Virus record (IMG/VR): IMGVR_UViG_3300002460_000037
Coordinates: 1-56,640 of that record
Length of the DNA stretch: 56,640 nt
Strand: one strand, 5' to 3'
DNA from: a virus
The notes beneath the pieces are model-generated. The model worked only from the letters and a program-made list of their open reading frames with translations, was not told the origin of the DNA and did not search any database. Made by a program: the position numbers and the translations under genes. This document shows, one piece after another, positions 1 through 56,640 of the stretch. The first letter of the stretch is position 1. The number at the start of each line of letters is the position of its first letter.

Positions 1-81
1 CCCCGAAGATGCCCCGTCACCGCAATTTGCGGTTCCGAAGAAAAGCGGTAAAAATGCAAAAAAACCACCCGAAAGTTGTGC
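1..81 (+). other. 3' part of an unidentified upstream gene (partial)
   Basis: The window opens inside unknown sequence just upstream of the terminase. The frame beginning at base 2 encodes KSGKNAKKP, and the same peptide occurs in the ParB-like protein near 45.73 kb. Bases 35-74 match the coding strand of that gene at 36 of 40 positions, and one difference is synonymous in this frame, so this is probably the coding frame. It has no stop before base 416, which would mean an implausibly long overlap with the terminase. Another frame stops at 93-95 and would give a natural short overlap. The gene may be a small terminase or a ParB-like relative, but its identity cannot be decided. Confidence 0.3.
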
Positions 82-2400
82 ATGTCGATTCTTGATGACA
101 TTCCTGAGACCATCCCGGAGCATCTTGCGTACAGGAAGTACATTCGCGAGTGGGTCGACACTTCGAGGAAGGTTAAGATCATTACGGAAAAGTGCCGTGA
201 GGATGGAGCTGATGGTTTTCTCTTTTTTCTGCGTAGTTTTGCGTGGTTACATGAGCCACGCCCGCGAGTGGAGAACGGGAAGCGGCTTCCAACCACTATT
301 CCGTTCATTCCGTGGCCGCATCAAACGCGAGCGGTCCATCAGATTTTTGGCACGCCTTCAGATCCCGTGTTTGGGTTCCATGATATTGGCTGTCTGGCTG
401 GCGATACGGTCGTGGTGACGGATCGGGGGCCAGTCATGATCAAGGATGTTCGTTTAAGCGACAAAGTTTGGGACGGAATTGAATTCGTCTCGCATGGAGG
501 TATTGTCAATCGTGGCAGGAAGCGAATCATTTCAGCGTATGGTTTACGACTTACTCCAGATCACTTGGTTTTAACTGTGAAGGGATGGCACCGTGCGGAC
601 AAAAGTTACGATCGGGCAAAGGTTCGGATGCCTGACAGTTCAGTCGATCTACGGTCGTCTGGAGAGAAACCTTCCTATGAAGGAGGTTCTTTCGAGGAAG
701 TCTACGATCTGGTCGACTGCGGACCAAGGAACAGGTTCGTAGTTCTGGGAGACGAACCTACGATCACGCACAATTGCGAAAAAAGTAGAGGAGAAGGGAT
801 GTCATGGCTGGTGCTGATGCTGTTTTTGCATCAATTCCTCTACGTGCCGCAAACCACGTACGGCGTGGTGAGCCGGACAATGGACGCGGTTGACAAGTCC
901 AACGACATGTCGGCTTTGCTGCCCAAGATTGATTGGGAGCTGAAGATGCTTCCGAAGTGGATGGTCGGATATCCAGGCGTCGACTACAAGCGTAACCACA
1001 CGGACCACACGTTTATCAATCTCAGGAACGGATCATCGATCGTCGGACACGCGACGGGCGGTGACCTGGCGTCAGGCGGGAGGACGACGGCGTTTTTGAT
1101 GGATGAGATGGCGAAGTTTCCCAAGCGGGAGGCTGAGGACGCGATGTCGTCGACGGAACCAGTTTCGGATTGTCGCATTCTCGTGTCGACTCCCAAGGGA
1201 AACACTGGCGCTTACGCCAGGGCGATGTCGGAAAAGTCCAGCATCGTCAAGATTCGTTTGCATTGGGCGGATAACCCACTTCGCAATCGTGGTCTGTATC
1301 GGGTCGTTGGCGGCCTGCCGATGGCGCTCGATCCGAACAATCCGCTCCCAATCGATTACGTCGAGCGGTGGAAGAGTTCGATTCGCGATGAGCTTCTAGA
1401 ACGCGGATTCTCTTTTACGAAGTCGGAAAGGTCTCCTTGGTACGACCAGAGATGCCTGCGCCCGAGAATGAATCCGACGAAGGTTGCCCAAGAGTACGAC
1501 ATTGATTACGTCGGCTCGGTGTCGAAGGTCTTTTCGGAAGTGCTGCTTGAGCGCCTCCGCATCGAGACGGTGAAGCCGGAAGTGATTCGGGGCGAGTTGA
1601 TTTTCAACGTTGAGGACTTTTTCCCAAAGTTCGTGGAGAACCAGGATGGACGGTTGCGGCTGTGGGTTCCGCTCGAAGGCAAGTCGCTCGTCCCTCCTAG
1701 GGAGATACCCTACGTCGTTGGGAATGATATCTGTTCTGGCCAAGCGGGACCAATGACCAGCAACTCCGTCGCGTCGATTGTTCAGCGGACGACTGGGATT
1801 AAAGTTGGTGAGTTCGCCAGCAATTCGATGCCTCCGCAGGATTTCGCGAACTACGCGATTGCGCTCTGCAAGTTCTTCAAGCACCAGACTGGCAACGAGG
1901 AAGTCGACGCCTACATGATCTGGGAGGACAATGGATACGGATCGTCCTTCCGCAATCAGGTCATAAAGATGGGTTTCCGTCATTTCTATCTTCGGACGGT
2001 GAGGGATTCGATCGGCCAGCAGAAGACGAAGAAGCCTGGCTTTCACACCGGGGTGGAAAGCAAGGTGAGTCTGATTGGTGAGTACCAGTACGCTCTCCAG
2101 CAGGGCATGTTCACTAACCCGTGCAAGGAATCGATCGACGAATGCGGCATGTACAATCGCACGCCTGATGGTTCGATTGAGTTTGAGGGGAACATGTCGG
2201 ACGATACGGCCACCGGCAGCAAGAAGGTCCACGGGGACCGGGTCATAGCGGACGCTGTGGCGTGGCATGCCTGCCAGGAATTCACGATTCGGAAGGGAAA
2301 AGGCGCGCCATCCGTACCAAATGCACCGCCGCCTGCCACCTCGTTCGCTGCTAGGCGTGAGAAGTATCTGGCCGACTTGGAACGGACAACGCTGTGGTAG
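82..2400 (+). CDS. terL: Terminase large subunit, intein-containing
   Basis: ATPase-nuclease motor that packages DNA into the prohead through the portal. As translated it has 772 residues; removing the intein (residues 104-231) leaves 644. The ATPase part shows a Walker A-like stretch EKSRGEGMSW directly after the intein, a Walker B LMDEM (D341-E342) and a coupling motif STPKGNTG. The RNase H-like nuclease part shows GNDICSG (D549), then IWEDNGYG and HGDRVIADAVAWH with further acidic residues. I chose ATG 82; a TTG at 76 would add two residues. The portal gene follows after two small genes and one reverse gene. Function is well supported by motif order and position. Confidence 0.93.
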   Translation: MSILDDIPETIPEHLAYRKYIREWVDTSRKVKIITEKCREDGADGFLFFLRSFAWLHEPRPRVENGKRLPTTIPFIPWPHQTRAVHQIFGTPSDPVFGFHDIGCLAGDTVVVTDRGPVMIKDVRLSDKVWDGIEFVSHGGIVNRGRKRIISAYGLRLTPDHLVLTVKGWHRADKSYDRAKVRMPDSSVDLRSSGEKPSYEGGSFEEVYDLVDCGPRNRFVVLGDEPTITHNCEKSRGEGMSWLVLMLFLHQFLYVPQTTYGVVSRTMDAVDKSNDMSALLPKIDWELKMLPKWMVGYPGVDYKRNHTDHTFINLRNGSSIVGHATGGDLASGGRTTAFLMDEMAKFPKREAEDAMSSTEPVSDCRILVSTPKGNTGAYARAMSEKSSIVKIRLHWADNPLRNRGLYRVVGGLPMALDPNNPLPIDYVERWKSSIRDELLERGFSFTKSERSPWYDQRCLRPRMNPTKVAQEYDIDYVGSVSKVFSEVLLERLRIETVKPEVIRGELIFNVEDFFPKFVENQDGRLRLWVPLEGKSLVPPREIPYVVGNDICSGQAGPMTSNSVASIVQRTTGIKVGEFASNSMPPQDFANYAIALCKFFKHQTGNEEVDAYMIWEDNGYGSSFRNQVIKMGFRHFYLRTVRDSIGQQKTKKPGFHTGVESKVSLIGEYQYALQQGMFTNPCKESIDECGMYNRTPDGSIEFEGNMSDDTATGSKKVHGDRVIADAVAWHACQEFTIRKGKGAPSVPNAPPPATSFAARREKYLADLERTTLW
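391..774 (+). other. Mini-intein inserted at the terminase Walker A motif
   Basis: Protein-splicing element of 128 residues inside the terminase, with no homing-endonuclease domain. Block A is CLAGDTVVV with Cys1. Block B is GLRLTPDHLVLT with the T-x-x-H pair. Block F is EEVYDLVDCG. Block G is TITHN, followed by Cys+1 of the C-extein. All nucleophiles for standard class 1 splicing (Cys1, penultimate His, terminal Asn, Cys+1) are present. The block F His often seen before the final beta strand appears to be Arg here (RNRF). The insertion separates FHDIG from CEKSRGEGMSW, at the nucleotide-binding loop, a typical conserved intein site. It is near the lower size limit for inteins. Confidence 0.9.
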
Positions 2401-3004
2401 GTCGCATCTCAGTGGCAAGCGATTCAAGCACTACACAGGCTGGCACGAACACACACTCTGATTCCCACGTCTTTGAAGATTGTGAAGCATGGAAAAACTC
2501 CGAGTACCATTTTTCAACGTTCCTTCTGAATGCCTGTCTTAACAACTGGAACGGCAGCAAGAACACTTCCCGCGAATCCTGGAAGTCGAAAACATGCAGC
2601 GTATAGTCGGTGAGTTTGGATTCGTCCAGAGTCCATCCGACTTTTCCAGCGCGTCCGCTACTTGGTAGCACACTCCACTTTTCAAGGGAAAGTTCAGGTT
2701 CAGGTTTTTCGCGGCCGTACTGTTTTTTTGTGATTTGAGATGGTAACGATTTCTTTGAACCGCTAGTCCCATGACTGTGGTTCCCTTTTGGTACTACGGT
2801 CTCTTTAAGCAGTTCTCCTAACTTGATGGTTGCTCTAATTTCAATCTCTGATATTTCCGCTCTCTGTTCCAGGGACCATTCCTGAAGGCGAGCGTACTTG
2901 CTGTAGGCAGCAACGCGGTCTACCAGTTCTTTTGCCGCGGGAATAGTAGCCACCCTAGCAATGGCAGTGGTGGCTTGGCTCATCCAGATAAGTTCGTTGC
3001 TCAC
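2351..3004 (-). CDS. DUF3102/ParB-neighbour-like phage protein (hypothetical)
   Basis: A 217-residue protein of unknown role, transcribed against the surrounding late genes. It overlaps the terminase 3' end by 50 nt. The GTG start is preceded by TTGGAG at good spacing. The N-terminal 110 residues include AEISEIEIRATIKLGELL, which resembles the small phage proteins whose helical core is an 'EIRIRAERRLGELL'-type segment, often followed by a KKQS-W motif. Here LPSQITKKQ is visible, but the C-terminal half departs from that family and may be degenerate or replaced. The gene has its own structured leader (3014-3105), suggesting independent regulation. Possible DNA-binding or regulatory role; uncertain. 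Confidence 0.6.
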   Translation of the reverse strand: MSNELIWMSQATTAIARVATIPAAKELVDRVAAYSKYARLQEWSLEQRAEISEIEIRATIKLGELLKETVVPKGNHSHGTSGSKKSLPSQITKKQYGREKPEPELSLEKWSVLPSSGRAGKVGWTLDESKLTDYTLHVFDFQDSREVFLLPFQLLRQAFRRNVEKWYSEFFHASQSSKTWESECVFVPACVVLESLATEMRPTTALSVPSRPDTSHA

Positions 3005-3013
3005 GAAATCTCC

Positions 3014-3105
3014 AAAAAAAGTCCCGTGGTCCTGAGCGATCGCAGACTTGTGACAGACGCGAAGAAGCTATCAGGACCACGGGGTTGAATTGCACTGTCT
3101 GTCAC
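3014..3105 (-). promoter_or_regulatory. Terminator-like leader with interleaved inverted repeats (possible pseudoknot attenuator)
   Basis: Two inverted repeats interleave. Stem A pairs 3023-3035 with 3071-3083 (13 perfect bp). Stem B pairs 3050-3058, inside the loop of A, with 3097-3105 (9 perfect bp). On the minus strand stem A is followed at once by seven T (3014-3020) and then by the GGAG ribosome-binding site of the gene starting at 3004. So the transcript has stem, U-run and SD in order, the layout of a transcription attenuator. The A-B-A'-B' order allows an H-type pseudoknot. The 35-nt loop is long for a simple terminator. Confidence 0.55.
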
Positions 3106-3125
3106 TGCCAGATAGACTAGTGTGT

Positions 3126-3154
3126 TTGCATGCGGAAGGCAATGTCGGTACATT
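3126..3154 (+). promoter_or_regulatory. Predicted sigma70-type promoter for late genes
   Basis: TTGCAT (3126-3131) and TACATT (3149-3154) are separated by 17 nt. The -10 lies in the palindrome CAATGTCGGTACATTG (3140-3155), which could be an operator. Transcription would enter the small gene at 3197 and the portal operon. The same TACATT -10 occurs in the promoter at 46.44 kb. Confidence 0.45.
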
Positions 3155-3196
3155 GTTCTGGTAGCCTGGCTAGAACTTCACTTTGGAGGAATTTCG

Positions 3197-3406
3197 ATGA
3201 ACGCGCTAAAGCAAGCACAGATGGCGGCCAATGAGTGCCGCGGCGAGCAGGGAGTCACCAACGGCGAGGACGGCAACGGCGAACCCAAGTCCAATACGGA
3301 GCATCCGTGGGATTGTGGTGACCATGCAGGCGCCAAGTCTCCTGGTGTCAGCATGAACGGGCAGACAGGCCCGTCACCGGGCACTCGCGGCGGCGGCGGT
3401 TACTAA
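3197..3406 (+). CDS. Small hydrophilic protein, 69 aa, unknown
   Basis: The start ATG follows GGAGG at 8 nt. The first 25 residues could form a helix (MNALKQAQMAANECRGEQG); the rest is polar, Gly/Pro/Asn-rich and ends GTRGGGGY, so it is probably disordered. It lies between the terminase and portal genes, where small terminase, head or regulatory genes are common, but no family is recognised. A rho-independent terminator (3442-3499) follows. Confidence 0.6.
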   Translation: MNALKQAQMAANECRGEQGVTNGEDGNGEPKSNTEHPWDCGDHAGAKSPGVSMNGQTGPSPGTRGGGGY

Positions 3407-3441
3407 GATCGTCATCCTTGGGATGCGGATCGCTCTCCAGT

Positions 3442-3499
3442 GCCGGCCTGCTGATTTGCGAGACGTGCGTCAAGCACGGGCAGAGCCGGCCTCTTTTTT
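3442..3499 (+). terminator. Rho-independent terminator
   Basis: GCCGGCCTGC (3442-3451) pairs with 3480-3490 with a single bulged A, followed by six T (3494-3499). A nested 5-bp hairpin (3464-3468 with 3474-3478) lies in the loop. It separates the genes at 3197 and 3520; read-through probably feeds the portal operon. Confidence 0.6.
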
Positions 3500-3519
3500 C
3501 ACAGAAAGCAGTCGGTGTC

Positions 3520-3759
3520 ATGGCCAAAGACATCAATAGCAAGGCGAGTGACGGCGGAGACCTGGACGGCGAGAACGTGAACGCGCTGGACGCCGTGCGG
3601 GGTATGTGCCGATCAGTCGCCAATGAGCAAGGTGGCGGGATCCCGGACAGCGAGATCGTGATCCCGCCAAACGAGCCTGACGACCGGGAATCGTTGACCC
3701 GCGATGAATCCGAGTGGGGTGAGTCTCCTGACGACTACCAGACCGGCGACGGTGGCTAA
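3520..3759 (+). CDS. Small acidic protein, 79 aa, unknown
   Basis: Starts at ATG 3520 (MAKDINSKASDGGDLDGEN). Very acidic and polar, low in hydrophobic residues, probably disordered. Its stop is 11 nt before the portal start, and the portal SD (AAGGAG) overlaps its end, so the two are one operon. Its composition resembles the 69-residue protein upstream (Asn/Gly/Glu-rich, EPDDRES, GDGG tail). It could be a small structural or head-binding peptide; there is no recognised domain. Confidence 0.55.
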   Translation: MAKDINSKASDGGDLDGENVNALDAVRGMCRSVANEQGGGIPDSEIVIPPNEPDDRESLTRDESEWGESPDDYQTGDGG

Positions 3760-3770
3760 GGAGTCGCTCG

Positions 3771-5579
3771 TTGGCAACACAGTTTAATCCGCTGGACGAC
3801 CGCAGCCTTAGAAAGCTACGGGACGCGATCAAGTGGTCGCGTCGACAACTGTCGACGTTCACTCGTCAGTACGTCGACAATCTCAAGATGTACGTTGGCA
3901 AGCGGTACGGTCATGGCGGCTCGTCTGGCAAGATGCCGTTGAACATGGCTCGGCTGGCCGTCGACGTATGGCAGCGGAAGCTGGTCACGAAATCACCGGA
4001 AGTTTTGGCGATCACACCCAACCCGCTAATCAAGCCTGGTGCCCATTTGTTGGAAATGGGAATGGCGGTCCTGCTGCGAGAGATCAATTTCGCCGAGTCG
4101 TTACAGGAAGTGACGAAGCTCGCATTGCTGGGATTCGGCGCGATGCGCGTGGGGCTCTCGCCGCGTGTTCCATACGGTCATCCGAATTACCTGTTCGACC
4201 CCGGGCAACCGTACGCCGATCCAATTCTGTGGGAGAATTGGGTTCACGATTTCAATGCCCGCCGCAAAGACGAGTGGGATTATGCGGGCGATAAGTCGTT
4301 GCTTGATTACGAAGAAATCATGGAGAACCCGGAGTTGGATGAACGCGCGAAGCGTAACATCGACCGGGAATGGAGACAGGGTGACGACGACGACTTTGGA
4401 GAAGGCAAGGAAATCGCGTCGTCAATTTCCAAGGAGGACGACGTATTCAAGCACGACGAAGGGGAATACCGTCAGCGAGTCGAAGTGTGGAACCTTTGGC
4501 TTCCGATGGATAACTTGGAAGTCCAACTCCCAGTTCAGAACGATTGCCCGCCGTTGCTCATCAAGGAGTTCGAGGGTCCAGATAATGGACCGTTGCATTT
4601 GCTTTCGTTCTGCCAAGTGCCCGGTAACGTCATGGGTTCGGACCCAACGTCACTCCTATACGACATGAACGATTTGCTGAACAGGATGTTCGTCAAGATC
4701 GGACGGCAAGGGGAGCGTCAGAAGACGCTGCTGATGGTTGACCCGGTGGCAGCTGGCGATGGCACTATCCAGCGGATCAAGGATGCTTCGGATGGCGACA
4801 TTATCACCGCCACGCGGCCCGAAGCGGCCAAGGAAGTTGGCAATGGTGGCGTCAATCAGAATTCGATGGCTTTGACAGTCTGGTTGCGTCAGATGGCATC
4901 CTACATGGGCGGCAACATCGACTTGCTCGGCGGTCTGTCGAGTCAATCGCCAACAGCTCGTCAGGACCAGATCCTTTCCGAGTCGGGTAGTGAACTCGTT
5001 TCGTACATGCAAGGCGAGGTTGAGACTTTCACGACTCGCGTGTGTCAGGATCTTGCGGGCCTCTTGCACCGTGATCCGATCTTGACGCTGACACTGACGC
5101 ATCACGTGCCTGGCACGGATATCGAGATTCCGTTGCGGTATGGTCCGGAGGAACGCGACTGGGATCTGTACGAGGCGACAATCCAGATCATTCCGTACAC
5201 GCTACGGTCGCAGAGTCCGGAACAGAGATTGACCAAGATCCTTCAGATTGTGACGCAAGTCATTGGTCCGCTCATGCCACTGGCGATGCAACAGGGTCAG
5301 CAGTTGAACATGGCCGCGTTGCTGGCATTGATCGCGAAGTATTCCAACCTGGAGGAATTGAACGATCTGTTCGTGAAGTCGGGGATGCCTCCGATGGGTC
5401 AGCAAGGTGGTGGTCCAGAACGGCCTGGCATGCCGTCCAATAGCGAGCGCCGGTACGTGCGGGAGAATGTTTCAGGTGGAGGGACGGCTAATGCGCGTGA
5501 TTCTGTCTTGATGCAAACTCTCTTGGGTGGAAACTCACAGGTTACTCCGCAGCAGGTAGCTTCCGCGAGTATTGTCTAA
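3771..5579 (+). CDS. Portal protein
   Basis: Dodecameric head vertex ring through which DNA enters and leaves the capsid. 602 residues, the usual size for podovirus portals. The start is TTG, chosen because AAGGAG lies at normal spacing and it immediately follows the previous gene. Portal-like features include a helical N-terminus, the core stretch LLMVDPVAAGDGT, the region MASYMGGNIDLLGG, a helix starting SPTARQDQILSE, and a Gln/Pro/Gly-rich C-terminal tail. It is directly followed by a small gene and the scaffold and capsid genes, the canonical order. Identification rests on sequence resemblance and synteny. Confidence 0.88.
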   Translation: MATQFNPLDDRSLRKLRDAIKWSRRQLSTFTRQYVDNLKMYVGKRYGHGGSSGKMPLNMARLAVDVWQRKLVTKSPEVLAITPNPLIKPGAHLLEMGMAVLLREINFAESLQEVTKLALLGFGAMRVGLSPRVPYGHPNYLFDPGQPYADPILWENWVHDFNARRKDEWDYAGDKSLLDYEEIMENPELDERAKRNIDREWRQGDDDDFGEGKEIASSISKEDDVFKHDEGEYRQRVEVWNLWLPMDNLEVQLPVQNDCPPLLIKEFEGPDNGPLHLLSFCQVPGNVMGSDPTSLLYDMNDLLNRMFVKIGRQGERQKTLLMVDPVAAGDGTIQRIKDASDGDIITATRPEAAKEVGNGGVNQNSMALTVWLRQMASYMGGNIDLLGGLSSQSPTARQDQILSESGSELVSYMQGEVETFTTRVCQDLAGLLHRDPILTLTLTHHVPGTDIEIPLRYGPEERDWDLYEATIQIIPYTLRSQSPEQRLTKILQIVTQVIGPLMPLAMQQGQQLNMAALLALIAKYSNLEELNDLFVKSGMPPMGQQGGGPERPGMPSNSERRYVRENVSGGGTANARDSVLMQTLLGGNSQVTPQQVASASIV

Positions 5580-5580
5580 C

Positions 5581-6042
5581 ATGGGCAAGAACAAGCTGAC
5601 CGACGAAATTCGTAAGGCCGTGAAGTCGCAACTCACAGCCAAGCCTGAGCCGCACAGGCGAGTCAGGACGCGCAAGCGGATCGCTGGTGGAGGAGAGAAG
5701 ATCAGAACCAAACTGAAATGGCCGTTCCACTCGGAATCGATGGGCGTCAACCCAGAGCAGTGCGAAGCAGCCGAGGCGGCTGCGCGGCACAATGGCGTTC
5801 CCGTGGAGTTTGACCGGGAGACTGGTGCCGCGATCATTACTGGTCCGGAACAGTACAACAAGCTGGCCAAGTCGATTGGTATGAAAACTGGCCGGGACGG
5901 GTTTGAAATTCCAGGAGTTCAGACTGGTCGCCGCCAGCAGCAGGAACGGGAAAAACGGCAGCGGATAATCGATGCGCTGGAAAATATGCGTGGCGATGAC
6001 CAGCGTGAAATGAACCGGATCTTGTCTGGGCAGTTGGAGTAA
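5581..6042 (+). CDS. Hypothetical virion-cluster protein, 153 aa
   Basis: Starts at ATG 5581, one base after the portal stop (TAAC ATG); an in-frame TTG at 5572 is possible. The protein is basic. The N-terminal 45 residues are Lys/Arg-rich, the middle has GVNPEQCEAAEAAARHNGV (a helix suited to binding), and the C-terminal 45 residues (RRQQQEREKRQRIIDALENM) are strongly helical and charged. The position between portal and scaffold suggests a head-assembly or DNA-binding virion component. No family is recognised with confidence. Confidence 0.7.
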   Translation: MGKNKLTDEIRKAVKSQLTAKPEPHRRVRTRKRIAGGGEKIRTKLKWPFHSESMGVNPEQCEAAEAAARHNGVPVEFDRETGAAIITGPEQYNKLAKSIGMKTGRDGFEIPGVQTGRRQQQEREKRQRIIDALENMRGDDQREMNRILSGQLE

Positions 6043-6056
6043 AAAAGCTCGTAATG

Positions 6057-6085
6057 TTGACAGTCTGCGCTTTGTGTGGCACACT
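6057..6085 (+). promoter_or_regulatory. Predicted promoter upstream of scaffold/capsid genes
   Basis: A consensus -35 TTGACA (6057-6062) is 17 nt from a weak -10 CACACT (6080-6085) inside the small palindrome GTGTGGCACAC. It lies in the 199-nt gap before the capsid operon; a terminator at 6199 follows. The weak -10 suggests activator dependence or a false positive. Confidence 0.35.
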
Positions 6086-6198
6086 GTTCGACAGTCCAGA
6101 TAACATTGAGGGTCGCTTTCGAGCGGCTCATGACAAGAGTAACAGCCGGACTTAGCTCCCCGGTCAGTTAGCTTGTACCTAACGCAACTCCGTCAAGG

Positions 6199-6222
6199 GG
6201 GTCGCCGGAACGGCCCTTTTTT
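6199..6222 (+). terminator. Rho-independent terminator upstream of scaffold gene
   Basis: GGGTCG (6199-6204) pairs with CGGCCC (6211-6216), including one G-T pair, closing a short loop, followed by six T (6217-6222). It would end the portal transcript or act as a partial stop that sets the ratio between portal and capsid messages; the SD of the next gene lies 8 nt downstream. Confidence 0.65.
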
Positions 6223-6241
6223 CGTATGCGGAGTTTGCACA

Positions 6242-7525
6242 ATGGCGAAAAACGCTCCAGTCTCGCCGGTCTTTACGCAGGTTGCGGAAGGCTCTGAAGA
6301 CGATTTCGATTTTGACAGCGGCGCTGATCCGGCGATGCGTGATGTGGCCGTGCCTGGCAGGGACGATCAGACTCGATCGTCGAATCTGCCCGATGCGTTT
6401 TCCGCGGAAGACATGGCGGAAGCGGAACGTGACGGATCGGCGCCGGAACGGCCCGGATCTTCCTCCGGCAGGGACGCACAGGGACGATTCGCCCGCCAAC
6501 AGCAAGAACAATCCGTTGGGGACAGACCCAACGAAGGCGCGCCACCTCCACGGCAGCAACGGCCACAGGGCCAGCAGCCGCAAGGCGCGCAGCGTGAGGA
6601 ATCTGGCGATGTGGTGTTTCCGCCAGAGTTGTTACGCGAAGCGGGAATGACCGAGCAACAGGCTCGGCATCAATTCCAGACGCCAGATGTTCTGGAGAGA
6701 GCGTTGGCGTTCCATGACAGCCAGTTGATCAGGTCGAAGTTACCACCGACTGGCACCCCTCCGGCTTTCAATCAGCAGCCGGCGTTCCAAGCCCCTTTGC
6801 AGCGGCAGCAATATCAGCAGCCGTTTCAGCCTCAGCCGAGCCAGCAGGTTCAGCAGCAAGGCCAGCAACAGCAGCAACAGGGGTATCAGCCACAAGAACA
6901 GCAGCAGCCTACGGGCGTGCAGAAGTTCAATCTGGCGTTGGATCCGGCCCAGTACGAACCGGAGGTTATTCAGGCGTTCAATGGATTGAACGACCATTAC
7001 CACCAGCAGCTTCAACGCCAGCAGCAGGAAGTGGAATTCCTGCGTAATGCGATGGGGCAGGTGGTGCAGTCGCATCGCGTGGAAGCCCAGAAAGCCTACT
7101 ACAACGAGTTCGACCAGATAGTGAACTCGCTGGGCGATGAATACAAGGAGGTATTTGGCGAGGGGTCGGTGAACGACTTGGATCGATCGAGTCCGCATTG
7201 GCAGAACAGGGCTGTCCTTGACAACGCTGTTTTGGCGTATCAACAAGCTCTTTCGGAGAGAGGCATGGCGCCTGTGTCAACAAAGACGGCGATTCTCAAG
7301 GCGGTGCGAGCGGAGTTTCCTCAACAATACGACACCACAATTCGCAATGGAGTGACTTCAGCCATTGGGCAACGGCAACGGCAATTCTCGCCTCGACCGG
7401 CTGGTCGCAGAACAGGTAATCCGGGGAATCTTTCTCCGGAGGCACTGGCGATCAGTAACGTCGAGCGGATCCTGCAAGAGCGGGGACACGAATCGCCACT
7501 CGCCGAACAAGAAGTCAGCTTCTGA
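6242..7525 (+). CDS. Scaffolding-like capsid assembly protein
   Basis: 427 residues, starting at ATG 6242 behind GGAG. Directly upstream of the major capsid gene, the usual place for the scaffold that templates prohead assembly and is then lost. Residues about 60-260 are very Gln/Pro-rich, with poly-Gln runs around 6810-6905. A helical, coiled-coil-like segment follows (NDHYHQQLQRQQQEVEFLRN), then a compact helical C-terminus ending near a basic QRQRQFSPRPAGRR stretch that could contact the coat protein. Low-complexity N-terminus and helical C-terminus fit scaffolds, but the call is from position and composition. Confidence 0.72.
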   Translation: MAKNAPVSPVFTQVAEGSEDDFDFDSGADPAMRDVAVPGRDDQTRSSNLPDAFSAEDMAEAERDGSAPERPGSSSGRDAQGRFARQQQEQSVGDRPNEGAPPPRQQRPQGQQPQGAQREESGDVVFPPELLREAGMTEQQARHQFQTPDVLERALAFHDSQLIRSKLPPTGTPPAFNQQPAFQAPLQRQQYQQPFQPQPSQQVQQQGQQQQQQGYQPQEQQQPTGVQKFNLALDPAQYEPEVIQAFNGLNDHYHQQLQRQQQEVEFLRNAMGQVVQSHRVEAQKAYYNEFDQIVNSLGDEYKEVFGEGSVNDLDRSSPHWQNRAVLDNAVLAYQQALSERGMAPVSTKTAILKAVRAEFPQQYDTTIRNGVTSAIGQRQRQFSPRPAGRRTGNPGNLSPEALAISNVERILQERGHESPLAEQEVSF

Positions 7526-7544
7526 GCGTGAAGGAAAATAGATC

Positions 7545-8588
7545 ATGGCACTTACCGCGCAAGATGTCGCTGACGTTGTCGCGACTACTCTGTACGACCT
7601 TGGCCCGATGAAGATGCAGCAGATTGGGCAGGCTCGGCAGTATTATGAAGTCTACTCGAAGTGGTTCAAGAAGGACAAAGTCACGTTTGAGTCCGGTCAA
7701 GGGATTCAACGGACCCTGATGAACCGCGTTGACCAGGAAGCGGCGGCCCACGTTGGGTACACCGATCCGGATTCTGTCAACATCGTGAATGTGATCGATC
7801 AGCTCCAGATCCCGTGGCGACATTTACGCGGGCAATGGGGGTTGATCTACCAGACCGATATCCTGATGAATTCCGGAAAGGCGTTGGTACTAAACGTAAT
7901 CAAGCCGCGACGGCTGGCCGCAATGCTTCGGATCATTGAGTTGATCGAGGACAGCGGGTTCAGCTCGCCATCGAGCAGCTCTGACAAGACGGAGCCGTTC
8001 GGGATCAAGTATTGGGTCGTGAAGAACAATACGACTGGCTTTAACGGTGGCGCGGCCTCTGGCCACACGACCGTTGGCGGTGTGGATCTGTCGGATTCGC
8101 CGACGTTCAAGAACTACTCGGCCCAGTACACGACCGTCTCGAAGACGGACATGATCAAGAAATGGCGGACGGCACACCGGAAGTGCCGGTTTATTTCTCC
8201 GATCACGGTCCAGGACTACCGCGGTTCGATGGGCGAGCGTTATAGAAATTACGTCAACGAGACGACCATTTCGGTGCTCGAGGACGTTGGCGAGGCTCAG
8301 AATATGAACCTTGGCCGGGATGTCGCGTCGATGGACGGTCAGATGACGTTCAAGCGGTCGCCGATCATGTGGGTGCCGAAGTTGGACGACGACACGACCA
8401 ACCCGGTCTACATGATCGACCACAGCACGTTCTATCCGGTCGTGCTGAAGGGTGACTACTTGCGTGAAGGTGCCGCAACGCCAAGCCCGTTGCAACACAA
8501 TACCTACCAGGTGTTCGTTGACCTCTCATATAACATCCTTTGCGTCGACAGAAGGCGCAATGCTGTGCTGGCAACGGATACCGACTAA
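7545..8588 (+). CDS. Major capsid protein
   Basis: 347 residues with AAGGAAAA as ribosome-binding site. Forms the icosahedral shell. The sequence (WFKKDKVTFESGQG, DQLQIPWRHLRGQWG, then a long helix, and LDDDTTNPVYMIDHSTFYPV near the C-terminus) resembles major capsid proteins of podoviruses and related environmental phages with the HK97 fold. It follows the scaffold gene by 19 nt and is followed by a 120-nt gap, as expected for a strongly expressed structural gene. No cleaved prodomain is evident at the N-terminus. Confidence 0.85.
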   Translation: MALTAQDVADVVATTLYDLGPMKMQQIGQARQYYEVYSKWFKKDKVTFESGQGIQRTLMNRVDQEAAAHVGYTDPDSVNIVNVIDQLQIPWRHLRGQWGLIYQTDILMNSGKALVLNVIKPRRLAAMLRIIELIEDSGFSSPSSSSDKTEPFGIKYWVVKNNTTGFNGGAASGHTTVGGVDLSDSPTFKNYSAQYTTVSKTDMIKKWRTAHRKCRFISPITVQDYRGSMGERYRNYVNETTISVLEDVGEAQNMNLGRDVASMDGQMTFKRSPIMWVPKLDDDTTNPVYMIDHSTFYPVVLKGDYLREGAATPSPLQHNTYQVFVDLSYNILCVDRRRNAVLATDTD

Positions 8589-8709
8589 CTGAGCGTTTAA
8601 CTCTGTGCTCCTGGCACAGGGACGAAGTGCCCAATGCTGGTTTGTTCCGGCATGAACCTTTCAGCCTGGCGGGGGCGTCGGGTCAGTCTTTGTTTTGGGA
8701 GTCCTGGTT

Positions 8710-9567
8710 ATGACTAACAGTTTTGGAGTGAATAGTCTCGCGACCCGTGGTCCGAGCCGCGCTGTGTGGGGGAACCTCTTCTCTTCGCTTCGGGACGATC
8801 CGTCGCGAGGAGTGTTGTTCTTCGACGACTTTGTCAATCACCCGGCGCACATTTCATCGCAGACGATTGGCAATTACGCCAGCTATATCGACACTGGCGT
8901 AACGTTGAAGTCGATTCCGACCGCCACTTTGGAAAACGGAGAGGCCGGAGTGTTTGAGGTGGCTGGCAACGACGCCACGCATGATGAAGGGTCAATCACG
9001 ACTGGCGGCGGTAGCGGCACGTTTCTGAAGATCAGTGACACAGCCGCCGAGAAGGGCGGAGTGTATTTCGAGGCCCGAGTCAAGAAGGCGACGGTGGCGA
9101 CGGTCGATACTGGCTTCTTCGTTGGATTGTCCGAGGAAGGGGCCCAGACCGCTGACGCGATGGTGGACACGACTGGCGTGCTCATCACCACGAAGGACTT
9201 CATCGGGTTCCATTGTTTTGGCGGAACGACCGGCAGCGGCTCCGTCGTGAGAGCCATGTACCAGAAGGCGAGTCAGACTTCGCAGTCCATTGTCGCCACG
9301 GCTAAGACGATGGTGGCTGACACTTGGGTCAAGTTTGGCTTCAAGTATCAGCCGTGGCTCGGTGCGGATCGTCAGATTACCTACGTGGTCGACGGAGTGG
9401 AATTGGGGACGTACGTGACAGCGACGAACATTGCCGCGGCGACGTTCCCGGACGGCGAGGAATTGGCGATGACGTTCCTGACGAAGAACTTCCTCACCAC
9501 GACGGAAAGCAAGCTGCAAATGGATTGGTGGTGCGCCGCCCAGTTATTCCCTGGCGTGGTTCCGTAA
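8710..9567 (+). CDS. Putative head decoration / structural protein with lectin-like fold
   Basis: 285 residues, ATG 8710 chosen because GGGAG lies 9 nt upstream. After a short N-terminal arm the protein is almost all beta, with alternating Thr/Val/Gly strands and motifs such as GVYFEARVKKA and GFFVGLSEEG typical of concanavalin-like (LamG-type) sandwiches. Placed directly after the major capsid gene it could decorate the shell or bind carbohydrate on the host surface. It has its own terminator (9586-9622), so it is the last gene of the capsid transcript. Function is inferred. Confidence 0.65.
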   Translation: MTNSFGVNSLATRGPSRAVWGNLFSSLRDDPSRGVLFFDDFVNHPAHISSQTIGNYASYIDTGVTLKSIPTATLENGEAGVFEVAGNDATHDEGSITTGGGSGTFLKISDTAAEKGGVYFEARVKKATVATVDTGFFVGLSEEGAQTADAMVDTTGVLITTKDFIGFHCFGGTTGSGSVVRAMYQKASQTSQSIVATAKTMVADTWVKFGFKYQPWLGADRQITYVVDGVELGTYVTATNIAAATFPDGEELAMTFLTKNFLTTTESKLQMDWWCAAQLFPGVVP

Positions 9568-9585
9568 GACCTTTCCTGAGTGCTT

Positions 9586-9622
9586 CGCCGTCTAGATCAA
9601 CAGTCTAGGCGGCGGGGCTTTT
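9586..9622 (+). terminator. Strong rho-independent terminator after capsid operon
   Basis: An 11-bp stem (9586-9596 with 9604-9614, one G-T pair) closes a 7-nt loop and is followed by GGGCTTTT. It ends the scaffold-capsid-decoration transcript. Confidence 0.75.
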
Positions 9623-9632
9623 GTATAACGAC

Positions 9633-9683
9633 CTTTGACTCGAACGCCGAGAGAGCGGTGGCCGAAACGTTCGGCGGTCAAAG
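9633..9683 (+). other. Stem-loop in leader of the repeat-rich structural gene
   Basis: CTTTGAC (9633-9639) pairs perfectly with 9677-9683 and CGCCGA (9645-9650) pairs with 9671-9676, giving a two-part hairpin in the untranslated leader of the gene at 9717. There is no T-run, so it is not a terminator; it may stabilise the mRNA or be a processing site. Confidence 0.4.
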
Positions 9684-9716
9684 CCATCAGGCTCCGATGT
9701 AAAAAGGAAACTCCCC

Positions 9717-11174
9717 ATGTCTTCCAAGAACATTCTTCGGTTACTCAACGCGGCCATCGCGGACGGCGGCGAACTTGATCTTGAGTTCGGCGACAACAAC
9801 TTGTTGACGTTTGGCACCGGTACGGATGCCGCTGGCGATGCCACGATTGGCTGGGACGGGACGCAGTTGAATTTGCTGCCGATCGTCGATGACTCGATCT
9901 TCAAGATCGGCAACGGCACGCTGTCGTTTGACGTGTGGATGTACGGCAGCGCGGCAGCCAACTACGTCTCCTGGGATGCCTCTGCCAACGATTTGAAGTT
10001 TGAGGACAGTGTTTCGATCATGTTTGGTACTGGGGCGGGTGCCGGTCCGGGAACGGCTGGAGACGTTGAGGCACGGTGGGATGGCACGGACTTCGACATT
10101 CTTCCAGCCGTGGACGACTCGATCATGAAGATCGGCAACGGAACGTTGAGCTTCGACGTGTGGCTGTTTGGCAGCAGTGCCAATTCGTACATTTCGTGGG
10201 ATGCGTCCACGAGCCTATTGAAACTGGAAGACAGTGTCGGTCTATATTTCGGCACTGGGGTTGGCGCCGGACCAGGCAACAACGGGGACGTTCGACTTCG
10301 CTGGAACGCGACGATCTTCGAGCTTAACGCGGTCGTGGACGACTCGATATTCAAGATCGGGGACGGAACGACCAACTTGGACGTGTGGATGTATGGGAAC
10401 ACCGTGACGTCGTACATGGAATGGGATGCGTCGGCCAGTCAGTTGGGATTGTTTGGCCCTGCTCGCCCGCGTGGGTTCAATTCGATCTCTCCCCGCTACG
10501 AACTGAAGTGGGTGGCAGGCGCTCGCGGCAAGCCGGGACTCAACGCTGATATCCTGAGTGCCACTGAGGCTACTAGAGAGATTGCCGACCCGGACTTCGA
10601 GTTGCTTGGTCTGAATGCGGTGTCGAGCACTTCCGCAATTGCGGTCGAGGGCGGAGTGACATTGACGACCACGACTGGAAGTGCCGATCAAGTCATCATT
10701 GTTCCGCATGTGGACGCTTCCCAAACCGCATGGTCGACAGTTACCTGGGGAACCGACCAGCAAACCGAGTGGGAGTGCTTCATTCGCACTCCGGCCACGA
10801 TTACCACCATGACGGTGTGGGCGGGGCTGAAATTGACCAACACGTCAGTCACCGCGACTGACGATGATCAGGCGTTTTTCCGATTCCAGCCATCGGTCAA
10901 CAGCGGAAAGTGGCAGGCCATTTATTCGATCGCTGATTCGGATACCGCTGGTGATTCCGGCGTGACAGTTGACGCATCCACGAATTACCACCTGAAGATT
11001 ACGATCGATTCGGCCCGCATCGCTCGTTTCTACATCGACGGCGTTCTGGTTGCGACGAGTACCGCGTTGACCACGGCGATTGATCTGATTCCGTACATCG
11101 GTGTGCAGACTGACACGACGGCGGCTCGCTCATTGACAGCATACGGACAGAGCATCAGCCGAGTACCGGCGTAA
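9717..11174 (+). CDS. Repeat-containing virion/fibre protein
   Basis: 485 residues, AAGGAAA ribosome-binding site. The N-terminal half holds three copies (the last partial) of a 75-residue beta unit with the landmarks W(D/N)GT, VDDSI(F/M)KIG, DVW(M/L)(Y/F)G, SWDAS and FGTG.GAGPG. Units like this occur in fibres and trimeric spikes. The C-terminal half (from about residue 290) is a second beta-rich domain with VTLTTTTGSADQ and YHLKITIDSARIARFYIDG, similar to the lectin-like sandwich of the upstream gene. Most likely a head fibre or appendage. There is an evident repeat expansion; no catalytic motif was seen. Confidence 0.65.
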   Translation: MSSKNILRLLNAAIADGGELDLEFGDNNLLTFGTGTDAAGDATIGWDGTQLNLLPIVDDSIFKIGNGTLSFDVWMYGSAAANYVSWDASANDLKFEDSVSIMFGTGAGAGPGTAGDVEARWDGTDFDILPAVDDSIMKIGNGTLSFDVWLFGSSANSYISWDASTSLLKLEDSVGLYFGTGVGAGPGNNGDVRLRWNATIFELNAVVDDSIFKIGDGTTNLDVWMYGNTVTSYMEWDASASQLGLFGPARPRGFNSISPRYELKWVAGARGKPGLNADILSATEATREIADPDFELLGLNAVSSTSAIAVEGGVTLTTTTGSADQVIIVPHVDASQTAWSTVTWGTDQQTEWECFIRTPATITTMTVWAGLKLTNTSVTATDDDQAFFRFQPSVNSGKWQAIYSIADSDTAGDSGVTVDASTNYHLKITIDSARIARFYIDGVLVATSTALTTAIDLIPYIGVQTDTTAARSLTAYGQSISRVPA

Positions 11175-11185
11175 TTGGAGTAGTC

Positions 11186-11554
11186 ATGCAACGACAGACG
11201 ATTAGCCTGACGACTGACGCGAGCGGTGATCTGACTGTATATTCAGGCCCGGTGTCAGGACGGATCTTGGTCTTGGATTACACGAAGGGAACGCTTGACG
11301 CCGGGTTGGATTTTACGATCACAACCGAAACGACGCTTCAGACCGTTTGGACGGAGAGCAACATCACGGCGAGCAAGGTTTGTTGCCCGCGTCTTCCGAT
11401 CCATTCGCCGCTTGGCGTTGCTGCTCTGTACGCCGCTGGCGGTCAGGCCGTTCTTGGCGAGTACGTGTGGGCAATGTACGAGCGGATTAAGATCGTGATC
11501 GCCCAGGGCGGGAATGTAGGTGTTGGGTCAATACTGATTATCACTGACGATTAA
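11186..11554 (+). CDS. Small beta-rich structural protein
   Basis: 122 residues in the virion operon, 11 nt after the previous gene. Predominantly beta (QTISLTTDASGDLTVYSGPV, GRILVLDYTKG), with Cys-Cys near residue 67 and a hydrophobic C-terminus ending SILIITDD. Sequences of this shape are common as small head-completion or decoration proteins near adaptor genes. Unrecognised at family level; assigned from position and composition. Confidence 0.55.
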   Translation: MQRQTISLTTDASGDLTVYSGPVSGRILVLDYTKGTLDAGLDFTITTETTLQTVWTESNITASKVCCPRLPIHSPLGVAALYAAGGQAVLGEYVWAMYERIKIVIAQGGNVGVGSILIITDD

Positions 11555-11567
11555 CCGAGGAACCAAC

Positions 11568-11990
11568 ATGAATCGTTACGCAGGTCGTGAAATGTCGGAC
11601 GAAACCGCGAACAAGTTGCGGAAGGTCATGATGCTGGCGGATGAACAGCCGTTGCCGGAAGATGTCGCGGACACTTTTTGGGACATGAAGGCGGCTTGCG
11701 ATCGGTTGAACATCCACCCTTCTGACCAATTGCTGGTCATGGTCGCGATGGCGTCTGGTCGTCTTCCTGTCGCTCCACCGTCGACGTTCCTGGAACTGGT
11801 CAAGGGCGGCGTAGTGCGATACGGGACGGCGGTGACGGTCTTGTGGAGAAAGAAGCCGGCCACAGCCAAGTTTTTGAGGATGACGAACAACGGGTGCGTT
11901 TTGGTCGATTTGGCCGGCGAGGAACGTTCGGTCGACGCCAAGACGGTGAGTCTCTCGGTTAGTACCGAGGGCGAGCTGTTGCCTGCTTAG
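11568..11990 (+). CDS. Hypothetical protein, 140 aa
   Basis: Start preceded by GAGGAACC. The N-terminal two thirds is helical (SDETANKLRKVMMLADEQPL, FWDMKAACDRLNI), followed by a small beta segment resembling an SH3-like barrel (GGVVRYGTAVTVLWRKK ... GCVLVDLAGEER). It lies 8 nt before the next gene in the head-tail junction region. No family is recognised; a connector or assembly role is a guess from neighbours. Confidence 0.55.
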   Translation: MNRYAGREMSDETANKLRKVMMLADEQPLPEDVADTFWDMKAACDRLNIHPSDQLLVMVAMASGRLPVAPPSTFLELVKGGVVRYGTAVTVLWRKKPATAKFLRMTNNGCVLVDLAGEERSVDAKTVSLSVSTEGELLPA

Positions 11991-11998
11991 GAGCAACC

Positions 11999-12457
11999 AT
12001 GTCCGCTATCCTACACGCCTACAACTACTTCTCTTGCCGGATCGACGGTAAGCTTCACGAATTTGGGAGTTTGACAGACCCAAATGCTGTCTCCATTACT
12101 GGGAACGTGAAGGAGTTCGTGAAGTCGGTTGCCGTGTCGACCACGCAGAAGCTGTACGACAGCAGTCTCGACTTGGCAACGTTTCAGTTGGCTTTGGTGG
12201 CGTGTGACTTCGACGTGTACCTTGAGCAAGTCGCGGATGATAATTCCACGCAGGGTGACGAGGCCTTTGCCCAGTTGCTGCGCGGATCTGGCGTGGCTGG
12301 CAAGTGGGGCATTCCGTTCATCATTCCAAAGCAGGCGGCGTATAGCAACTTTACCAAAAACTTTGGCGGCGGAACGGTGGATGTCATTGATATCATTAGG
12401 GTTAGGAATATTTCTTCGAGTCAAGCAGCGGTCGTTCTGCTTATGCTATTTCTATAA
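11999..12457 (+). CDS. Structural protein of the head-tail region, 152 aa
   Basis: AGGAG at ideal spacing before ATG 11999. Mixed alpha/beta with an N-terminal beta part (AYNYFSCRIDGKLHEFGSL), a central VYLEQVADD, and a hydrophobic C-terminal strand (QAAVVLLMLFL) that is too short and too late to be a confident membrane segment. It sits immediately upstream of the adaptor gene. Likely a minor virion protein; no specific family seen. Confidence 0.55.
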   Translation: MSAILHAYNYFSCRIDGKLHEFGSLTDPNAVSITGNVKEFVKSVAVSTTQKLYDSSLDLATFQLALVACDFDVYLEQVADDNSTQGDEAFAQLLRGSGVAGKWGIPFIIPKQAAYSNFTKNFGGGTVDVIDIIRVRNISSSQAAVVLLMLFL

Positions 12458-12469
12458 GCGAGGTCCGTA

Positions 12470-14740
12470 ATGGCGGAATCATCGCTTTCCCTGACCTACA
12501 GTAATCTCGCGGATGAAGTCGCTCGTCATGCCGGCTGGAAGGCGTTCGCTTCGTGGACGGCTACCAACACCGCTGACTTCTCGAAGGTGCTCAAGAGCGC
12601 TTTTCGCAAGTTCTACTGGCCACCATCACACGATTGGTCTTTTCTTCGGGTCTACACAACGCTGTCCGTCTCGGCTTCCGACGCGGACATTGATCTGCCG
12701 GACAATTTCAGTGGCCGGATCATTGACGATTCGGTCACGTTCAACTCGAACGTTGGTAACAAGCGGCTAGTCCAGATCGACGAAGCGGTCCTGCGGGACC
12801 AGCAGGCGATGAATCCTTCGACTGGGATTCCGCAATATTTCGCCATCCGTGCCAAGGTCCATGCCCCGACGACGGGACAGCGGCACGAAATCCTGTTGCA
12901 TCCGACGCCGCATGTCGCGTTCACTTTGCGGTATGCCTACGTCACCCTGCCGGACGTGATTGACGCGACGAACATCTACCCGGTTGGCGGGGCGTTGTAC
13001 TCGGAAGTGATTCTTGAGGCTGTGCTGTCGGAAGTGGAACGGCTGTTGGACGACGACCCAACCCCGAACGGGCCGCACATGCAGGCTTTCACTAGCCTGC
13101 TGGCCGCGGCGATCGAAAAGGACAAAGCCAGCTTCCCGGCTCCGAACTTCGCCATTCCGGCGCCAATCCATGAGATCACGTACGGGTCATTTCGGTACTT
13201 CATGCGGGAAGTTGGAGACGTGCTCGAATACGGTCGAGACCAGAATCTTTGGAGCGAGGAGCAGTTTTCCAGGGCGAAGGCGATCCTTGATCGCGGGTTA
13301 TTCCAGTGTTACTTTCCGCCGCCCCTGCCGGTCTCGGAGAATAAGACGGCAAAGGCACCTCACGAGTGGTCTTTTCTGTTTCCTGTGGCGTCGCTAACGC
13401 TTGTCGCGGACACGGAGACGTACGACCTGCCGAATGATTTCGCTGGCATCTTGCGGGACTTCGTGTACACGGACACGGACGCGACATGGCGGATACCGAT
13501 CGTTAACCCGGAATCCCTGCGACAGGCGAAAGACAAGGGCAATCTGTCCGATCTGGACACGGACGTACTTGACACAACCACTGTCAGGACGAGTGTTTCC
13601 GGGACGGATGACCCGACAGGGCTGCCCACGGTGGCGTGCATCGAGCCAAAGGCGCACACGGGCGGGACGCGGCAGATTTATCAGGTGACGTTCTATCCGC
13701 CGCCCCACAAGGCCCTGACGCTGTCCTATCGGTATCAGATTCAGCCGGTGCCGATTAGTGACGATGTTCCTTGGCCACTGGGTACGACGGCCCACACGGA
13801 GACCATCCTGGCGAGTTGCTTGCTGTGCGCTCAGGAGCGGTATGGGAAAGGGAGCCCGAACGCTAGGACGATCTTTCTGGAGAAGCTGTCAGCTTCCGTT
13901 GGCCAGGATGAGCAGGTTGGCGGCTTGTCTGGCGGGATGTTCCCGATCCTGCACACGAACAAGGGTGACTTGCAGGTTGATTACTTCTACTTGCAGAGGC
14001 AGATTGGGAACTACCTTGATTTGGGCTGGAATCCCGATTCGTGGACGCACGAGCAGCAGCACGCAGTCGATGAGGTCATTGAATCTGGGTATCGGAGGTA
14101 TCTGTACCCGGATACTGTCGAGCAGACTGGCCATCAGTGGTCGTTCTTGCAGCCGATCGGGAGCATTCAAACGAGTGCTGACCAGCGGTACTATCCGTTG
14201 CCGGTTGGTTTCGAGCGGTTCATTGGCGCGCTGACATTTGACGATGAGACCGTTAATTACTCGCCGATCGAGATAACGAGCGAGAATCGTCTTCGGCAGT
14301 TGCAGACGCAAGCCGAACAGACAGCCTATCCCAGCCTGGCGGCAACGCGAGTCCAGGCTAGTGACGGGAAGGTGTCCCAGCGACAAGAGTTGATTTTGCA
14401 TCCCACGCCCGATGGCACGTACACGCTTTCGTTTCAGTATGCGGCCTCAGCAAAGAAGCTCAGCCGGGATAATTCGGTGCCGCTTGGCGGGCCAGCACAC
14501 GCGGAGGGGATCTTGGCGAGTTGTTTCGCCGTTGCTGAGGAAGCCAAGGGCGTGAAGAATGGCCCGAGGTTCGAGACGTACAAGAGGCGTCTGTTGACCA
14601 TGTTGCGAATCGACGCTTACCGCAGCCCGCAAAACTTCGGGTACAATGGTGATCCGTCGACGACGGTTGGCGGTCGGTTCATTGGCCGAGAGCCGATTGG
14701 CCGGTACGTGACGTACTTAGGCGATCTGTACGAGGATTAA
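12470..14740 (+). CDS. Triplicated head-tail adaptor (tail tubular protein A-like)
   Basis: 756 residues made of three tandem homologous modules. Each has the motif H-x-W-S-F-L (His at residues 54, 298 and 555), then a beta segment with LPxxFxR/G, a 'HPTP or PPP ... TLSxxYxY' strand and an AHAEGILASC-like helix, with repeats offset by 244 and 257 residues. Single modules of this type are the adaptor proteins that form a 12-mer ring under the portal in podoviruses. Here three copies are fused and diverged (clear but moderate identity). The order capsid, adaptor, nozzle, fibres fits. A three-module chain is unusual for the family. Adaptor function is well supported; the oligomeric arrangement is unknown. 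Confidence 0.75.
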   Translation: MAESSLSLTYSNLADEVARHAGWKAFASWTATNTADFSKVLKSAFRKFYWPPSHDWSFLRVYTTLSVSASDADIDLPDNFSGRIIDDSVTFNSNVGNKRLVQIDEAVLRDQQAMNPSTGIPQYFAIRAKVHAPTTGQRHEILLHPTPHVAFTLRYAYVTLPDVIDATNIYPVGGALYSEVILEAVLSEVERLLDDDPTPNGPHMQAFTSLLAAAIEKDKASFPAPNFAIPAPIHEITYGSFRYFMREVGDVLEYGRDQNLWSEEQFSRAKAILDRGLFQCYFPPPLPVSENKTAKAPHEWSFLFPVASLTLVADTETYDLPNDFAGILRDFVYTDTDATWRIPIVNPESLRQAKDKGNLSDLDTDVLDTTTVRTSVSGTDDPTGLPTVACIEPKAHTGGTRQIYQVTFYPPPHKALTLSYRYQIQPVPISDDVPWPLGTTAHTETILASCLLCAQERYGKGSPNARTIFLEKLSASVGQDEQVGGLSGGMFPILHTNKGDLQVDYFYLQRQIGNYLDLGWNPDSWTHEQQHAVDEVIESGYRRYLYPDTVEQTGHQWSFLQPIGSIQTSADQRYYPLPVGFERFIGALTFDDETVNYSPIEITSENRLRQLQTQAEQTAYPSLAATRVQASDGKVSQRQELILHPTPDGTYTLSFQYAASAKKLSRDNSVPLGGPAHAEGILASCFAVAEEAKGVKNGPRFETYKRRLLTMLRIDAYRSPQNFGYNGDPSTTVGGRFIGREPIGRYVTYLGDLYED

Positions 14741-14743
14741 GCC

Positions 14744-16141
14744 GTGGCTGATCAAAAAGTATCCGCAATGACCGCACTGGCCGCTTTGGCGTCCGGTGAC
14801 GTGTTCTATTGCATCGACGACCCGCTTGGCACGCCGCTGTCCAGGCGATGCACCATCGACGTGATTATCACGTACCTGTACGCCACGCTGTCAATGAGCA
14901 GCATCACGGTTGGGACACTGCCTGTAGCTCGCGGTGGAACTGGTTCCACGACGGTGGCTGGCACACGGACAACGCTTGGTCTTGGTATTGCCGATTCGGT
15001 GGCATTCACGACACTGTCGCTCGACGACGAGTTGGACATGCTCATCGTGACCGATAATGGTCCAGCTTCTGAGGACGTCGCTGGCACGATCTTTGGCGGC
15101 ATGGCGATGCGAACAACGGCGGAAACCGTTTTTACTCGTGGTTGGTTATTTCGATCGCCTGGAGGATACAGGTTTGCCGACGTTCCGGCCAACGTCGAAA
15201 CTCAGCGGTTTGTTATTGCGATGGACGGCAAGGCGAATTTTGGGATGGCCAATCACGCCACTAAGACACCGCTATCACAGCTTGAAGTGACTGGCAATCT
15301 GCTGGTGGGTTTGGAAGCATCAACAGGCGTTCTGGTGGCCCCGACAAACGGCATCTATTGCGACGGAGATATCGTTTCAGGAGTGGACCCGGCATCGGCC
15401 TTGGCGGACTATCATTTCAAGGGTGGGGCGGATTCCAGGGTAATGATCGAGGGGACAGGAGCCACTTCTGCTGGCTTTCAGATCCGCACGAATGCGGTAA
15501 CGCGATGGGATATACACACAGCATCAGGGTCGGTTGACTTGAGGTTTAATAATGGCACGGATGTCGTCACGTTCAATGCCGTTGGCAGCCTAGCCCTTGG
15601 AGGGACATCGTTTCCGAGCGGCGGTGGGACGCCGGTCCTTGTGCTTTCTCAGTCTTCAGGCAATCCGACCGGCATGCCGTCCAATACGGCTGGATTGGTC
15701 GCCAAGGACGCCGCTGGAACGTGCGAGCTGTATGCTTGGGACGAAGCGGGGAATGTCTCGATCATTAGCCCGCACGCATCGCTCAGTGAGGCGGAAGAGG
15801 CTGGAATCACATTCAACAAGTACGACTTGGCTCCGAGCGTGTATCATTCCCAGAACATTTACACTGGCATCCACGTTTATCGGTACACAGATCACAACGG
15901 TCACACGCAGGTCAAGCAGGTCCAGCGTGCGCCGGAGATGAGCTGGGACGAGAACCAAGCTCGCCAGCGAGCCGCCAATGACGCCGAGATGGCACAGTGG
16001 CTTGACGATGTTGATCGATTCCGGCAAGAAGTCCGAGAGTGGCAAGCCGCTCCGTTCTGGAAGCGAGAAGTACGACGGCCAGTGTTTAACATTCCTCGAC
16101 CGAAGGAATTCGTTCCGAAACCCCGACCGAGATTGAGGTGA
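14744..16141 (+). CDS. Tail fibre protein
   Basis: 465 residues from GTG 14744, four bases after the adaptor stop. The N-terminus carries VARGGTGSTTVAGTRTTLGL, a GGTG(S/A)T collar motif common near the start of phage tail fibres. The middle is Gly/Thr/Ser-rich beta repeat (GNLLVGLEASTGVLVAPTNG). The last 110 residues change to a charged helical region (MSWDENQARQRAANDAEMAQ) ending in a Lys/Arg/Pro-rich tail, as in trimeric fibres with C-terminal coiled-coil chaperone-like or foot domains. Likely receptor-binding; receptor unknown. Confidence 0.7.
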   Translation: MADQKVSAMTALAALASGDVFYCIDDPLGTPLSRRCTIDVIITYLYATLSMSSITVGTLPVARGGTGSTTVAGTRTTLGLGIADSVAFTTLSLDDELDMLIVTDNGPASEDVAGTIFGGMAMRTTAETVFTRGWLFRSPGGYRFADVPANVETQRFVIAMDGKANFGMANHATKTPLSQLEVTGNLLVGLEASTGVLVAPTNGIYCDGDIVSGVDPASALADYHFKGGADSRVMIEGTGATSAGFQIRTNAVTRWDIHTASGSVDLRFNNGTDVVTFNAVGSLALGGTSFPSGGGTPVLVLSQSSGNPTGMPSNTAGLVAKDAAGTCELYAWDEAGNVSIISPHASLSEAEEAGITFNKYDLAPSVYHSQNIYTGIHVYRYTDHNGHTQVKQVQRAPEMSWDENQARQRAANDAEMAQWLDDVDRFRQEVREWQAAPFWKREVRRPVFNIPRPKEFVPKPRPRLR

Positions 16142-16145
16142 AATT

Positions 16146-16559
16146 GTGGCGTGGGAACTACCGCAGGTTATCAAGGGTGTTTTGTATGGCCTGCCCGTCG
16201 AGGTGACGAGCAAAACGTACGTTCGCGTGTCCAGGGTGGAGTTTCCTGAACCGGGATCGATGGCTGTCGTCTGGTCGGTCTACCCCAACAAAGCCACTTG
16301 GGAGGCTGTCTCGCGGCCTGGAATGGAATCTGGGTCATTCCGGGTCGTGTTTAAGAAGGACGCACAGCCGATCGGTGAGCCGCTAATGGACCCGGTTAAT
16401 GGCAAGGTCTTGGAACCGGCTCGGCCAGCGGTCCCGTCGCTCGAAGAGTTGTTCTTGCTGATTCCGGCACTGAAGCCAGCGATCGAGGCGATGAAGAAGG
16501 CGTTGTACGAGACATCCACTGCCGTTGTTTTGGAGCTTGGTGATGCCAAGGCGGTTTAA
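16146..16559 (+). CDS. Small virion-operon protein, 137 aa
   Basis: Starts at GTG 16146 and shares its final base with the next start (TAATG). N-terminal beta-rich half (VEVTSKTYVRVSRVEFPEPG), followed by a helical C-terminus (LEELFLLIPALKPAIEAMKK). Located between a tail fibre and the nozzle-like gene, so it may be a small tail or fibre-assembly protein. Not recognised. Confidence 0.55.
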   Translation: MAWELPQVIKGVLYGLPVEVTSKTYVRVSRVEFPEPGSMAVVWSVYPNKATWEAVSRPGMESGSFRVVFKKDAQPIGEPLMDPVNGKVLEPARPAVPSLEELFLLIPALKPAIEAMKKALYETSTAVVLELGDAKAV

Positions 16560-18223
16560 TGGCTCGCCAGATCGTATACCAGCATATACCGTTCCCGAAA
16601 AAGGGCCTTGACGAAGGGAATGCCTACTACGACCAGCCGAAGGGAACGTGCCGTGAAGTCCAGAACATGCGGCCTTACGATCCGGTCAGTGGTCGTTTGC
16701 GTGGCGGGCAGCGAGGGGGCCTGACAAAGTTCACAGTCTCTAGTGCTGGGGCTGTCTGTCAGGATCTGAATCAGGTCACGTCCATTTCTACTGCAGCCGC
16801 ATCGACATCGTCGTTGGCCATTCGCACTGTGTTGGGGTGCTTGGTGGTTGACGGCGACATACAAAGTTTCACGTCGGCGGCCAGGACGGCTGCGACCGGA
16901 GGAACAAATGTTCTCGATCCGAATGCCCCTGTCATTTTTTCCGCTGAGTCACAGGGAATTCTCTACTTCGCGGATGGGGTGAATTACACGAAGTGGACGG
17001 CATCCACGAATACGGCTTCAGCCTGGACGGCGAGCAGCGGGACGCTCCCGGCAAGCGGAGCGGAGAAGCCGCGGTTGATCGAATTATGGCGAGGCAGGAT
17101 CGTCTTGGCTGGGATTAAAACTGACCCACACAATTGGTTCATGGCGGAGAAGGACGATCCGACCAACTTCAATTATGCGCCGGATCCGACAACGGAACTT
17201 CAAGCGGTTGCCGGCAGCAACTCGCCGGCGGGTCTTATTGCCGAGCCAATCATGGGGATCATTCCGTATAGCGAGGATCTGTTGATCTTTGGTTCGGATC
17301 ATTCCATGTGGGCATTGAACGGCGATCCGATGGCCGGTGGCCGAATTGTGCAGATCAGTGGAATTACCGGCTTGGCTTGGGGACGGGCGTGGTGCAAGGC
17401 ACCTGGCGGGGTTGTGTACTTCTTCGGGTCGCGCGGCGGCGTGTACCGGATGACCTCCGGTTCCGGCTTAGAACGCATCACGGCTAGGCGGTTGGATGAA
17501 CGATTGGCGAACATCGACTTGAACAATTACATCGTGAGAATGGCTTGGAACGATCGGGAGATTGGTGTCCACGTCTTTATCACGCCGTTGGCGCTTCAGA
17601 TCGCCGAGCATTACTTCTACGACGTGCGGACGGATTCATGGTGGAAGGATAAGTTCAACAACGTGCAGCATTCTCCGGTAGCTGTTCACGTTTTCGACGG
17701 TGACATGATCGACGATCGGAGGATCTTGATCGGCGGCAAGGACGGCTGGATCAGGTATTGGACGACGGACGGTCTTACAGACGACGGGACTGCTATTGAA
17801 AGCAACGTCTTGCTGGGTCCGATCATGGCTCGCGATGAGAGCGGCGTGCAATTACCGTTCATTCTTTCCGAGTTGCAGATCACGTTGGCCGAAAACAGCG
17901 ACACGATCAGCTACGAGGTCCATGCCGGAGATTCCGCCGAGGAGGTATTCTCTTCGGCCAATCAATCTTCAGGATTTGTATTGACGGAAACTGACGGCAA
18001 AATCGTCCTGGAGGATGGCACGGGGTTTGTGACGTTGGAAGGAGAGCTTGTGGACGCTGACGGCACTTGGTCGCCGATCACGAGCGATGCCGTGCAGCCG
18101 AGGTTGCGGGGTTACGCCGCTTACGTGCGGCTGAAGCACACTGCAGACAACTCGCGTTGGGCGATGGAGGAATTACAGGCCAAGTTGGCCGTCATAACGA
18201 CATCCAAGAGAAGGATCTTCTGA
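16559..18223 (+). CDS. Tail nozzle / packaged-DNA stabilisation-like protein
   Basis: 554 residues, TAATG-coupled to the previous gene. All-beta propeller-like sequence with repeated short strands and characteristic motifs (GLDEGNAYYDQPKGTCREVQ near the N-terminus, YSEDLLIFGSDHSMW, GGVVYFFGSRGGVYR, FYDVRTDSWW). This pattern resembles the P22 gp10 / T7 gp12 type nozzle proteins that form the distal part of a short tail and hold the packaged DNA. Position after the adaptor supports it. C-terminal residues 430-554 are a separate beta domain. Confidence 0.72.
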   Translation: MARQIVYQHIPFPKKGLDEGNAYYDQPKGTCREVQNMRPYDPVSGRLRGGQRGGLTKFTVSSAGAVCQDLNQVTSISTAAASTSSLAIRTVLGCLVVDGDIQSFTSAARTAATGGTNVLDPNAPVIFSAESQGILYFADGVNYTKWTASTNTASAWTASSGTLPASGAEKPRLIELWRGRIVLAGIKTDPHNWFMAEKDDPTNFNYAPDPTTELQAVAGSNSPAGLIAEPIMGIIPYSEDLLIFGSDHSMWALNGDPMAGGRIVQISGITGLAWGRAWCKAPGGVVYFFGSRGGVYRMTSGSGLERITARRLDERLANIDLNNYIVRMAWNDREIGVHVFITPLALQIAEHYFYDVRTDSWWKDKFNNVQHSPVAVHVFDGDMIDDRRILIGGKDGWIRYWTTDGLTDDGTAIESNVLLGPIMARDESGVQLPFILSELQITLAENSDTISYEVHAGDSAEEVFSSANQSSGFVLTETDGKIVLEDGTGFVTLEGELVDADGTWSPITSDAVQPRLRGYAAYVRLKHTADNSRWAMEELQAKLAVITTSKRRIF

Positions 18224-21039
18224 TGTCGGAACCCAGTAGTTGGCCATTCTCGAATTACAACGTGTTTGGCATCGTGAACGGTATCTCCGATGCCCGGGTC
18301 AGGGAAGTCTTGAACCGTACGTTCGCTGGCCGGGCTGTCAAATTGGCCAGCACGCTTTACGTGTACGGCGGGAACGCCAACAGCGCGGCATACACATGGC
18401 TCTTGGCCGAGACGGGTACTCTGAACACGCAGACGGCCCTGATTATCAACACGGTCACTGAGACGGGCTTTGGGTTGATTGTTGGTGGTACGGGAGTGAT
18501 CGAGGTAGGAGCCAGTGCCACTACCACCGATTTTGAGGCGATCATGGAATGTGTGTCGACGACGTTGGCACACGTTTCGTGCTACCGGGACAACACGAAG
18601 ACGTTGATTGGGTCCAGGATTGACACGGCGGGTGCTTTCACGAGCTACGTGAATCCGTCTGGCGTTGCCACTCCAGCGGCGGACAGGGTGGCTGTTGGCG
18701 GGTACGAGCAGACTGGCGTCGATACGCTGGTAGCCGTGTTTGACGACGGCACGACGCGTACGCTGGCGAGGAAGGATGTGACGATCAGTGGCCCGTGGAC
18801 GACAGGGTCAGTGCTGTTTGCTGGAACGTTAGGGTTTGCAACAGAGGATGCGAGCAACTTCTTCTGGGATGACACGTTGAATGAGTTGGTTGTCGGTGGT
18901 GTATCTGGACTAGCCAAAGGCACTTTTTATCCAACCGCCGCTGAAAAAGGAATCGTAGTCAAAGGAGCCACCAGCCAATCCGCCAACCTCTTTGAGTCGC
19001 AGATTAGCACAGGCGCAATCAGAGCTAGGATTAACAACGTCGGGTCGTTCAGTTCAGATCAGGGCTTAACACGGTGCGAGTTTTTTGGGCAAGATGCCGG
19101 AATTGGGGCAAGCAATATAGGAGTCGACAACACAGGATTAGGGTATGGAACTCTCACCGCTAACACATCGGGCAATCAGAATGTGGCAGTTGGTGCGTTC
19201 GCTCTCATCGCTAACACATCGGGCAATCAGAATGTGGCAGTTGGTGTGTTCGCTCTCACCGCTAACACATCTGGCAGTAAGAATATGGCAGTTGGTTCCG
19301 AGGCTCTCATAGCCAACACCATTGGCAATTCAAACATGGCTTTGGGAACGGAGACTCTCCGCGCCAACACCACTGGCAGTGACAACGCAGCTGCGGGGAC
19401 TAACGCTCTCCGCGCCAATACCACAGGAAGCCAAAACATCGCTATTGGGTCGGAAGCTCTTACCGTCAAAACTACTGGCGATAATAACATAGCAGTGGGG
19501 TATCGGTCTCTCTACACCAACATCACTGGCGCTAACAACCTAGCCGTGGGGCATCAAGCTCTCTTTGGAAACAAGGCTAATGATAACCTGGCCGTGGGGT
19601 ACCAAGCTCTCTTATCAAACAACACGGGCAGTAGCAACCTGGCCGTGGGGTATAGGGCTGGCTACGGCGATGGGACAGTCGATCAGCAAACTTCTGTCGA
19701 TACGTATGCCACATTTATTGGCTACAAAGCTTCACGCGACGCATCAATCCCTAATACAACAGTCCTAACGAACATCACCGCAATCGGGAAGAACGCCAAA
19801 GTTGGACAGGACAATTCGATTGTTCTTGGTGGCACGGGAGCGGACGCGGTAAAGGTAGGCATCGGAGATGTCTCACCCGATGCGCAACTAGACATTCAAA
19901 TTGCCGCTGCGACAAACATTGGATTCATCGTCCAAGCCGCCGCCTCCCAAACCGCTAACATCCTGGAACTTCAAGAATCAGATGGCTCTATCTTTGTAGC
20001 CTCTGGTGACGGTTTAGGTGGCTCTGAGTTCGTAATCAACGAACAAGGAGAGGATATTGATTTTCGCATTGAAGGAGTGGGAGCCGCAAACGCCTTCTTC
20101 GTGCAAGGAAGCGACGGCAACGTTGGCTTCGGGATGACTTTACCCAATCAGAAACTCACCATCGAAGGCACCCTATCCCTTAAGGAACAAGCCGCAGCCA
20201 ACGCTGACACCGCTGCCTATGGGCAGATTTGGGTCAAGACAGCCACGCCTAATCAACTCTGGTTTACGGATGACGCTGGAACTGATGTACAGCTCGGAGT
20301 CTCCAGTATTACCGGAACGGACACGCATGTCCTATTCTTCGACGGAGCTAATAATCCTGCAGGCGAAGCGGGAATGACCTACAACAAGACAACCGACAAG
20401 CTCACCCTCGCGGGAAGGCTTGGCTTGACCGCCGCAGCAGGCTCAACAACAGACGGGGATACGTGGAATGATTCCACGCAGAAGGGAATACAGGTCTACG
20501 AAGCGGGAATCGAGCAGACGCTTCTGGGGGTCATTTTTTCAGCCACCGCTGATGCCACCGCTGATGCCGCTACGGAAGAAACGCTCATCGGCACAGGGGT
20601 AGGGACAACCACGCTTCCCGCCAATTTCTTCGCCGTGGGCAAGACTGTTCGCATCAAAGCTTACGGGCATCTCACTTCTTCCATAATGAACGGTCCATTT
20701 GAAGTAAAGCTCAAGTTGGGAGCGACGGAGATAGCGACGATTGGTTCCATGACACCACCCTCTGCGGCATCTTCGGCGGGCTGGGAACTGGAGGCCGTTA
20801 TCACTTGCCGGACGACAGGGGCGACAGGAACCGTGTTTGTTCAAGGCCGGATGCTCGTCCATGACAATGGCGGGTCGTCATTCCTGCCGTTTTGCTTTTG
20901 GCTGACCAATGCGGCTACTGACACCATAGACACGACAGCTTCGCTTGCTTTAGGGCTCGGCTCGACTTCCACCGATGACGGAATGGGGGCATTTACTTCG
21001 CTGACGTGCACCAATTTAATGTTGGAGGTTCTTAACTGA
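18223..21039 (+). CDS. Large tail fibre with 17-residue repeats
   Basis: 938 residues starting at ATG 18223, overlapping the previous stop (TGATG). The N-terminal 220 residues match the local gene style and probably attach to the tail. From about residue 225 (nt ~18,900) codon choice shifts to more A/T-ending codons, suggesting a later-acquired shaft. Residues 308-476 are ten tandem 17-residue repeats of the 'xAL.ANT.G.xN.AVG' type also seen in trimeric adhesins and phage fibres. The C-terminal 250 residues form a beta-rich tip (KVRIKAYG-like strands, then LALGLGSTSTDDG). Likely trimeric receptor-binding fibre. No endosialidase or chaperone motif was recognised. Confidence 0.75.
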   Translation: MSEPSSWPFSNYNVFGIVNGISDARVREVLNRTFAGRAVKLASTLYVYGGNANSAAYTWLLAETGTLNTQTALIINTVTETGFGLIVGGTGVIEVGASATTTDFEAIMECVSTTLAHVSCYRDNTKTLIGSRIDTAGAFTSYVNPSGVATPAADRVAVGGYEQTGVDTLVAVFDDGTTRTLARKDVTISGPWTTGSVLFAGTLGFATEDASNFFWDDTLNELVVGGVSGLAKGTFYPTAAEKGIVVKGATSQSANLFESQISTGAIRARINNVGSFSSDQGLTRCEFFGQDAGIGASNIGVDNTGLGYGTLTANTSGNQNVAVGAFALIANTSGNQNVAVGVFALTANTSGSKNMAVGSEALIANTIGNSNMALGTETLRANTTGSDNAAAGTNALRANTTGSQNIAIGSEALTVKTTGDNNIAVGYRSLYTNITGANNLAVGHQALFGNKANDNLAVGYQALLSNNTGSSNLAVGYRAGYGDGTVDQQTSVDTYATFIGYKASRDASIPNTTVLTNITAIGKNAKVGQDNSIVLGGTGADAVKVGIGDVSPDAQLDIQIAAATNIGFIVQAAASQTANILELQESDGSIFVASGDGLGGSEFVINEQGEDIDFRIEGVGAANAFFVQGSDGNVGFGMTLPNQKLTIEGTLSLKEQAAANADTAAYGQIWVKTATPNQLWFTDDAGTDVQLGVSSITGTDTHVLFFDGANNPAGEAGMTYNKTTDKLTLAGRLGLTAAAGSTTDGDTWNDSTQKGIQVYEAGIEQTLLGVIFSATADATADAATEETLIGTGVGTTTLPANFFAVGKTVRIKAYGHLTSSIMNGPFEVKLKLGATEIATIGSMTPPSAASSAGWELEAVITCRTTGATGTVFVQGRMLVHDNGGSSFLPFCFWLTNAATDTIDTTASLALGLGSTSTDDGMGAFTSLTCTNLMLEVLN
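19144..19650 (+). repeat. Ten tandem 51-bp coding repeats in tail fibre
   Basis: Units of 17 codons (one of 16) encode variants of LTANTSGNQNVAVG-type beta turns. The first copies (19150-19260) are nearly identical at DNA level and diverge downstream, so the array has recently expanded at its 5' side. Confidence 0.85.
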
Positions 21040-21062
21040 CATCCAGAGGGGGGAATTGAACG

Positions 21063-21422
21063 ATGGCGATAGAGTTGTCATTTACGGATTCATTCGGCGA
21101 ACAGTACGCTAAAGCCTACTGGAAGCCAGTTCAGATCAACATTTCAGAAGCCGACCAACGTGGGATGGTGGTGTTTTACGGTTATCCCGATGCGGCAAGG
21201 AAAGGGAAGCGACTGATCGGGCAAAGGAAATACAACTTGGATGCCGAGACGATCAGTCGGTTTTTGAAAGTCACTCCGGTTGACGCGACAACGGTGCGAA
21301 ACGCGATGCTGAGCATGGCGTACGTCCTGGCCAAGCAGACAAAGGACGTGGACACCGGAACCGTTGATGTGGATAATAATCCGATCATGGCTTCGTTTTT
21401 CGACAAAGGTCTGGACGTTTAA
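21063..21422 (+). CDS. Small virion-operon protein, 119 aa
   Basis: GGGGGAA upstream of ATG 21063. Mixed alpha/beta: an aromatic N-terminus (SFTDSFGEQYAKAYWKPVQI), a beta hairpin, and two helices (NLDAETISRFLKV, RNAMLSMAYVLAKQ). No known domain. It lies between tail-fibre and internal-virion genes and is likely a minor structural protein. Confidence 0.55.
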   Translation: MAIELSFTDSFGEQYAKAYWKPVQINISEADQRGMVVFYGYPDAARKGKRLIGQRKYNLDAETISRFLKVTPVDATTVRNAMLSMAYVLAKQTKDVDTGTVDVDNNPIMASFFDKGLDV

Positions 21423-21434
21423 GGGGGTGCCGCG

Positions 21435-22250
21435 ATGTCGCTATTTGGTAACGTTTTGAGTAAGTATCTTCTGAAGCCAACTTCCAAGGTGGCCGACAAA
21501 GCGCTTGACATTGCGATGCCGTCGATTCAGCGTGATAAGGAAATCAGGGCCCTAGTTCCGCAGATGCAGTCCGCCGCCGAGGAGTCAAAAAAGGCCAACG
21601 AGGAGCGATACAACCAGCTTTTGACCGGCTACGCCCAGCGGACCAGCGATGTCGACCAAATGAATCGAGACGTGGCTGCCGGCTACGGAGCCCGGGAGGC
21701 CGACGTTGGCCAAATGTATCGTGACGTGGCGGGCGGGTACGGAGCCCGCGAATCGGATCTGACAAGATTGCTCGACAACTTGGGTGCCCAATCGAGAGCT
21801 GACATCGGCAATCAATACTCCGCCCAGCGAGCGGCTGCCGAGCAGGACCTTGCTTCCAGGGGATTAGGAAACACCACGGTCAGGTCGAGCGTCTTGTCCG
21901 GCCTTGGTGAAAGGGAGTCGGCGGAGAAGCGGCGTTTTGATGAAGCGATGCGGCAGCAGCAGTTTGGCTATCGCCGGGATTTGAGCGGTGACACGCTTGC
22001 CGCTCAGGCGGCGGCGGCGCAGGGATATGGCAATCTTTCCGCTGACAGGCTCAATGCCCAAGCGAATCGAGCTTCATCATACGCGGGACTGACGCAAGAT
22101 CCGTTCCGGGTCATTGAGAATCGGACGGACATTGGCCCAGGCTTGAACGACATTGCCACGCTAACTCAATCTCTTGGCCAGGATGGATTGATGAAATTGA
22201 TCGCCCAGATCGCTGCCGGGTACGCGACTGGTCGCGGAATCGCGGGGTAA
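21435..22250 (+). CDS. Internal virion / ejection protein (putative), 271 aa
   Basis: Almost entirely helical and rich in Ala, Gln, Arg and Glu. It contains an internal near-duplication (DVDQMNRDVAAGYGAREA and DVGQMYRDVAGGYGARES, residues about 73-110) and a Gly/Ala-rich C-terminus (KLIAQIAAGYATGRGIAG). Such Ala/Gln-rich helical proteins placed just before a giant late gene are typical of podovirus internal core or ejected proteins that form the trans-envelope channel. No enzymatic motif. Confidence 0.6.
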   Translation: MSLFGNVLSKYLLKPTSKVADKALDIAMPSIQRDKEIRALVPQMQSAAEESKKANEERYNQLLTGYAQRTSDVDQMNRDVAAGYGAREADVGQMYRDVAGGYGARESDLTRLLDNLGAQSRADIGNQYSAQRAAAEQDLASRGLGNTTVRSSVLSGLGERESAEKRRFDEAMRQQQFGYRRDLSGDTLAAQAAAAQGYGNLSADRLNAQANRASSYAGLTQDPFRVIENRTDIGPGLNDIATLTQSLGQDGLMKLIAQIAAGYATGRGIAG

Positions 22251-22257
22251 CGCAACA

Positions 22258-23580
22258 ATGCCAATCACTGTTCAACATGGGACGTCCTTGCTCGGCGGTT
22301 ACGGGCGAGCGATGGGTCGGAATGCGCGAGTCAAGAGCCAGACGGAAGCATTGGATGAGTTTGGCAGGATCCTGTCGCAAGGGATGCAGAGGGGTCAGGA
22401 ACTTGAGCGGCAGAAGGAATTCGCCGGATTTCAGGACAAGCTTTTTGGAGAACGCGAGTTAGCGAGGGACGAAAGGCAATCCGGGTACGCCGCTGAGGAA
22501 AACAGGATGCGTTACCTCCGCAATCAGGACGCCATGTTTAACAAACAGTTGGATCAAATCCATCAAATGTCATCCAGGTTCGATCAGCCTGGACAAGAGG
22601 AGTATTCGGGAACCATCGGAAACCTAAGTGCATTGGACAAGGAATACGCACGAGGAAAGATCCCGGAGTCGGAGTATCTCCAGGCGAGGATGGAAGTCGC
22701 TAGGCCACTCATTAATAAAAACTGGGGCAAGCATCTCAAGAACCAGCCAGGAGACTTTGTAACCGAAGGGCTTGATCGGTATCAGGTCCAGCCTGACCTC
22801 ACACTGAAGCGAGTGGGATTGGACCCGAACGCCACTCCGGAAGCTCTTCAGGCGTATGTAGGGTCGCGATCTGGCACAACTCCTGAAGGCATTCCGTACT
22901 TCGTCAAGCCGGATGGCGAGATCAAGTTTGGGAAGGCCGAGTCAACCCAGACGCCAGGTCCCAAGGACCGCTTGCAATACCGCGAAGCCGCCAGGGATCT
23001 ATTGCGGGAGCAGGGCGATTACAACGAAACGCAAGTGGAAGAGTTGGCTCGAAAATGGATGGCCGTTGACTTTGGCTTGCCAATGCCGCAATTGCCACCG
23101 TCGATTTCGCAATCAGGCGGTGCCCAACGCAGCAAAGGTGAGGCGTTCTCCAATTGGATCCGCGCCGCCCAGGAGCTGGCCATATCGCAGGGAAACATGC
23201 CTGCGGCGCTACGGATCGCACAGCTGGATCAAGATCCAGATAGTGTCATGGAGGCCCAGAAGCTTCCCGCCGATGTCCAGCAGCTCTTGATTGATGCACA
23301 CAAGGCTCAGAAATCCGCTCCCCAGTCGCAAGGTCAACAGCGGAGTTTCATGCAGCAGCCGCAAGGCCAAGACGTCCAATCCGCTAGACAGGCTGCTTAC
23401 TCCAACGCACAGAAAAGCGGATTCAGCCGAGAGGATGTGGACCGGGCGGTGAACACGCTGGCGAGGATGAAGCAGTACAAAGGTTTTGATCCCGCTAAGA
23501 TAACGGATCCACGAATCAAAGCAGCCTGGGACAGAATACAAAAGATTGCTGACGCCGCCCTTGGACGAGGGTCGCAATAA
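22258..23580 (+). CDS. Internal virion / ejection protein (putative), 440 aa
   Basis: Gene starts 8 nt after the previous stop. Predominantly helical with Gln/Arg/Glu-rich segments (QSQ..LDEFGRILSQGMQRGQ, ELERQKEFAGFQDKL), a Pro/Gln-rich C-terminal part, and a final helix (GFSREDVDRAVNTLARMKQ). No signal peptide or enzyme motif. Its place immediately before the polyvalent giant suggests that it is packaged in the head and injected with it. Confidence 0.6.
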   Translation: MPITVQHGTSLLGGYGRAMGRNARVKSQTEALDEFGRILSQGMQRGQELERQKEFAGFQDKLFGERELARDERQSGYAAEENRMRYLRNQDAMFNKQLDQIHQMSSRFDQPGQEEYSGTIGNLSALDKEYARGKIPESEYLQARMEVARPLINKNWGKHLKNQPGDFVTEGLDRYQVQPDLTLKRVGLDPNATPEALQAYVGSRSGTTPEGIPYFVKPDGEIKFGKAESTQTPGPKDRLQYREAARDLLREQGDYNETQVEELARKWMAVDFGLPMPQLPPSISQSGGAQRSKGEAFSNWIRAAQELAISQGNMPAALRIAQLDQDPDSVMEAQKLPADVQQLLIDAHKAQKSAPQSQGQQRSFMQQPQGQDVQSARQAAYSNAQKSGFSREDVDRAVNTLARMKQYKGFDPAKITDPRIKAAWDRIQKIADAALGRGSQ

Positions 23581-23590
23581 AGAGAACATC

Positions 23591-26500
23591 ATGCCTAACG
23601 CCTGGGAACTCCTAGACCTATTCCAGGGGGGCCAGGCTTCTGGCCTTCCTCAAAGCAATGTCGTCACTCCGAGCCCGCAAGGCGGCTCTCCTTGGGAACT
23701 CCTAGACCTATTCCAAGGGGGACAGGCCCCTCCCAGCGAGCCCGAGCAACCGGACCTTGGTCCCATCGAGGGCGTCCGCCGCGGTCTAGTTCGAGGCGGA
23801 CAGGGTATTGTCGGTGGCATAGGCGGATTGATCGAGGGGTATCAAGACACAGCGAATGCGTTTGATATTTGGCTGGCAAATAAGCTTGGCGTTCAGGCGG
23901 ATCCGGCGGTTCAAGCTGTCATCAACGACCGCAGGCAGCTTGCCGAAGATAGTCGCGAGTTTCAACGCGGAATACGAAGGCGAGCCGAAGATCCAACCGA
24001 TCTTGGAAAATCGACTTCAGCGGGTGGTTTCAATCCCGCCTCTTGGCGATGGTGGACGGAGAATGTCTCCGAAGCCGTTCCTCAGTTGCTGGGTCAAACA
24101 GCGGTAGCGGCTGCTACTGGCGGTGGCAGCCTTCCCGCGCAAATAGGGACGTTCGCCGCCACGGGTGGTGCTTTGGAAGCCGGAGGGACTTACAGTGCGG
24201 CCAGGGAACGCATGGAGGGAAAAGGCATTCCCCAAGATGAAGCCATGCGGAGGGCACTAGCGGAAGCTGGGACGTCCGGGGCGATCAACGCCGCCATTGA
24301 AGTTGGCCCCGGTTGGGCTGTTGGAAAACTGCTTGGCAAGAGCGCTCTGTCCCCAGCAAAGCGTCTAGCGGGCCGTGAGATCGCCAAACGCTGGTTGGCC
24401 GTCACAGCCGGAGAGGGCGGCGAAGAGGCCACACAGCAAGTCGTGAGCGACACGGCGCAGTGGCTGGCCGAGAATGACCCGGAAGCGAAGCCAACTTTTG
24501 ACAAGTGGCGGGAGTATGCTGGTGCCGGTTTGATTGGAGCGGCTGCCGGTGCTGGCTTGGGTGGCGTTTCGACGGTTGGCGACATTGCCGAGGCATTTAC
24601 TTCGCCGGCACAGCCCTTAAAGGTGCCAATTCCAGATGCTGGTGGAACGCCTCCGGCTGGAGCCGCACCGACACCGCCACAACCTGGAGTTCAGCCAGGG
24701 GAACCACCCGCGGGAGCCGCACGCACACCGGAACAGATCCAGCGAGCCTTGGCCGAGGACTTCTACGGATCGCCGGAAATCACGGCTACTGCTTGGGCGG
24801 ACAAGAACCCCGAATTGGCTGCGAAGCTTGTTGCTGGTCGTCGATACTCTTCACGAGTCTTTGAGGAGGTCGGATTGCCGAAGATGTCCGCCAGGGAGGG
24901 TGATACCGAGAAACGCAGGCAGTGGTTACGAGCCGTTGAAACCCATCTATCGAAAGGAGCGACAGTTGAAACAGAAGCCGAAGAGACGCCTCCGAAAAAG
25001 GAAGTTCCTTCTCCTGACATCACTGGGGTTGCTGCCAAACCCGGTGCTGTGGTGCCCTCCGCTCCAGCCGCGGAAGCTGGCTTGGCCATACCCCAGGTCG
25101 ATCAGCAAGCCGAGCCGGTGGCCGTAGAGCCGCCAAAGCTGAAAGGTATCAAAAAGAAGCCAGCCGAAGCGGCATCGCCAAAGAAGAAGGGAATCAGGAA
25201 GCTAGAAAGCCAAACGATAGGAAAGAATGCGGCAGGGCAAGATGTCTTTGAGGACGCCAATGGCATTCGTTCGACGATCGAGAACGGTATTCGTTCGACC
25301 GAACCTGTCCAGATCATCCCAACGCAGCAGGGAGTTCAATACGCTCCTCGATCTCCGCGTGATACCCAGTTTGAAGTGGCTGCCACCGTGTCGCAGGCTC
25401 CGCCTCTTGGACCGCTTGTCATTAAGCCGATCTTTGGCGGACCAGAAACCAAACTCGAAACCAAGAAGCCAAGCATTGAAGTCATTGAGTCGCCAGGCGC
25501 GGCAGCGGATAGATTCCCTGAAGGAACTCCGGTCGAATACGACTGGCGCGGAAAGCGTGTTCAAGGAGTCAGTAAAGGGCGCCGCGGCGACTTCCTTGTC
25601 GTGTCAACTGATAAAGCTCATATCAATCACGAGATTGATGCTTCTCGTGGAAACGTGCTTGCTGTTGAGGAACCAGTCGATGTACCTCCGCCGACCAAAG
25701 AGCAACCGCAACTTCCACCATCTGGGGTGGAGACGCCTCCGGGTGTTGGTCCGAGTGATAGTGGCGATGTCGTACCTCCAGTTCAAAAGCCTGGAGTAGA
25801 GCAACGAGATTACGGTACGGTTGAAAAACCAAGTCGAGTAGCGCTTGGGGATCACTTTGGCGAACGGCTGACAAGTGGGGCGAAGTACGGAACGATTCTG
25901 GAAGCCAGATCGGAAGCTGGGGAAAAGCTTGGCGGCAAGGTAACGCCTGGAACGCCAACTGCCAAAGAGGTCGACGAGGCTGTCGAGCTTGGTGTCGTCA
26001 AGGCCGCAAAGGCTGTGGTAGCCGAAGGTGATGACGAATCAGATACGTACGATCGGATGGTCGACCTGTACGAGCGGCAGCCGAATCTTTCCACTCGCAC
26101 TTCGACGAGTATTTCCCAGCAAGCGTACAGCACGCCAGCTCCGTTGGCTTATCTCGCTTCACGCTTGGCGAATGTCACTTCGGACAAATCGGTTTACGAT
26201 GCGACTGCCGGCAACGGAATGCTGCTGGTGGCAGCCGATCCGAGCAAAGCGGTGGCCAATGAATTGAACGCCTCTCGCGCCGAGTCCCTGAAGTCGCAGG
26301 GGATTGCCACAACGACCAACGACGCGACAGATTATCGGCCATCGCAAGAGATTGATTCGATCATCCTCAATCCGCCGTTCGGAACCGTTAGAGACGAGAG
26401 CAATCAGACCAAGACATGGACGATTGAAGGGGTCCAAACCAGAGAAGTGGATCACGCCATCGTCATGAATTCCCTGTCGGCGATGGCGGACGACGGATCG

Positions 26501-29500
26501 GCTGTCTTGATCTTGGGAGCCAAGGGTAGTCGGACATCGGAGCCGATTGAACACGCGAAAGCGTACAGTGCGTCTGGCGTGAAGCCTTTCTACGATTGGC
26601 TGTACGACAACTATGGCGTAACGGACCACTTCACCGTATCCGGTGATCTGTATTCTCGGCAGGGCGCGTCATTCCCAGTGGATGTGATCGTTATCAAGGG
26701 GCGCAGTGCGGCGTCCAGGGTCAAGCCTTGGAATATGAAGCAAGGCGGGATTCCTATCCAGTACAATTCATGGCAGGAGTTGAAAGATGCGAAGCTTCCG
26801 CAAAAACGACCAGCAACTAGCGTGGAGCCCGGGACCGTCGAGCCTGGCGGTGCCGCTGCACCCACAGGACAAGACGTTGACGTGGGAACAGTACCTAGAC
26901 CGCCTGCGGGAGAGGGTGGAGTCGATGTTGAAGGACGACCAGGACGGGCAGCAGGCATTCAGCCTGCTGTGGGAGGAACGGTGGGGCCGGTATCCGGACG
27001 ACCTGCCGCGGCACCTGGTGAGCGCGGAGTTCGAGGCGCTGCTGAACAGCCACGGGGTGCGCAGGAAAATGTTCCCGATCCGGGTGTCAAGCCAGAGGGA
27101 GGCGGTCGAGTCGATACAGGAACTGGCGAACGTGGAGGATTGGGGGACGCAGCTCCTGCCCTCGAGGGAGTGAAGAAAAAGCTTTCCGATCTGAGTGACG
27201 AGGAGTTGGAAGCCGCGATAACCGAAGGCATTTCTGAAACACCCGCCGAAGCCGAACAAACAAAGAAGGGGATCAAAAAGAAGCCAGCCGAGGAAGCGGC
27301 AGAGCCGAAGAAGAAGGGGATCAAATCCAAAGAGTCCATTCTTTCCGAGGAGACAAAAGCCGCTAGTAAGGATCTGGACGACGCGGCGAAGGCGTTCGCC
27401 GACAAGTACAAGGGCAAGCTATTCACTAACCCGCTCGCCGACCCAGAACTCATTAGGGACGTTGCCAAGTTGACTAGAATGGCATTGCGGGCCGGTTATC
27501 TGACGTTTCGCGATTACACGCGGTACATGGCGGACGCCATTGGAGCGGACCTTACCCGTCGCATTGGACCGGCGATGCAGCGGTCGTGGGATAGCCTGCG
27601 TGCAAAGCTTGACACGGAAATGGATGTGTCATCGAGCGTGGACCAGATTCTTCAGGAGGAGGATTCTGGAGAAACTGAATTCCAGACGACGTACACTCCG
27701 CGATCTGGAAGCGGGAAGATCGGCACTCTCGTACCAGCCAATCTTGCTACTGCGATTCGCAAATCGCTCGATTCACTGGAAAGTGAATACGGAGACCTCG
27801 ACGCCTTTGTTGGCAAAGAGTTGGGGATGACTCCGACGCAGCTCAACAATGCGTTCGCGGCCGAGCAGGTTGACGCCTTAGCATTGGCGATTGGCAATCA
27901 CAAGCGAGGAGCGGCGTTTGTGCTTGGCTGCCAAACCGGTGTTGGCAAGGGTAGGGTCGTCGCTGGGATGATTCGGTACGCCAAGATCAATGGAATGGTG
28001 CCCTTGTTCATCACGGAGAAGCCGGACTTGTTTGGGGACATGGTCCGCGACCTGACTGACATTGGCATGAACGAGCCGCCGTTTGAGATCCTGGTGACGG
28101 GAGACTACACAGGCAAAAACGTTGTGCAACTCCCCGATGGACGGCAGATCAAATCAAGCTCGGACGTGAATCGTGAGAGAGTCTTGGATGCCGTCAGCAA
28201 CTGGGAGGCAACTGGAGAGTTGAAGTCCGGTGATACGGTCTATGACGCCATCTTCACGCAGTATTCGCAGATTCAGCCAATATCCAAAAAAGGCGTGAGC
28301 CTCGAACCGTGGCGTTACGATGTCATTCTCCGGATCGCCCCACGAACGTTCGTTATTTTCGACGAGAGTCACAACGCCGGTGGGTCTGGATCGAAGCGAA
28401 AAACGAAAAAGGAACGCGAGGGTCCGCCGAACAGAGCGAAGTTCCTGCGGTCGGTCATGTCCCAGTTTCAGGGAGTTCTGTACTCTTCGGCGACGTTCGC
28501 CAAGCGGCCTGATGTGATGGACTTGTATTCGCGGACGGACATGGCGAAAGCGGTAAAGAATCTTGAACACTTGCCAGTCGCGATCGAGGAAGGTGGCGTG
28601 CCACTTCAGCAAGTCGTGTCGGAAATGCTGGCTGAATCAGGCCAGTACGTTCGTCGCGAGAAGTCTTTCCAGGGGATAAAGTTTGAGCCTGCGGAGGTGA
28701 ATGTTGATTTGAAAACAGCCGACAATGTGTCGGAAGTATTTCGGTCAATCAACCAATTCGATGTTGCTAAAAAGGATGCTGTCACTGCTATTGACGAAGA
28801 AGTAGTATCGTCAGGAAAGAGATTGGCTGGTGAGAGTGCGACTGGCGACAAAGGCGTGACGAGCACAAACTTTTCGTCCATCTTGTGGAACCTTACTGAC
28901 CAGATGTTGCTTTCGCTAAAAGCCGATCAGACGGCGCAAGCGGCAATCAACGCCATAAAGGCTGGTCAATCTCCGGTCATCGTAGTCGACAACACGATGG
29001 AGTCCGCACTTAATCGGTACGTGGATGCTGGTGGACTGAAGTTTGGCGATCCGATTGATTTCAACTATCGCGACCTATTACTTCATTACCTGGAGCGCAG
29101 TCGGGAAGTCACAATCAAGCACGGGGCTGGCATCCCACCGGAAAGGCACTATCTGACTGACGAGGAACTTGGTCCTGAAGCTGTCGCGAAGTACGAAGCC
29201 TCCAAGAAGCTTATTGGCGAGATCCAGATCAACGCCCCGGTATCTCCGATTGACTGGATCAGGAAGAAGATCAAAGAAGCCGGATACTCCGTGGCGGAAG
29301 TCACTGGCCGTGAAACATTGATTGATTACCGCGACGACGGCAGCATGTTTCTGACGCAGCGGGCTGCCACGGAATCAGGATCGAGAGGCAAGACACGGTC
29401 AATAAAGGCGTTCAATGACGGCAGTGTCGACGTGTTGATCTTGAACCGATCCGGCTCGACTGGGTTGAGCATCCACGCCAGCCAAAAAGTGAAAAACAAA

Positions 29501-32500
29501 AAAACTCGACACATGATTATCTCGCAGCCAGCAAAGAACATTGACGAGTTCATGCAAATGCTGGGGCGAGTTAATCGGACTGGGCAAGTGGTATTGCCGC
29601 AGTACACGCTATTGCTGTCGGACGCTCCGGCTGAGAATCGACCGGCAGCCGTGCTGGTGAAAAAGCTGGCCAGCCTAAACGCCACGGTCACAGGCAAGGC
29701 GACAGGGTCGGTCGGGTTTGATACTCCCGACATCATCAATGAGGTTGGCGATTATGCCGTCGCGCGGTTCATGGAAGACTACCCACAAATGTACGAGGAC
29801 ATCGGGGAGCCGATGGGTGCGTTGGATGGCGATGGATTATTGAAAGATACGGATGACATTGCCAGGAAGGTTACCGGGCGCGTGATTCTTCTGCCGATCG
29901 AGCAGCAACGACAGTTCTGGGATGGCGTGATTGACATCTTCAACTCGCACTTGGCTGAACTGGACAACCTTGGAGAAAATCCACTGGTTGCAAAAACGCT
30001 TGATTTGCAAGCGAAGACTCAGAATCGCATGAAGATTTTCGACGGTCAGGAAGAGTCCACTAATCCTTTCGAGCAGCCCGCCTACCTGGAGACAGTTGAC
30101 GCCAAGCGTATTGGGAAGCCCATGTCGTCCAAGGAAGTGACCGATGCGATCCTAGCGGAGACTGGAGCCAGTGACATCGGCGATGTAAAGTCTAGAGCCA
30201 TGCAAATAGCAAGCGAGTCCGCAGATAAAGTTGAAAGCGATGCCAACTCTTACTTCGATAGTGATATCAGGCCAAAGCTATCCGAAAACAAGCTGGGCCA
30301 AAAGATGACTCAGTTTCTCCGCAGTGTGAAGGCAGTGGCGGAGCATGTGAGAACCTATCCGCCTGGAACTCCTGTATCAATTAATCTGAAAGACCCGGAC
30401 GCGGAAGAGGGGGATGTGTCGTTGGAACGGTTCAACGGAATCGTGATGGGAGTTTACAAAACAGGGAAGGCAAAAAACCCTGTGGCAATGTCGTCATGGG
30501 TTATTGACATCGCAGTCTCTGATGCCGTGCGCAGGATTCGAGTTCCAATTTCTCAAGTTGGAAGCCGAGCAGAAATCATGCTGTCATGGGGCACTCCACT
30601 CGAAAATCGACTAGCGGAATTTGACAAGGCCCAATCGACGTCTCGTGAAGTGCGACACATTGCGACCGGCAATCTTCTGGCTGCTCAAGAACAGTTACGC
30701 GGCAAGCGTGGTCGAATCGTATTTTTCACGGATGACTCCGGCGAAAGCCGCCGTGGAACGCTGATGCCAAGACGGTTTGATGTGCGGGAGTGGCAAGCGG
30801 ATCGTCCGATTGAATTCCAAAGTGTCGACCAAGTGCTGTCGTTCCTCACCAAGAATGGCACCGCATTCTCAGCGGACGGAAATTTCTATGTAGTGAGGAA
30901 TCCAGCAGGAAGCGGGGTGGTGTTCTCCGCCAAGAAGGCCAAGTCGCAGGGCGGCAAGTACACTCTCAATCGCGACATTCTGAATGCCGCTAGTCCGCAT
31001 GAGTTTGTATCAAAGGGCGCTGCATGGATGGAGATGCCCATCACCAACAAACAGCAGACAATCGCCGTTCTAAAGGCCGTGATGGAGATTACTACGCTTC
31101 AAGCGAACACGCAAAAGGACTTGGCTGCCGAAGTAATCAAACCCAAAGAGGAACCGCCAGGCACCGTCCCAGGGGCACAAGCGGAATCTCTCCGTCCGAC
31201 AGGTAAGGCTAGGACAGGTCAGCGGCGACTGACGCGCAAGGACGTAATAGCCGCATTCCCGCAGCGGACCGTCACAAATCTTCCAGGCGGTACGGGATGG
31301 CGTGTGGAAGTTGGCAGCCATCATTTTGACATTCAGGTTGTCGACGAAGTGCCAATCGATTGGGATGCCCTGGAAGCCAAGATGGGTCTAAAAATCCCGG
31401 AAGAGCAACGCGCCGCAATGGCCGCCGCCGGATCGTTCTCCGTGACCGACGAGACCGGGAAGCAGTACAGTGGTCTTGGATTGATTCGTCTGGCAAACGG
31501 CATGGCGACATCTTCGACGCTGCGACACGAAGCCCTTCACTTAGCACGCACGTCCGGCATGCTCAGTCAACGGGAGTGGGATGCGCTCGTCAAGCAATAT
31601 TCTTCCAAGATGCGCTCGATTGCTCAGCAGGAGGAAGATATCGCTTCGGCGCGGGAAGGCGTAGGGCCAGCTTCCACATGGCAGCGGATCGCCGCGTGGA
31701 TCAGAGGCATCCTGTCTAAGTTCGGAATCGGCGAGATTCAAGGGCGGGACGTGTTCCATCAGATGGATGAGGCCGGATTCTGGGACCGGGAAGCCAAGCG
31801 AACAGGAAGCAACACGTCCTACTCGATTCAAAAGATCGGCGACGTACCATTGCGTGGTCGCCCTGACTTAGCCAACCCGGCTAAAGACTTGGGCGTCAGG
31901 GACGTCGTTACTGACGTGGACGAGGAAAGGAATCTGGCTGGAAAGCCTACGCCTCGATCCAGGACCGTTGCGGCAGACGAAGCCACGCAGCGATTAGCAG
32001 CCGATTATTCCGGTGAGCGGCAGAAGTTGCTCGATCGGCTTGCTGATGGCGACACGATGAACGAAGCGGACACGGTTGTCGCGAGGAGAATCATCGACAA
32101 GGAAGGCATCGAGGCTCTCAAGTCAGGCAAGTTGGACGATTTGAAAAAACTTATCGACGGCTATCGGGATGTGCGTGCGGAGCAAGCGAGGGCACTGAGC
32201 CTGCGAGATCCGCTTGAGACGCCAGCCATGCGACGGAAGCGGGCGATCTTGGAAGCGATCTTGAGTTCCGACAACCCCACGAAGATCCTGGAAGCATTGA
32301 AAAATGAAGGTATCGACCTAACGGAGTTGGCTTCCGTATCGGAAGATCCAGCCGCATCGCTTCGCACGTTGGAAGAGACAGTTGCCCGCCATTCGACGTT
32401 TACAGATAAGGCTATCGAATACTGGCGTAACGCGATCCTGTCAGCACCAACCACTCATGCGGCCAACACCATAGGGAACGTTGCCAACACGGCGTGGTAT

Positions 32501-34276
32501 TACACCGCAGAGCGTTTTGTTCAGTCCGCATTGAACACGATCATCAGGAATCCGAAGGGTGCCCAGTGGGGCGAGTACAAACATTTGCTCGCTGGGATCT
32601 TGCCAGGCATGTCACGGGGGATGCGAAACGCCGTCCAGTCTTGGAAGACGGAGCGTTCGGCATTGTCGCACTTCATGGGAGGGGGAAAAATGCAGGAGGC
32701 AAGGATAGCCATTCCTGGCCGGCGTGGAAGATTTATTCGTTCGTTTGGCTATCGTCCGCTGCTGTTTGCGGACGAGTTCGCAAAGACTCTCATCGTCAAC
32801 ATGGAAGTTGGGGCGCAGGCGTACCGGATGGCGAAGGAAGAGGGGTTGTCGGGAGATGCTTTAACGGTTCGCGTCAGGGAATTGGTTGACGACATCGAAT
32901 CTCCAGCGTGGGGCAGCGCAACCGAAATTTCCAGAGAACTAACTTTCCAACAGGGAGGCTCAAAGATATCCAGAAAGCTGAAGAGTATTGCTAAGTTTGC
33001 GCGAGGAAAGTTCAAGCCGCTAACTTTTGTGATTCCGTTCGTCGAGACTCCTGTCAACATATTGGAGGAGGGATTGCGAAAGACTCCCTTGGGTGCGATC
33101 GAGCTGGCTGTCCGCTGGCGTCAGGCAGCCAAGGAAGCTAAGGAAACCGGCTCTCTAGATCCGTACGCTCCTTTGATTGGCCTTGGAGCCCAGCAAGCAA
33201 TAGCGGCTCTTGGAATGTTCCTGTTGTTCATGGGAAACGATGACGATGATCCGTGGATAACAGGTACTTCGCAACGTCGCGGCATCGGCAAGCGGCAGCT
33301 TGAGGAGCGAACCAATCCGCCACTTTCGATCAATCTCGGCAACCGATGGTACAGTTACCAACGAATTGAGCCGTTTGCCACGGCAGTTGCGACGATGGTT
33401 GATATGGCCAGCGCCGCCAAGAAAGGACGGCCATTTGACAAGACATGGGAAAGCATCCTTGGTCAGATAGAAGGAAAGACGTTCCTTCAGGGTATTGGAG
33501 ATGTGATCGAAGCCGTCGACAGTCCCGATCCAAACCGGGCAGTCAAGTGGGCGTCCAAGTTTGCTGTCAGTTGGGCTCCAAATATCATTCGCTCGTCAGG
33601 CAGGTCGATCGACAAAGTTCGTCCAGAGCGAAAGGTGTGGGGAAAGGGGAGTGATCTGTACAAGCGTCTGGGGATCAGGATGGCTCAGCAGACAGAGCTT
33701 GGAATCGTTCCAGACATGCCAAAGTACGACATGTGGGGCAGACTCGTTCCATCGTCAATTAGTCCAGTTCCTGGGACAGATATCGCATGGAGGATTCTTG
33801 TCCCGTCATACACAAAGCATGAGGGTGTTTTCGTAGGCGACCAATTGCTCATGGCGTGGAACCGGAGAAATCCAGACAGCGAAGTGGCTCCAGAGATGCC
33901 AACCCCAACCTACACGTGGGAAAGACAATCAAAAAGCATGACAGATCAGCAGTATGCGGAGTTTTTGCGGATGTCTGGCTCTCTGGCGAGAGAGCGAGTG
34001 TCGCGGATCAAGCCGAACGACAACCCGTCCGAAGCGACGATCGAGAGAATCAAAAGCATAATCGAAACTAGCCGCAGTCAGATCAGGGAGCAACTGGCGG
34101 TCAAATGGAACGGGACGGCCAGGGACACGAGAGATTACAAAGCCAAGCTTCGCCGATCGATTGCTAGTCCGATGCCAACGAGGAAGAGGGGGGAGTCGAA
34201 TGAGGATTGGAATCAGAGAAAAGCGGACGACCGCGACAAGCGAGCCAGGATGAAAGGCTTTCTCAAGAAGAAGTAG
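23591..34276 (+). CDS. Giant polyvalent virion protein: N6-MTase, SBNO helicase, zincin, helical C-terminus
   Basis: 3,561 residues from ATG 23591. The N-terminus repeats WELLDLFQGGQA twice (residues 5-16, 35-46), then a Gly/Ala-rich segment. A gamma-class N6-adenine methyltransferase follows, with DATAGNG (870) and catalytic NPPF (927-930). A low-complexity linker holds a second gene in another frame (26787-27173). The Strawberry-notch-type SF2 helicase shows CQTGVGKGR (1447), DESH (1591-1594), SAT (1633-1635) and QMLGRVNRTGQ (1989). A zinc peptidase motif HEALH (2646-2650) precedes an Ala-rich helical C-terminus (from ~2,900) of the large-polyvalent-protein type. Family knowledge (DarB/LPD-like proteins) says such proteins are packaged and injected to methylate, unwind or protect phage DNA from restriction. 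Lys-rich GIKKKPAE repeats occur near residues 517 and 1227. Confidence 0.82.
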   Translation: MPNAWELLDLFQGGQASGLPQSNVVTPSPQGGSPWELLDLFQGGQAPPSEPEQPDLGPIEGVRRGLVRGGQGIVGGIGGLIEGYQDTANAFDIWLANKLGVQADPAVQAVINDRRQLAEDSREFQRGIRRRAEDPTDLGKSTSAGGFNPASWRWWTENVSEAVPQLLGQTAVAAATGGGSLPAQIGTFAATGGALEAGGTYSAARERMEGKGIPQDEAMRRALAEAGTSGAINAAIEVGPGWAVGKLLGKSALSPAKRLAGREIAKRWLAVTAGEGGEEATQQVVSDTAQWLAENDPEAKPTFDKWREYAGAGLIGAAAGAGLGGVSTVGDIAEAFTSPAQPLKVPIPDAGGTPPAGAAPTPPQPGVQPGEPPAGAARTPEQIQRALAEDFYGSPEITATAWADKNPELAAKLVAGRRYSSRVFEEVGLPKMSAREGDTEKRRQWLRAVETHLSKGATVETEAEETPPKKEVPSPDITGVAAKPGAVVPSAPAAEAGLAIPQVDQQAEPVAVEPPKLKGIKKKPAEAASPKKKGIRKLESQTIGKNAAGQDVFEDANGIRSTIENGIRSTEPVQIIPTQQGVQYAPRSPRDTQFEVAATVSQAPPLGPLVIKPIFGGPETKLETKKPSIEVIESPGAAADRFPEGTPVEYDWRGKRVQGVSKGRRGDFLVVSTDKAHINHEIDASRGNVLAVEEPVDVPPPTKEQPQLPPSGVETPPGVGPSDSGDVVPPVQKPGVEQRDYGTVEKPSRVALGDHFGERLTSGAKYGTILEARSEAGEKLGGKVTPGTPTAKEVDEAVELGVVKAAKAVVAEGDDESDTYDRMVDLYERQPNLSTRTSTSISQQAYSTPAPLAYLASRLANVTSDKSVYDATAGNGMLLVAADPSKAVANELNASRAESLKSQGIATTTNDATDYRPSQEIDSIILNPPFGTVRDESNQTKTWTIEGVQTREVDHAIVMNSLSAMADDGSAVLILGAKGSRTSEPIEHAKAYSASGVKPFYDWLYDNYGVTDHFTVSGDLYSRQGASFPVDVIVIKGRSAASRVKPWNMKQGGIPIQYNSWQELKDAKLPQKRPATSVEPGTVEPGGAAAPTGQDVDVGTVPRPPAGEGGVDVEGRPGRAAGIQPAVGGTVGPVSGRPAAAPGERGVRGAAEQPRGAQENVPDPGVKPEGGGRVDTGTGERGGLGDAAPALEGVKKKLSDLSDEELEAAITEGISETPAEAEQTKKGIKKKPAEEAAEPKKKGIKSKESILSEETKAASKDLDDAAKAFADKYKGKLFTNPLADPELIRDVAKLTRMALRAGYLTFRDYTRYMADAIGADLTRRIGPAMQRSWDSLRAKLDTEMDVSSSVDQILQEEDSGETEFQTTYTPRSGSGKIGTLVPANLATAIRKSLDSLESEYGDLDAFVGKELGMTPTQLNNAFAAEQVDALALAIGNHKRGAAFVLGCQTGVGKGRVVAGMIRYAKINGMVPLFITEKPDLFGDMVRDLTDIGMNEPPFEILVTGDYTGKNVVQLPDGRQIKSSSDVNRERVLDAVSNWEATGELKSGDTVYDAIFTQYSQIQPISKKGVSLEPWRYDVILRIAPRTFVIFDESHNAGGSGSKRKTKKEREGPPNRAKFLRSVMSQFQGVLYSSATFAKRPDVMDLYSRTDMAKAVKNLEHLPVAIEEGGVPLQQVVSEMLAESGQYVRREKSFQGIKFEPAEVNVDLKTADNVSEVFRSINQFDVAKKDAVTAIDEEVVSSGKRLAGESATGDKGVTSTNFSSILWNLTDQMLLSLKADQTAQAAINAIKAGQSPVIVVDNTMESALNRYVDAGGLKFGDPIDFNYRDLLLHYLERSREVTIKHGAGIPPERHYLTDEELGPEAVAKYEASKKLIGEIQINAPVSPIDWIRKKIKEAGYSVAEVTGRETLIDYRDDGSMFLTQRAATESGSRGKTRSIKAFNDGSVDVLILNRSGSTGLSIHASQKVKNKKTRHMIISQPAKNIDEFMQMLGRVNRTGQVVLPQYTLLLSDAPAENRPAAVLVKKLASLNATVTGKATGSVGFDTPDIINEVGDYAVARFMEDYPQMYEDIGEPMGALDGDGLLKDTDDIARKVTGRVILLPIEQQRQFWDGVIDIFNSHLAELDNLGENPLVAKTLDLQAKTQNRMKIFDGQEESTNPFEQPAYLETVDAKRIGKPMSSKEVTDAILAETGASDIGDVKSRAMQIASESADKVESDANSYFDSDIRPKLSENKLGQKMTQFLRSVKAVAEHVRTYPPGTPVSINLKDPDAEEGDVSLERFNGIVMGVYKTGKAKNPVAMSSWVIDIAVSDAVRRIRVPISQVGSRAEIMLSWGTPLENRLAEFDKAQSTSREVRHIATGNLLAAQEQLRGKRGRIVFFTDDSGESRRGTLMPRRFDVREWQADRPIEFQSVDQVLSFLTKNGTAFSADGNFYVVRNPAGSGVVFSAKKAKSQGGKYTLNRDILNAASPHEFVSKGAAWMEMPITNKQQTIAVLKAVMEITTLQANTQKDLAAEVIKPKEEPPGTVPGAQAESLRPTGKARTGQRRLTRKDVIAAFPQRTVTNLPGGTGWRVEVGSHHFDIQVVDEVPIDWDALEAKMGLKIPEEQRAAMAAAGSFSVTDETGKQYSGLGLIRLANGMATSSTLRHEALHLARTSGMLSQREWDALVKQYSSKMRSIAQQEEDIASAREGVGPASTWQRIAAWIRGILSKFGIGEIQGRDVFHQMDEAGFWDREAKRTGSNTSYSIQKIGDVPLRGRPDLANPAKDLGVRDVVTDVDEERNLAGKPTPRSRTVAADEATQRLAADYSGERQKLLDRLADGDTMNEADTVVARRIIDKEGIEALKSGKLDDLKKLIDGYRDVRAEQARALSLRDPLETPAMRRKRAILEAILSSDNPTKILEALKNEGIDLTELASVSEDPAASLRTLEETVARHSTFTDKAIEYWRNAILSAPTTHAANTIGNVANTAWYYTAERFVQSALNTIIRNPKGAQWGEYKHLLAGILPGMSRGMRNAVQSWKTERSALSHFMGGGKMQEARIAIPGRRGRFIRSFGYRPLLFADEFAKTLIVNMEVGAQAYRMAKEEGLSGDALTVRVRELVDDIESPAWGSATEISRELTFQQGGSKISRKLKSIAKFARGKFKPLTFVIPFVETPVNILEEGLRKTPLGAIELAVRWRQAAKEAKETGSLDPYAPLIGLGAQQAIAALGMFLLFMGNDDDDPWITGTSQRRGIGKRQLEERTNPPLSINLGNRWYSYQRIEPFATAVATMVDMASAAKKGRPFDKTWESILGQIEGKTFLQGIGDVIEAVDSPDPNRAVKWASKFAVSWAPNIIRSSGRSIDKVRPERKVWGKGSDLYKRLGIRMAQQTELGIVPDMPKYDMWGRLVPSSISPVPGTDIAWRILVPSYTKHEGVFVGDQLLMAWNRRNPDSEVAPEMPTPTYTWERQSKSMTDQQYAEFLRMSGSLARERVSRIKPNDNPSEATIERIKSIIETSRSQIREQLAVKWNGTARDTRDYKAKLRRSIASPMPTRKRGESNEDWNQRKADDRDKRARMKGFLKKK
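26787..27173 (+). CDS. Nested overlapping gene inside the giant polyvalent gene
   Basis: 128 codons in a different frame within the giant gene's linker. ATG 26787 is preceded by AGGAG at 26775-26779 with a 7-nt gap. By my count about 112 of 128 sense codons end in G or C, and the encoded protein is balanced and helical with hydrophobic spacing (TWEQYLDRLRERVESMLKDD, then FSLLWEERWGRYPDDLPRHL). The host frame here is Gly/Pro/Ala/Val-Arg low complexity, which looks like a by-product. The local DNA is also visibly more GC-rich than its flanks. Together these suggest real selection in this frame. Function unknown; possibly an accessory protein captured with a GC-rich insertion. Not recognised. 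Confidence 0.6.
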   Translation: MRSFRKNDQQLAWSPGPSSLAVPLHPQDKTLTWEQYLDRLRERVESMLKDDQDGQQAFSLLWEERWGRYPDDLPRHLVSAEFEALLNSHGVRRKMFPIRVSSQREAVESIQELANVEDWGTQLLPSRE

Positions 34277-34290
34277 TCTGCTCAGTGAAG

Positions 34291-34533
34291 TCAATCGCGT
34301 GGTGGCTGAGTCGCTTCAATCCGGGCGATCCGAACATCATGCTTGCCCAGCTTATTGGCGTGCTCGCCGAGCGAATCCCACAAACATTTGCCGTCTCGCT
34401 CCATTGATTGGAGGATCACGTCAATCTGCGTGCTCATCCGGCTGATCTTCCAGACGACGTGGATTAGCCCCCCGAGTACGGCGAACCCCACTCCAACCAT
34501 TGATACCGCTACAGCGATCCAAGCATTGTCCAT
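34291..34533 (-). CDS. Small membrane protein with coiled-coil tail (holin/spanin-like candidate)
   Basis: 80 residues from ATG 34533, with AAGGGG-type SD. One strong N-terminal membrane segment (AWIAVAVSMVGVGFAVLGGL, roughly residues 3-25), then a short cytoplasmic/periplasmic helix (KISRMSTQIDVILQSMERD) and a charged tail. It is the first gene after the giant gene, on the opposite strand, in a region with further small membrane proteins and a peptidase, so it is a plausible lysis accessory protein. The stop lies 14 nt from the giant gene's stop. Confidence 0.5.
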   Translation of the reverse strand: MDNAWIAVAVSMVGVGFAVLGGLIHVVWKISRMSTQIDVILQSMERDGKCLWDSLGEHANKLGKHDVRIARIEATQPPRD

Positions 34534-34544
34534 GTTCCGCCCCT

Positions 34545-34811
34545 TCAAGGAAATGATGTGATGCCGTGGGAATTGAACAGTTCTTCCAGTGATTCGCGGG
34601 TGCGTTGGTCAAGCCACCCGACATACCACCGACGGCGCCTGTCGCTTAGCGTGAATCCGTGCCGAAATGGAACGGCCTCGATGTTTAGGCCACTTTTGTA
34701 AGCCTTGACACCGAGGTGATATTCAGACGTTTCGCGATCGTCGTCTGGAGACGTTGGTTCCATCTCCGTGAAGTCGATGTCATTTCGTCGCTTACGGCTT
34801 GTTTTCGACAT
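34545..34811 (-). CDS. Rmf/CrpP-like small protein
   Basis: 88 residues. The central part (EYHLGVKAYKSGLNIEAVPF ... RRRWYVGWLDQR) matches the compact pattern of ribosome-modulation-factor/CrpP-type proteins: Gly-x3-Ala-Tyr, a short basic helix, then a conserved W-x-x-G-W. Preceded by a charged, acidic N-terminal tail. No clear SD, so it may be coupled to its upstream neighbours. Host Rmf hibernates ribosomes; a phage copy could modulate translation, but this is inference. A strong terminator (34825-34859) lies directly upstream. Confidence 0.45.
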   Translation of the reverse strand: MSKTSRKRRNDIDFTEMEPTSPDDDRETSEYHLGVKAYKSGLNIEAVPFRHGFTLSDRRRRWYVGWLDQRTRESLEELFNSHGITSFP

Positions 34812-34824
34812 GGATGCAGTCTAC

Positions 34825-34859
34825 GAAAAAACGCGGCCCGTGGAAACCACCAGCCGCGT
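34825..34859 (-). terminator. Rho-independent terminator, minus strand
   Basis: ACGCGGC at 34831-34837 pairs with 34853-34859, and on the minus strand the stem is followed by six T (34825-34830). It lies between the gene starting at 34811 and the small secreted/lipoprotein gene upstream, so the 34811 gene may be expressed by read-through or its own promoter. Confidence 0.7.
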
Positions 34860-34889
34860 CCGAAGACGCCCAAGGAGCGTATGGAGCAA

Positions 34890-35075
34890 TTACCGATCTC
34901 GCCGGTCATGGCGTCGTTGCACGCCCAGGACCGCCACAGCGACCTTGGCTGCCGGGTGAGCGCGGCTACAGCCACTTTCACGCCTGGCTTGCACTTGTTT
35001 GCCACAGCCCCCCTGTGCGTCCACAACGGACAAGCAGGAAATGACCAGTGCGACGAACAGCATGCGAATGAACAT
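34890..35075 (-). CDS. Small exported (lipo)protein
   Basis: 61 residues, perfect AAGGAG at 7 nt. An N-terminal signal-like segment (MFIRMLFVALVISCLSVV) contains a lipobox-like VISC, so it may be lipid-anchored; the mature part is Cys- and Arg-rich. Directly downstream of a terminator and close to a holin-like gene and a peptidase, it could be an outer-membrane spanin-like lysis lipoprotein or an exclusion protein. The mature sequence is not recognised and partly low in complexity. Confidence 0.45.
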   Translation of the reverse strand: MFIRMLFVALVISCLSVVDAQGGCGKQVQARRESGCSRAHPAAKVAVAVLGVQRRHDRRDR

Positions 35076-35091
35076 CAGAGACTCCTTTTGA

Positions 35092-35139
35092 GAAAAAATC
35101 GCCCGGCGCCACTGGGTAGAGACCCAAATGGCACCGGGC
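35092..35139 (-). terminator. Rho-independent terminator, minus strand
   Basis: GCCCGGCGCC (35101-35110) pairs with 35130-35139 with one G-T pair, with an inner GGGT/ACCC stem, followed on the minus strand by GA and six T. It ends the transcript from the upstream minus-strand genes before the small exported protein. Confidence 0.7.
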
Positions 35140-35173
35140 CTTCCAAGGGTATATCAAGCAAGGCAATTATGGC

Positions 35174-35383
35174 CTATGCCTTGGGCTTGAGCAACTCCAG
35201 CAGGATGGGGAGCAAAAGCTTCATGAGTTCCATCAACAGAGCCAGGAATTGCCCGCCAGCGGCCATGCTCGCGTTGCGGTAGGCTATGTTTCCAGACACT
35301 TCCATCGCGATCGTCAATGCCTGAATCTTTACAGTAGGCGTGGCGTCAGATTCTTCGAGAATCTTTATGATTTCTTCGTTCAT
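35174..35383 (-). CDS. Small protein with C-terminal hydrophobic helix
   Basis: 69 residues from ATG 35383 with AAGGAA SD. N-terminal helix (NEEIIKILEESDATPTVKIQ), then GGQFLALLMELMKLLLPILL, a hydrophobic C-terminal segment capped by LKPKA. That makes it a possible tail-anchored membrane protein or amphipathic helix. Overlaps the broken HNH gene by 38 nt. A lysis-related role is suggested only by neighbouring small membrane proteins. Confidence 0.5.
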   Translation of the reverse strand: MNEEIIKILEESDATPTVKIQALTIAMEVSGNIAYRNASMAAGGQFLALLMELMKLLLPILLELLKPKA

Positions 35384-35672
35384 GATGGGTTCCTTTGAAA
35401 AGCGGCTGAGTGATTGAAAGTTCAGGGTCAAACCCTCTGCGAAGTCTAGACTGAAGCGTAGCGTAACTAACCACGCAACGTGAATCGTCTACCCAGTCTG
35501 CGGCACACTTTGATTCTCCGAAAGCAGGTATAATGTGATTGTCTCTAGTGTTTCTTTGTTGCTGTGATCGCGTGGCCCATCTCGCGTTGCCTGGTTCATA
35601 GTTCCCGTCAGTGCGAGTTCCATAAACTCCGTCCTTCTCGACGCCATAAGAAGATTGCCTTATCCTGACCAT
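35346..35672 (-). pseudogene. Truncated AP2/HNH-type homing endonuclease remnant
   Basis: Encodes the C-terminal part of a phage HNH homing endonuclease: DGNYEPGNARWATRSQQQ followed by an AP2-like DNA-binding tail. The HNH catalytic core that normally precedes this is missing. The same C-terminal module appears in the remnant at 47.1-47.6 kb. An open start (ATG 35672 behind GAGAGGATC) may permit expression, but it would lack nuclease activity. Confidence 0.7.
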
Positions 35673-35748
35673 TGTTCGATCCTCTCAGCTAGGACTGAAC
35701 CGCCGCCCCGGATGCGACAACATCGCGGGGTATTTTCGTGCAATTCCA

Positions 35749-36711
35749 TTAGAACACACGAATTTTTATTACCTTACCATCCCAGACGAAAATTCCATTA
35801 TACGGCTCGACGGGAGTTGGGGTTGGGTTCGTGTCATCAAGCGGCACTGGCTGCCCACCAAAGTAACGCTTCACGATTGATTCGGATGGATCGCCTCGCC
35901 ACGACAGCGGATCAACTTTCAGGATGCTCGGGTTCATAACTCCGCCGCGGGTGTGCTCCAAGCCAATCCCATGCCCAAGGAATTCGTGCTGCATCAGGTT
36001 GGCCAGCAAGATCGCCCCAGCATCGTACCCGGTGTCGAGCCGAGATTTGACGACCTGGCTGCATGTCCCAGGGGTCGGAAAATAGCAGTAACCAATGATG
36101 TTTCCGGGGATCGCTTCCCACTGAACGTCGAATTCGGCATCGCTGCCGTCAAAAACATACCGGACGGCGCACCCGGATTCAGCGGAACACTTGCGAGTGA
36201 GCAGGATCGCTTCGTTGAGATACGCCTTGATCGACGCGGGACAGCGTGACGTGTTCATTCCTACCCGCAGCGAATGCTCCGCGGCGGCGTTTTTCCTGGT
36301 CGGATCGCAGCCAGGCACAGGCCATGACCCACTGCCGGAAGCCTCTGAAAACCGCTGGTACGATTCAACAGCCGCTTGCAGCTCCGGGTCCGAGTAATGG
36401 AACGATGCGTGCGGCGGAGGGGCTGCATTTGGAATCGGGCAGCATGGTACTTCCAGCATCGACGCGGTCACAGGCCCCGCTTCGCCGTCCGCTACGATCC
36501 CACGTAAATGTAGGATCAGTGAGAGCACGTCGAAATTGGCGTCTTTCGATTGCCATGACGCGACCGCTTCCTTGACTTCCCGGTCCTGGAGCGTGAGCGA
36601 GGCCAGGTCTGATTGCTTGACGTTTAACGCCTCAAGCTTTGTCGGATCCCAGAACCCTCCGTTGTCCCACAGCTTCTGGATCAGGCGTCGTTCGTCGATT
36701 TGAGTTGGCAT
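35749..36711 (-). CDS. Matrixin-like metallopeptidase with PG-binding domain
   Basis: 320 residues, GGAGG SD. Residues ~40-88 look like a peptidoglycan-binding domain (DREVKEAVASWQ, DGEAGPVTASML), followed by a Cys pair (EVPCCPIPN) that recalls the cysteine-switch of matrixins. The catalytic segment QHEFLGHGIGLEH (residues 241-253) has the H-x-x-G-x-x-H end and Glu of the M10-type zinc site, and a Met-turn GGVMNP follows. The first His is one residue further from the second than in HExxH, an oddity. Likely cleaves peptide or cell-wall substrate, possibly a lysis or virion-entry enzyme. The family call is good; substrate unknown. The C-terminal 25 residues form a small beta tail. Confidence 0.72.
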   Translation of the reverse strand: MPTQIDERRLIQKLWDNGGFWDPTKLEALNVKQSDLASLTLQDREVKEAVASWQSKDANFDVLSLILHLRGIVADGEAGPVTASMLEVPCCPIPNAAPPPHASFHYSDPELQAAVESYQRFSEASGSGSWPVPGCDPTRKNAAAEHSLRVGMNTSRCPASIKAYLNEAILLTRKCSAESGCAVRYVFDGSDAEFDVQWEAIPGNIIGYCYFPTPGTCSQVVKSRLDTGYDAGAILLANLMQHEFLGHGIGLEHTRGGVMNPSILKVDPLSWRGDPSESIVKRYFGGQPVPLDDTNPTPTPVEPYNGIFVWDGKVIKIRVF

Positions 36712-36760
36712 TGATCCTCCAATACGGCTGCTTCATCAGGAATTGGTTCCGACTCGTCGA

Positions 36761-37351
36761 TCATGGTTGCTCAAGCACCTCGGCGACGATCATCCACGCC
36801 TTACGGGCATCGTCTAAGGCGGTGAAAGAAGCGAGACTTTTGTCCACGGCAACTTTCCACTGGCCCCAATGCGGAAGGCCAAGGGCTCCGAAGATCGTGT
36901 TGGTTGCCGTCTTGAGCTGATCCGTGCTGGTCACTGGGAGGCCCGCTGTCGTCGCGTACAGCTTCGACAGGGCCGCTTGGGTGTTCTTCTTGTTCGGGTC
37001 GACAACGGCGGCAGTCGCTGCCTGGACAGCCTTCCTGTGGCTTTCCAGGGGGGTCGTCGGATCCGGAGTAGGGTCCGGTCCGGGAGCCGTTCCTCCATCC
37101 AATCGGATGACTTGACCAGAGTATGGTGCCAATGCCGGGATTCCGTCCGCTGTCATGGTGAGTGTCCAAACACCTGCTTTCGTGACTAGCAGCGTGTCTA
37201 GCGCCGCCGGCTGGGGAGTGGCTTCAAATGCGGTGGCGTAGATGGTCGCGGCGGAAGGCGTGCTTGTTGACGGCAAAGGCAATGCGGTGGCCGTCACCAG
37301 ACCGGCCAAAGCAGCTAGGCCAAGCACGCCAGCTTGTTGTGCTTTATTCAT
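36761..37351 (-). CDS. Secreted protein with signal peptide, 196 aa
   Basis: Starts MNKAQQAGVLGLAALAGLV, a typical signal peptide or membrane anchor. A beta-rich Thr/Ala region follows, then a Pro/Asp/Thr linker (GPDPTPDPT), then a helical C-terminal domain (LYATTAGLPVTSTDQLKTAT and HWGQWKVAVDKSL). GAGG-type SD at 5 nt. It lies next to the metallopeptidase and the holin-like gene. Could be exported host-surface or lysis cofactor; not recognised. Confidence 0.6.
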   Translation of the reverse strand: MNKAQQAGVLGLAALAGLVTATALPLPSTSTPSAATIYATAFEATPQPAALDTLLVTKAGVWTLTMTADGIPALAPYSGQVIRLDGGTAPGPDPTPDPTTPLESHRKAVQAATAAVVDPNKKNTQAALSKLYATTAGLPVTSTDQLKTATNTIFGALGLPHWGQWKVAVDKSLASFTALDDARKAWMIVAEVLEQP

Positions 37352-37390
37352 GTCGACCTCGATTTTCGCGAGTAAGAAACGAGACTGGAA

Positions 37391-37588
37391 TTACTTGGCG
37401 CCCGCTCGTTCGGAAGTCACCCCATTCTGCCGAGCCGTAAAAAGACCAACAGCCAGAACGATAGCGGCCACCACCGTATTCCAATCGGGGTTCGTTTCGG
37501 GGTTCCCATCCGCAAGAAGCTGGACCGCGCCGGCGAGAACGATTACGAGTCCGGAGATCGCGGCGATTTTGGGCTGTAAACTTGTCAC
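37391..37588 (-). CDS. Holin-like small membrane protein
   Basis: 65 residues from GTG 37588, overlapping the previous stop (GTGA). Two hydrophobic segments (AAISGLVIVLAGAVQLLA, then TVVAAIVLAVGLFTARQN) separated by the polar turn GNPETNPDWN. This fits the class II holin pattern widespread in phages, in which a two-pass protein forms membrane lesions to release lysis enzymes. The linked metallopeptidase supports a lysis cassette. Topology and activity unverified. Confidence 0.6.
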   Translation of the reverse strand: MTSLQPKIAAISGLVIVLAGAVQLLADGNPETNPDWNTVVAAIVLAVGLFTARQNGVTSERAGAK

Positions 37589-37971
37589 TTCAGTCTCCCA
37601 TTTTGTTCGAGTTGCGTTAGAAAAGTAGTTCTGAAATCGCGGACGGCATTGTGTTGCGCGGGGCTGAGCCTCATCACAGACAGTTTGTCGTCTGAAATTC
37701 CAAGAAATTGGCCAACGGTCATGATACCATAACTGTCCAGGATGTTTAACAGACGAGCGTTGTCGCCAACGCTCGTATCCACGAGTGGGGTATCCGTCGT
37801 GACCGGTAGCACCCTGGCGTGCAAGTCTCGCTCAGCTGAATCGATTATTCGCCGTGCCGCGGCGAAAAGGCCATGTTTCAGCACGATCTGCAGGCGGCGC
37901 ATGGCGATATCGAGCCGATCACCGGACAGGCCGTTGTTGAAAACGTGCTTTTGACCCTTTCGACTGCTCAT
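37585..37971 (-). CDS. Protein with RNAP alpha-CTD-like helix-hairpin-helix domain
   Basis: 128 residues. C-terminal 60 residues (LLNILDSYGIMTVGQFLGIS ... LSPAQHNAVRDFRT) carry the 'LLNxLxxxGIxTVG' signature of RNA polymerase alpha C-terminal-type HhH folds. N-terminal region is basic (SSRKGQKH...GDRLDIAMRRLQIVLKHG). ATGA overlap with the upstream gene. Could bind DNA or polymerase and alter transcription in this minus operon; this is inference from the fold resemblance. Confidence 0.5.
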   Translation of the reverse strand: MSSRKGQKHVFNNGLSGDRLDIAMRRLQIVLKHGLFAAARRIIDSAERDLHARVLPVTTDTPLVDTSVGDNARLLNILDSYGIMTVGQFLGISDDKLSVMRLSPAQHNAVRDFRTTFLTQLEQNGRLK

Positions 37972-38225
37972 TCATTGTCCTCGTCGTCATTGTCCCATTC
38001 GTCGTCGTAGTCGTCGTAGCAGTCATTGCATCCAGGACAATCCACAATTCCGTGGTTGTGGCATATGCACAGGTGATCTCCGCCGCATTCGCACTCCAGG
38101 AACCCGGATGCGCCGCACGAGTAATCAAAAACACTGCTGTCAAACATCTCCTCGTAAGTGCCAGTTGCTCCACACCAGCATTCAAAAAAGTCGCCTTGCT
38201 GGCGTGGATCGTCTCTTTCGGTCAT
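37968..38225 (-). CDS. Cys-rich acidic zinc-binding protein, 85 aa
   Basis: Many Cys and His residues (FECWCGATG, YSCGASGFLECECGG, CICHNHGIVDCPGCNDC) followed by a poly-acidic tail (DEWDNDDEDNE). The CxC, CxxC and CxxH spacing implies one or two structural zincs. Start ATG 38225 overlaps the exonuclease stop (ATGA). Possibly a regulatory or nucleic-acid mimic protein; not recognised. Confidence 0.6.
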   Translation of the reverse strand: MTERDDPRQQGDFFECWCGATGTYEEMFDSSVFDYSCGASGFLECECGGDHLCICHNHGIVDCPGCNDCYDDYDDEWDNDDEDNE

Positions 38226-38989
38226 GGTTTATCCCCAAAACAGATCGGCAAGTCAGTTCTCAGAGTAGCCAATTTCCTCACAAGTGGTTCCTGACTCCTG
38301 AATTCAATCAGCGATTCCCGGATCTTGGTCGTAATACAAGCCGCTTCGATCGCTTCCGCCTCAGCCAGCAATTGATTTAGCGGAGCAATGCCAAGCAACG
38401 CCTTGGCGCGAACGTCACCGATTCCGTGAGCTCCAATCCACTGGCCAGCCTTGCCGCAGATCATGGCGTACTCAATGTACATAGACGGCGGAAAGCCGTA
38501 CTCTCCCGCCATCATTGCGGCAGTGTAAAACTGAGGTGTGCGCAGGTCACCAGGCACTTCCACTCTAAACCGCTTTAGCTGGTTCACCCTGCCGCTTTCT
38601 AGGAGCGGGTACAGATCGTGATCCGTCGATGCCATGATTACCTTCCCGTCAAACGATGTGGCCAATGATGCAATGACATCGTCCGATTCGCAGCCATCAA
38701 CTTTCAGACAGCGGATGCCCTTGTCGGTCAATCTCCGCCAGCATTCCGCGATCGCCCACAATAGCTCGTCGGGCTTCTCCTCGCGATCAGCCTTGTACTG
38801 TGGCCACAGGTCTCGCCTAAACGATGCTAGCGAGTCAAAGCAGGCTACGGTGTGCGTCGGCCTGAATCGCGAGATCATCTCGACGATCCGATCACACGTC
38901 AGGTCGTCAGCACCGTTCCCAGCGGCGTGATAATCCTGGTGGACATGGTTATTGCAATCAATCGCCAGGAGCAACCGGTCAGAAGTCAT
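38222..38989 (-). CDS. 5'-3' exonuclease / flap endonuclease
   Basis: 255 residues of the PIN-like FEN family that removes 5' flaps or RNA primers. Landmarks: LLAIDCNNH (first Asp, residue 11), YKADREEKPDE (flap-binding basic region), DGCESDDVIASL (101-104 acidic pair), ASTDHDLYPLL (122-125), and a helix-hairpin-helix GAHGIGDVRAKALL. Lacks the polymerase domain of DNA polymerase I, as in phage stand-alone enzymes. Part of the minus-strand nucleic-acid metabolism cluster; overlaps the upstream HNH gene by 11 nt. Confidence 0.9.
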   Translation of the reverse strand: MTSDRLLLAIDCNNHVHQDYHAAGNGADDLTCDRIVEMISRFRPTHTVACFDSLASFRRDLWPQYKADREEKPDELLWAIAECWRRLTDKGIRCLKVDGCESDDVIASLATSFDGKVIMASTDHDLYPLLESGRVNQLKRFRVEVPGDLRTPQFYTAAMMAGEYGFPPSMYIEYAMICGKAGQWIGAHGIGDVRAKALLGIAPLNQLLAEAEAIEAACITTKIRESLIEFRSQEPLVRKLATLRTDLPICFGDKP

Positions 38990-39551
38990 TGTGCACTCCG
39001 TTGCCGTTTAACGAACGATTGACCTTCCACGGGAGCAATGACAGCTTCGACAGCGCATTGTTTTTTGGAACGGGGCGAGGCGTATTGCACGAGTGATGCA
39101 CTTCCTGTCCGTCTGGAATTCCCGTACTCGTTTCCGAACCGCGGGCTTGAATCCATTGCAGGACGTGCACTCCGATCTTGCGCTTCATGCCGGCGTAGGA
39201 CACTTCGACGAAGCGGTAACCGCTGTTGTGGGAATCTGGGACTTGCCTGATGACGCGCCACTCTCCGTTCTGGTTGCTTATGCACTTACGGCACGATTCC
39301 ACAACAGAAGTGATTGGATCAACTCGCAAGTCGCGATCGACGAATAGCCGAATCAGGATGTGCTCCCAGGTCATTCCCTTCCTGGAATCTTCGGTGTGCG
39401 GCGGCAGTCCGAAAGAATACTTGGCACTCGATGTCCACCGCCAGCCGCATGCTAAGCATTTCAGTCGGGCGGTCTTGCCGCTATCGGAAGTCGACAGCCT
39501 GCCCCACTTCATGCCAATCTGTCTCGGTGGATGGCCGCACTTGCAAGTCAT
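38979..39551 (-). CDS. HNH endonuclease-like protein with zinc ribbon
   Basis: 190 residues from ATG 39551 (AGGATG upstream). N-terminal zinc ribbon (TCKCGHPPRQIGMKWG ... LKCLACGWRW) then a C-terminal HNH-like end (GQEVHHSCNTPRPVPKNNAL) in which the invariant HH and Asn are visible. Presumably a mobile or self-replicating nuclease. The start is 3 nt after the preceding gene's stop. The fold is reasonable; activity unknown. Confidence 0.6.
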   Translation of the reverse strand: MTCKCGHPPRQIGMKWGRLSTSDSGKTARLKCLACGWRWTSSAKYSFGLPPHTEDSRKGMTWEHILIRLFVDRDLRVDPITSVVESCRKCISNQNGEWRVIRQVPDSHNSGYRFVEVSYAGMKRKIGVHVLQWIQARGSETSTGIPDGQEVHHSCNTPRPVPKNNALSKLSLLPWKVNRSLNGNGVHNDF

Positions 39552-39553
39552 GC

Positions 39554-39779
39554 TCAAAACATCCTGTCGATAATCTCGCACAGGTACGCGGTATTGATCT
39601 TTTGCGGGTCTGTGTCTTTCACTTTCCGCAGTAATTCCGCGAAGTATGCCACGTCCACGCCCGTCAATTGTTCCTCCAGCACAGCTACGTCTTTCAAATT
39701 CAGGTCGCCGACTTGCAAGACCATCTTGACGATGGTCGATTTTGGCCCTAATGACCGACTTAATGACTTTGGCTTTCAT
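39554..39779 (-). CDS. Small helical protein with probable frameshift
   Basis: The TAATG start at 39779 begins MKAKVIKSVIRAK, but the natural continuation (VLQVGDLNLKDVAVLEEQ ... AYLCEIIDRMF) is in the next frame and stops at 39556-39554. Skipping one A in the AAAA run near 39741 would join them into a coherent ~75-residue helical protein. ATG 39724 is an alternative internal start. Either a single-base error, or a +1 frameshift, or a decayed gene. Unrecognised family. Confidence 0.5.
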
Positions 39780-40183
39780 TAAAATCCCTTTCTCAGTTCA
39801 GAGCAAAATTGGCGAAACTCCCCGCTGTTCAATGCTTCGTCGACGGCGTGCTGTAGAGCCGATGCTTGCATGTGTGGCGGCAAGGTCGCAGCGAATTGAT
39901 GGTGAGTCATTGACAGCCTCGGGTGCCAGTTAGCGGCGGATACCTTCGAGCACACACCGACCAGCCGGTGAATGTCCTCAAGTGACGCATCGTTCGTTTC
40001 CAGCGCCGACCAAAACCGATCGCCGAACCGCTGCTGGCCAATTAAGGCCAAACGTCCCAACCACATTGGGGAACACCGCCGGAACATCGCCACCGCGACG
40101 ATTGCCGCCTGCAATTGCTCGAACGTCGTTCCACTAGGGATGCGGACCCCTTTGTCAGTGACCTCGATCGGTCCGAGCATCAT
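39779..40183 (-). CDS. Hypothetical protein with ParB-like tail motif, 134 aa
   Basis: Starts MMLGPIEVTDKGVRIPSGTT with AAGGAG-like SD upstream. The C-terminal region (WHPRLSMTHHQFAATLPPHM) resembles the THH-LP pattern of small phage DNA-binding/ParB-neighbour proteins. N-terminal half is helical. Overlaps the next start by the TAATG pair. Likely a regulator in the minus cluster; assignment is weak. Confidence 0.5.
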   Translation of the reverse strand: MMLGPIEVTDKGVRIPSGTTFEQLQAAIVAVAMFRRCSPMWLGRLALIGQQRFGDRFWSALETNDASLEDIHRLVGVCSKVSAANWHPRLSMTHHQFAATLPPHMQASALQHAVDEALNSGEFRQFCSELRKGF

Positions 40184-40397
40184 TGTTTTTCTTCTCCTTC
40201 GCGATGCGTTTCTCCCGATAGATCGTGGCCGCTTCTCCGGGCGTCATCCGATTCAACGTCGCGAAGTTCAGCGGGAGAAGATAATTGGCCCCAGCCGACA
40301 GTTCATGACGAGCGCACACCCGCCAATGTGTATCCTTCGTGCAGACGGCAGTCGCCCGTTCGTGGCAGATCGAACAATAGCCAGGTGTGAGAATCAT
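40155..40397 (-). CDS. Small Cys-His protein, 80 aa
   Basis: N-terminal zinc knuckle (GYCSICHERATAVCTKDTHW, HEL) followed by a charged helical tail (REKRIAKEKKNNDART). ATG 40397 overlaps the upstream stop (ATGA). Overlaps the next gene by 29 nt. Function unknown. Confidence 0.55.
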   Translation of the reverse strand: MILTPGYCSICHERATAVCTKDTHWRVCARHELSAGANYLLPLNFATLNRMTPGEAATIYREKRIAKEKKNNDARTDRGH

Positions 40398-40732
40398 GGC
40401 TCGGCATTCTCCTTTGCGTTTACCTTGTTTGCGAGTTCAGTAATCAGTTTGGTCAGGGACGCCACTACGGTCGCAGCGGAGTCGAGCCGCCCAGAAAGCT
40501 GGCCAAGTTTGGCCATATCGTCGTTGCGTTGCGACTTGAGCGCGGCTACTTCATTACGCAGCTCGACTAGCACCTTGTACTGGTCTTCGTACTCAGAGGC
40601 TAGTCGATTCAGCAAGTGGCCGAATCCCTTGAATTGCTGTGCGTACCAGGCCGCGGAGTATTGGTCGGGTGGTTCATTCATAATCAAAGCCAATAGATCA
40701 AAGGTTTCACTGGTGATTTTTCGTCTGGACAT
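40394..40732 (-). CDS. Helical coiled-coil-like protein, 112 aa
   Basis: Starts MSRRKITSETF at ATG 40732 (weak SD). An alternative ATG at 40682 follows the upstream stop directly. The middle is a continuous coiled-coil-like stretch (QYKVLVELRNEVAALKSQRN and LSGRLDSAATVVASLTKLIT). No recognised family; a multimerising regulatory or structural role is possible. Overlaps the upstream Cys-rich gene by 49 nt if the first start is used. Confidence 0.45.
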   Translation of the reverse strand: MSRRKITSETFDLLALIMNEPPDQYSAAWYAQQFKGFGHLLNRLASEYEDQYKVLVELRNEVAALKSQRNDDMAKLGQLSGRLDSAATVVASLTKLITELANKVNAKENAEP

Positions 40733-41031
40733 AGCGGCTTCTGGCGTGGCTCGCGATGGTATGCGGCAATTGCGGGGGAATAACGCGAGTAGGCCGTTGG
40801 GCACCGATGGACGCAGCATCCACCCACTTCGCAATCACACTTTTCTCCGCACGACGGGCATTCATGTTCTTTCGCTTGCATCCGCCGAATCAACTCGACA
40901 CAGACCCAGCAGCCGCAGAATTTTCCGCCGCACTCGCACAGTTCCTTCCACTCGTGTCCCACTTGCGTAAACGGACGGATGCGGAGGCAGTCTTGGCAAA
41001 GCATCTGTTTGTTTGGGATAGAGTCAGTCAT
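40684..41031 (-). CDS. Cys-rich zinc-binding protein, 115 aa
   Basis: Several zinc-binding clusters (CQDCLRIRPF, CECGGKFCGCWVC, CPSCGEKCDCEVGGCC). ATG 41031 overlaps the stop of the HTH gene (ATGA). The C-terminal ~30 residues come from a 51-bp DNA segment also found, in the other coding orientation, near 52.3 kb, and may be a later extension. Likely DNA- or RNA-binding; no specific family. Confidence 0.55.
   Translation of the reverse strand: MTDSIPNKQMLCQDCLRIRPFTQVGHEWKELCECGGKFCGCWVCVELIRRMQAKEHECPSCGEKCDCEVGGCCVHRCPTAYSRYSPAIAAYHREPRQKPLCPDEKSPVKPLIYWL
40752..40802. repeat. 51-bp dispersed repeat, copy 1
   Basis: 41 of 51 positions match 52264-52314; the first 15 and last 14 bases are identical. 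Here the piece forms the antisense-coded tail of a Cys-rich gene; in copy 2 it encodes the zinc knuckle MVCGNCWYVTYVGRWA on the plus strand. Confidence 0.7.
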
Positions 41032-41201
41032 TGCTTTTGCTCCAGTGGCTTTTCTAGGGTCAATCGCGAGACTCCATTATTGACCAGCACGCGGTAGACG
41101 ACGTGATCCGGAATCCTCATTTGTCGGCAGATCGACCAGAAGCGGAATCCGTACCGTCGCAGTCGCAAAATTTTCCGGACAGTATGTGGGTGTGGTTTCA
41201 T
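41028..41201 (-). CDS. Small helix-turn-helix protein, 57 aa
   Basis: ATG 41201. The middle (TVRKILRLRRYGFRFWSICR then MRIPDHVVYRVLVNNG) reads as an HTH DNA-binding segment. Coupled to its neighbours: 3 nt after the upstream stop and overlapping the next start (ATGA). Likely a small transcription regulator of the minus operon; length and fold support it, function unproven. Confidence 0.55.
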   Translation of the reverse strand: MKPHPHTVRKILRLRRYGFRFWSICRQMRIPDHVVYRVLVNNGVSRLTLEKPLEQKQ

Positions 41202-41204
41202 ACG

Positions 41205-41396
41205 TCAATTGGCATCCCATTTACTGTATTCAAGGAAGTTTTTCAGAATGATTGCCATTACCCGCTCTCGCCACACAAAGAATCCGGCTTCCATGTCTTG
41301 CTCGACTTGTGCCGCCTGACCGGCTTCGCCTTCAATGCTGTCGAGTTGATCATGGATCTCCTCCGCGGCGGATTGAATCCAAGGGTATATGGCCAT
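41205..41396 (-). CDS. Hypothetical protein, 63 aa
   Basis: AAGGAGA about 10 nt before ATG 41396. Acidic, helical (YPWIQSAAEEIHDQLDSIEG, VEQDMEAGFFVWRERVMAII). No recognised domain; could be a partner of neighbouring small genes. Confidence 0.5.
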   Translation of the reverse strand: MAIYPWIQSAAEEIHDQLDSIEGEAGQAAQVEQDMEAGFFVWRERVMAIILKNFLEYSKWDAN

Positions 41397-41401
41397 TTCG
41401 T

Positions 41402-41677
41402 CTAGTCTCCTTTTCCGCCGTATCGCTTGGTTGCCGAAAGTGCTTCACATATTTCACAAGAGTGGCCCTCTCGGCCATGCACGGCAATTCTATTCACAAG
41501 CGACAGCATCGCATTCCGTAGTCTGGCAATGACCTTGCTATGTTCCAACAATTCCTCGTGCCGGTTTTGTTTTATCGCTCGATCGATCCTGCCGGCTAAT
41601 TCCGACAGCGTCTGAGGAATCCGTTTTGTCGGATCGCCAAGCAACACCCAAGCACTATTCCACTCGCTGTCGGCCAT
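41402..41677 (-). CDS. Hypothetical protein with CxxC, 91 aa
   Basis: GGAGG SD close to a strong upstream terminator (41693-41732). Helical N-terminal half (ELAGRIDRAIKQNRHEELLE) and a C-terminal zinc-like SCEIC. First gene after the terminator, so it needs read-through or its own promoter. Function unknown. Confidence 0.5.
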   Translation of the reverse strand: MADSEWNSAWVLLGDPTKRIPQTLSELAGRIDRAIKQNRHEELLEHSKVIARLRNAMLSLVNRIAVHGREGHSCEICEALSATKRYGGKGD

Positions 41678-41692
41678 TCAGTCACTCCTCCG

Positions 41693-41732
41693 AAAAAAAC
41701 CACCCGGAGCACCGCCAGATGCTCCCGGGTGG
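41693..41732 (-). terminator. Very strong rho-independent terminator, minus strand
   Basis: CCACCCGGAGCA (41700-41711) pairs with 41720-41732 (one bulged C), followed on the minus strand by a run of seven T. It cleanly separates the VWA gene from the 41677 gene. Confidence 0.85.
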
Positions 41733-41785
41733 ATCGGCTACTCTCCTGGCTGGCGCCAGTTTGCCGCGAGCATCGCAAAAAAGTA

Positions 41786-42445
41786 CTAGTTGCCGTACTT
41801 GCTGAGAATCTTACGCTCCTCGTCCGTGTACGCATTGAACATCGACACCGATCCGAGAGAGGCGCCGCCAACAGACGCCTCTCGCATCAGCTGCACTTTC
41901 GCGCTCGAAGTGGCATATCCAGCACCGATCTTATCCGGTGCCAGCTGGATTCCGCCCATTGTTTTGATTCCGAGCGACTTACACGTCGCAATCGCGTCGA
42001 TGTTAGCGCCGAGAAACTGGAACTGCCAATTGTACTTTTCAGTTTGCTCTTTAATCATCGCCACAATTTGCGGTGCCTTGTATTCTCGACTTGAGTTTTC
42101 TAGGCCATCCGTGCTAATTATGCACACGACCAACCCGGGTCGATCAGCTTCGTCCATCTTCGCTATTCGCTGCCCAACTGTGGTCAGAGCAGTGCCGATT
42201 GCGTCGAGAATCGCCGTCATCCCGCTAGGAACGAGCGTGTATGGAGGCACGTCCCTGATTGGCTTCGCATCGTGCAACACTTCGCATACATGGTTGAATT
42301 GCACGAAAGTCAACACGGCTTCGCCGGCTGCGTTCTCCTGGTCCTTGATGAACTGGTTGATTCCACCTTCCGCGTCCCTTCTACAGCTCGACATCGAGCC
42401 ACTTCTGTCGCTAACGATAATGATCTCGGTCAGGTTCGTGTTCAT
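41786..42445 (-). CDS. VWA (von Willebrand factor A) domain protein
   Basis: 219 residues from ATG 42445 (GGGGA upstream; an earlier ATG would overlap the upstream gene). The MIDAS motif D-x-S-G-S is present (DRSGSMSS, residues 13-17), with later TxDG (STDGLENSS) and metal-site Thr in PSGMTAILDA. VWA domains bind divalent metal and partner proteins; phage copies are seen near chaperone or lysis genes but the partner here is unknown. Followed by a strong terminator. Confidence 0.75.
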   Translation of the reverse strand: MNTNLTEIIIVSDRSGSMSSCRRDAEGGINQFIKDQENAAGEAVLTFVQFNHVCEVLHDAKPIRDVPPYTLVPSGMTAILDAIGTALTTVGQRIAKMDEADRPGLVVCIISTDGLENSSREYKAPQIVAMIKEQTEKYNWQFQFLGANIDAIATCKSLGIKTMGGIQLAPDKIGAGYATSSAKVQLMREASVGGASLGSVSMFNAYTDEERKILSKYGN

Positions 42446-42464
42446 TGCGATCCCCATTAGTTGT

Positions 42465-42710
42465 TCAAAAAATATCATTCAGCGCCTCGGTCAGAGGCTT
42501 CACAGTCGCCCCATTCCTCTTCATCCAATCTCCGTGAACGACACAAACCGGCTGTATCACGCCGTCGAGCACGCGGGCCATCGTTGCCTTCTTGTCGCAC
42601 GTCGAAAGCATGCAGGTGTACCGTTCTTCCGGATTGTCGTCCTCGTCGGTGTATCCGCACTGCGGGCAGCGGAATGGTTCAGTCACATTTTTCTTCAGTG
42701 GCTCGACCAT
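42465..42710 (-). CDS. Zinc-finger-like protein, 81 aa
   Basis: GAGGATG SD. CPQCGYTDEDDNP then CMLSTC and VCVVHGDWM give a small Cys-Cys/Cys-His zinc module. No family recognised; part of the early minus operon. Confidence 0.5.
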   Translation of the reverse strand: MVEPLKKNVTEPFRCPQCGYTDEDDNPEERYTCMLSTCDKKATMARVLDGVIQPVCVVHGDWMKRNGATVKPLTEALNDIF

Positions 42711-42805
42711 TGTTCATCCTCAAAAACGCCCTTCCGCTTCTTCAGTCCGGGCCAGACTATCTGTCGCTTACACGCCGTCCAAGCGGACAGGCGGCGCGCC
42801 TTCAC
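42695..42805 (-). CDS. Possible small basic protein, 36 aa
   Basis: Open from GTG 42805 to TGA 42697-42695: MKARRLSAWTACKRQIVWPG and a charged tail. It fills the 109-nt gap after the Acb2-like gene and overlaps the next start by 16 nt, but lacks a clear SD. Uncertain. Confidence 0.3.
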   Translation of the reverse strand: MKARRLSAWTACKRQIVWPGLKKRKGVFEDEQWSSH

Positions 42806-42819
42806 AAGTGTTTACGCAA

Positions 42820-43203
42820 TTACTTCTCGTGAGTCCCCTCCACGTCGCGGGCCATGCGATCCCTAGTGCGCGAGTGTAATTCATCCAGCGCATTTTCCAC
42901 GTAGATCAATGCGCGGCGATTCGACTCGCACGCATACGGCCCGTCCTGAAAACATTCGAGCCGATCGAGAATAATTGCCAGCAGGGCCTCGCCGCTTATT
43001 CCGTTAATGCCGACTTCACCGATTGGACCGTTTTGGAAACGGATCGGACACATCACGGCTGGTGGAACGTCGGAATTCCGCGATTCGATGCTCGTGATAC
43101 CGTACAAATGGCAGGCACCCCCTTGTCCAGGCTCGTCGAGCACATCGATCCGGAGCAATTCATTCATCCCGTTCACTTTGTGACTGGTCAATTCTCTGGT
43201 CAT
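42820..43203 (-). CDS. Acb2/Tad1-family cyclic-nucleotide sponge (anti-CBASS / anti-Thoeris)
   Basis: 127 residues, AAGGAGA SD. The C-terminal ~75 residues carry the family hallmark: IRFQNGPIGEVGINGISGEA, then DRLECFQDGPYACESN, then TRDRMARDVEGTHEK. Characterised members sequester signalling nucleotides (cGAMP-type CBASS or Thoeris signals) to block host abortive defence. The N-terminal ~50 residues are an added domain. It lies between an HNH gene and small zinc genes in the early/minus operon, consistent with an early anti-defence role. Ligand specificity cannot be read from sequence. Confidence 0.82.
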   Translation of the reverse strand: MTRELTSHKVNGMNELLRIDVLDEPGQGGACHLYGITSIESRNSDVPPAVMCPIRFQNGPIGEVGINGISGEALLAIILDRLECFQDGPYACESNRRALIYVENALDELHSRTRDRMARDVEGTHEK

Positions 43204-43583
43204 TCAAGTCTCCTTTGAAAAGTTTTCGACTCGTGGCAATTCTTACACAAAATTTGCAATCCGCAAATTTCCACGAAAAGCTTTTCCACAAATCCTCGCA
43301 CGTCGTCAAGCGACTTCAGTTGTCCGACGGGCACGATATGGTCAACATCAACGTCCTTGGCGGCGTACCAGTGGCCGCACCCGGCGCAAAGGTATTCCCA
43401 TTTCATTCTGCGATTGGGTCCAACGTACGGCCTCCTAACGGCCTTCATGGCCAAACGGGCTATCGGTGGCCAGCGGCGGGACATCTGGCGTAGGCCGCTG
43501 CGTAGGAATCCCCAATAGGCCGCGTCCGTCCATTCACCACCGGCGCGGGTGCGTTCGACGCGATTTGTCTTGGGGCGTCTCAT
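43200..43583 (-). CDS. HNH endonuclease
   Basis: 127 residues, ATGA-coupled on both sides. Zinc and catalytic HNH pattern: CAGCGHWYAAKDVDVDHIVP, with downstream LQILCKNCHESKT. Members of this group are small DNA-cutting proteins sometimes associated with terminases or acting as homing nucleases. Here it lies between the helicase and the Acb2-like gene. Activity inferred from intact motif. Confidence 0.8.
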   Translation of the reverse strand: MRRPKTNRVERTRAGGEWTDAAYWGFLRSGLRQMSRRWPPIARLAMKAVRRPYVGPNRRMKWEYLCAGCGHWYAAKDVDVDHIVPVGQLKSLDDVRGFVEKLFVEICGLQILCKNCHESKTFQRRLE

Positions 43584-45130
43584 TGTCCATTCCTGCCAGT
43601 AAGTGATTCAATCGGCACATCCCTAACCTTCCGAAACCAATCGCGATCGTTTTTTGGCATCGATGGCAGCGAATGCGGAGGATAGCCCCAGTTATGATCT
43701 TTGGCAAATGTTGCTTCCAATTGAGCGAACGTCATGCTCATCACTGATGGCTTTGTGCTCTTGCGTATGGCTCTTACGCGAGACTCCCATTCACCGGAAA
43801 TCCTTTGGTCATTACTCAAGATGCGGCGTGCTCGGTATATCTCGCCACGCATCTCTTTCAATGATCCGTCACGCTGAAGAACAATTCGAGTCCTTCCTTC
43901 ATATCGGAACCCGCACTTCCAACACTCCTGACCGGACAACCGGCACGCATTGCACTTCGGGCAAACAATCGGTTCGCTGTCCTTCTTTCCTCGAATCCTC
44001 GCCTCACGCATGCCGGAAACTATTCGGTCGTCATCGTCGAGATTCCATTGTCGATCAGAATTCAACGACCCATGCCGATGCCAATTTCCACCATGATCCT
44101 GAATGCAAACGTGGTCCATGCTCGGGTGGGCCCTCAGCAATCTCCCGCCAGCCTGCAAGTACGACGTGAGTGACCCGAACACGGTCGCCATAATTCCGTG
44201 GTAGGCCCACGGTACGTCAATCCCTTCGCGCAAGACGAAACGATTGCACACGACCTTGATGTCTCCGCTCTTGCTACGATCGAGAATTTCCTCTCGGGCA
44301 TCCGGATCGTTTTCTAGTTCTTGACCATCGATCACGACCGAATCGCCGTCAATGTGCGCCGCGGATATGCCAGCTTCGGTGAGCGAAGAGCACAGCCATT
44401 TCGATTCCGCCACACCAGGGGCAAAAAGCAAGGCCGGCTTGCGTTCCGGGTTCAGGACGTTGTAATTTTCCACGACTCGACCAAACACGCGATGGGCGAA
44501 TTCCATTCGCTTGTCGTTCGGGATCCCGCACTCGCCTTCTCCGATCTTGATTTTGCCGATCCATTTCGTATCCGGTTCGTCCGGGCCATAGTGATGGGCG
44601 AGGACCAATGCGCCGCATTTGCGCATCTCGCTGTTGGTGCCAGCGACGATTAGGTGCTTGTATAAATGACCGATCCCAAGCGGAGTGGCAGTGAATCCAA
44701 GCACTGCCGCATCGGGAACCAGTAGCCGATGGGCTTCCACGAGTGCCAGCATGGAATCACCAGCTTGTTTGTGCGCCTCGTCGATTAGTACGAGGCGACA
44801 GCGATGTACTTGCCGATTTCCCTTGACGCACTTACTGAGTTCCGTCTGCGTCATGCACAACTGAACATCATCGAGCAGGCGTGGCTTAATCTTCGCGGCC
44901 CGGATTCCGTGCTCAATTCCATGTTCGTCCAAGCCGCGGTGAATTTGGTCGAGCAACATTCGGCGGTCGGTGTAGAGTGCGGAACTTTGTCCGGGCTTGT
45001 AGATCTGGTCGAAAATAATCAGGCTCTTTCCCGATCCAGTGGGGCCAGTGACGCAGATGTTGCGATGGCCTGCCGCGATGGCTGACGGTATGGCCGCGTT
45101 GGCGTATAGTTGATTTGGCCGTCGCTCCAT
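43580..45130 (-). CDS. SF2 DNA helicase (DEAH, RadD-like)
   Basis: 516 residues; ATG 45130 shares a base with the ParB-like stop (TAATG). Motif I GPTGSGKS (29-36), motif II DEAH (117-120), motif III TAT (147-149), motif VI LQAGGRLLRAHPS, then a zinc ribbon (CPKCNACRLSGQECWKCG). Family members unwind branched DNA or remodel forks. The only recognisable dedicated helicase outside the giant gene, so it may be the replication or recombination helicase. Confidence 0.85.
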   Translation of the reverse strand: MERRPNQLYANAAIPSAIAAGHRNICVTGPTGSGKSLIIFDQIYKPGQSSALYTDRRMLLDQIHRGLDEHGIEHGIRAAKIKPRLLDDVQLCMTQTELSKCVKGNRQVHRCRLVLIDEAHKQAGDSMLALVEAHRLLVPDAAVLGFTATPLGIGHLYKHLIVAGTNSEMRKCGALVLAHHYGPDEPDTKWIGKIKIGEGECGIPNDKRMEFAHRVFGRVVENYNVLNPERKPALLFAPGVAESKWLCSSLTEAGISAAHIDGDSVVIDGQELENDPDAREEILDRSKSGDIKVVCNRFVLREGIDVPWAYHGIMATVFGSLTSYLQAGGRLLRAHPSMDHVCIQDHGGNWHRHGSLNSDRQWNLDDDDRIVSGMREARIRGKKDSEPIVCPKCNACRLSGQECWKCGFRYEGRTRIVLQRDGSLKEMRGEIYRARRILSNDQRISGEWESRVRAIRKSTKPSVMSMTFAQLEATFAKDHNWGYPPHSLPSMPKNDRDWFRKVRDVPIESLTGRNGQ

Positions 45131-46164
45131 TACTTTTCTCCGGCTCGCATCTTCTTCAGACTTTGGAGAATTGTTTCCAAAGCCTCGTCGGCGGCCTTGT
45201 AGCACTCGCCCTTGCCACCTAGCGCCGCTGCGATGGCGTCGATTCCGCGAACGGCTGGGCTAATGTGCTGCCTGACCAGCTGGTCGACCAGCTTGGCAGC
45301 GGAAGCGACTTCTTTTCCTCCCTTGACTCGCTTCTTCTCCTTTGGATTGTCGGGGTGATCTTCCTTGCAGTCCGAGCAAAACCGCGAGCCATTCCCATCC
45401 GATTCCCATGTGTGCTTGCCGGATTCGCTTATCTCGCATTCCGGCTTGGGAATCTTGACTTTCAGGCCCATTGCGGCGGCCACGGACTGCTTTTGGCCCG
45501 TCCGAACCTGGCGAGCGATATCCTGTTGGTCACTGGCGCTCCTCTCGGAAAGAGACTTCAATTCGGAGTCGCTGACCTTAAGAATCCCGGCCTCGATCGC
45601 CCGTTTGACAGGCTCGGAAAGCTTAACCAACATGGCTACGAACTTGGCATCTCTTTGGAGTGTTTTGGCAGACACCCCAGCTTTTTCCGAGAGATTTGCA
45701 ACACTCGACTCTCTTTCGGTGGGTTTTTTTGCATTTTTGCCGCTTTTCCTCGGAGGGACATTTTGTCCCTCCGAGTGTGTTGGACCACCAGGGATCAGAT
45801 TCCCGTGCCCACCATCCTGCTGCTTGACGCGGTCGTACATTTCACCGCGAGCCTTACGTATCTGGATGGCATTTAAGAGGTTGCGTTTACCGAGTGCATG
45901 GTCCACGATCCATAATTCGGCGTCTTCTTGGCTCTCGAACTCCATTTCCTTGACGGAGAACGGCACCCCCTTTCGCTTGGCAATCGGGTAGCGGTGCATT
46001 CCGTCGACGATGACGTTTTTTCCGGCAACGGCCCAGAACAGGATTGGGTCGATTACGCGACCGTCCCCATCGATGTTGATTTCTAGCTGGCGGCGTTCGT
46101 CGTCGGTCAGGGGAGGTAAAAGCGACTTGAAACGAGAGCTGATTACGAGTTCCAGATCTGGCAT
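45130..46164 (-). CDS. ParB-like (ParB/Srx-fold) protein
   Basis: 344 residues. N-terminal ~85 residues have the ParB domain (LPPLTDDERRQLEINIDGDG ... DGMHRYPIAKRK, box II-like GMHR 55-58), then ALGKRNL and an HTH segment (VANLSEKAGVSAKTLQRDAK). A Lys-rich KSGKNAKKP linker matches the left end of the window. The C-terminal part carries a short Cys motif (CSDCKEDHPDN). Likely DNA-binding regulator or partition/replication protein, not necessarily a CTPase clamp. Confidence 0.75.
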   Translation of the reverse strand: MPDLELVISSRFKSLLPPLTDDERRQLEINIDGDGRVIDPILFWAVAGKNVIVDGMHRYPIAKRKGVPFSVKEMEFESQEDAELWIVDHALGKRNLLNAIQIRKARGEMYDRVKQQDGGHGNLIPGGPTHSEGQNVPPRKSGKNAKKPTERESSVANLSEKAGVSAKTLQRDAKFVAMLVKLSEPVKRAIEAGILKVSDSELKSLSERSASDQQDIARQVRTGQKQSVAAAMGLKVKIPKPECEISESGKHTWESDGNGSRFCSDCKEDHPDNPKEKKRVKGGKEVASAAKLVDQLVRQHISPAVRGIDAIAAALGGKGECYKAADEALETILQSLKKMRAGEK

Positions 46165-46177
46165 GTGAATTCTCCAG

Positions 46178-46396
46178 TTACGCGAAATGATCGAGCGGCA
46201 GGCCAAGAGCCTTGGCGATCCGGACGACAGTCGGAAACAGGGTGTCGTGACTGCCCTTCTCGGCGCGGAAGATAGACGATACTGGCACCCCAGAACGGGA
46301 AGAAAGATGTTCAAGCGTCCATTGTTTTCGTCGTCGTGACAAGACTAATCGTCGTGCGAGTCGCAAGCGGTGCGTTTTGTTGTTGCTTTTTGTCAT
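46178..46396 (-). CDS. Cro/CI-type (XRE) repressor, 72 aa
   Basis: ATG 46396 with AGGAAAT SD. Single HTH_3 domain: RRRKQWTLEHLSSRSGVPVS and SIFRAEKGSHDT are the two recognition-helix halves, followed by KALGLPLDHFA. First gene of the leftward early/minus operon; it probably controls its own promoter and the divergent one at 46.44 kb. No integrase is present to make a full lysogeny module. Confidence 0.8.
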   Translation of the reverse strand: MTKSNNKTHRLRLARRLVLSRRRKQWTLEHLSSRSGVPVSSIFRAEKGSHDTLFPTVVRIAKALGLPLDHFA

Positions 46397-46413
46397 TTTT
46401 TATTTCCTGTGAC

Positions 46414-46461
46414 TTGTTCTTTCAATGTTGGCAAGCTACATTTGCTGACCTGGTAAGTCAA
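46414..46461. promoter_or_regulatory. Divergent overlapping promoters with putative operator
   Basis: Rightward: TTGTTC (46414-46419), 17 nt, TACATT (46437-46442). Leftward: TTGACT (read from 46461-46456), 17 nt, TAGCTT (46438-46433). The -10 elements overlap, so the two promoters should compete. CAATGT (46423-46428) and ACATTTG (46438-46444) form an imperfect inverted repeat spanning both -10s, a good site for the XRE repressor. Confidence 0.5.
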
Positions 46462-46487
46462 CCATACAACAAAAAAGGGAGCGTGAC

Positions 46488-47132
46488 GTGGAACAAGGCA
46501 GCGAATCTTGGGTGCAGGCTAGGCTAGGGCATATTACCGCATCACGCTTCGGCGACGTTCTGACCAAGGCGCGTTCTGGTGGTGGGCTGAGCAAGACGGC
46601 TCAAGGATACCTATGGGAATTGGTCTCCGAACACATGACCGGGAGGCCCGCCAGCGATGTCGACACGTACGCCATGCAGTGGGGCAAAAAGTGGGAGCAA
46701 ACCGCTCGGGACATCCACACCAACGAATTCGGCAGTGGACGGCCAAGTAAGCTGGCACCGTTTATCCGGCATCCAACGCTGTCGTACGTCGGAGGCTCTC
46801 CGGATAGTCTCATTGGTGATGACTCGATTGGGGAGATTAAGTGCCCCCTGACCGCGAGAAATCATGCACGGGTTCTTTGTTCAGGCGAAGTGCCTGAAGA
46901 ACACGACGAGCAAATCCAAGGATTGCTGTGGATCACTGGGCGCAATGTGGCTGAATTCTCTAGCTACCACCCATATTTTCCAAAGCCGCACTACATGGCA
47001 GTGGTGCGTGTCGATCGCAACGACGAAATTGTTGCCGCGATTGAGAAGGCTGTCACGGCATTCCGCGTCGTGCTGTTGGAGTCACTGAAAAGACTTGGTG
47101 TCGAACCACTGCCGATTAGGACTCTGGAATGA
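46488..47132 (+). CDS. YqaJ/lambda-type viral recombinase exonuclease
   Basis: 214 residues from GTG 46488 (AAAAGGGAG upstream). PD-(D/E)XK nuclease: GSESWVQARLGHITASRFG near the N-terminus, GGSPDSLIGDDSIGEIKCP in the core, and ITGRNVAEFSSYHPYF later. Makes 3' overhangs for single-strand annealing. A dedicated annealing protein is not obvious nearby; the ATPase and RDF-like genes downstream may take that role. First gene of the rightward early operon. Confidence 0.88.
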   Translation: MEQGSESWVQARLGHITASRFGDVLTKARSGGGLSKTAQGYLWELVSEHMTGRPASDVDTYAMQWGKKWEQTARDIHTNEFGSGRPSKLAPFIRHPTLSYVGGSPDSLIGDDSIGEIKCPLTARNHARVLCSGEVPEEHDEQIQGLLWITGRNVAEFSSYHPYFPKPHYMAVVRVDRNDEIVAAIEKAVTAFRVVLLESLKRLGVEPLPIRTLE

Positions 47133-47616
47133 GAAGGATCAACCTGGCAGGAAAAACTTTCGGAAGACTGACAGTGATCGGTAATGCACCGAATCGTGGA
47201 CGTAGAACATTTGTGCTGTGCGAATGCAAATGTGGCAAGACAAAAGAGATTTCAAAGGAATGCCTACAGCGAGGAACAACAATAAGCTGCGGCTGTCATG
47301 GCCGCGAGTTGATAGCTAGCAGGTCGCTTTTCTAACTGACGTTGGGCCTCGACCAAGCAATAAGCACAGTATCGACAGGTTTCCTGACAAAAACGGAAAT
47401 TACGAACCAGGAAATGTTCGCTGGGCTACTGCTTTGCAGCAAGGAAGAAATCAGAGAACTAACCGACTGGTAACATTCAACGGATTGACAAAATGCGTGG
47501 CTGAATGGGCAGAAGAAATCGGAATGAACAAATACACACTTTTTTTTCGACTTAATAGTGGATGGACAGATGAAGAGTCGCTGTCTGTTCCCTTGAACGG
47601 CAAAAGGAGACGGTAA
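47129..47616 (+). pseudogene. Broken AP2/HNH homing endonuclease inserted in exonuclease-ATPase operon
   Basis: ATG 47129 overlaps the exonuclease stop (ATGA). The N-terminal zinc domain (GKTFGRLTVIGNAPNRG ... CECKCGKTKEIS, TISCGCHG) stops at 47335. In another frame, SIDRFPDKNGNYEPGNVRWA continues the typical C-terminal module to 47616. The HNH core between these halves is deleted. DNA here is visibly more A+T-rich than its flanks. A decayed selfish nuclease, related to the 35.3-35.7 kb remnant. Confidence 0.75.
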
Positions 47617-48980
47617 TGCAGATCGTGAGAGTTAAGACCAGAAACGTGAAAGGTATTTCATTCGTTGAGGTTACTCCGCATTCTGGAATGACAGTAATTG
47701 GCGGGAGTAATGGAGCTGGAAAAAGCTCTTTTTTGGATTCCATTGCCTACGCTCTTGGTGGGGCTTCTTTGTGTCCTAAACAGCCCATCCGCGAAGGCCA
47801 GACGGAAGGGCTGGTCGAAGTCGAGTTGAACGGCGATCAGAATTTGATGATCCAGCCGTGCGTCATCACTCGACGCTTCTGGTTTGACAAAAACGGAGAG
47901 ATCGCCACCAACCTGATGATCAAGACGAAACAGGGATTCACGGCCCCGTCCCCGCAGACAATCGTCGACGCTGTCGTAGGCAAGCTGGGGTTCGACCCGG
48001 AACGATTCCTGAGAATGGACGCTAAGCAGCAGGCGGCCGTCCTGCGATCAATCGTAGGCTTGGACTTCACCAAGATCGACGATGAGCGGAAGAAGCTGTA
48101 CACGGAGCGGACACAGGTCAACAAGGACGGTGTCGCGAAGAAGGCCGTGTTCGAGTCAATGAACGGATTCCCGGAAGCGCCGGCGGAAGAGGTGTCGGTG
48201 GCTTCGCTGATGGATGAACTGAAGAAGCGGGAAGACCACAACGCGAAGAACGTCGCTACCAGGAAAGAACACGACATCCTACTTCGCAAACTAGACGGCA
48301 TGAACTCCGATCTATCGGACGCTCAGGGCGATGTGGCCGATATGGAACGGAAGCTCGCTGAAGCGAAGACCAGACTCGCAGTTTGCGAGAAATGGATCAG
48401 TGACTATAGAAATGTTGTCACTGGATCGGAAGCGGCGCTCAAACTACTCGTCGACCAAAACGCCGCCGAAGTCCGGGAGAAGATCGGAGGGTCGCAGGAA
48501 GTCAATCGACAGGTCCGATCTAACGCTGAGCGAGCGAAGGCCGAAAAGGAACTGCAACGACTACGCGACAATTCGGCCGAACTCACAAAGAAACTGAAGG
48601 CCATTGACGACGACAAGGAGAAGCAGCTTTCTTCGGCCAAGTGGCCGGTGCCCGGACTTGGATTCACAGACGACGGGATGACGTTCCAGGGACTGCCGTT
48701 CGAGCAGGTGAGCGCCAAGGAAAAGCGTCAAGTCGCTTTCGGGATCAACTGTGCCGGGTCGCCAGCGTTGCGGTTCGCGTTCATTCAGGACGGAAGCCTT
48801 TTGGACGATGAGGCGTTGAAAGAGTTTGCCGAGATCGCCGCAGATCACAAAATGCAGCTGTTCGTCGAGCGGGTAGGTGAAGGTGACGAGATGAATATCG
48901 TGATCGAGAATGGCTCGATCAAACGCGCTGATGAAGGTTTTTTACCAAAGGAGTCGAGTAGTGAAGATCACCTGGAATGA
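47616..48980 (+). CDS. SMC/RecF-like AAA ATPase
   Basis: 454 residues. Walker A GGSNGAGKSS (29-38), a long central coiled coil (MERKLAEAKTRLAVCEKWIS), and a C-terminal FIQDGSLLDDEALKE Walker-B-like site. Resembles phage recombination/repair ATPases that pair with the exonuclease. Start is the ATG sharing its base with the HNH stop (TAATG). Probably handles DNA ends or annealing with the neighbouring enzymes. The 3' end overlaps the next gene by 20 nt. Confidence 0.8.
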   Translation: MQIVRVKTRNVKGISFVEVTPHSGMTVIGGSNGAGKSSFLDSIAYALGGASLCPKQPIREGQTEGLVEVELNGDQNLMIQPCVITRRFWFDKNGEIATNLMIKTKQGFTAPSPQTIVDAVVGKLGFDPERFLRMDAKQQAAVLRSIVGLDFTKIDDERKKLYTERTQVNKDGVAKKAVFESMNGFPEAPAEEVSVASLMDELKKREDHNAKNVATRKEHDILLRKLDGMNSDLSDAQGDVADMERKLAEAKTRLAVCEKWISDYRNVVTGSEAALKLLVDQNAAEVREKIGGSQEVNRQVRSNAERAKAEKELQRLRDNSAELTKKLKAIDDDKEKQLSSAKWPVPGLGFTDDGMTFQGLPFEQVSAKEKRQVAFGINCAGSPALRFAFIQDGSLLDDEALKEFAEIAADHKMQLFVERVGEGDEMNIVIENGSIKRADEGFLPKESSSEDHLE

Positions 48981-49248
48981 CGGGAAGCGCAAGATCATCT
49001 TGCGAGAGGGCGAGAAGGAGATGCTCAGGAAAGCCCTGAAGATCGCCCGGGAATTGTCCCATCAAACGAGCGGAGAAAGCGAAGAGGAGGTGGCCGAGTA
49101 TCTGGATATCATGTGTTTGCGGTATTGCGGTGAAGAGTGCGACGACGATAGGCCGGCTCAATTGGGCCTTCCAATTATTGACGAGCCGACGCCGGTAGAT
49201 CCTGGATTACCCAAGCCGGCCACCCAAGAAGAATTGGAACCTTTCTGA
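48961..49248 (+). CDS. Hypothetical protein, 95 aa
   Basis: GTG 48961 with AAGGAG at 48948-48953. Charged helical N-terminus (KIILREGEKEMLRKALKIA) and an acidic Pro-rich C-terminus (IIDEPTPVDPGLPKPATQEE). Lies in the recombination operon between the ATPase and the RDF-like gene; stop overlaps the next start. Could be an adaptor; not recognised. Confidence 0.5.
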   Translation: MKITWNDGKRKIILREGEKEMLRKALKIARELSHQTSGESEEEVAEYLDIMCLRYCGEECDDDRPAQLGLPIIDEPTPVDPGLPKPATQEELEPF

Positions 49249-50342
49249 TGAGCCTGACAGACATTATCGACCGATTCGACGAACTGTACGGCCCGTCGTA
49301 CCCGATCTGTCTCGGTAATCTGAAGATCGGTGGTCTTGGCGAATCTCGACCTACCCGCGGTGGCGGGACGTTTCGATTGCCGCGCAAGGACGACCATTTC
49401 ACCGTTACGACTCTGGAAAGAGATGACGCTGGCAACCTCATCGTTGACGAAACGGTCATGGGTGAACTCGCACAATACGCTGACGATGATGGTAAGGTGC
49501 GGCAGATTCCAATCCGCGTATTGTCCGATGACCCGTCTGACTTCCTTCATCCAAGATTGGTCTGGTACGGAAAGCGCAAGGCATGCGCGATTTCAAACGG
49601 AACGGAAGTCACCTGGTTCGTTAATCGCGACAATCCAGGATGGTTGGACACGCCGATAGTCGAGCCGTGGGATAATTCGATGTTCGACCTGCAATACGAC
49701 GGTCGACCAATGTTCAAGTTGCATTTCCTGTTCGATTGCGTCATTGCTACCGGCGACCAGCGGTGGGGTGGGTTCTACCGTTTCCGATCCACGTCCGTCA
49801 TAAGTCTCCGCCGACTAAACGAATCCCTGCGAGTCATCCTGAGCCTTACCAACGGAATTTTGCTCGGGATGCCCCTGTGGCTCGTTCTTAAGCAGCAGAA
49901 GGTGGAACTTGAGAAAACGACATCCACGGTCTACGTGACTCACTTGGAGCTTCGTGGGGCCGATCCGCAGGCGATGGCGTCCGAGCAAGCTCGGTATCGC
50001 TGTCAGTTCAAAGACCAGCTTCAGCGACTCGGGAAGGCCTACCAGGCGATCAAGACAGCTCCTGGGTTTGAGAATGAGGACGAGATTCGAGAATTGAATG
50101 CCGAATTCAACTCTCCAAGCGGCGAGCCGAGCGAGGCTCGTTGGCGTGCGATCAGGAGTCAGTACCAGCAGAATTTGCCGTCTGACTGTTCAGACGTGAA
50201 GGCGGCGTGGTCGACCTGGGCTACTAGCGTGTGTCCTGGAGCCGATCCGTTTTTCAAACCAGACGATTGGAAATCCTGGGAGCCGTGTGATTTCGTCGCG
50301 GCGGAGGAGTCGTTACGTGTCGAAGCACCGCGACCATTGTGA
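49248..50342 (+). CDS. RDF-like / 'hydrolase or metal-binding' family phage protein
   Basis: 364 residues. The region GGFYRFRSTSVISLRRLNES ... GMPLWLVLKQQKVE matches a widespread phage family annotated as recombination-directionality-factor-like or 'hydrolase or metal-binding' (pattern: YRFRTTSWNSI, IR..TGG.L.GIPL, VHLEF). Members occur next to exonuclease and recombination genes even without integrase. Here it follows the exonuclease-ATPase operon, so a recombination/annealing function is plausible, but biochemistry is unknown for this branch. Confidence 0.6.
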   Translation: MSLTDIIDRFDELYGPSYPICLGNLKIGGLGESRPTRGGGTFRLPRKDDHFTVTTLERDDAGNLIVDETVMGELAQYADDDGKVRQIPIRVLSDDPSDFLHPRLVWYGKRKACAISNGTEVTWFVNRDNPGWLDTPIVEPWDNSMFDLQYDGRPMFKLHFLFDCVIATGDQRWGGFYRFRSTSVISLRRLNESLRVILSLTNGILLGMPLWLVLKQQKVELEKTTSTVYVTHLELRGADPQAMASEQARYRCQFKDQLQRLGKAYQAIKTAPGFENEDEIRELNAEFNSPSGEPSEARWRAIRSQYQQNLPSDCSDVKAAWSTWATSVCPGADPFFKPDDWKSWEPCDFVAAEESLRVEAPRPL

Positions 50343-50376
50343 CAGTGACTTCTGAGAAAGAACTGGACTTTTACGA

Positions 50377-50742
50377 ATGAGACAGTACACACCAAAACGT
50401 GCCGTTCACAATCTGGCCGCTCACAACGTCCGGATGGAATACAGGGCGGGCTATCCTCGCTGCCAATACCCCTGCTGCACGCATCTCGGACAGGATCTGC
50501 ACGAGATAGCCAGCGGGCCCGCTCGGTCAAAAGCGATGACGGTGCAAGCGGCGTTGCTGCACCTGTGCCGGGAGCATCACCGGATCGTGCAAGGAATGAA
50601 TGTTGTCGCGCAGTTAGGATGTAAAAAGTTGTCCCGGAGCGGATATGACCGCGTGACAGTTAACCGTTTGCGAGGCAGAGCGGACGAGTCGGTTAGCGAG
50701 ACTGAAGTGAATCAGTGGATTATTTCTGGCCGGCTGAGCTAG
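50377..50742 (+). CDS. HNH-like zinc protein
   Basis: 121 residues, following a 34-nt gap. CQYPCCTHLGQDLHEIASGP then LLHLCREHHRIVQGM forms an HNH/zinc pattern (Cys-x4-Cys near the start, late LC-x-x-HH). The C-terminus is basic (LSRSGYDRVTVNRLRGRA). Probably a small HNH nuclease or NinG-like recombination factor. Confidence 0.55.
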   Translation: MRQYTPKRAVHNLAAHNVRMEYRAGYPRCQYPCCTHLGQDLHEIASGPARSKAMTVQAALLHLCREHHRIVQGMNVVAQLGCKKLSRSGYDRVTVNRLRGRADESVSETEVNQWIISGRLS

Positions 50743-50745
50743 GGA

Positions 50746-50847
50746 TTGGTTTGGCATGGTTCCTACGCAAATTTCAAGTGTCCGAAGTGCGGTGACGAGA
50801 AGCAACCACCGCCAGTGCCGATGGACAGAGAGGACTTCGTGTTCTAA
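50746..50847 (+). CDS. Zinc-knuckle peptide, 33 aa
   Basis: TTG 50746 start; [20 protein letters not shown] then a Pro-rich tail. The CPKC knuckle is clear. Stop shares its last base with the next start (TAATG). Preceded by GGGA and the upstream stop, so coupled. Short but supported by context. Confidence 0.5.
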
Positions 50848-50993
50848 TGCCGCTCAAAAAGGGTTCTTCCCACAAAACCGTTTCCAGAAACGTATCCAAG
50901 ATGGTTCACGAGGGCTACCCTCAGAAACAAGCCGTGGCAATCGCCTTGTCGAAGGCCGGCAAGTCAAAGAAGAAGGGTTTCAAAAAGCGATGA
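50847..50993 (+). CDS. Conserved small basic phage protein (DUF6496-like), 48 aa
   Basis: Reads [20 protein letters not shown] then [18 protein letters not shown] and a Lys-rich end. This matches a short phage family typified by MPLKKGSS-x-KT and HPQKQAVA. TAATG start. Possibly nucleic-acid binding; the conserved family supports its reality. Confidence 0.7.
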
Positions 50994-51082
50994 GAAAGCC
51001 AATCCCGCAGTACGAATGGGAGTGGAACTAATGAACGCTGCAATCTTACGCAGAGGATCTGAACGGACTGGGGATCGGTCGT

Positions 51083-51310
51083 GGTTTCAGTCTTGGGCTT
51101 GGGCTTGGTCTCGGGCTTTGGCTTGGGATCGATCTTGGTCTTGGTCTCGGTCTCGGTCTTGGGCTTGGTCTTGGGCTTGGTCTTGGGCTTGGGCTTGGTC
51201 TCGGTCTCGGTCTTGGTCTCGGTCTTGGTCTTGGTCTTGGTCTTGGTCTTGGGCTCGGTCTCGGTATCTGGTTCGGTCTTGGTCTTTATCTTGGGCTGGG
51301 TCGCGGTCTG
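51083..51310 (+). repeat. G/T-rich hexanucleotide array R1 (YYGGKC units)
   Basis: About 38 imperfect units of the TTGGGC/TTGGTC/TCGGTC type, G/T-rich on the plus strand and lacking long G4-free gaps. It fills most of the 329-nt interval between the genes ending at 50993 and starting at 51323. A plus-frame ORF (51031-51318, Trp/Ser-rich repeats, TAATG-coupled) is possible but compositional; the reverse frame encodes (T/K/E)-rich repeats. Similar arrays with opposite orientation at 55.8 kb and another at the right edge. Possibly structural or a recombination substrate. Confidence 0.7.
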
Positions 51311-51322
51311 GAGATTGAATCC

Positions 51323-51529
51323 ATGGATAAGTTTTGGTTTGTGTACCGTTTGACCGGTAGCCGAAGATGGGGCAATCGCAAGCACAAATCGTTTGAGTCA
51401 GCGGAAACTGAAGCCAGGCGTTTAGCCGCTCTTTATCCAGGGGTTCTGTTCGTCGTCCTAGAGACTGTTGGGGCGGCGTTTGTGTCGCCGACGAAGAAAC
51501 CAGTTGACGCTAAGCAGAAAGTTTCGTAA
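51323..51529 (+). CDS. Small phage protein, 68 aa
   Basis: Start 13 nt after the R1 array, GGAG at 51310-51313. FWFVYRLTGSRRWGNRKHKS ... EARRLAALYPGVLFVVLETVG matches a recurrent small phage protein with a conserved AERLA..HPG..F.VLE pattern; function unknown. Confidence 0.6.
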   Translation: MDKFWFVYRLTGSRRWGNRKHKSFESAETEARRLAALYPGVLFVVLETVGAAFVSPTKKPVDAKQKVS

Positions 51530-51637
51530 GTTCCACCAGTGAAAGGTCTGGCGCGTGACTACAGCCAGAAAACAAGAAGAAAAATGTCAGTAACCTACAA
51601 ATTTCGATTACGTGCATTTTCTTCTTGGTGCACACTT

Positions 51638-51673
51638 AACCCGCCCCGTAGTCACACACTTGGCGGGTTTTTT
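51638..51673 (+). terminator. Rho-independent terminator 1 of a tandem pair
   Basis: AACCCGCC (51638-51645) pairs with GGCGGGTT (51662-51669), with six T to 51673. Confidence 0.85.
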
Positions 51674-51686
51674 CTTGCGCTAATAC

Positions 51687-51719
51687 AACCCGGACAGCGG
51701 ATTGCTGGCCGGGTTTTTT
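51687..51719 (+). terminator. Rho-independent terminator 2 of a tandem pair
   Basis: AACCCGG (51687-51693) pairs with CCGGGTT (51709-51715), inner CAGC/GCTG, then a T-run to 51719. Both together end the rightward exonuclease operon with high efficiency. Confidence 0.85.
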
Positions 51720-51792
51720 CGTCGAGTGTCCGAAATCCAGTGGTGAGGCAACCGGAGAAACGTCCAGTAAATAGCAGACGCCAACCCCGTAA

Positions 51793-51957
51793 AGCTCGCC
51801 ACCGTGGATAGCCCCTGATTGGCATAAAGGCAAACTGATCCGTGTCACGGCGCCTACCGTTGAGCGCGAAAAGACCGTGGCGCACAAATCCGAAATGGAT
51901 CGGCTGAAGCCGGTTCACGGGGGTATCGCGAATAAGCCTTACCCTGAGTACATGTAA
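51793..51957 (+). CDS. Open frame with conserved-looking protein (start unclear)
   Basis: Open from a stop at 51790 to TAA 51955-51957, encoding KLIRVTAPTVEREKTVAHKS and PVHGGIANKPYPEYM. The LIRVTAP segment resembles a recurrent small phage protein; no ATG, GTG or TTG is in frame before it (CTG 51835 is possible). Lies in the 429-nt stretch between terminators and the gene at 51959, otherwise without recognised features. Could be frameshifted. Confidence 0.3.
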   Translation, partial: SSPPWIAPDWHKGKLIRVTAPTVEREKTVAHKSEMDRLKPVHGGIANKPYPEYM

Positions 51958-51958
51958 C

Positions 51959-52090
51959 ATGTGTTTCGGGCCGAGGGAGCATCCGTCCCCTGTCGAGAAA
52001 CAGGAAGGGTGCCGTTGCGGGGCCTCATTCCGCGGGTGGATTTTTGGGGTTTTATTTCTTGGGGTCAGACTCGTTTGGTTTCCAAACTGA
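51959..52090 (+). CDS. Small Cys protein, 43 aa (possible)
   Basis: ATG 51959 right after TAA. MCFGPREHPSPVEKQEGCRC then a hydrophobic C-terminal half. CRCG hints at a zinc site. Overlaps the next frame by 32 nt; moderate to low confidence. Confidence 0.35.
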   Translation: MCFGPREHPSPVEKQEGCRCGASFRGWIFGVLFLGVRLVWFPN

Positions 52091-52184
52091 GACTCGTGGC
52101 CTGGAAAAGACGGTCGGCAGTCCAGCGTTATCGAGCGTAGTGCAAGCCCGGGCGTTTTCCAGGAAATACTTCTTAGAAGGATGA
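52059..52184 (+). CDS. Small protein, 41 aa (possible)
   Basis: TTG 52059 start, GGGG 10 nt upstream; MGSDSFGFQTETRGLEKTVG then LSSVVQARAFSRKYFLEG. Ends at 52184, 6 nt before the next ATG and containing its SD (GAAGGATGA). Balanced composition suggests real coding; unrecognised. Confidence 0.4.
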   Translation: MGSDSFGFQTETRGLEKTVGSPALSSVVQARAFSRKYFLEG

Positions 52185-52190
52185 GATCGC

Positions 52191-52262
52191 ATGTCGAGCG
52201 ACAAACCGAAGTGGCAGCACGAGTTTTCCAAGCCTGATCCGAAGAGAGACCAAAGTCGATGA
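52191..52262 (+). CDS. Mini-protein, 23 aa
   Basis: GAAGGATGA before ATG 52191; MSSDKPKWQHEFSKPDPKRD and a short tail. Stop overlaps the next start (ATGA). Short but well placed between coupled genes. Confidence 0.4.
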   Translation: MSSDKPKWQHEFSKPDPKRDQSR

Positions 52263-52405
52263 TCGCGATGGTATGCGGTAATTGCTGGTACGTGACGTAC
52301 GTAGGCCGTTGGGCGTTGAAGCAAAGGATTAAGTTGCGTTGTGTCGAGTGTGGTGGCTCGCTAAAAGGCGTGCAAGGAGTGACCAGATGGTGGACGAGAA
52401 GTTAA
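52259..52405 (+). CDS. Zinc-ribbon protein, 48 aa (contains dispersed repeat copy 2)
   Basis: ATG 52259 (ATGA coupling); internal ATG 52268 begins the conserved MVCGNCWYVTYVGRWA. Two CxxC pairs (CGNC, CVECGG) form a zinc ribbon. The N-terminal half corresponds to the 51-bp repeat shared with 40752-40802, where it is antisense-coded. The stop overlaps the start of the next gene by 19 nt. Confidence 0.55.
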   Translation: MIAMVCGNCWYVTYVGRWALKQRIKLRCVECGGSLKGVQGVTRWWTRS

Positions 52406-52833
52406 TCCAAGCCCGTGTGATAGGCCGCACAGCAGCGAACGACTTGGCGGACCTGTACGTCAGCGAATCAGCGCGGTTGAACGGTGAGCATGGGTTTGAG
52501 TGTTCGCTGGCGTTTCTGGAGACGTTGCGGGACCACTTGATTTCGATCAGGCCGCTCCCGAAAGAGCCTGAGCCTGAAAAGCCTGCGGTGCGAGCATCTC
52601 GCGAGCATACGCAGGACAGCAAGACATGGGGCAGCCGTCGGTTGTCCAGGGGATATGTGCTGGTTGATTTTGACGGTGAGGTGGACAACGAGACGGACAA
52701 AGGGATCCAGATTGATGGCGATTGGTGTCCGAAGAGTCAGATACAGGAATGTGAGGAGTTGGAGGTAGGTGATTACGTTGCGGAGTGGTCGGTAACGCAG
52801 TGGTTTGCCGACACGGCTGGTCTTGACTACTAA
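52387..52833 (+). CDS. Hypothetical protein, 148 aa
   Basis: AAGGAG 7 nt before ATG 52387. Helical N-terminus (LIQARVIGRTAANDLADLYV), a Pro/Glu-rich hinge (LPKEPEPEKP), then an acidic beta-rich C-terminus with CPKSQIQECEELEVGDY. Unknown; possibly a metabolic regulator. Confidence 0.6.
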   Translation: MVDEKLIQARVIGRTAANDLADLYVSESARLNGEHGFECSLAFLETLRDHLISIRPLPKEPEPEKPAVRASREHTQDSKTWGSRRLSRGYVLVDFDGEVDNETDKGIQIDGDWCPKSQIQECEELEVGDYVAEWSVTQWFADTAGLDY

Positions 52834-52848
52834 ATTGGAGGAGCTGAA

Positions 52849-53211
52849 GTGGAAACTGCGACGGTGAGTTACAAGGGCGAGTCGATCATTTACGACAACA
52901 TTGAAGGCAAGTGGACGTGGCGTGCCATTTGTTGCCACGACTTTTCGACGATCAAGCGTCACATTGACGCGCGGCTGGCGATTGAGGTGGATTTACCCAG
53001 TGAGTGTCAATTTCCGGATGATGGCGGGCTGGCTGCGTTGGCGGATTTTGTGAAATGCTTGGAAACCCAGATCAACTCAGTGCGAGGCGATCACTCGGTG
53101 TTGGTGAGAGGCAACAACGAGAACTCAGCACACTGCCACGAGCTACGGGAGCGAGTGGAGATACTGGAGCGATGTCTACGCGCTCTTCACGGTGACGAAG
53201 GTCAGGGGTGA
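52849..53211 (+). CDS. Hypothetical protein, 120 aa
   Basis: GTG 52849, GGAGGAG upstream. Charged helical protein with Cys-Cys (AICCHDFSTIKRHIDARLA) and a coiled C-terminus (CHELRERVEILERCLRALH). Unknown. Confidence 0.55.
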   Translation: METATVSYKGESIIYDNIEGKWTWRAICCHDFSTIKRHIDARLAIEVDLPSECQFPDDGGLAALADFVKCLETQINSVRGDHSVLVRGNNENSAHCHELRERVEILERCLRALHGDEGQG

Positions 53212-53219
53212 TCAGACAA

Positions 53220-53609
53220 ATGAGCAAGCTAATTGTGGTGCCGGTATTGAAGGGAAAGGTCGTATTCGCGACGGACTCGCACGTGACGATCTACGATAGT
53301 CATGTGCACAAGAGGCTCGACTGTGAGCGGTCGCAGATTGTGGGGAGGCAGCCGGAAAGCAAGGAGGAGGTCTTGGTGATCGAGGTGGATGCCCTTCTGG
53401 CGGCCCTGGAGGCCGCTGGCAACGAGCTGGTCGAGGTCGAGATAAATGGCAGGGTCGAGCGGTTGACGGCGAAGGCGGCCTATCTGGACGTTCCTCGCGT
53501 GGGCCTGACGACGATTCCGCTTAGGTACTTCGATGAGGTGCCGGAGGTGATGGACTTTATCCGGACGGTCCGGATTCCGCGTAGGATCGCGGATGACAGG
53601 GGTCTGTGA
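53220..53609 (+). CDS. Hypothetical protein, 129 aa
   Basis: Starts MSKLIVVPVLKGKVVFATDS at ATG 53220 (a GTG at 53208 would overlap the previous stop by 4 nt). Beta-rich with a helical stretch (LLAALEAAGNELVEVEI) and a C-terminus VRIPRRIADD. Converges with the tailspike gene: its stop is immediately adjacent to the minus-strand stop at 53610, with no terminator. Confidence 0.55.
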   Translation: MSKLIVVPVLKGKVVFATDSHVTIYDSHVHKRLDCERSQIVGRQPESKEEVLVIEVDALLAALEAAGNELVEVEINGRVERLTAKAAYLDVPRVGLTTIPLRYFDEVPEVMDFIRTVRIPRRIADDRGL

Positions 53610-54974
53610 TCAGAGGTTAGTAGCCCATTCCCCGATCTGGGTCCACATTCCGGAAACTGGATCGTAGAAAAAGGCGCAGGTTGCTCGTCTGGATGGCTCG
53701 ATCATTGGCGGATTTGTGGAATAGTTCGCCGCGTCGAAGTACGGCTTTTGTGGATCGGCCCCGTTGTTGAAGCACTCAAAAACGATCTCTTCGCCTCCCA
53801 GGAGTGGACTGCCGTACGTGGTTGGCGAGTTAATGATTGCCATGCTGGCGATGATGCGATGGAATTTTCCTCGCGACAGGTCCGGAGTGTAGCTGCCGGT
53901 TGGGGTTGTGGTGATAAACCCGTTCCGTCTGATTCCTTCGTCTACGATCTGTATTGATCGTCCCAGGGTGTGTCCTGAGAATCTTGTCTGACCAACGGCA
54001 TCGAACTGGCTCCAGACGGTCTGTTCGACAGAGATATTCTCGGCTGTTGCGGAGAAACTGTACGCCTCGAATGGGGTGCTTCCGTGGACGCGGAATCGGC
54101 AGCCGCTGACTCGTATCTGTTTGCACAAGTCGATTCCGTCGCCGAAGATGATCCCGTGGCTACCACGTTCGCCGTCGTTACTGGTGAACAAGGTGTTTTC
54201 GATCCGGGCACCGAGCATGGAGTCGAGCCGGATCGAATAGGGGTTGTTTCCGTTCCCGAATTCGCAGCCGCGAACGAGCAGCTGATTATTCGCAACCCCG
54301 TTGTAGTGAGCTATCAGCCCACCTTTTTGGCATCCAACGACAGCGGTGTTTTCCAGCAGAAATAAATAGACACCGTTCAATTCTATGCCCCGTCCACACG
54401 TTTGGATAATGGAATCGCTGACTCGGATCTGGGAGTGACTGACTCCGGTCCACGGGCTTTCCAATCGGATCGCTGTCCCCACGATGTGTTGAAACTGACA
54501 GTTTCGGACGGTCACTGCCGCCGTTCCGTCCGGATCGCCTGGAGGGATTTTCCCGAGTAAAGTCAATGCGTTCCCAGATAGGTTTTTGAAGCACACCCGT
54601 TCGATGTCATGGTGCCAGACGGCCCGCAGGTTGACTCCTCCGCTGTCAGATGGATTGTTGCTCTTGATCGTCAGATCACGGAACCAACCGCCGCGCTGAA
54701 ATGTGGGCGTTGACTCGTAACCGTCGCACTGGATCAATGATGCGTTGGGAACGTTGGAATGGAGGATTGTGTTGTCCATTCCGTCTCCAAACAATCTTAG
54801 TCCAGGTCCAGATCCCGAGTAGTTCAGCACCGAGTCAACGCGGTACGAACCCCGTGGTGCGTAGACGGTTGCCCCGTATTGTTTCGCTTGGTTGAGCGCC
54901 GACTGGACGGCCGGTGCGCTGTCTGTGGTGCCTGTTGGGTCGGCTCCGAATTCGATGATGTTCGCGGTTCGCAT
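53610..54974 (-). CDS. Beta-helix tailspike (pectate lyase-like)
   Basis: 454 residues, AGGAG SD. N-terminal NIIEFGADPTGTTDSAPAVQ, the standard adhesin/tailspike start of the pectate-lyase-like superfamily, followed by many short beta-strand turns (SLIQCDGYESTP, IRVSDSIIQTCGRGIELNG) of a right-handed beta helix. Trimeric spikes of this type often bind or cleave surface polysaccharide. It is separate from the main tail operon, in reverse orientation and bordered by the R1/R2 arrays, so it may be a laterally acquired host-range gene. Confidence 0.8.
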   Translation of the reverse strand: MRTANIIEFGADPTGTTDSAPAVQSALNQAKQYGATVYAPRGSYRVDSVLNYSGSGPGLRLFGDGMDNTILHSNVPNASLIQCDGYESTPTFQRGGWFRDLTIKSNNPSDSGGVNLRAVWHHDIERVCFKNLSGNALTLLGKIPPGDPDGTAAVTVRNCQFQHIVGTAIRLESPWTGVSHSQIRVSDSIIQTCGRGIELNGVYLFLLENTAVVGCQKGGLIAHYNGVANNQLLVRGCEFGNGNNPYSIRLDSMLGARIENTLFTSNDGERGSHGIIFGDGIDLCKQIRVSGCRFRVHGSTPFEAYSFSATAENISVEQTVWSQFDAVGQTRFSGHTLGRSIQIVDEGIRRNGFITTTPTGSYTPDLSRGKFHRIIASMAIINSPTTYGSPLLGGEEIVFECFNNGADPQKPYFDAANYSTNPPMIEPSRRATCAFFYDPVSGMWTQIGEWATNL

Positions 54975-54986
54975 TGTGCATTTCTC

Positions 54987-55382
54987 CTAGATTGGGTGAT
55001 CCTCTTTGGGCAGCGTGTCAGGCCGGTAGCGTTGGATTTCCGGGAACGATTCGCAAATACTGGCTATCAATTCTTCTTGGGTCGACTGCCAAAAACACTT
55101 GAAGCTGATTTCCCCGACGCCCGGGATCCGCGCGTCAATCATGACGGACTTACGCTCATCCCGGATACGCGTGACGCACGAATCGGAGATGGCCAGCAAT
55201 ACGATGGGTGGAACGAGGCTGATGAAGTTCCTGGTGTCGGGTACGTCTCGATCGTGGCAGACGACCAGCGTGGCGTTTTGAAAGACCCCCACGGTTGTCC
55301 ATCGTCCGGCGTCGAGGTTGGCCAGGTCGTGGTCGGAAAACCCAAGTACGATGTGTGCAGGCGTTATTACAGCTGCGAGCAT
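54987..55382 (-). CDS. Hypothetical protein, 131 aa (possible frameshift continuation)
   Basis: MLAAVITPAHIVLGFSDHDL ... VGVFQNATLVVCHDRDVPDT. Beta-rich, similar in composition to small virion or tail-baseplate proteins. Its ATG at 55382 lies just inside the end of the upstream 55-residue frame; joining the two in frame by a -1 shift would give one coherent protein (LLEILEMLAAVITP). Confidence 0.45.
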   Translation of the reverse strand: MLAAVITPAHIVLGFSDHDLANLDAGRWTTVGVFQNATLVVCHDRDVPDTRNFISLVPPIVLLAISDSCVTRIRDERKSVMIDARIPGVGEISFKCFWQSTQEELIASICESFPEIQRYRPDTLPKEDHPI

Positions 55383-55534
55383 TCCAGGATTTCCAGTAAG
55401 GTTGAGACGAGTGCGTTTCGCGAAGACATGGTGGCAGGCAATCGATCAAGGTAGTGGATGTCCGGCCCGATGTGGAATGTCGATCTGGAGGAATCTTCAC
55501 CGGGGACTAGCGGGAGACGGTTGAGGATCAACAC
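55367..55534 (-). CDS. Small protein, 55 aa, possibly fused to the next gene by frameshift
   Basis: AAGGA before GTG 55534: MLILNRLPLVPGEDSSRSTF, then HIGPDIHYLDRLPATMSSRN and LVSTLLEILECSQL. The downstream 131-residue frame begins inside its end (ATGC). It could be a decayed or frameshifted N-terminus of that gene, or a separate coupled gene. Confidence 0.4.
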   Translation of the reverse strand: MLILNRLPLVPGEDSSRSTFHIGPDIHYLDRLPATMSSRNALVSTLLEILECSQL

Positions 55535-55772
55535 GTTTTGCGTTCCTTTTTTTTGGTGTCGGGAGCGGCGGCAATCCGCGTTGAGCGCGCATTGCGTTGG
55601 TGTCGTCGAAACACTTTTGACACCAGGTCGTTTTCGGTACTGGGTCGCTGGCGTGCGTTGTTTTGCGGTGTCTGCACACCATATGCAGTATCCGCAGATT
55701 GTTCCGCAGCTTTTTTGAGTTGGGCGGCCCGTCTACGTGCGCGTAACCGCCTGGCCGTTTGGACGTTAGCAC
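55497..55772 (-). CDS. Small zinc-like protein, 91 aa
   Basis: GTG 55772 start, weak upstream AAAGG. LTSKRPGGYAHVDGPPNSKK ... CRHRKTTHASDPVPKTTWCQ and KCFDDTNAMRAQRGLPP. Zinc-like CRH-x-H plus WCQKC. An in-frame Leu/Gly-rich extension runs into the R2 array upstream but is composition-driven. Unknown function. Confidence 0.5.
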   Translation of the reverse strand: MLTSKRPGGYAHVDGPPNSKKLRNNLRILHMVCRHRKTTHASDPVPKTTWCQKCFDDTNAMRAQRGLPPLPTPKKRNAKRVDPQPSPASPR

Positions 55773-55812
55773 GTGTGAGACGACCTTTCTAAGCACTTTC
55801 GGATTCCTATGC

Positions 55813-56062
55813 CCGAGACCAAGACCAAGACCAAGCCCCAGACCGAGCCCCAGACCCAGACCCAGCACCAGTCCGAGCCCAAGACCGAGACCCAGACCGG
55901 GTCCAAGACCCAGACCCAGCACCAGACCGAGCCCCAGACCCAGACCCAGCACCAGTCCGAGCCCAAGACCGAGACCCAGACCGGGTCCAAGACCCAGACC
56001 CAGCACCAGTCCAATCCCGAGACCCAGATCGAGACCCAGCCCGATAACAAGACCGTTCGGCC
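55813..56062. repeat. Hexanucleotide array R2 with perfect 84-bp duplication
   Basis: About 40 units, A/C-rich on the plus strand (the reverse complement of the YYGGKC type), so inverted relative to R1. Bases 55842-55925 are exactly repeated at 55926-56009 (14 units each). A plus-frame ORF (55809-56081, Gln/Thr/Pro-rich 28-residue repeats) exists without a clear SD. The array fills the interval between the genes at 55772 and 56172; its minus strand carries G runs suited to G-quadruplexes. Confidence 0.75.
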
Positions 56063-56115
56063 CCGACCCGTAAGGTTGTAGCGCTCATTGTGGTTCCTTG
56101 TGGTGAGACTGAACC

Positions 56116-56148
56116 CCCGCACCGGGAAAGGGGTAGACCCGGTGCGGG
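56116..56148. terminator. 11-bp perfect hairpin, possible bidirectional terminator
   Basis: CCCGCACCGGG (56116-56126) pairs with 56138-56148 over an 11-nt loop; no T-run on either side, so termination is not certain. Separates the 56172-56438 gene from R2. Confidence 0.4.
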
Positions 56149-56171
56149 CGGTCAGGGCCACCAGCCCGAGA

Positions 56172-56438
56172 CTAGATTTGGGTGCGAGGCAACGGATGCG
56201 TCCAGGGCGCAAAATCGACAATGACGTCGCGCGCGATATAGCAACCGTTCGGGTACGGCTCGACTTCGGCGAGCGTTCCCTTTTTGAGCGCGTCCGAGAA
56301 TCTGCCCGTGTCCGCGACCCAAGCCGCGTCCTCAAGTTGAATGTCCGAATCAGTAAGGGCGATAACACGACCGGTGTAGTACATAGTCACCGTTCGGATT
56401 AGATACGTCTCGCCGATTTTGAACGAAGTAGATTTCAC
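56172..56438 (-). CDS. Conserved small phage protein, 88 aa
   Basis: GTG 56438 with AGGAG 9 nt upstream. KIGETYLIRTVTMYYTGRVI and DAAWVADTGRFSDALKKGTL follow a recurrent phage family (pattern YxIRTVTMYxTG, AWIADTGRF, PF/PYPxG). Beta-rich; function unknown. Confidence 0.7.
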   Translation of the reverse strand: MKSTSFKIGETYLIRTVTMYYTGRVIALTDSDIQLEDAAWVADTGRFSDALKKGTLAEVEPYPNGCYIARDVIVDFAPWTHPLPRTQI

Positions 56439-56495
56439 GTTTTCATTCTCCTGTGCCTGTGGAAAAAAGGTTCGTAACGTCAACGTTTCAGACCA

Positions 56496-56529
56496 CCCGA
56501 CCGCCCCGCATACACACAATGCGGTCGGG
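56496..56529. other. Hairpin in the leader of the 56438 gene
   Basis: CCCGACCGC (56496-56504) pairs with GCGGTCGGG (56521-56529), 9 bp, with a CATACACAC loop. It lies upstream of the 88-residue gene; a regulatory leader or attenuation site is possible. No U-run. Confidence 0.4.
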
Positions 56530-56556
56530 AAGTCCAGAACGCCTGGAAAATCGTCA

Positions 56557-56640
56557 CCCGTCCCCGTCCCCGTACCCGTCCCCGGACCCGTACCCGTCCC
56601 CGGACCCGGACCCGTCCCCGTACCCGTACCCGTCCCCGGA
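56557..56640. repeat. Hexanucleotide array R3 at window edge (CCCG[GT][AC])n
   Basis: Exactly 14 units (84 bp) of CCCG followed by TC, TA or GA, unbroken to the window end. The minus strand has G runs of 3-4 every 6 bp, an ideal G-quadruplex array. Continues beyond the window, so its real length is unknown. Confidence 0.85.

Follow-up and report, generated by a model that had tools for sequence, protein, structure and literature searches.

Evidence for a conserved protein-coding gene nested in the methylase-helicase linker of DarB-like polyvalent genes

The locus and what its own composition can say

Does an open frame that lies wholly inside a giant viral gene encode a protein of its own, or is it a shadow of the composition of its host? 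The question arises in the window, by which we mean the whole stretch of DNA analyzed here, 56,640 nt of the virus record IMGVR_UViG_3300002460_000037 (positions 1-56,640). Sequence comparison leaves us nearly certain that the frame is a genuine, old and conserved protein-coding gene, which a DarB-like polyvalent gene harbours in its +1 frame.

The nested gene occupies positions 26787-27173 of the plus strand, as do the other features of this paragraph, and encodes 128 aa from an ATG start. Its Shine-Dalgarno (SD) sequence, AGGAG, is at 26775-26779, with a 7-nt gap to the ATG. The whole ORF is contained within the gene of the giant polyvalent protein (23591-34276), whose frame is open from 23546 (23546-34276, 3,576 codons) and whose likely ATG is at 23591. 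Three Pfam domains are found in the giant protein, N6_Mtase, AAA_34 and Helicase_C_4, the latter two of strawberry-notch type. An N6-adenine methyltransferase core lies 5′ of the nested gene (26087-26701), with the motifs DATAGNGM and NPPF, 43-47% identity to relatives in alignment and a PF02384 match (6.5e-5, giant residues 836-898). On the 3′ side is a strawberry-notch-type SWI2/SNF2 ATPase (27896-29785), AAA_34 followed by Helicase_C_4 (PF13872, E=1.3e-19, residues 1451-1722; PF13871, E=4.9e-26, residues 1915-2080). Judged by Pfam, the NPPF motif and alignment, the host is thus DarB-like, an N6-adenine methyltransferase fused to a SWI2/SNF2 ATPase, and the nested ORF occupies the linker between the two parts. 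There the giant frame encodes a low-complexity Gly/Pro/Ala stretch (26786-27175).

The original prediction had described this ORF from the window alone, and its description was accurate: the ATG, the SD and its gap, the 128 codons and the non-repetitive product are as claimed, nested GC3 is 0.875 (112/128, for a claimed value of about 112), the giant frame is 49% Gly, Pro and Ala at this place, and local GC is above that of the flanks. What did not hold is the use of the open frame and the GC3 bias as evidence, because by themselves they do no better than chance in the window. When the amino acids of the giant protein were fixed and its codons resampled, the entire linker was open in the +1 frame in ~10% of trials, and nested GC3 was expected to be 0.864 +/- 0.012. 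The bias is explained by the amino acids of the giant protein, since the third position of the nested frame is the first position of the giant frame. The giant gene also holds longer +1 ORFs of 163 and 190 aa, of less gene-like composition; located in its N-terminal linkers (24636-25127 and 25227-25799), they are Arg/Leu-rich shadows. Window evidence alone is therefore weak, and the high significance of the nested ORF comes through relatives only. Elsewhere in the window, a long protein (18067-21039) carries about a dozen tandem repeats of the type NTSGxxNxAVGxxAL and resembles the head repeats of adhesins and tail fibres.

Homologues in the same linker of related genes

As a single query, the nested protein of the window returned no matches in Pfam, PHROGs, viral contigs, phages or plasmids, because the window copy is divergent. 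Relatives were instead collected from viral contigs, bacterial genomes, phages and plasmids with the methylase domain of the giant protein; the helicase domain, used as a query, returned no viral loci. The first four distinct relatives, 40-43% identical in the methylase region, all have in the same linker a +1 ORF that is exactly 138 codons long and whose sequence is evidently shared. Nearly all surveyed loci share a pattern that starts with M...(A/V)WxP, followed by an LxV strand, a Y/W...L..R/K helix and a C-terminal L..W/L..L helix.

A profile of 87 nested proteins, from which the window was excluded, was searched against 14,971 six-frame segments. It matched the window ORF at E=7.1e-10, and at 101 of 104 loci it detected a homologue of that ORF in this linker; every one of the 101 matches below 1e-3 falls in the +1 frame of the giant gene. 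Loci that were never part of the profile were matched as well (L069, 4.6e-21; L096, 9.4e-17), including cyanobacterial plasmids (L112, 9.8e-11; L172, 1.2e-9). Two more cyanobacterial plasmids were matched at 2.3e-6 (L173) and, weakly, at 0.014 (L111). Among the 88 members, removing in turn each cluster of at least 35% identity still allowed the recovery of 67 at E<1e-3 and of 77 at E<0.05, with the window at 3e-10. As for the three loci without a match, two (L039 and L063) are cut by a contig edge, the nested gene of the L063 contig being located at its opposite end, as locus L162, and the third, L062, is too divergent.

About a hundred related elements from several bacterial phyla, whether phage, prophage or plasmid, thus carry the family; the phages and plasmids among them belong to Pseudomonadota, Cyanobacteriota, Acidobacteriota, Planctomycetota and desulfobacterial lineages. 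Carriers in bacteria amenable to culture include elements of Paracoccus onchidii, Rubellimicrobium thermophilum and Vibrio ruber and a cyanobacterial plasmid of Picosynechococcus PCC 7003. A similarly placed ORF of weak similarity is found in Bacteroides phage BS-TP4 (L110) and in a Thalassospira plasmid (L113). A check for relatives that keep the giant frame while breaking the nested one did not count against the gene.

Some individual loci deserve mention. L062, which lies within the carrier clade, has a nested ORF at 4345-4722 with a good SD (GGAGGA) and no recognizable family similarity; it is either highly divergent or replaced. In L095 and L099 the giant frame stops 379 and 580 codons past the methylase start while the nested ORF is intact, which could reflect a split gene, a frameshift or a sequencing error. 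In the Gloeobacter morelensis plasmid pGMOR1 (L172, 4689-5138), NCBI annotates the nested ORF (WP_230844304.1) but not the methylase portion of the open giant frame, so that the giant gene is misannotated there.

Selection, initiation and the case for a gene

Substitutions were counted in 22 disjoint pairs of relatives, with the helicase region of the same pairs as the control of rate; it was preferred to the methylase because the methylase half has often recombined. In the nested region, positions 1/2/3 of the giant codons show 0.307/0.210/0.172 substitutions per site, against 0.156/0.103/0.405 in the helicase region, where the control alignment is poor for one pair of the 22 (L092/L094). The contrast between regions gives a Fisher p=2e-180, a value that assumes independent sites and is to be read as overwhelming rather than literally. 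The third position of the giant codon, normally the fastest, is the slowest in the nested region (0.17 vs 0.41), and position 1 exceeds position 3 in 22/22 pairs. The original prediction had asked for a synonymous-site test of both frames across relatives; giant third positions are slowed and phases reversed in every pair. Substitutions are distributed as in a gene whose reading frame is the nested one: changes synonymous for the giant protein are strongly suppressed, and purifying selection acts in the alternative frame beyond the effect of the host frame. Over the same DNA, amino acid identity is 0.82 in the nested frame and 0.74 in the giant frame.

The nested frame also has conserved initiation signals of its own. 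An SD match of at least 4 nt precedes 69 of the 88 nested starts, compared with 15% of other +1-frame ATGs at the same loci, and one of at least 5 nt precedes 43 of the 88, compared with 3.0% of this background, so that strong matches are enriched ~16-fold (p=7e-40); starts were picked by rule and partly by hand, with ATG preferred, and these enrichments somewhat favour the hypothesis. The start codon is ATG in 85/88 ORFs, and across the 88 members the start lies 640-802 nt downstream of the beginning of the methylase match. A stop codon of the nested frame stands directly 5′ of the ATG in 26/88, and sequence similarity among relatives starts at the ATG.

These observations bear on three ways of doing without an old gene of its own. 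A chance frame that the GC-rich Gly/Pro/Ala linker happens to leave open would agree with the resampling results and with the other long +1 ORFs of the giant gene, but it would not yield a homologous and conserved product with reversed phases and a conserved SD; profiles with whole clusters left out still recognize the family below 35% identity, and the slow giant third positions exclude that similarity in the +1 frame derives from conservation of the giant frame alone. We regard a chance frame as extremely improbable. Ribosomal frameshifting into the +1 frame, which would give the methylase an alternative tail instead of yielding a distinct small protein, draws some appeal from relatives in which that frame is open well 5′ of the ATG (e.g., L003-L006); it fits poorly with an SD and ATG conserved at a fairly fixed distance, with the stops just before the ATG and with similarity that begins at the ATG, and it is very improbable. 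The original prediction had read the locus as a real overprinted gene captured by insertion into the linker. The gene stands, on homologous ORFs at the same site, phase-reversed substitutions and a conserved SD; the capture does not. A recent foreign insertion would account for the local rise in GC and for position-specific GC that is gene-like in the nested frame, but the GC3 is explained by the overlap, the site is the same throughout a large clade, consistent with a single old gain at its base, and no free-standing homologue was found, which leaves recent capture hardly credible. Homology, selection, SD and distribution together lead us to reject the chance ORF, the GC artefact, the frameshift tail and the recent capture.

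The protein, its history and known systems

The nested proteins have a median length of 131 aa. Bulky hydrophobic residues make up 32% of the nested frame across relatives vs 11% of the giant frame over the same DNA. Most members are acidic (median pI 4.5, median net charge -8); the window copy is mildly so (pI 5.4, charge -4). An AlphaFold2 model from 67 aligned sequences is confident (pLDDT 82.7, pTM 0.77) and mostly helical, with two short strands and about six helices. Foldseek found no relative of this model in PDB or BFVD, and Pfam, PHROGs and NCBIfam gave isolated weak matches of single members only (at most 3 members), none for the window copy; family libraries and fold comparison thus revealed no similarity to proteins of known function. 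At least in part, the low-complexity linker of the giant protein mirrors the nested gene.

In a helicase tree of 72 proteins, a branch with 98/95 support separates all 64 carriers and 3 weak cases from five fused methylase-helicases that have no nested ORF, namely plasmids of Burkholderia, Pseudomonas, Vogesella and Yersinia and one Acinetobacter phage. The nested gene would have been gained once, or lost once, and then kept; the distribution fits one old gain. Free-standing copies, which the original prediction had proposed to seek in other genomes, did not appear in scans with nested proteins, and the nested gene lies within the giant frame at 52/52 checked loci. In several pairs (L056/L071, L023/L065, L066/L079 and L060/L090), the methylase half is ~60-80% identical and everything from the nested start onward, nested gene plus helicase, ~80-95%. 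This suggests a recombination boundary at the nested start, with methylase modules swapped, and the jump in identity indicates that, in recombination, the nested gene tends to stay with the helicase half. In the Persicobacter plasmid pPP10 (L175, 3764-8600), methylase and helicase are annotated as two genes with a 4-nt overlap, without the nested gene.

That arrangement bears on another possible history, in which the nested gene came first and the giant linker originated by read-through of it upon the fusion of separate methylase and helicase genes. The nested frame is indeed the more constrained of the two, and the Persicobacter plasmid shows that separate genes exist; yet this pair has no small gene in between, no free-standing homologue was found, the close non-carriers have a fused gene whose linker is plain, and the absence of a known fold is expected of a gene born by overprinting. 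We think such an origin unlikely. A bolder reading, to which we give somewhat less than even confidence, is that of an undescribed, obligately overlapping family that was born once in the methylase-helicase linker, became a necessary part of that machine and is locked in place by the overlap, the linker sequence being largely a by-product.

As to mechanism, translation of the nested frame would begin within the giant mRNA, with ribosomes entering at the nested SD and ATG, and a soluble, mostly acidic, alpha-helical protein of ~130 aa would be made alongside the methylase-helicase. It may act on the latter, either as an accessory subunit or as a chaperone or packaging helper; such a helper would let the injected giant protein shield incoming DNA from restriction. 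We put this role forward tentatively, as the most likely and most economical one, because the nested protein was never seen apart from that domain pair and its gene tends to follow the helicase half in recombination. Its main rival is direct anti-defence activity, in which the protein, as a DNA mimic or otherwise, would act on host restriction enzymes independently of the giant protein. The acidity of most members and the antirestriction-like host gene (PMC5512222) would suit such an activity, but the mild acidity of the window copy, the lack of a PDB fold match and the absence of nested proteins without a methylase-helicase argue against it, and we consider it rather unlikely. The position in the linker could also matter for coding economy only.

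The host gene has a known counterpart in the DNA methylase-helicase dyad of polyvalent proteins, whose archetype is DarB of phage P1 (Iyer et al. 2017, PMC5512222). In P1, DarB is carried inside the phage head and guards the incoming DNA (PMC5512222, PMC9024508). In both, an adenine methyltransferase is followed by a SWI2/SNF2 ATPase, which in the giant protein described here is of strawberry-notch type. P1 DarB itself showed no comparable +1 ORF in the stretch examined and no profile match, and a search of the text of PMC5512222 returned neither the word "overlap" nor a nested gene. P1 also encodes small proteins such as Ulx, which aids the localization of DarB (PMC9024508); the helper role proposed above for the nested protein would resemble that of Ulx. 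Ulx is likewise a small protein (146 aa) encoded adjacent to darB; unlike the nested gene, it is a separate downstream gene, and no sequence relation to the nested protein was detectable (hhalign probability 0.2%), on which ground we rejected membership of the Ulx family. The nested gene may supply a missing partner for DarB-like methylase-helicase systems.

In the open-access literature we found no report that polyvalent, DarB-like or strawberry-notch genes contain overlapping or nested genes. Virtually all members of a broad clade of phage antirestriction giants have the nested protein, yet it has gone unseen because annotation pipelines discard genes inside larger ones. It provides a well-replicated case of two frames sharing DNA over deep time, one for a folded protein, the other for a linker of low complexity. 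Nested overprinted genes are known in kind; of this family, its setting in an antirestriction giant and its breadth we found no description in that literature. Among phages, gene E within D of phiX174 and Rz1 within Rz of lambda are the familiar examples. As in those pairs, a complete gene with its own initiation signal is read in another frame of a larger gene. Unlike them, the gene presented here belongs to a different protein family, its host is a giant antirestriction-type polyvalent gene in which the overlapped frame is a low-complexity linker, and it is spread over phages, prophages and plasmids of several phyla.
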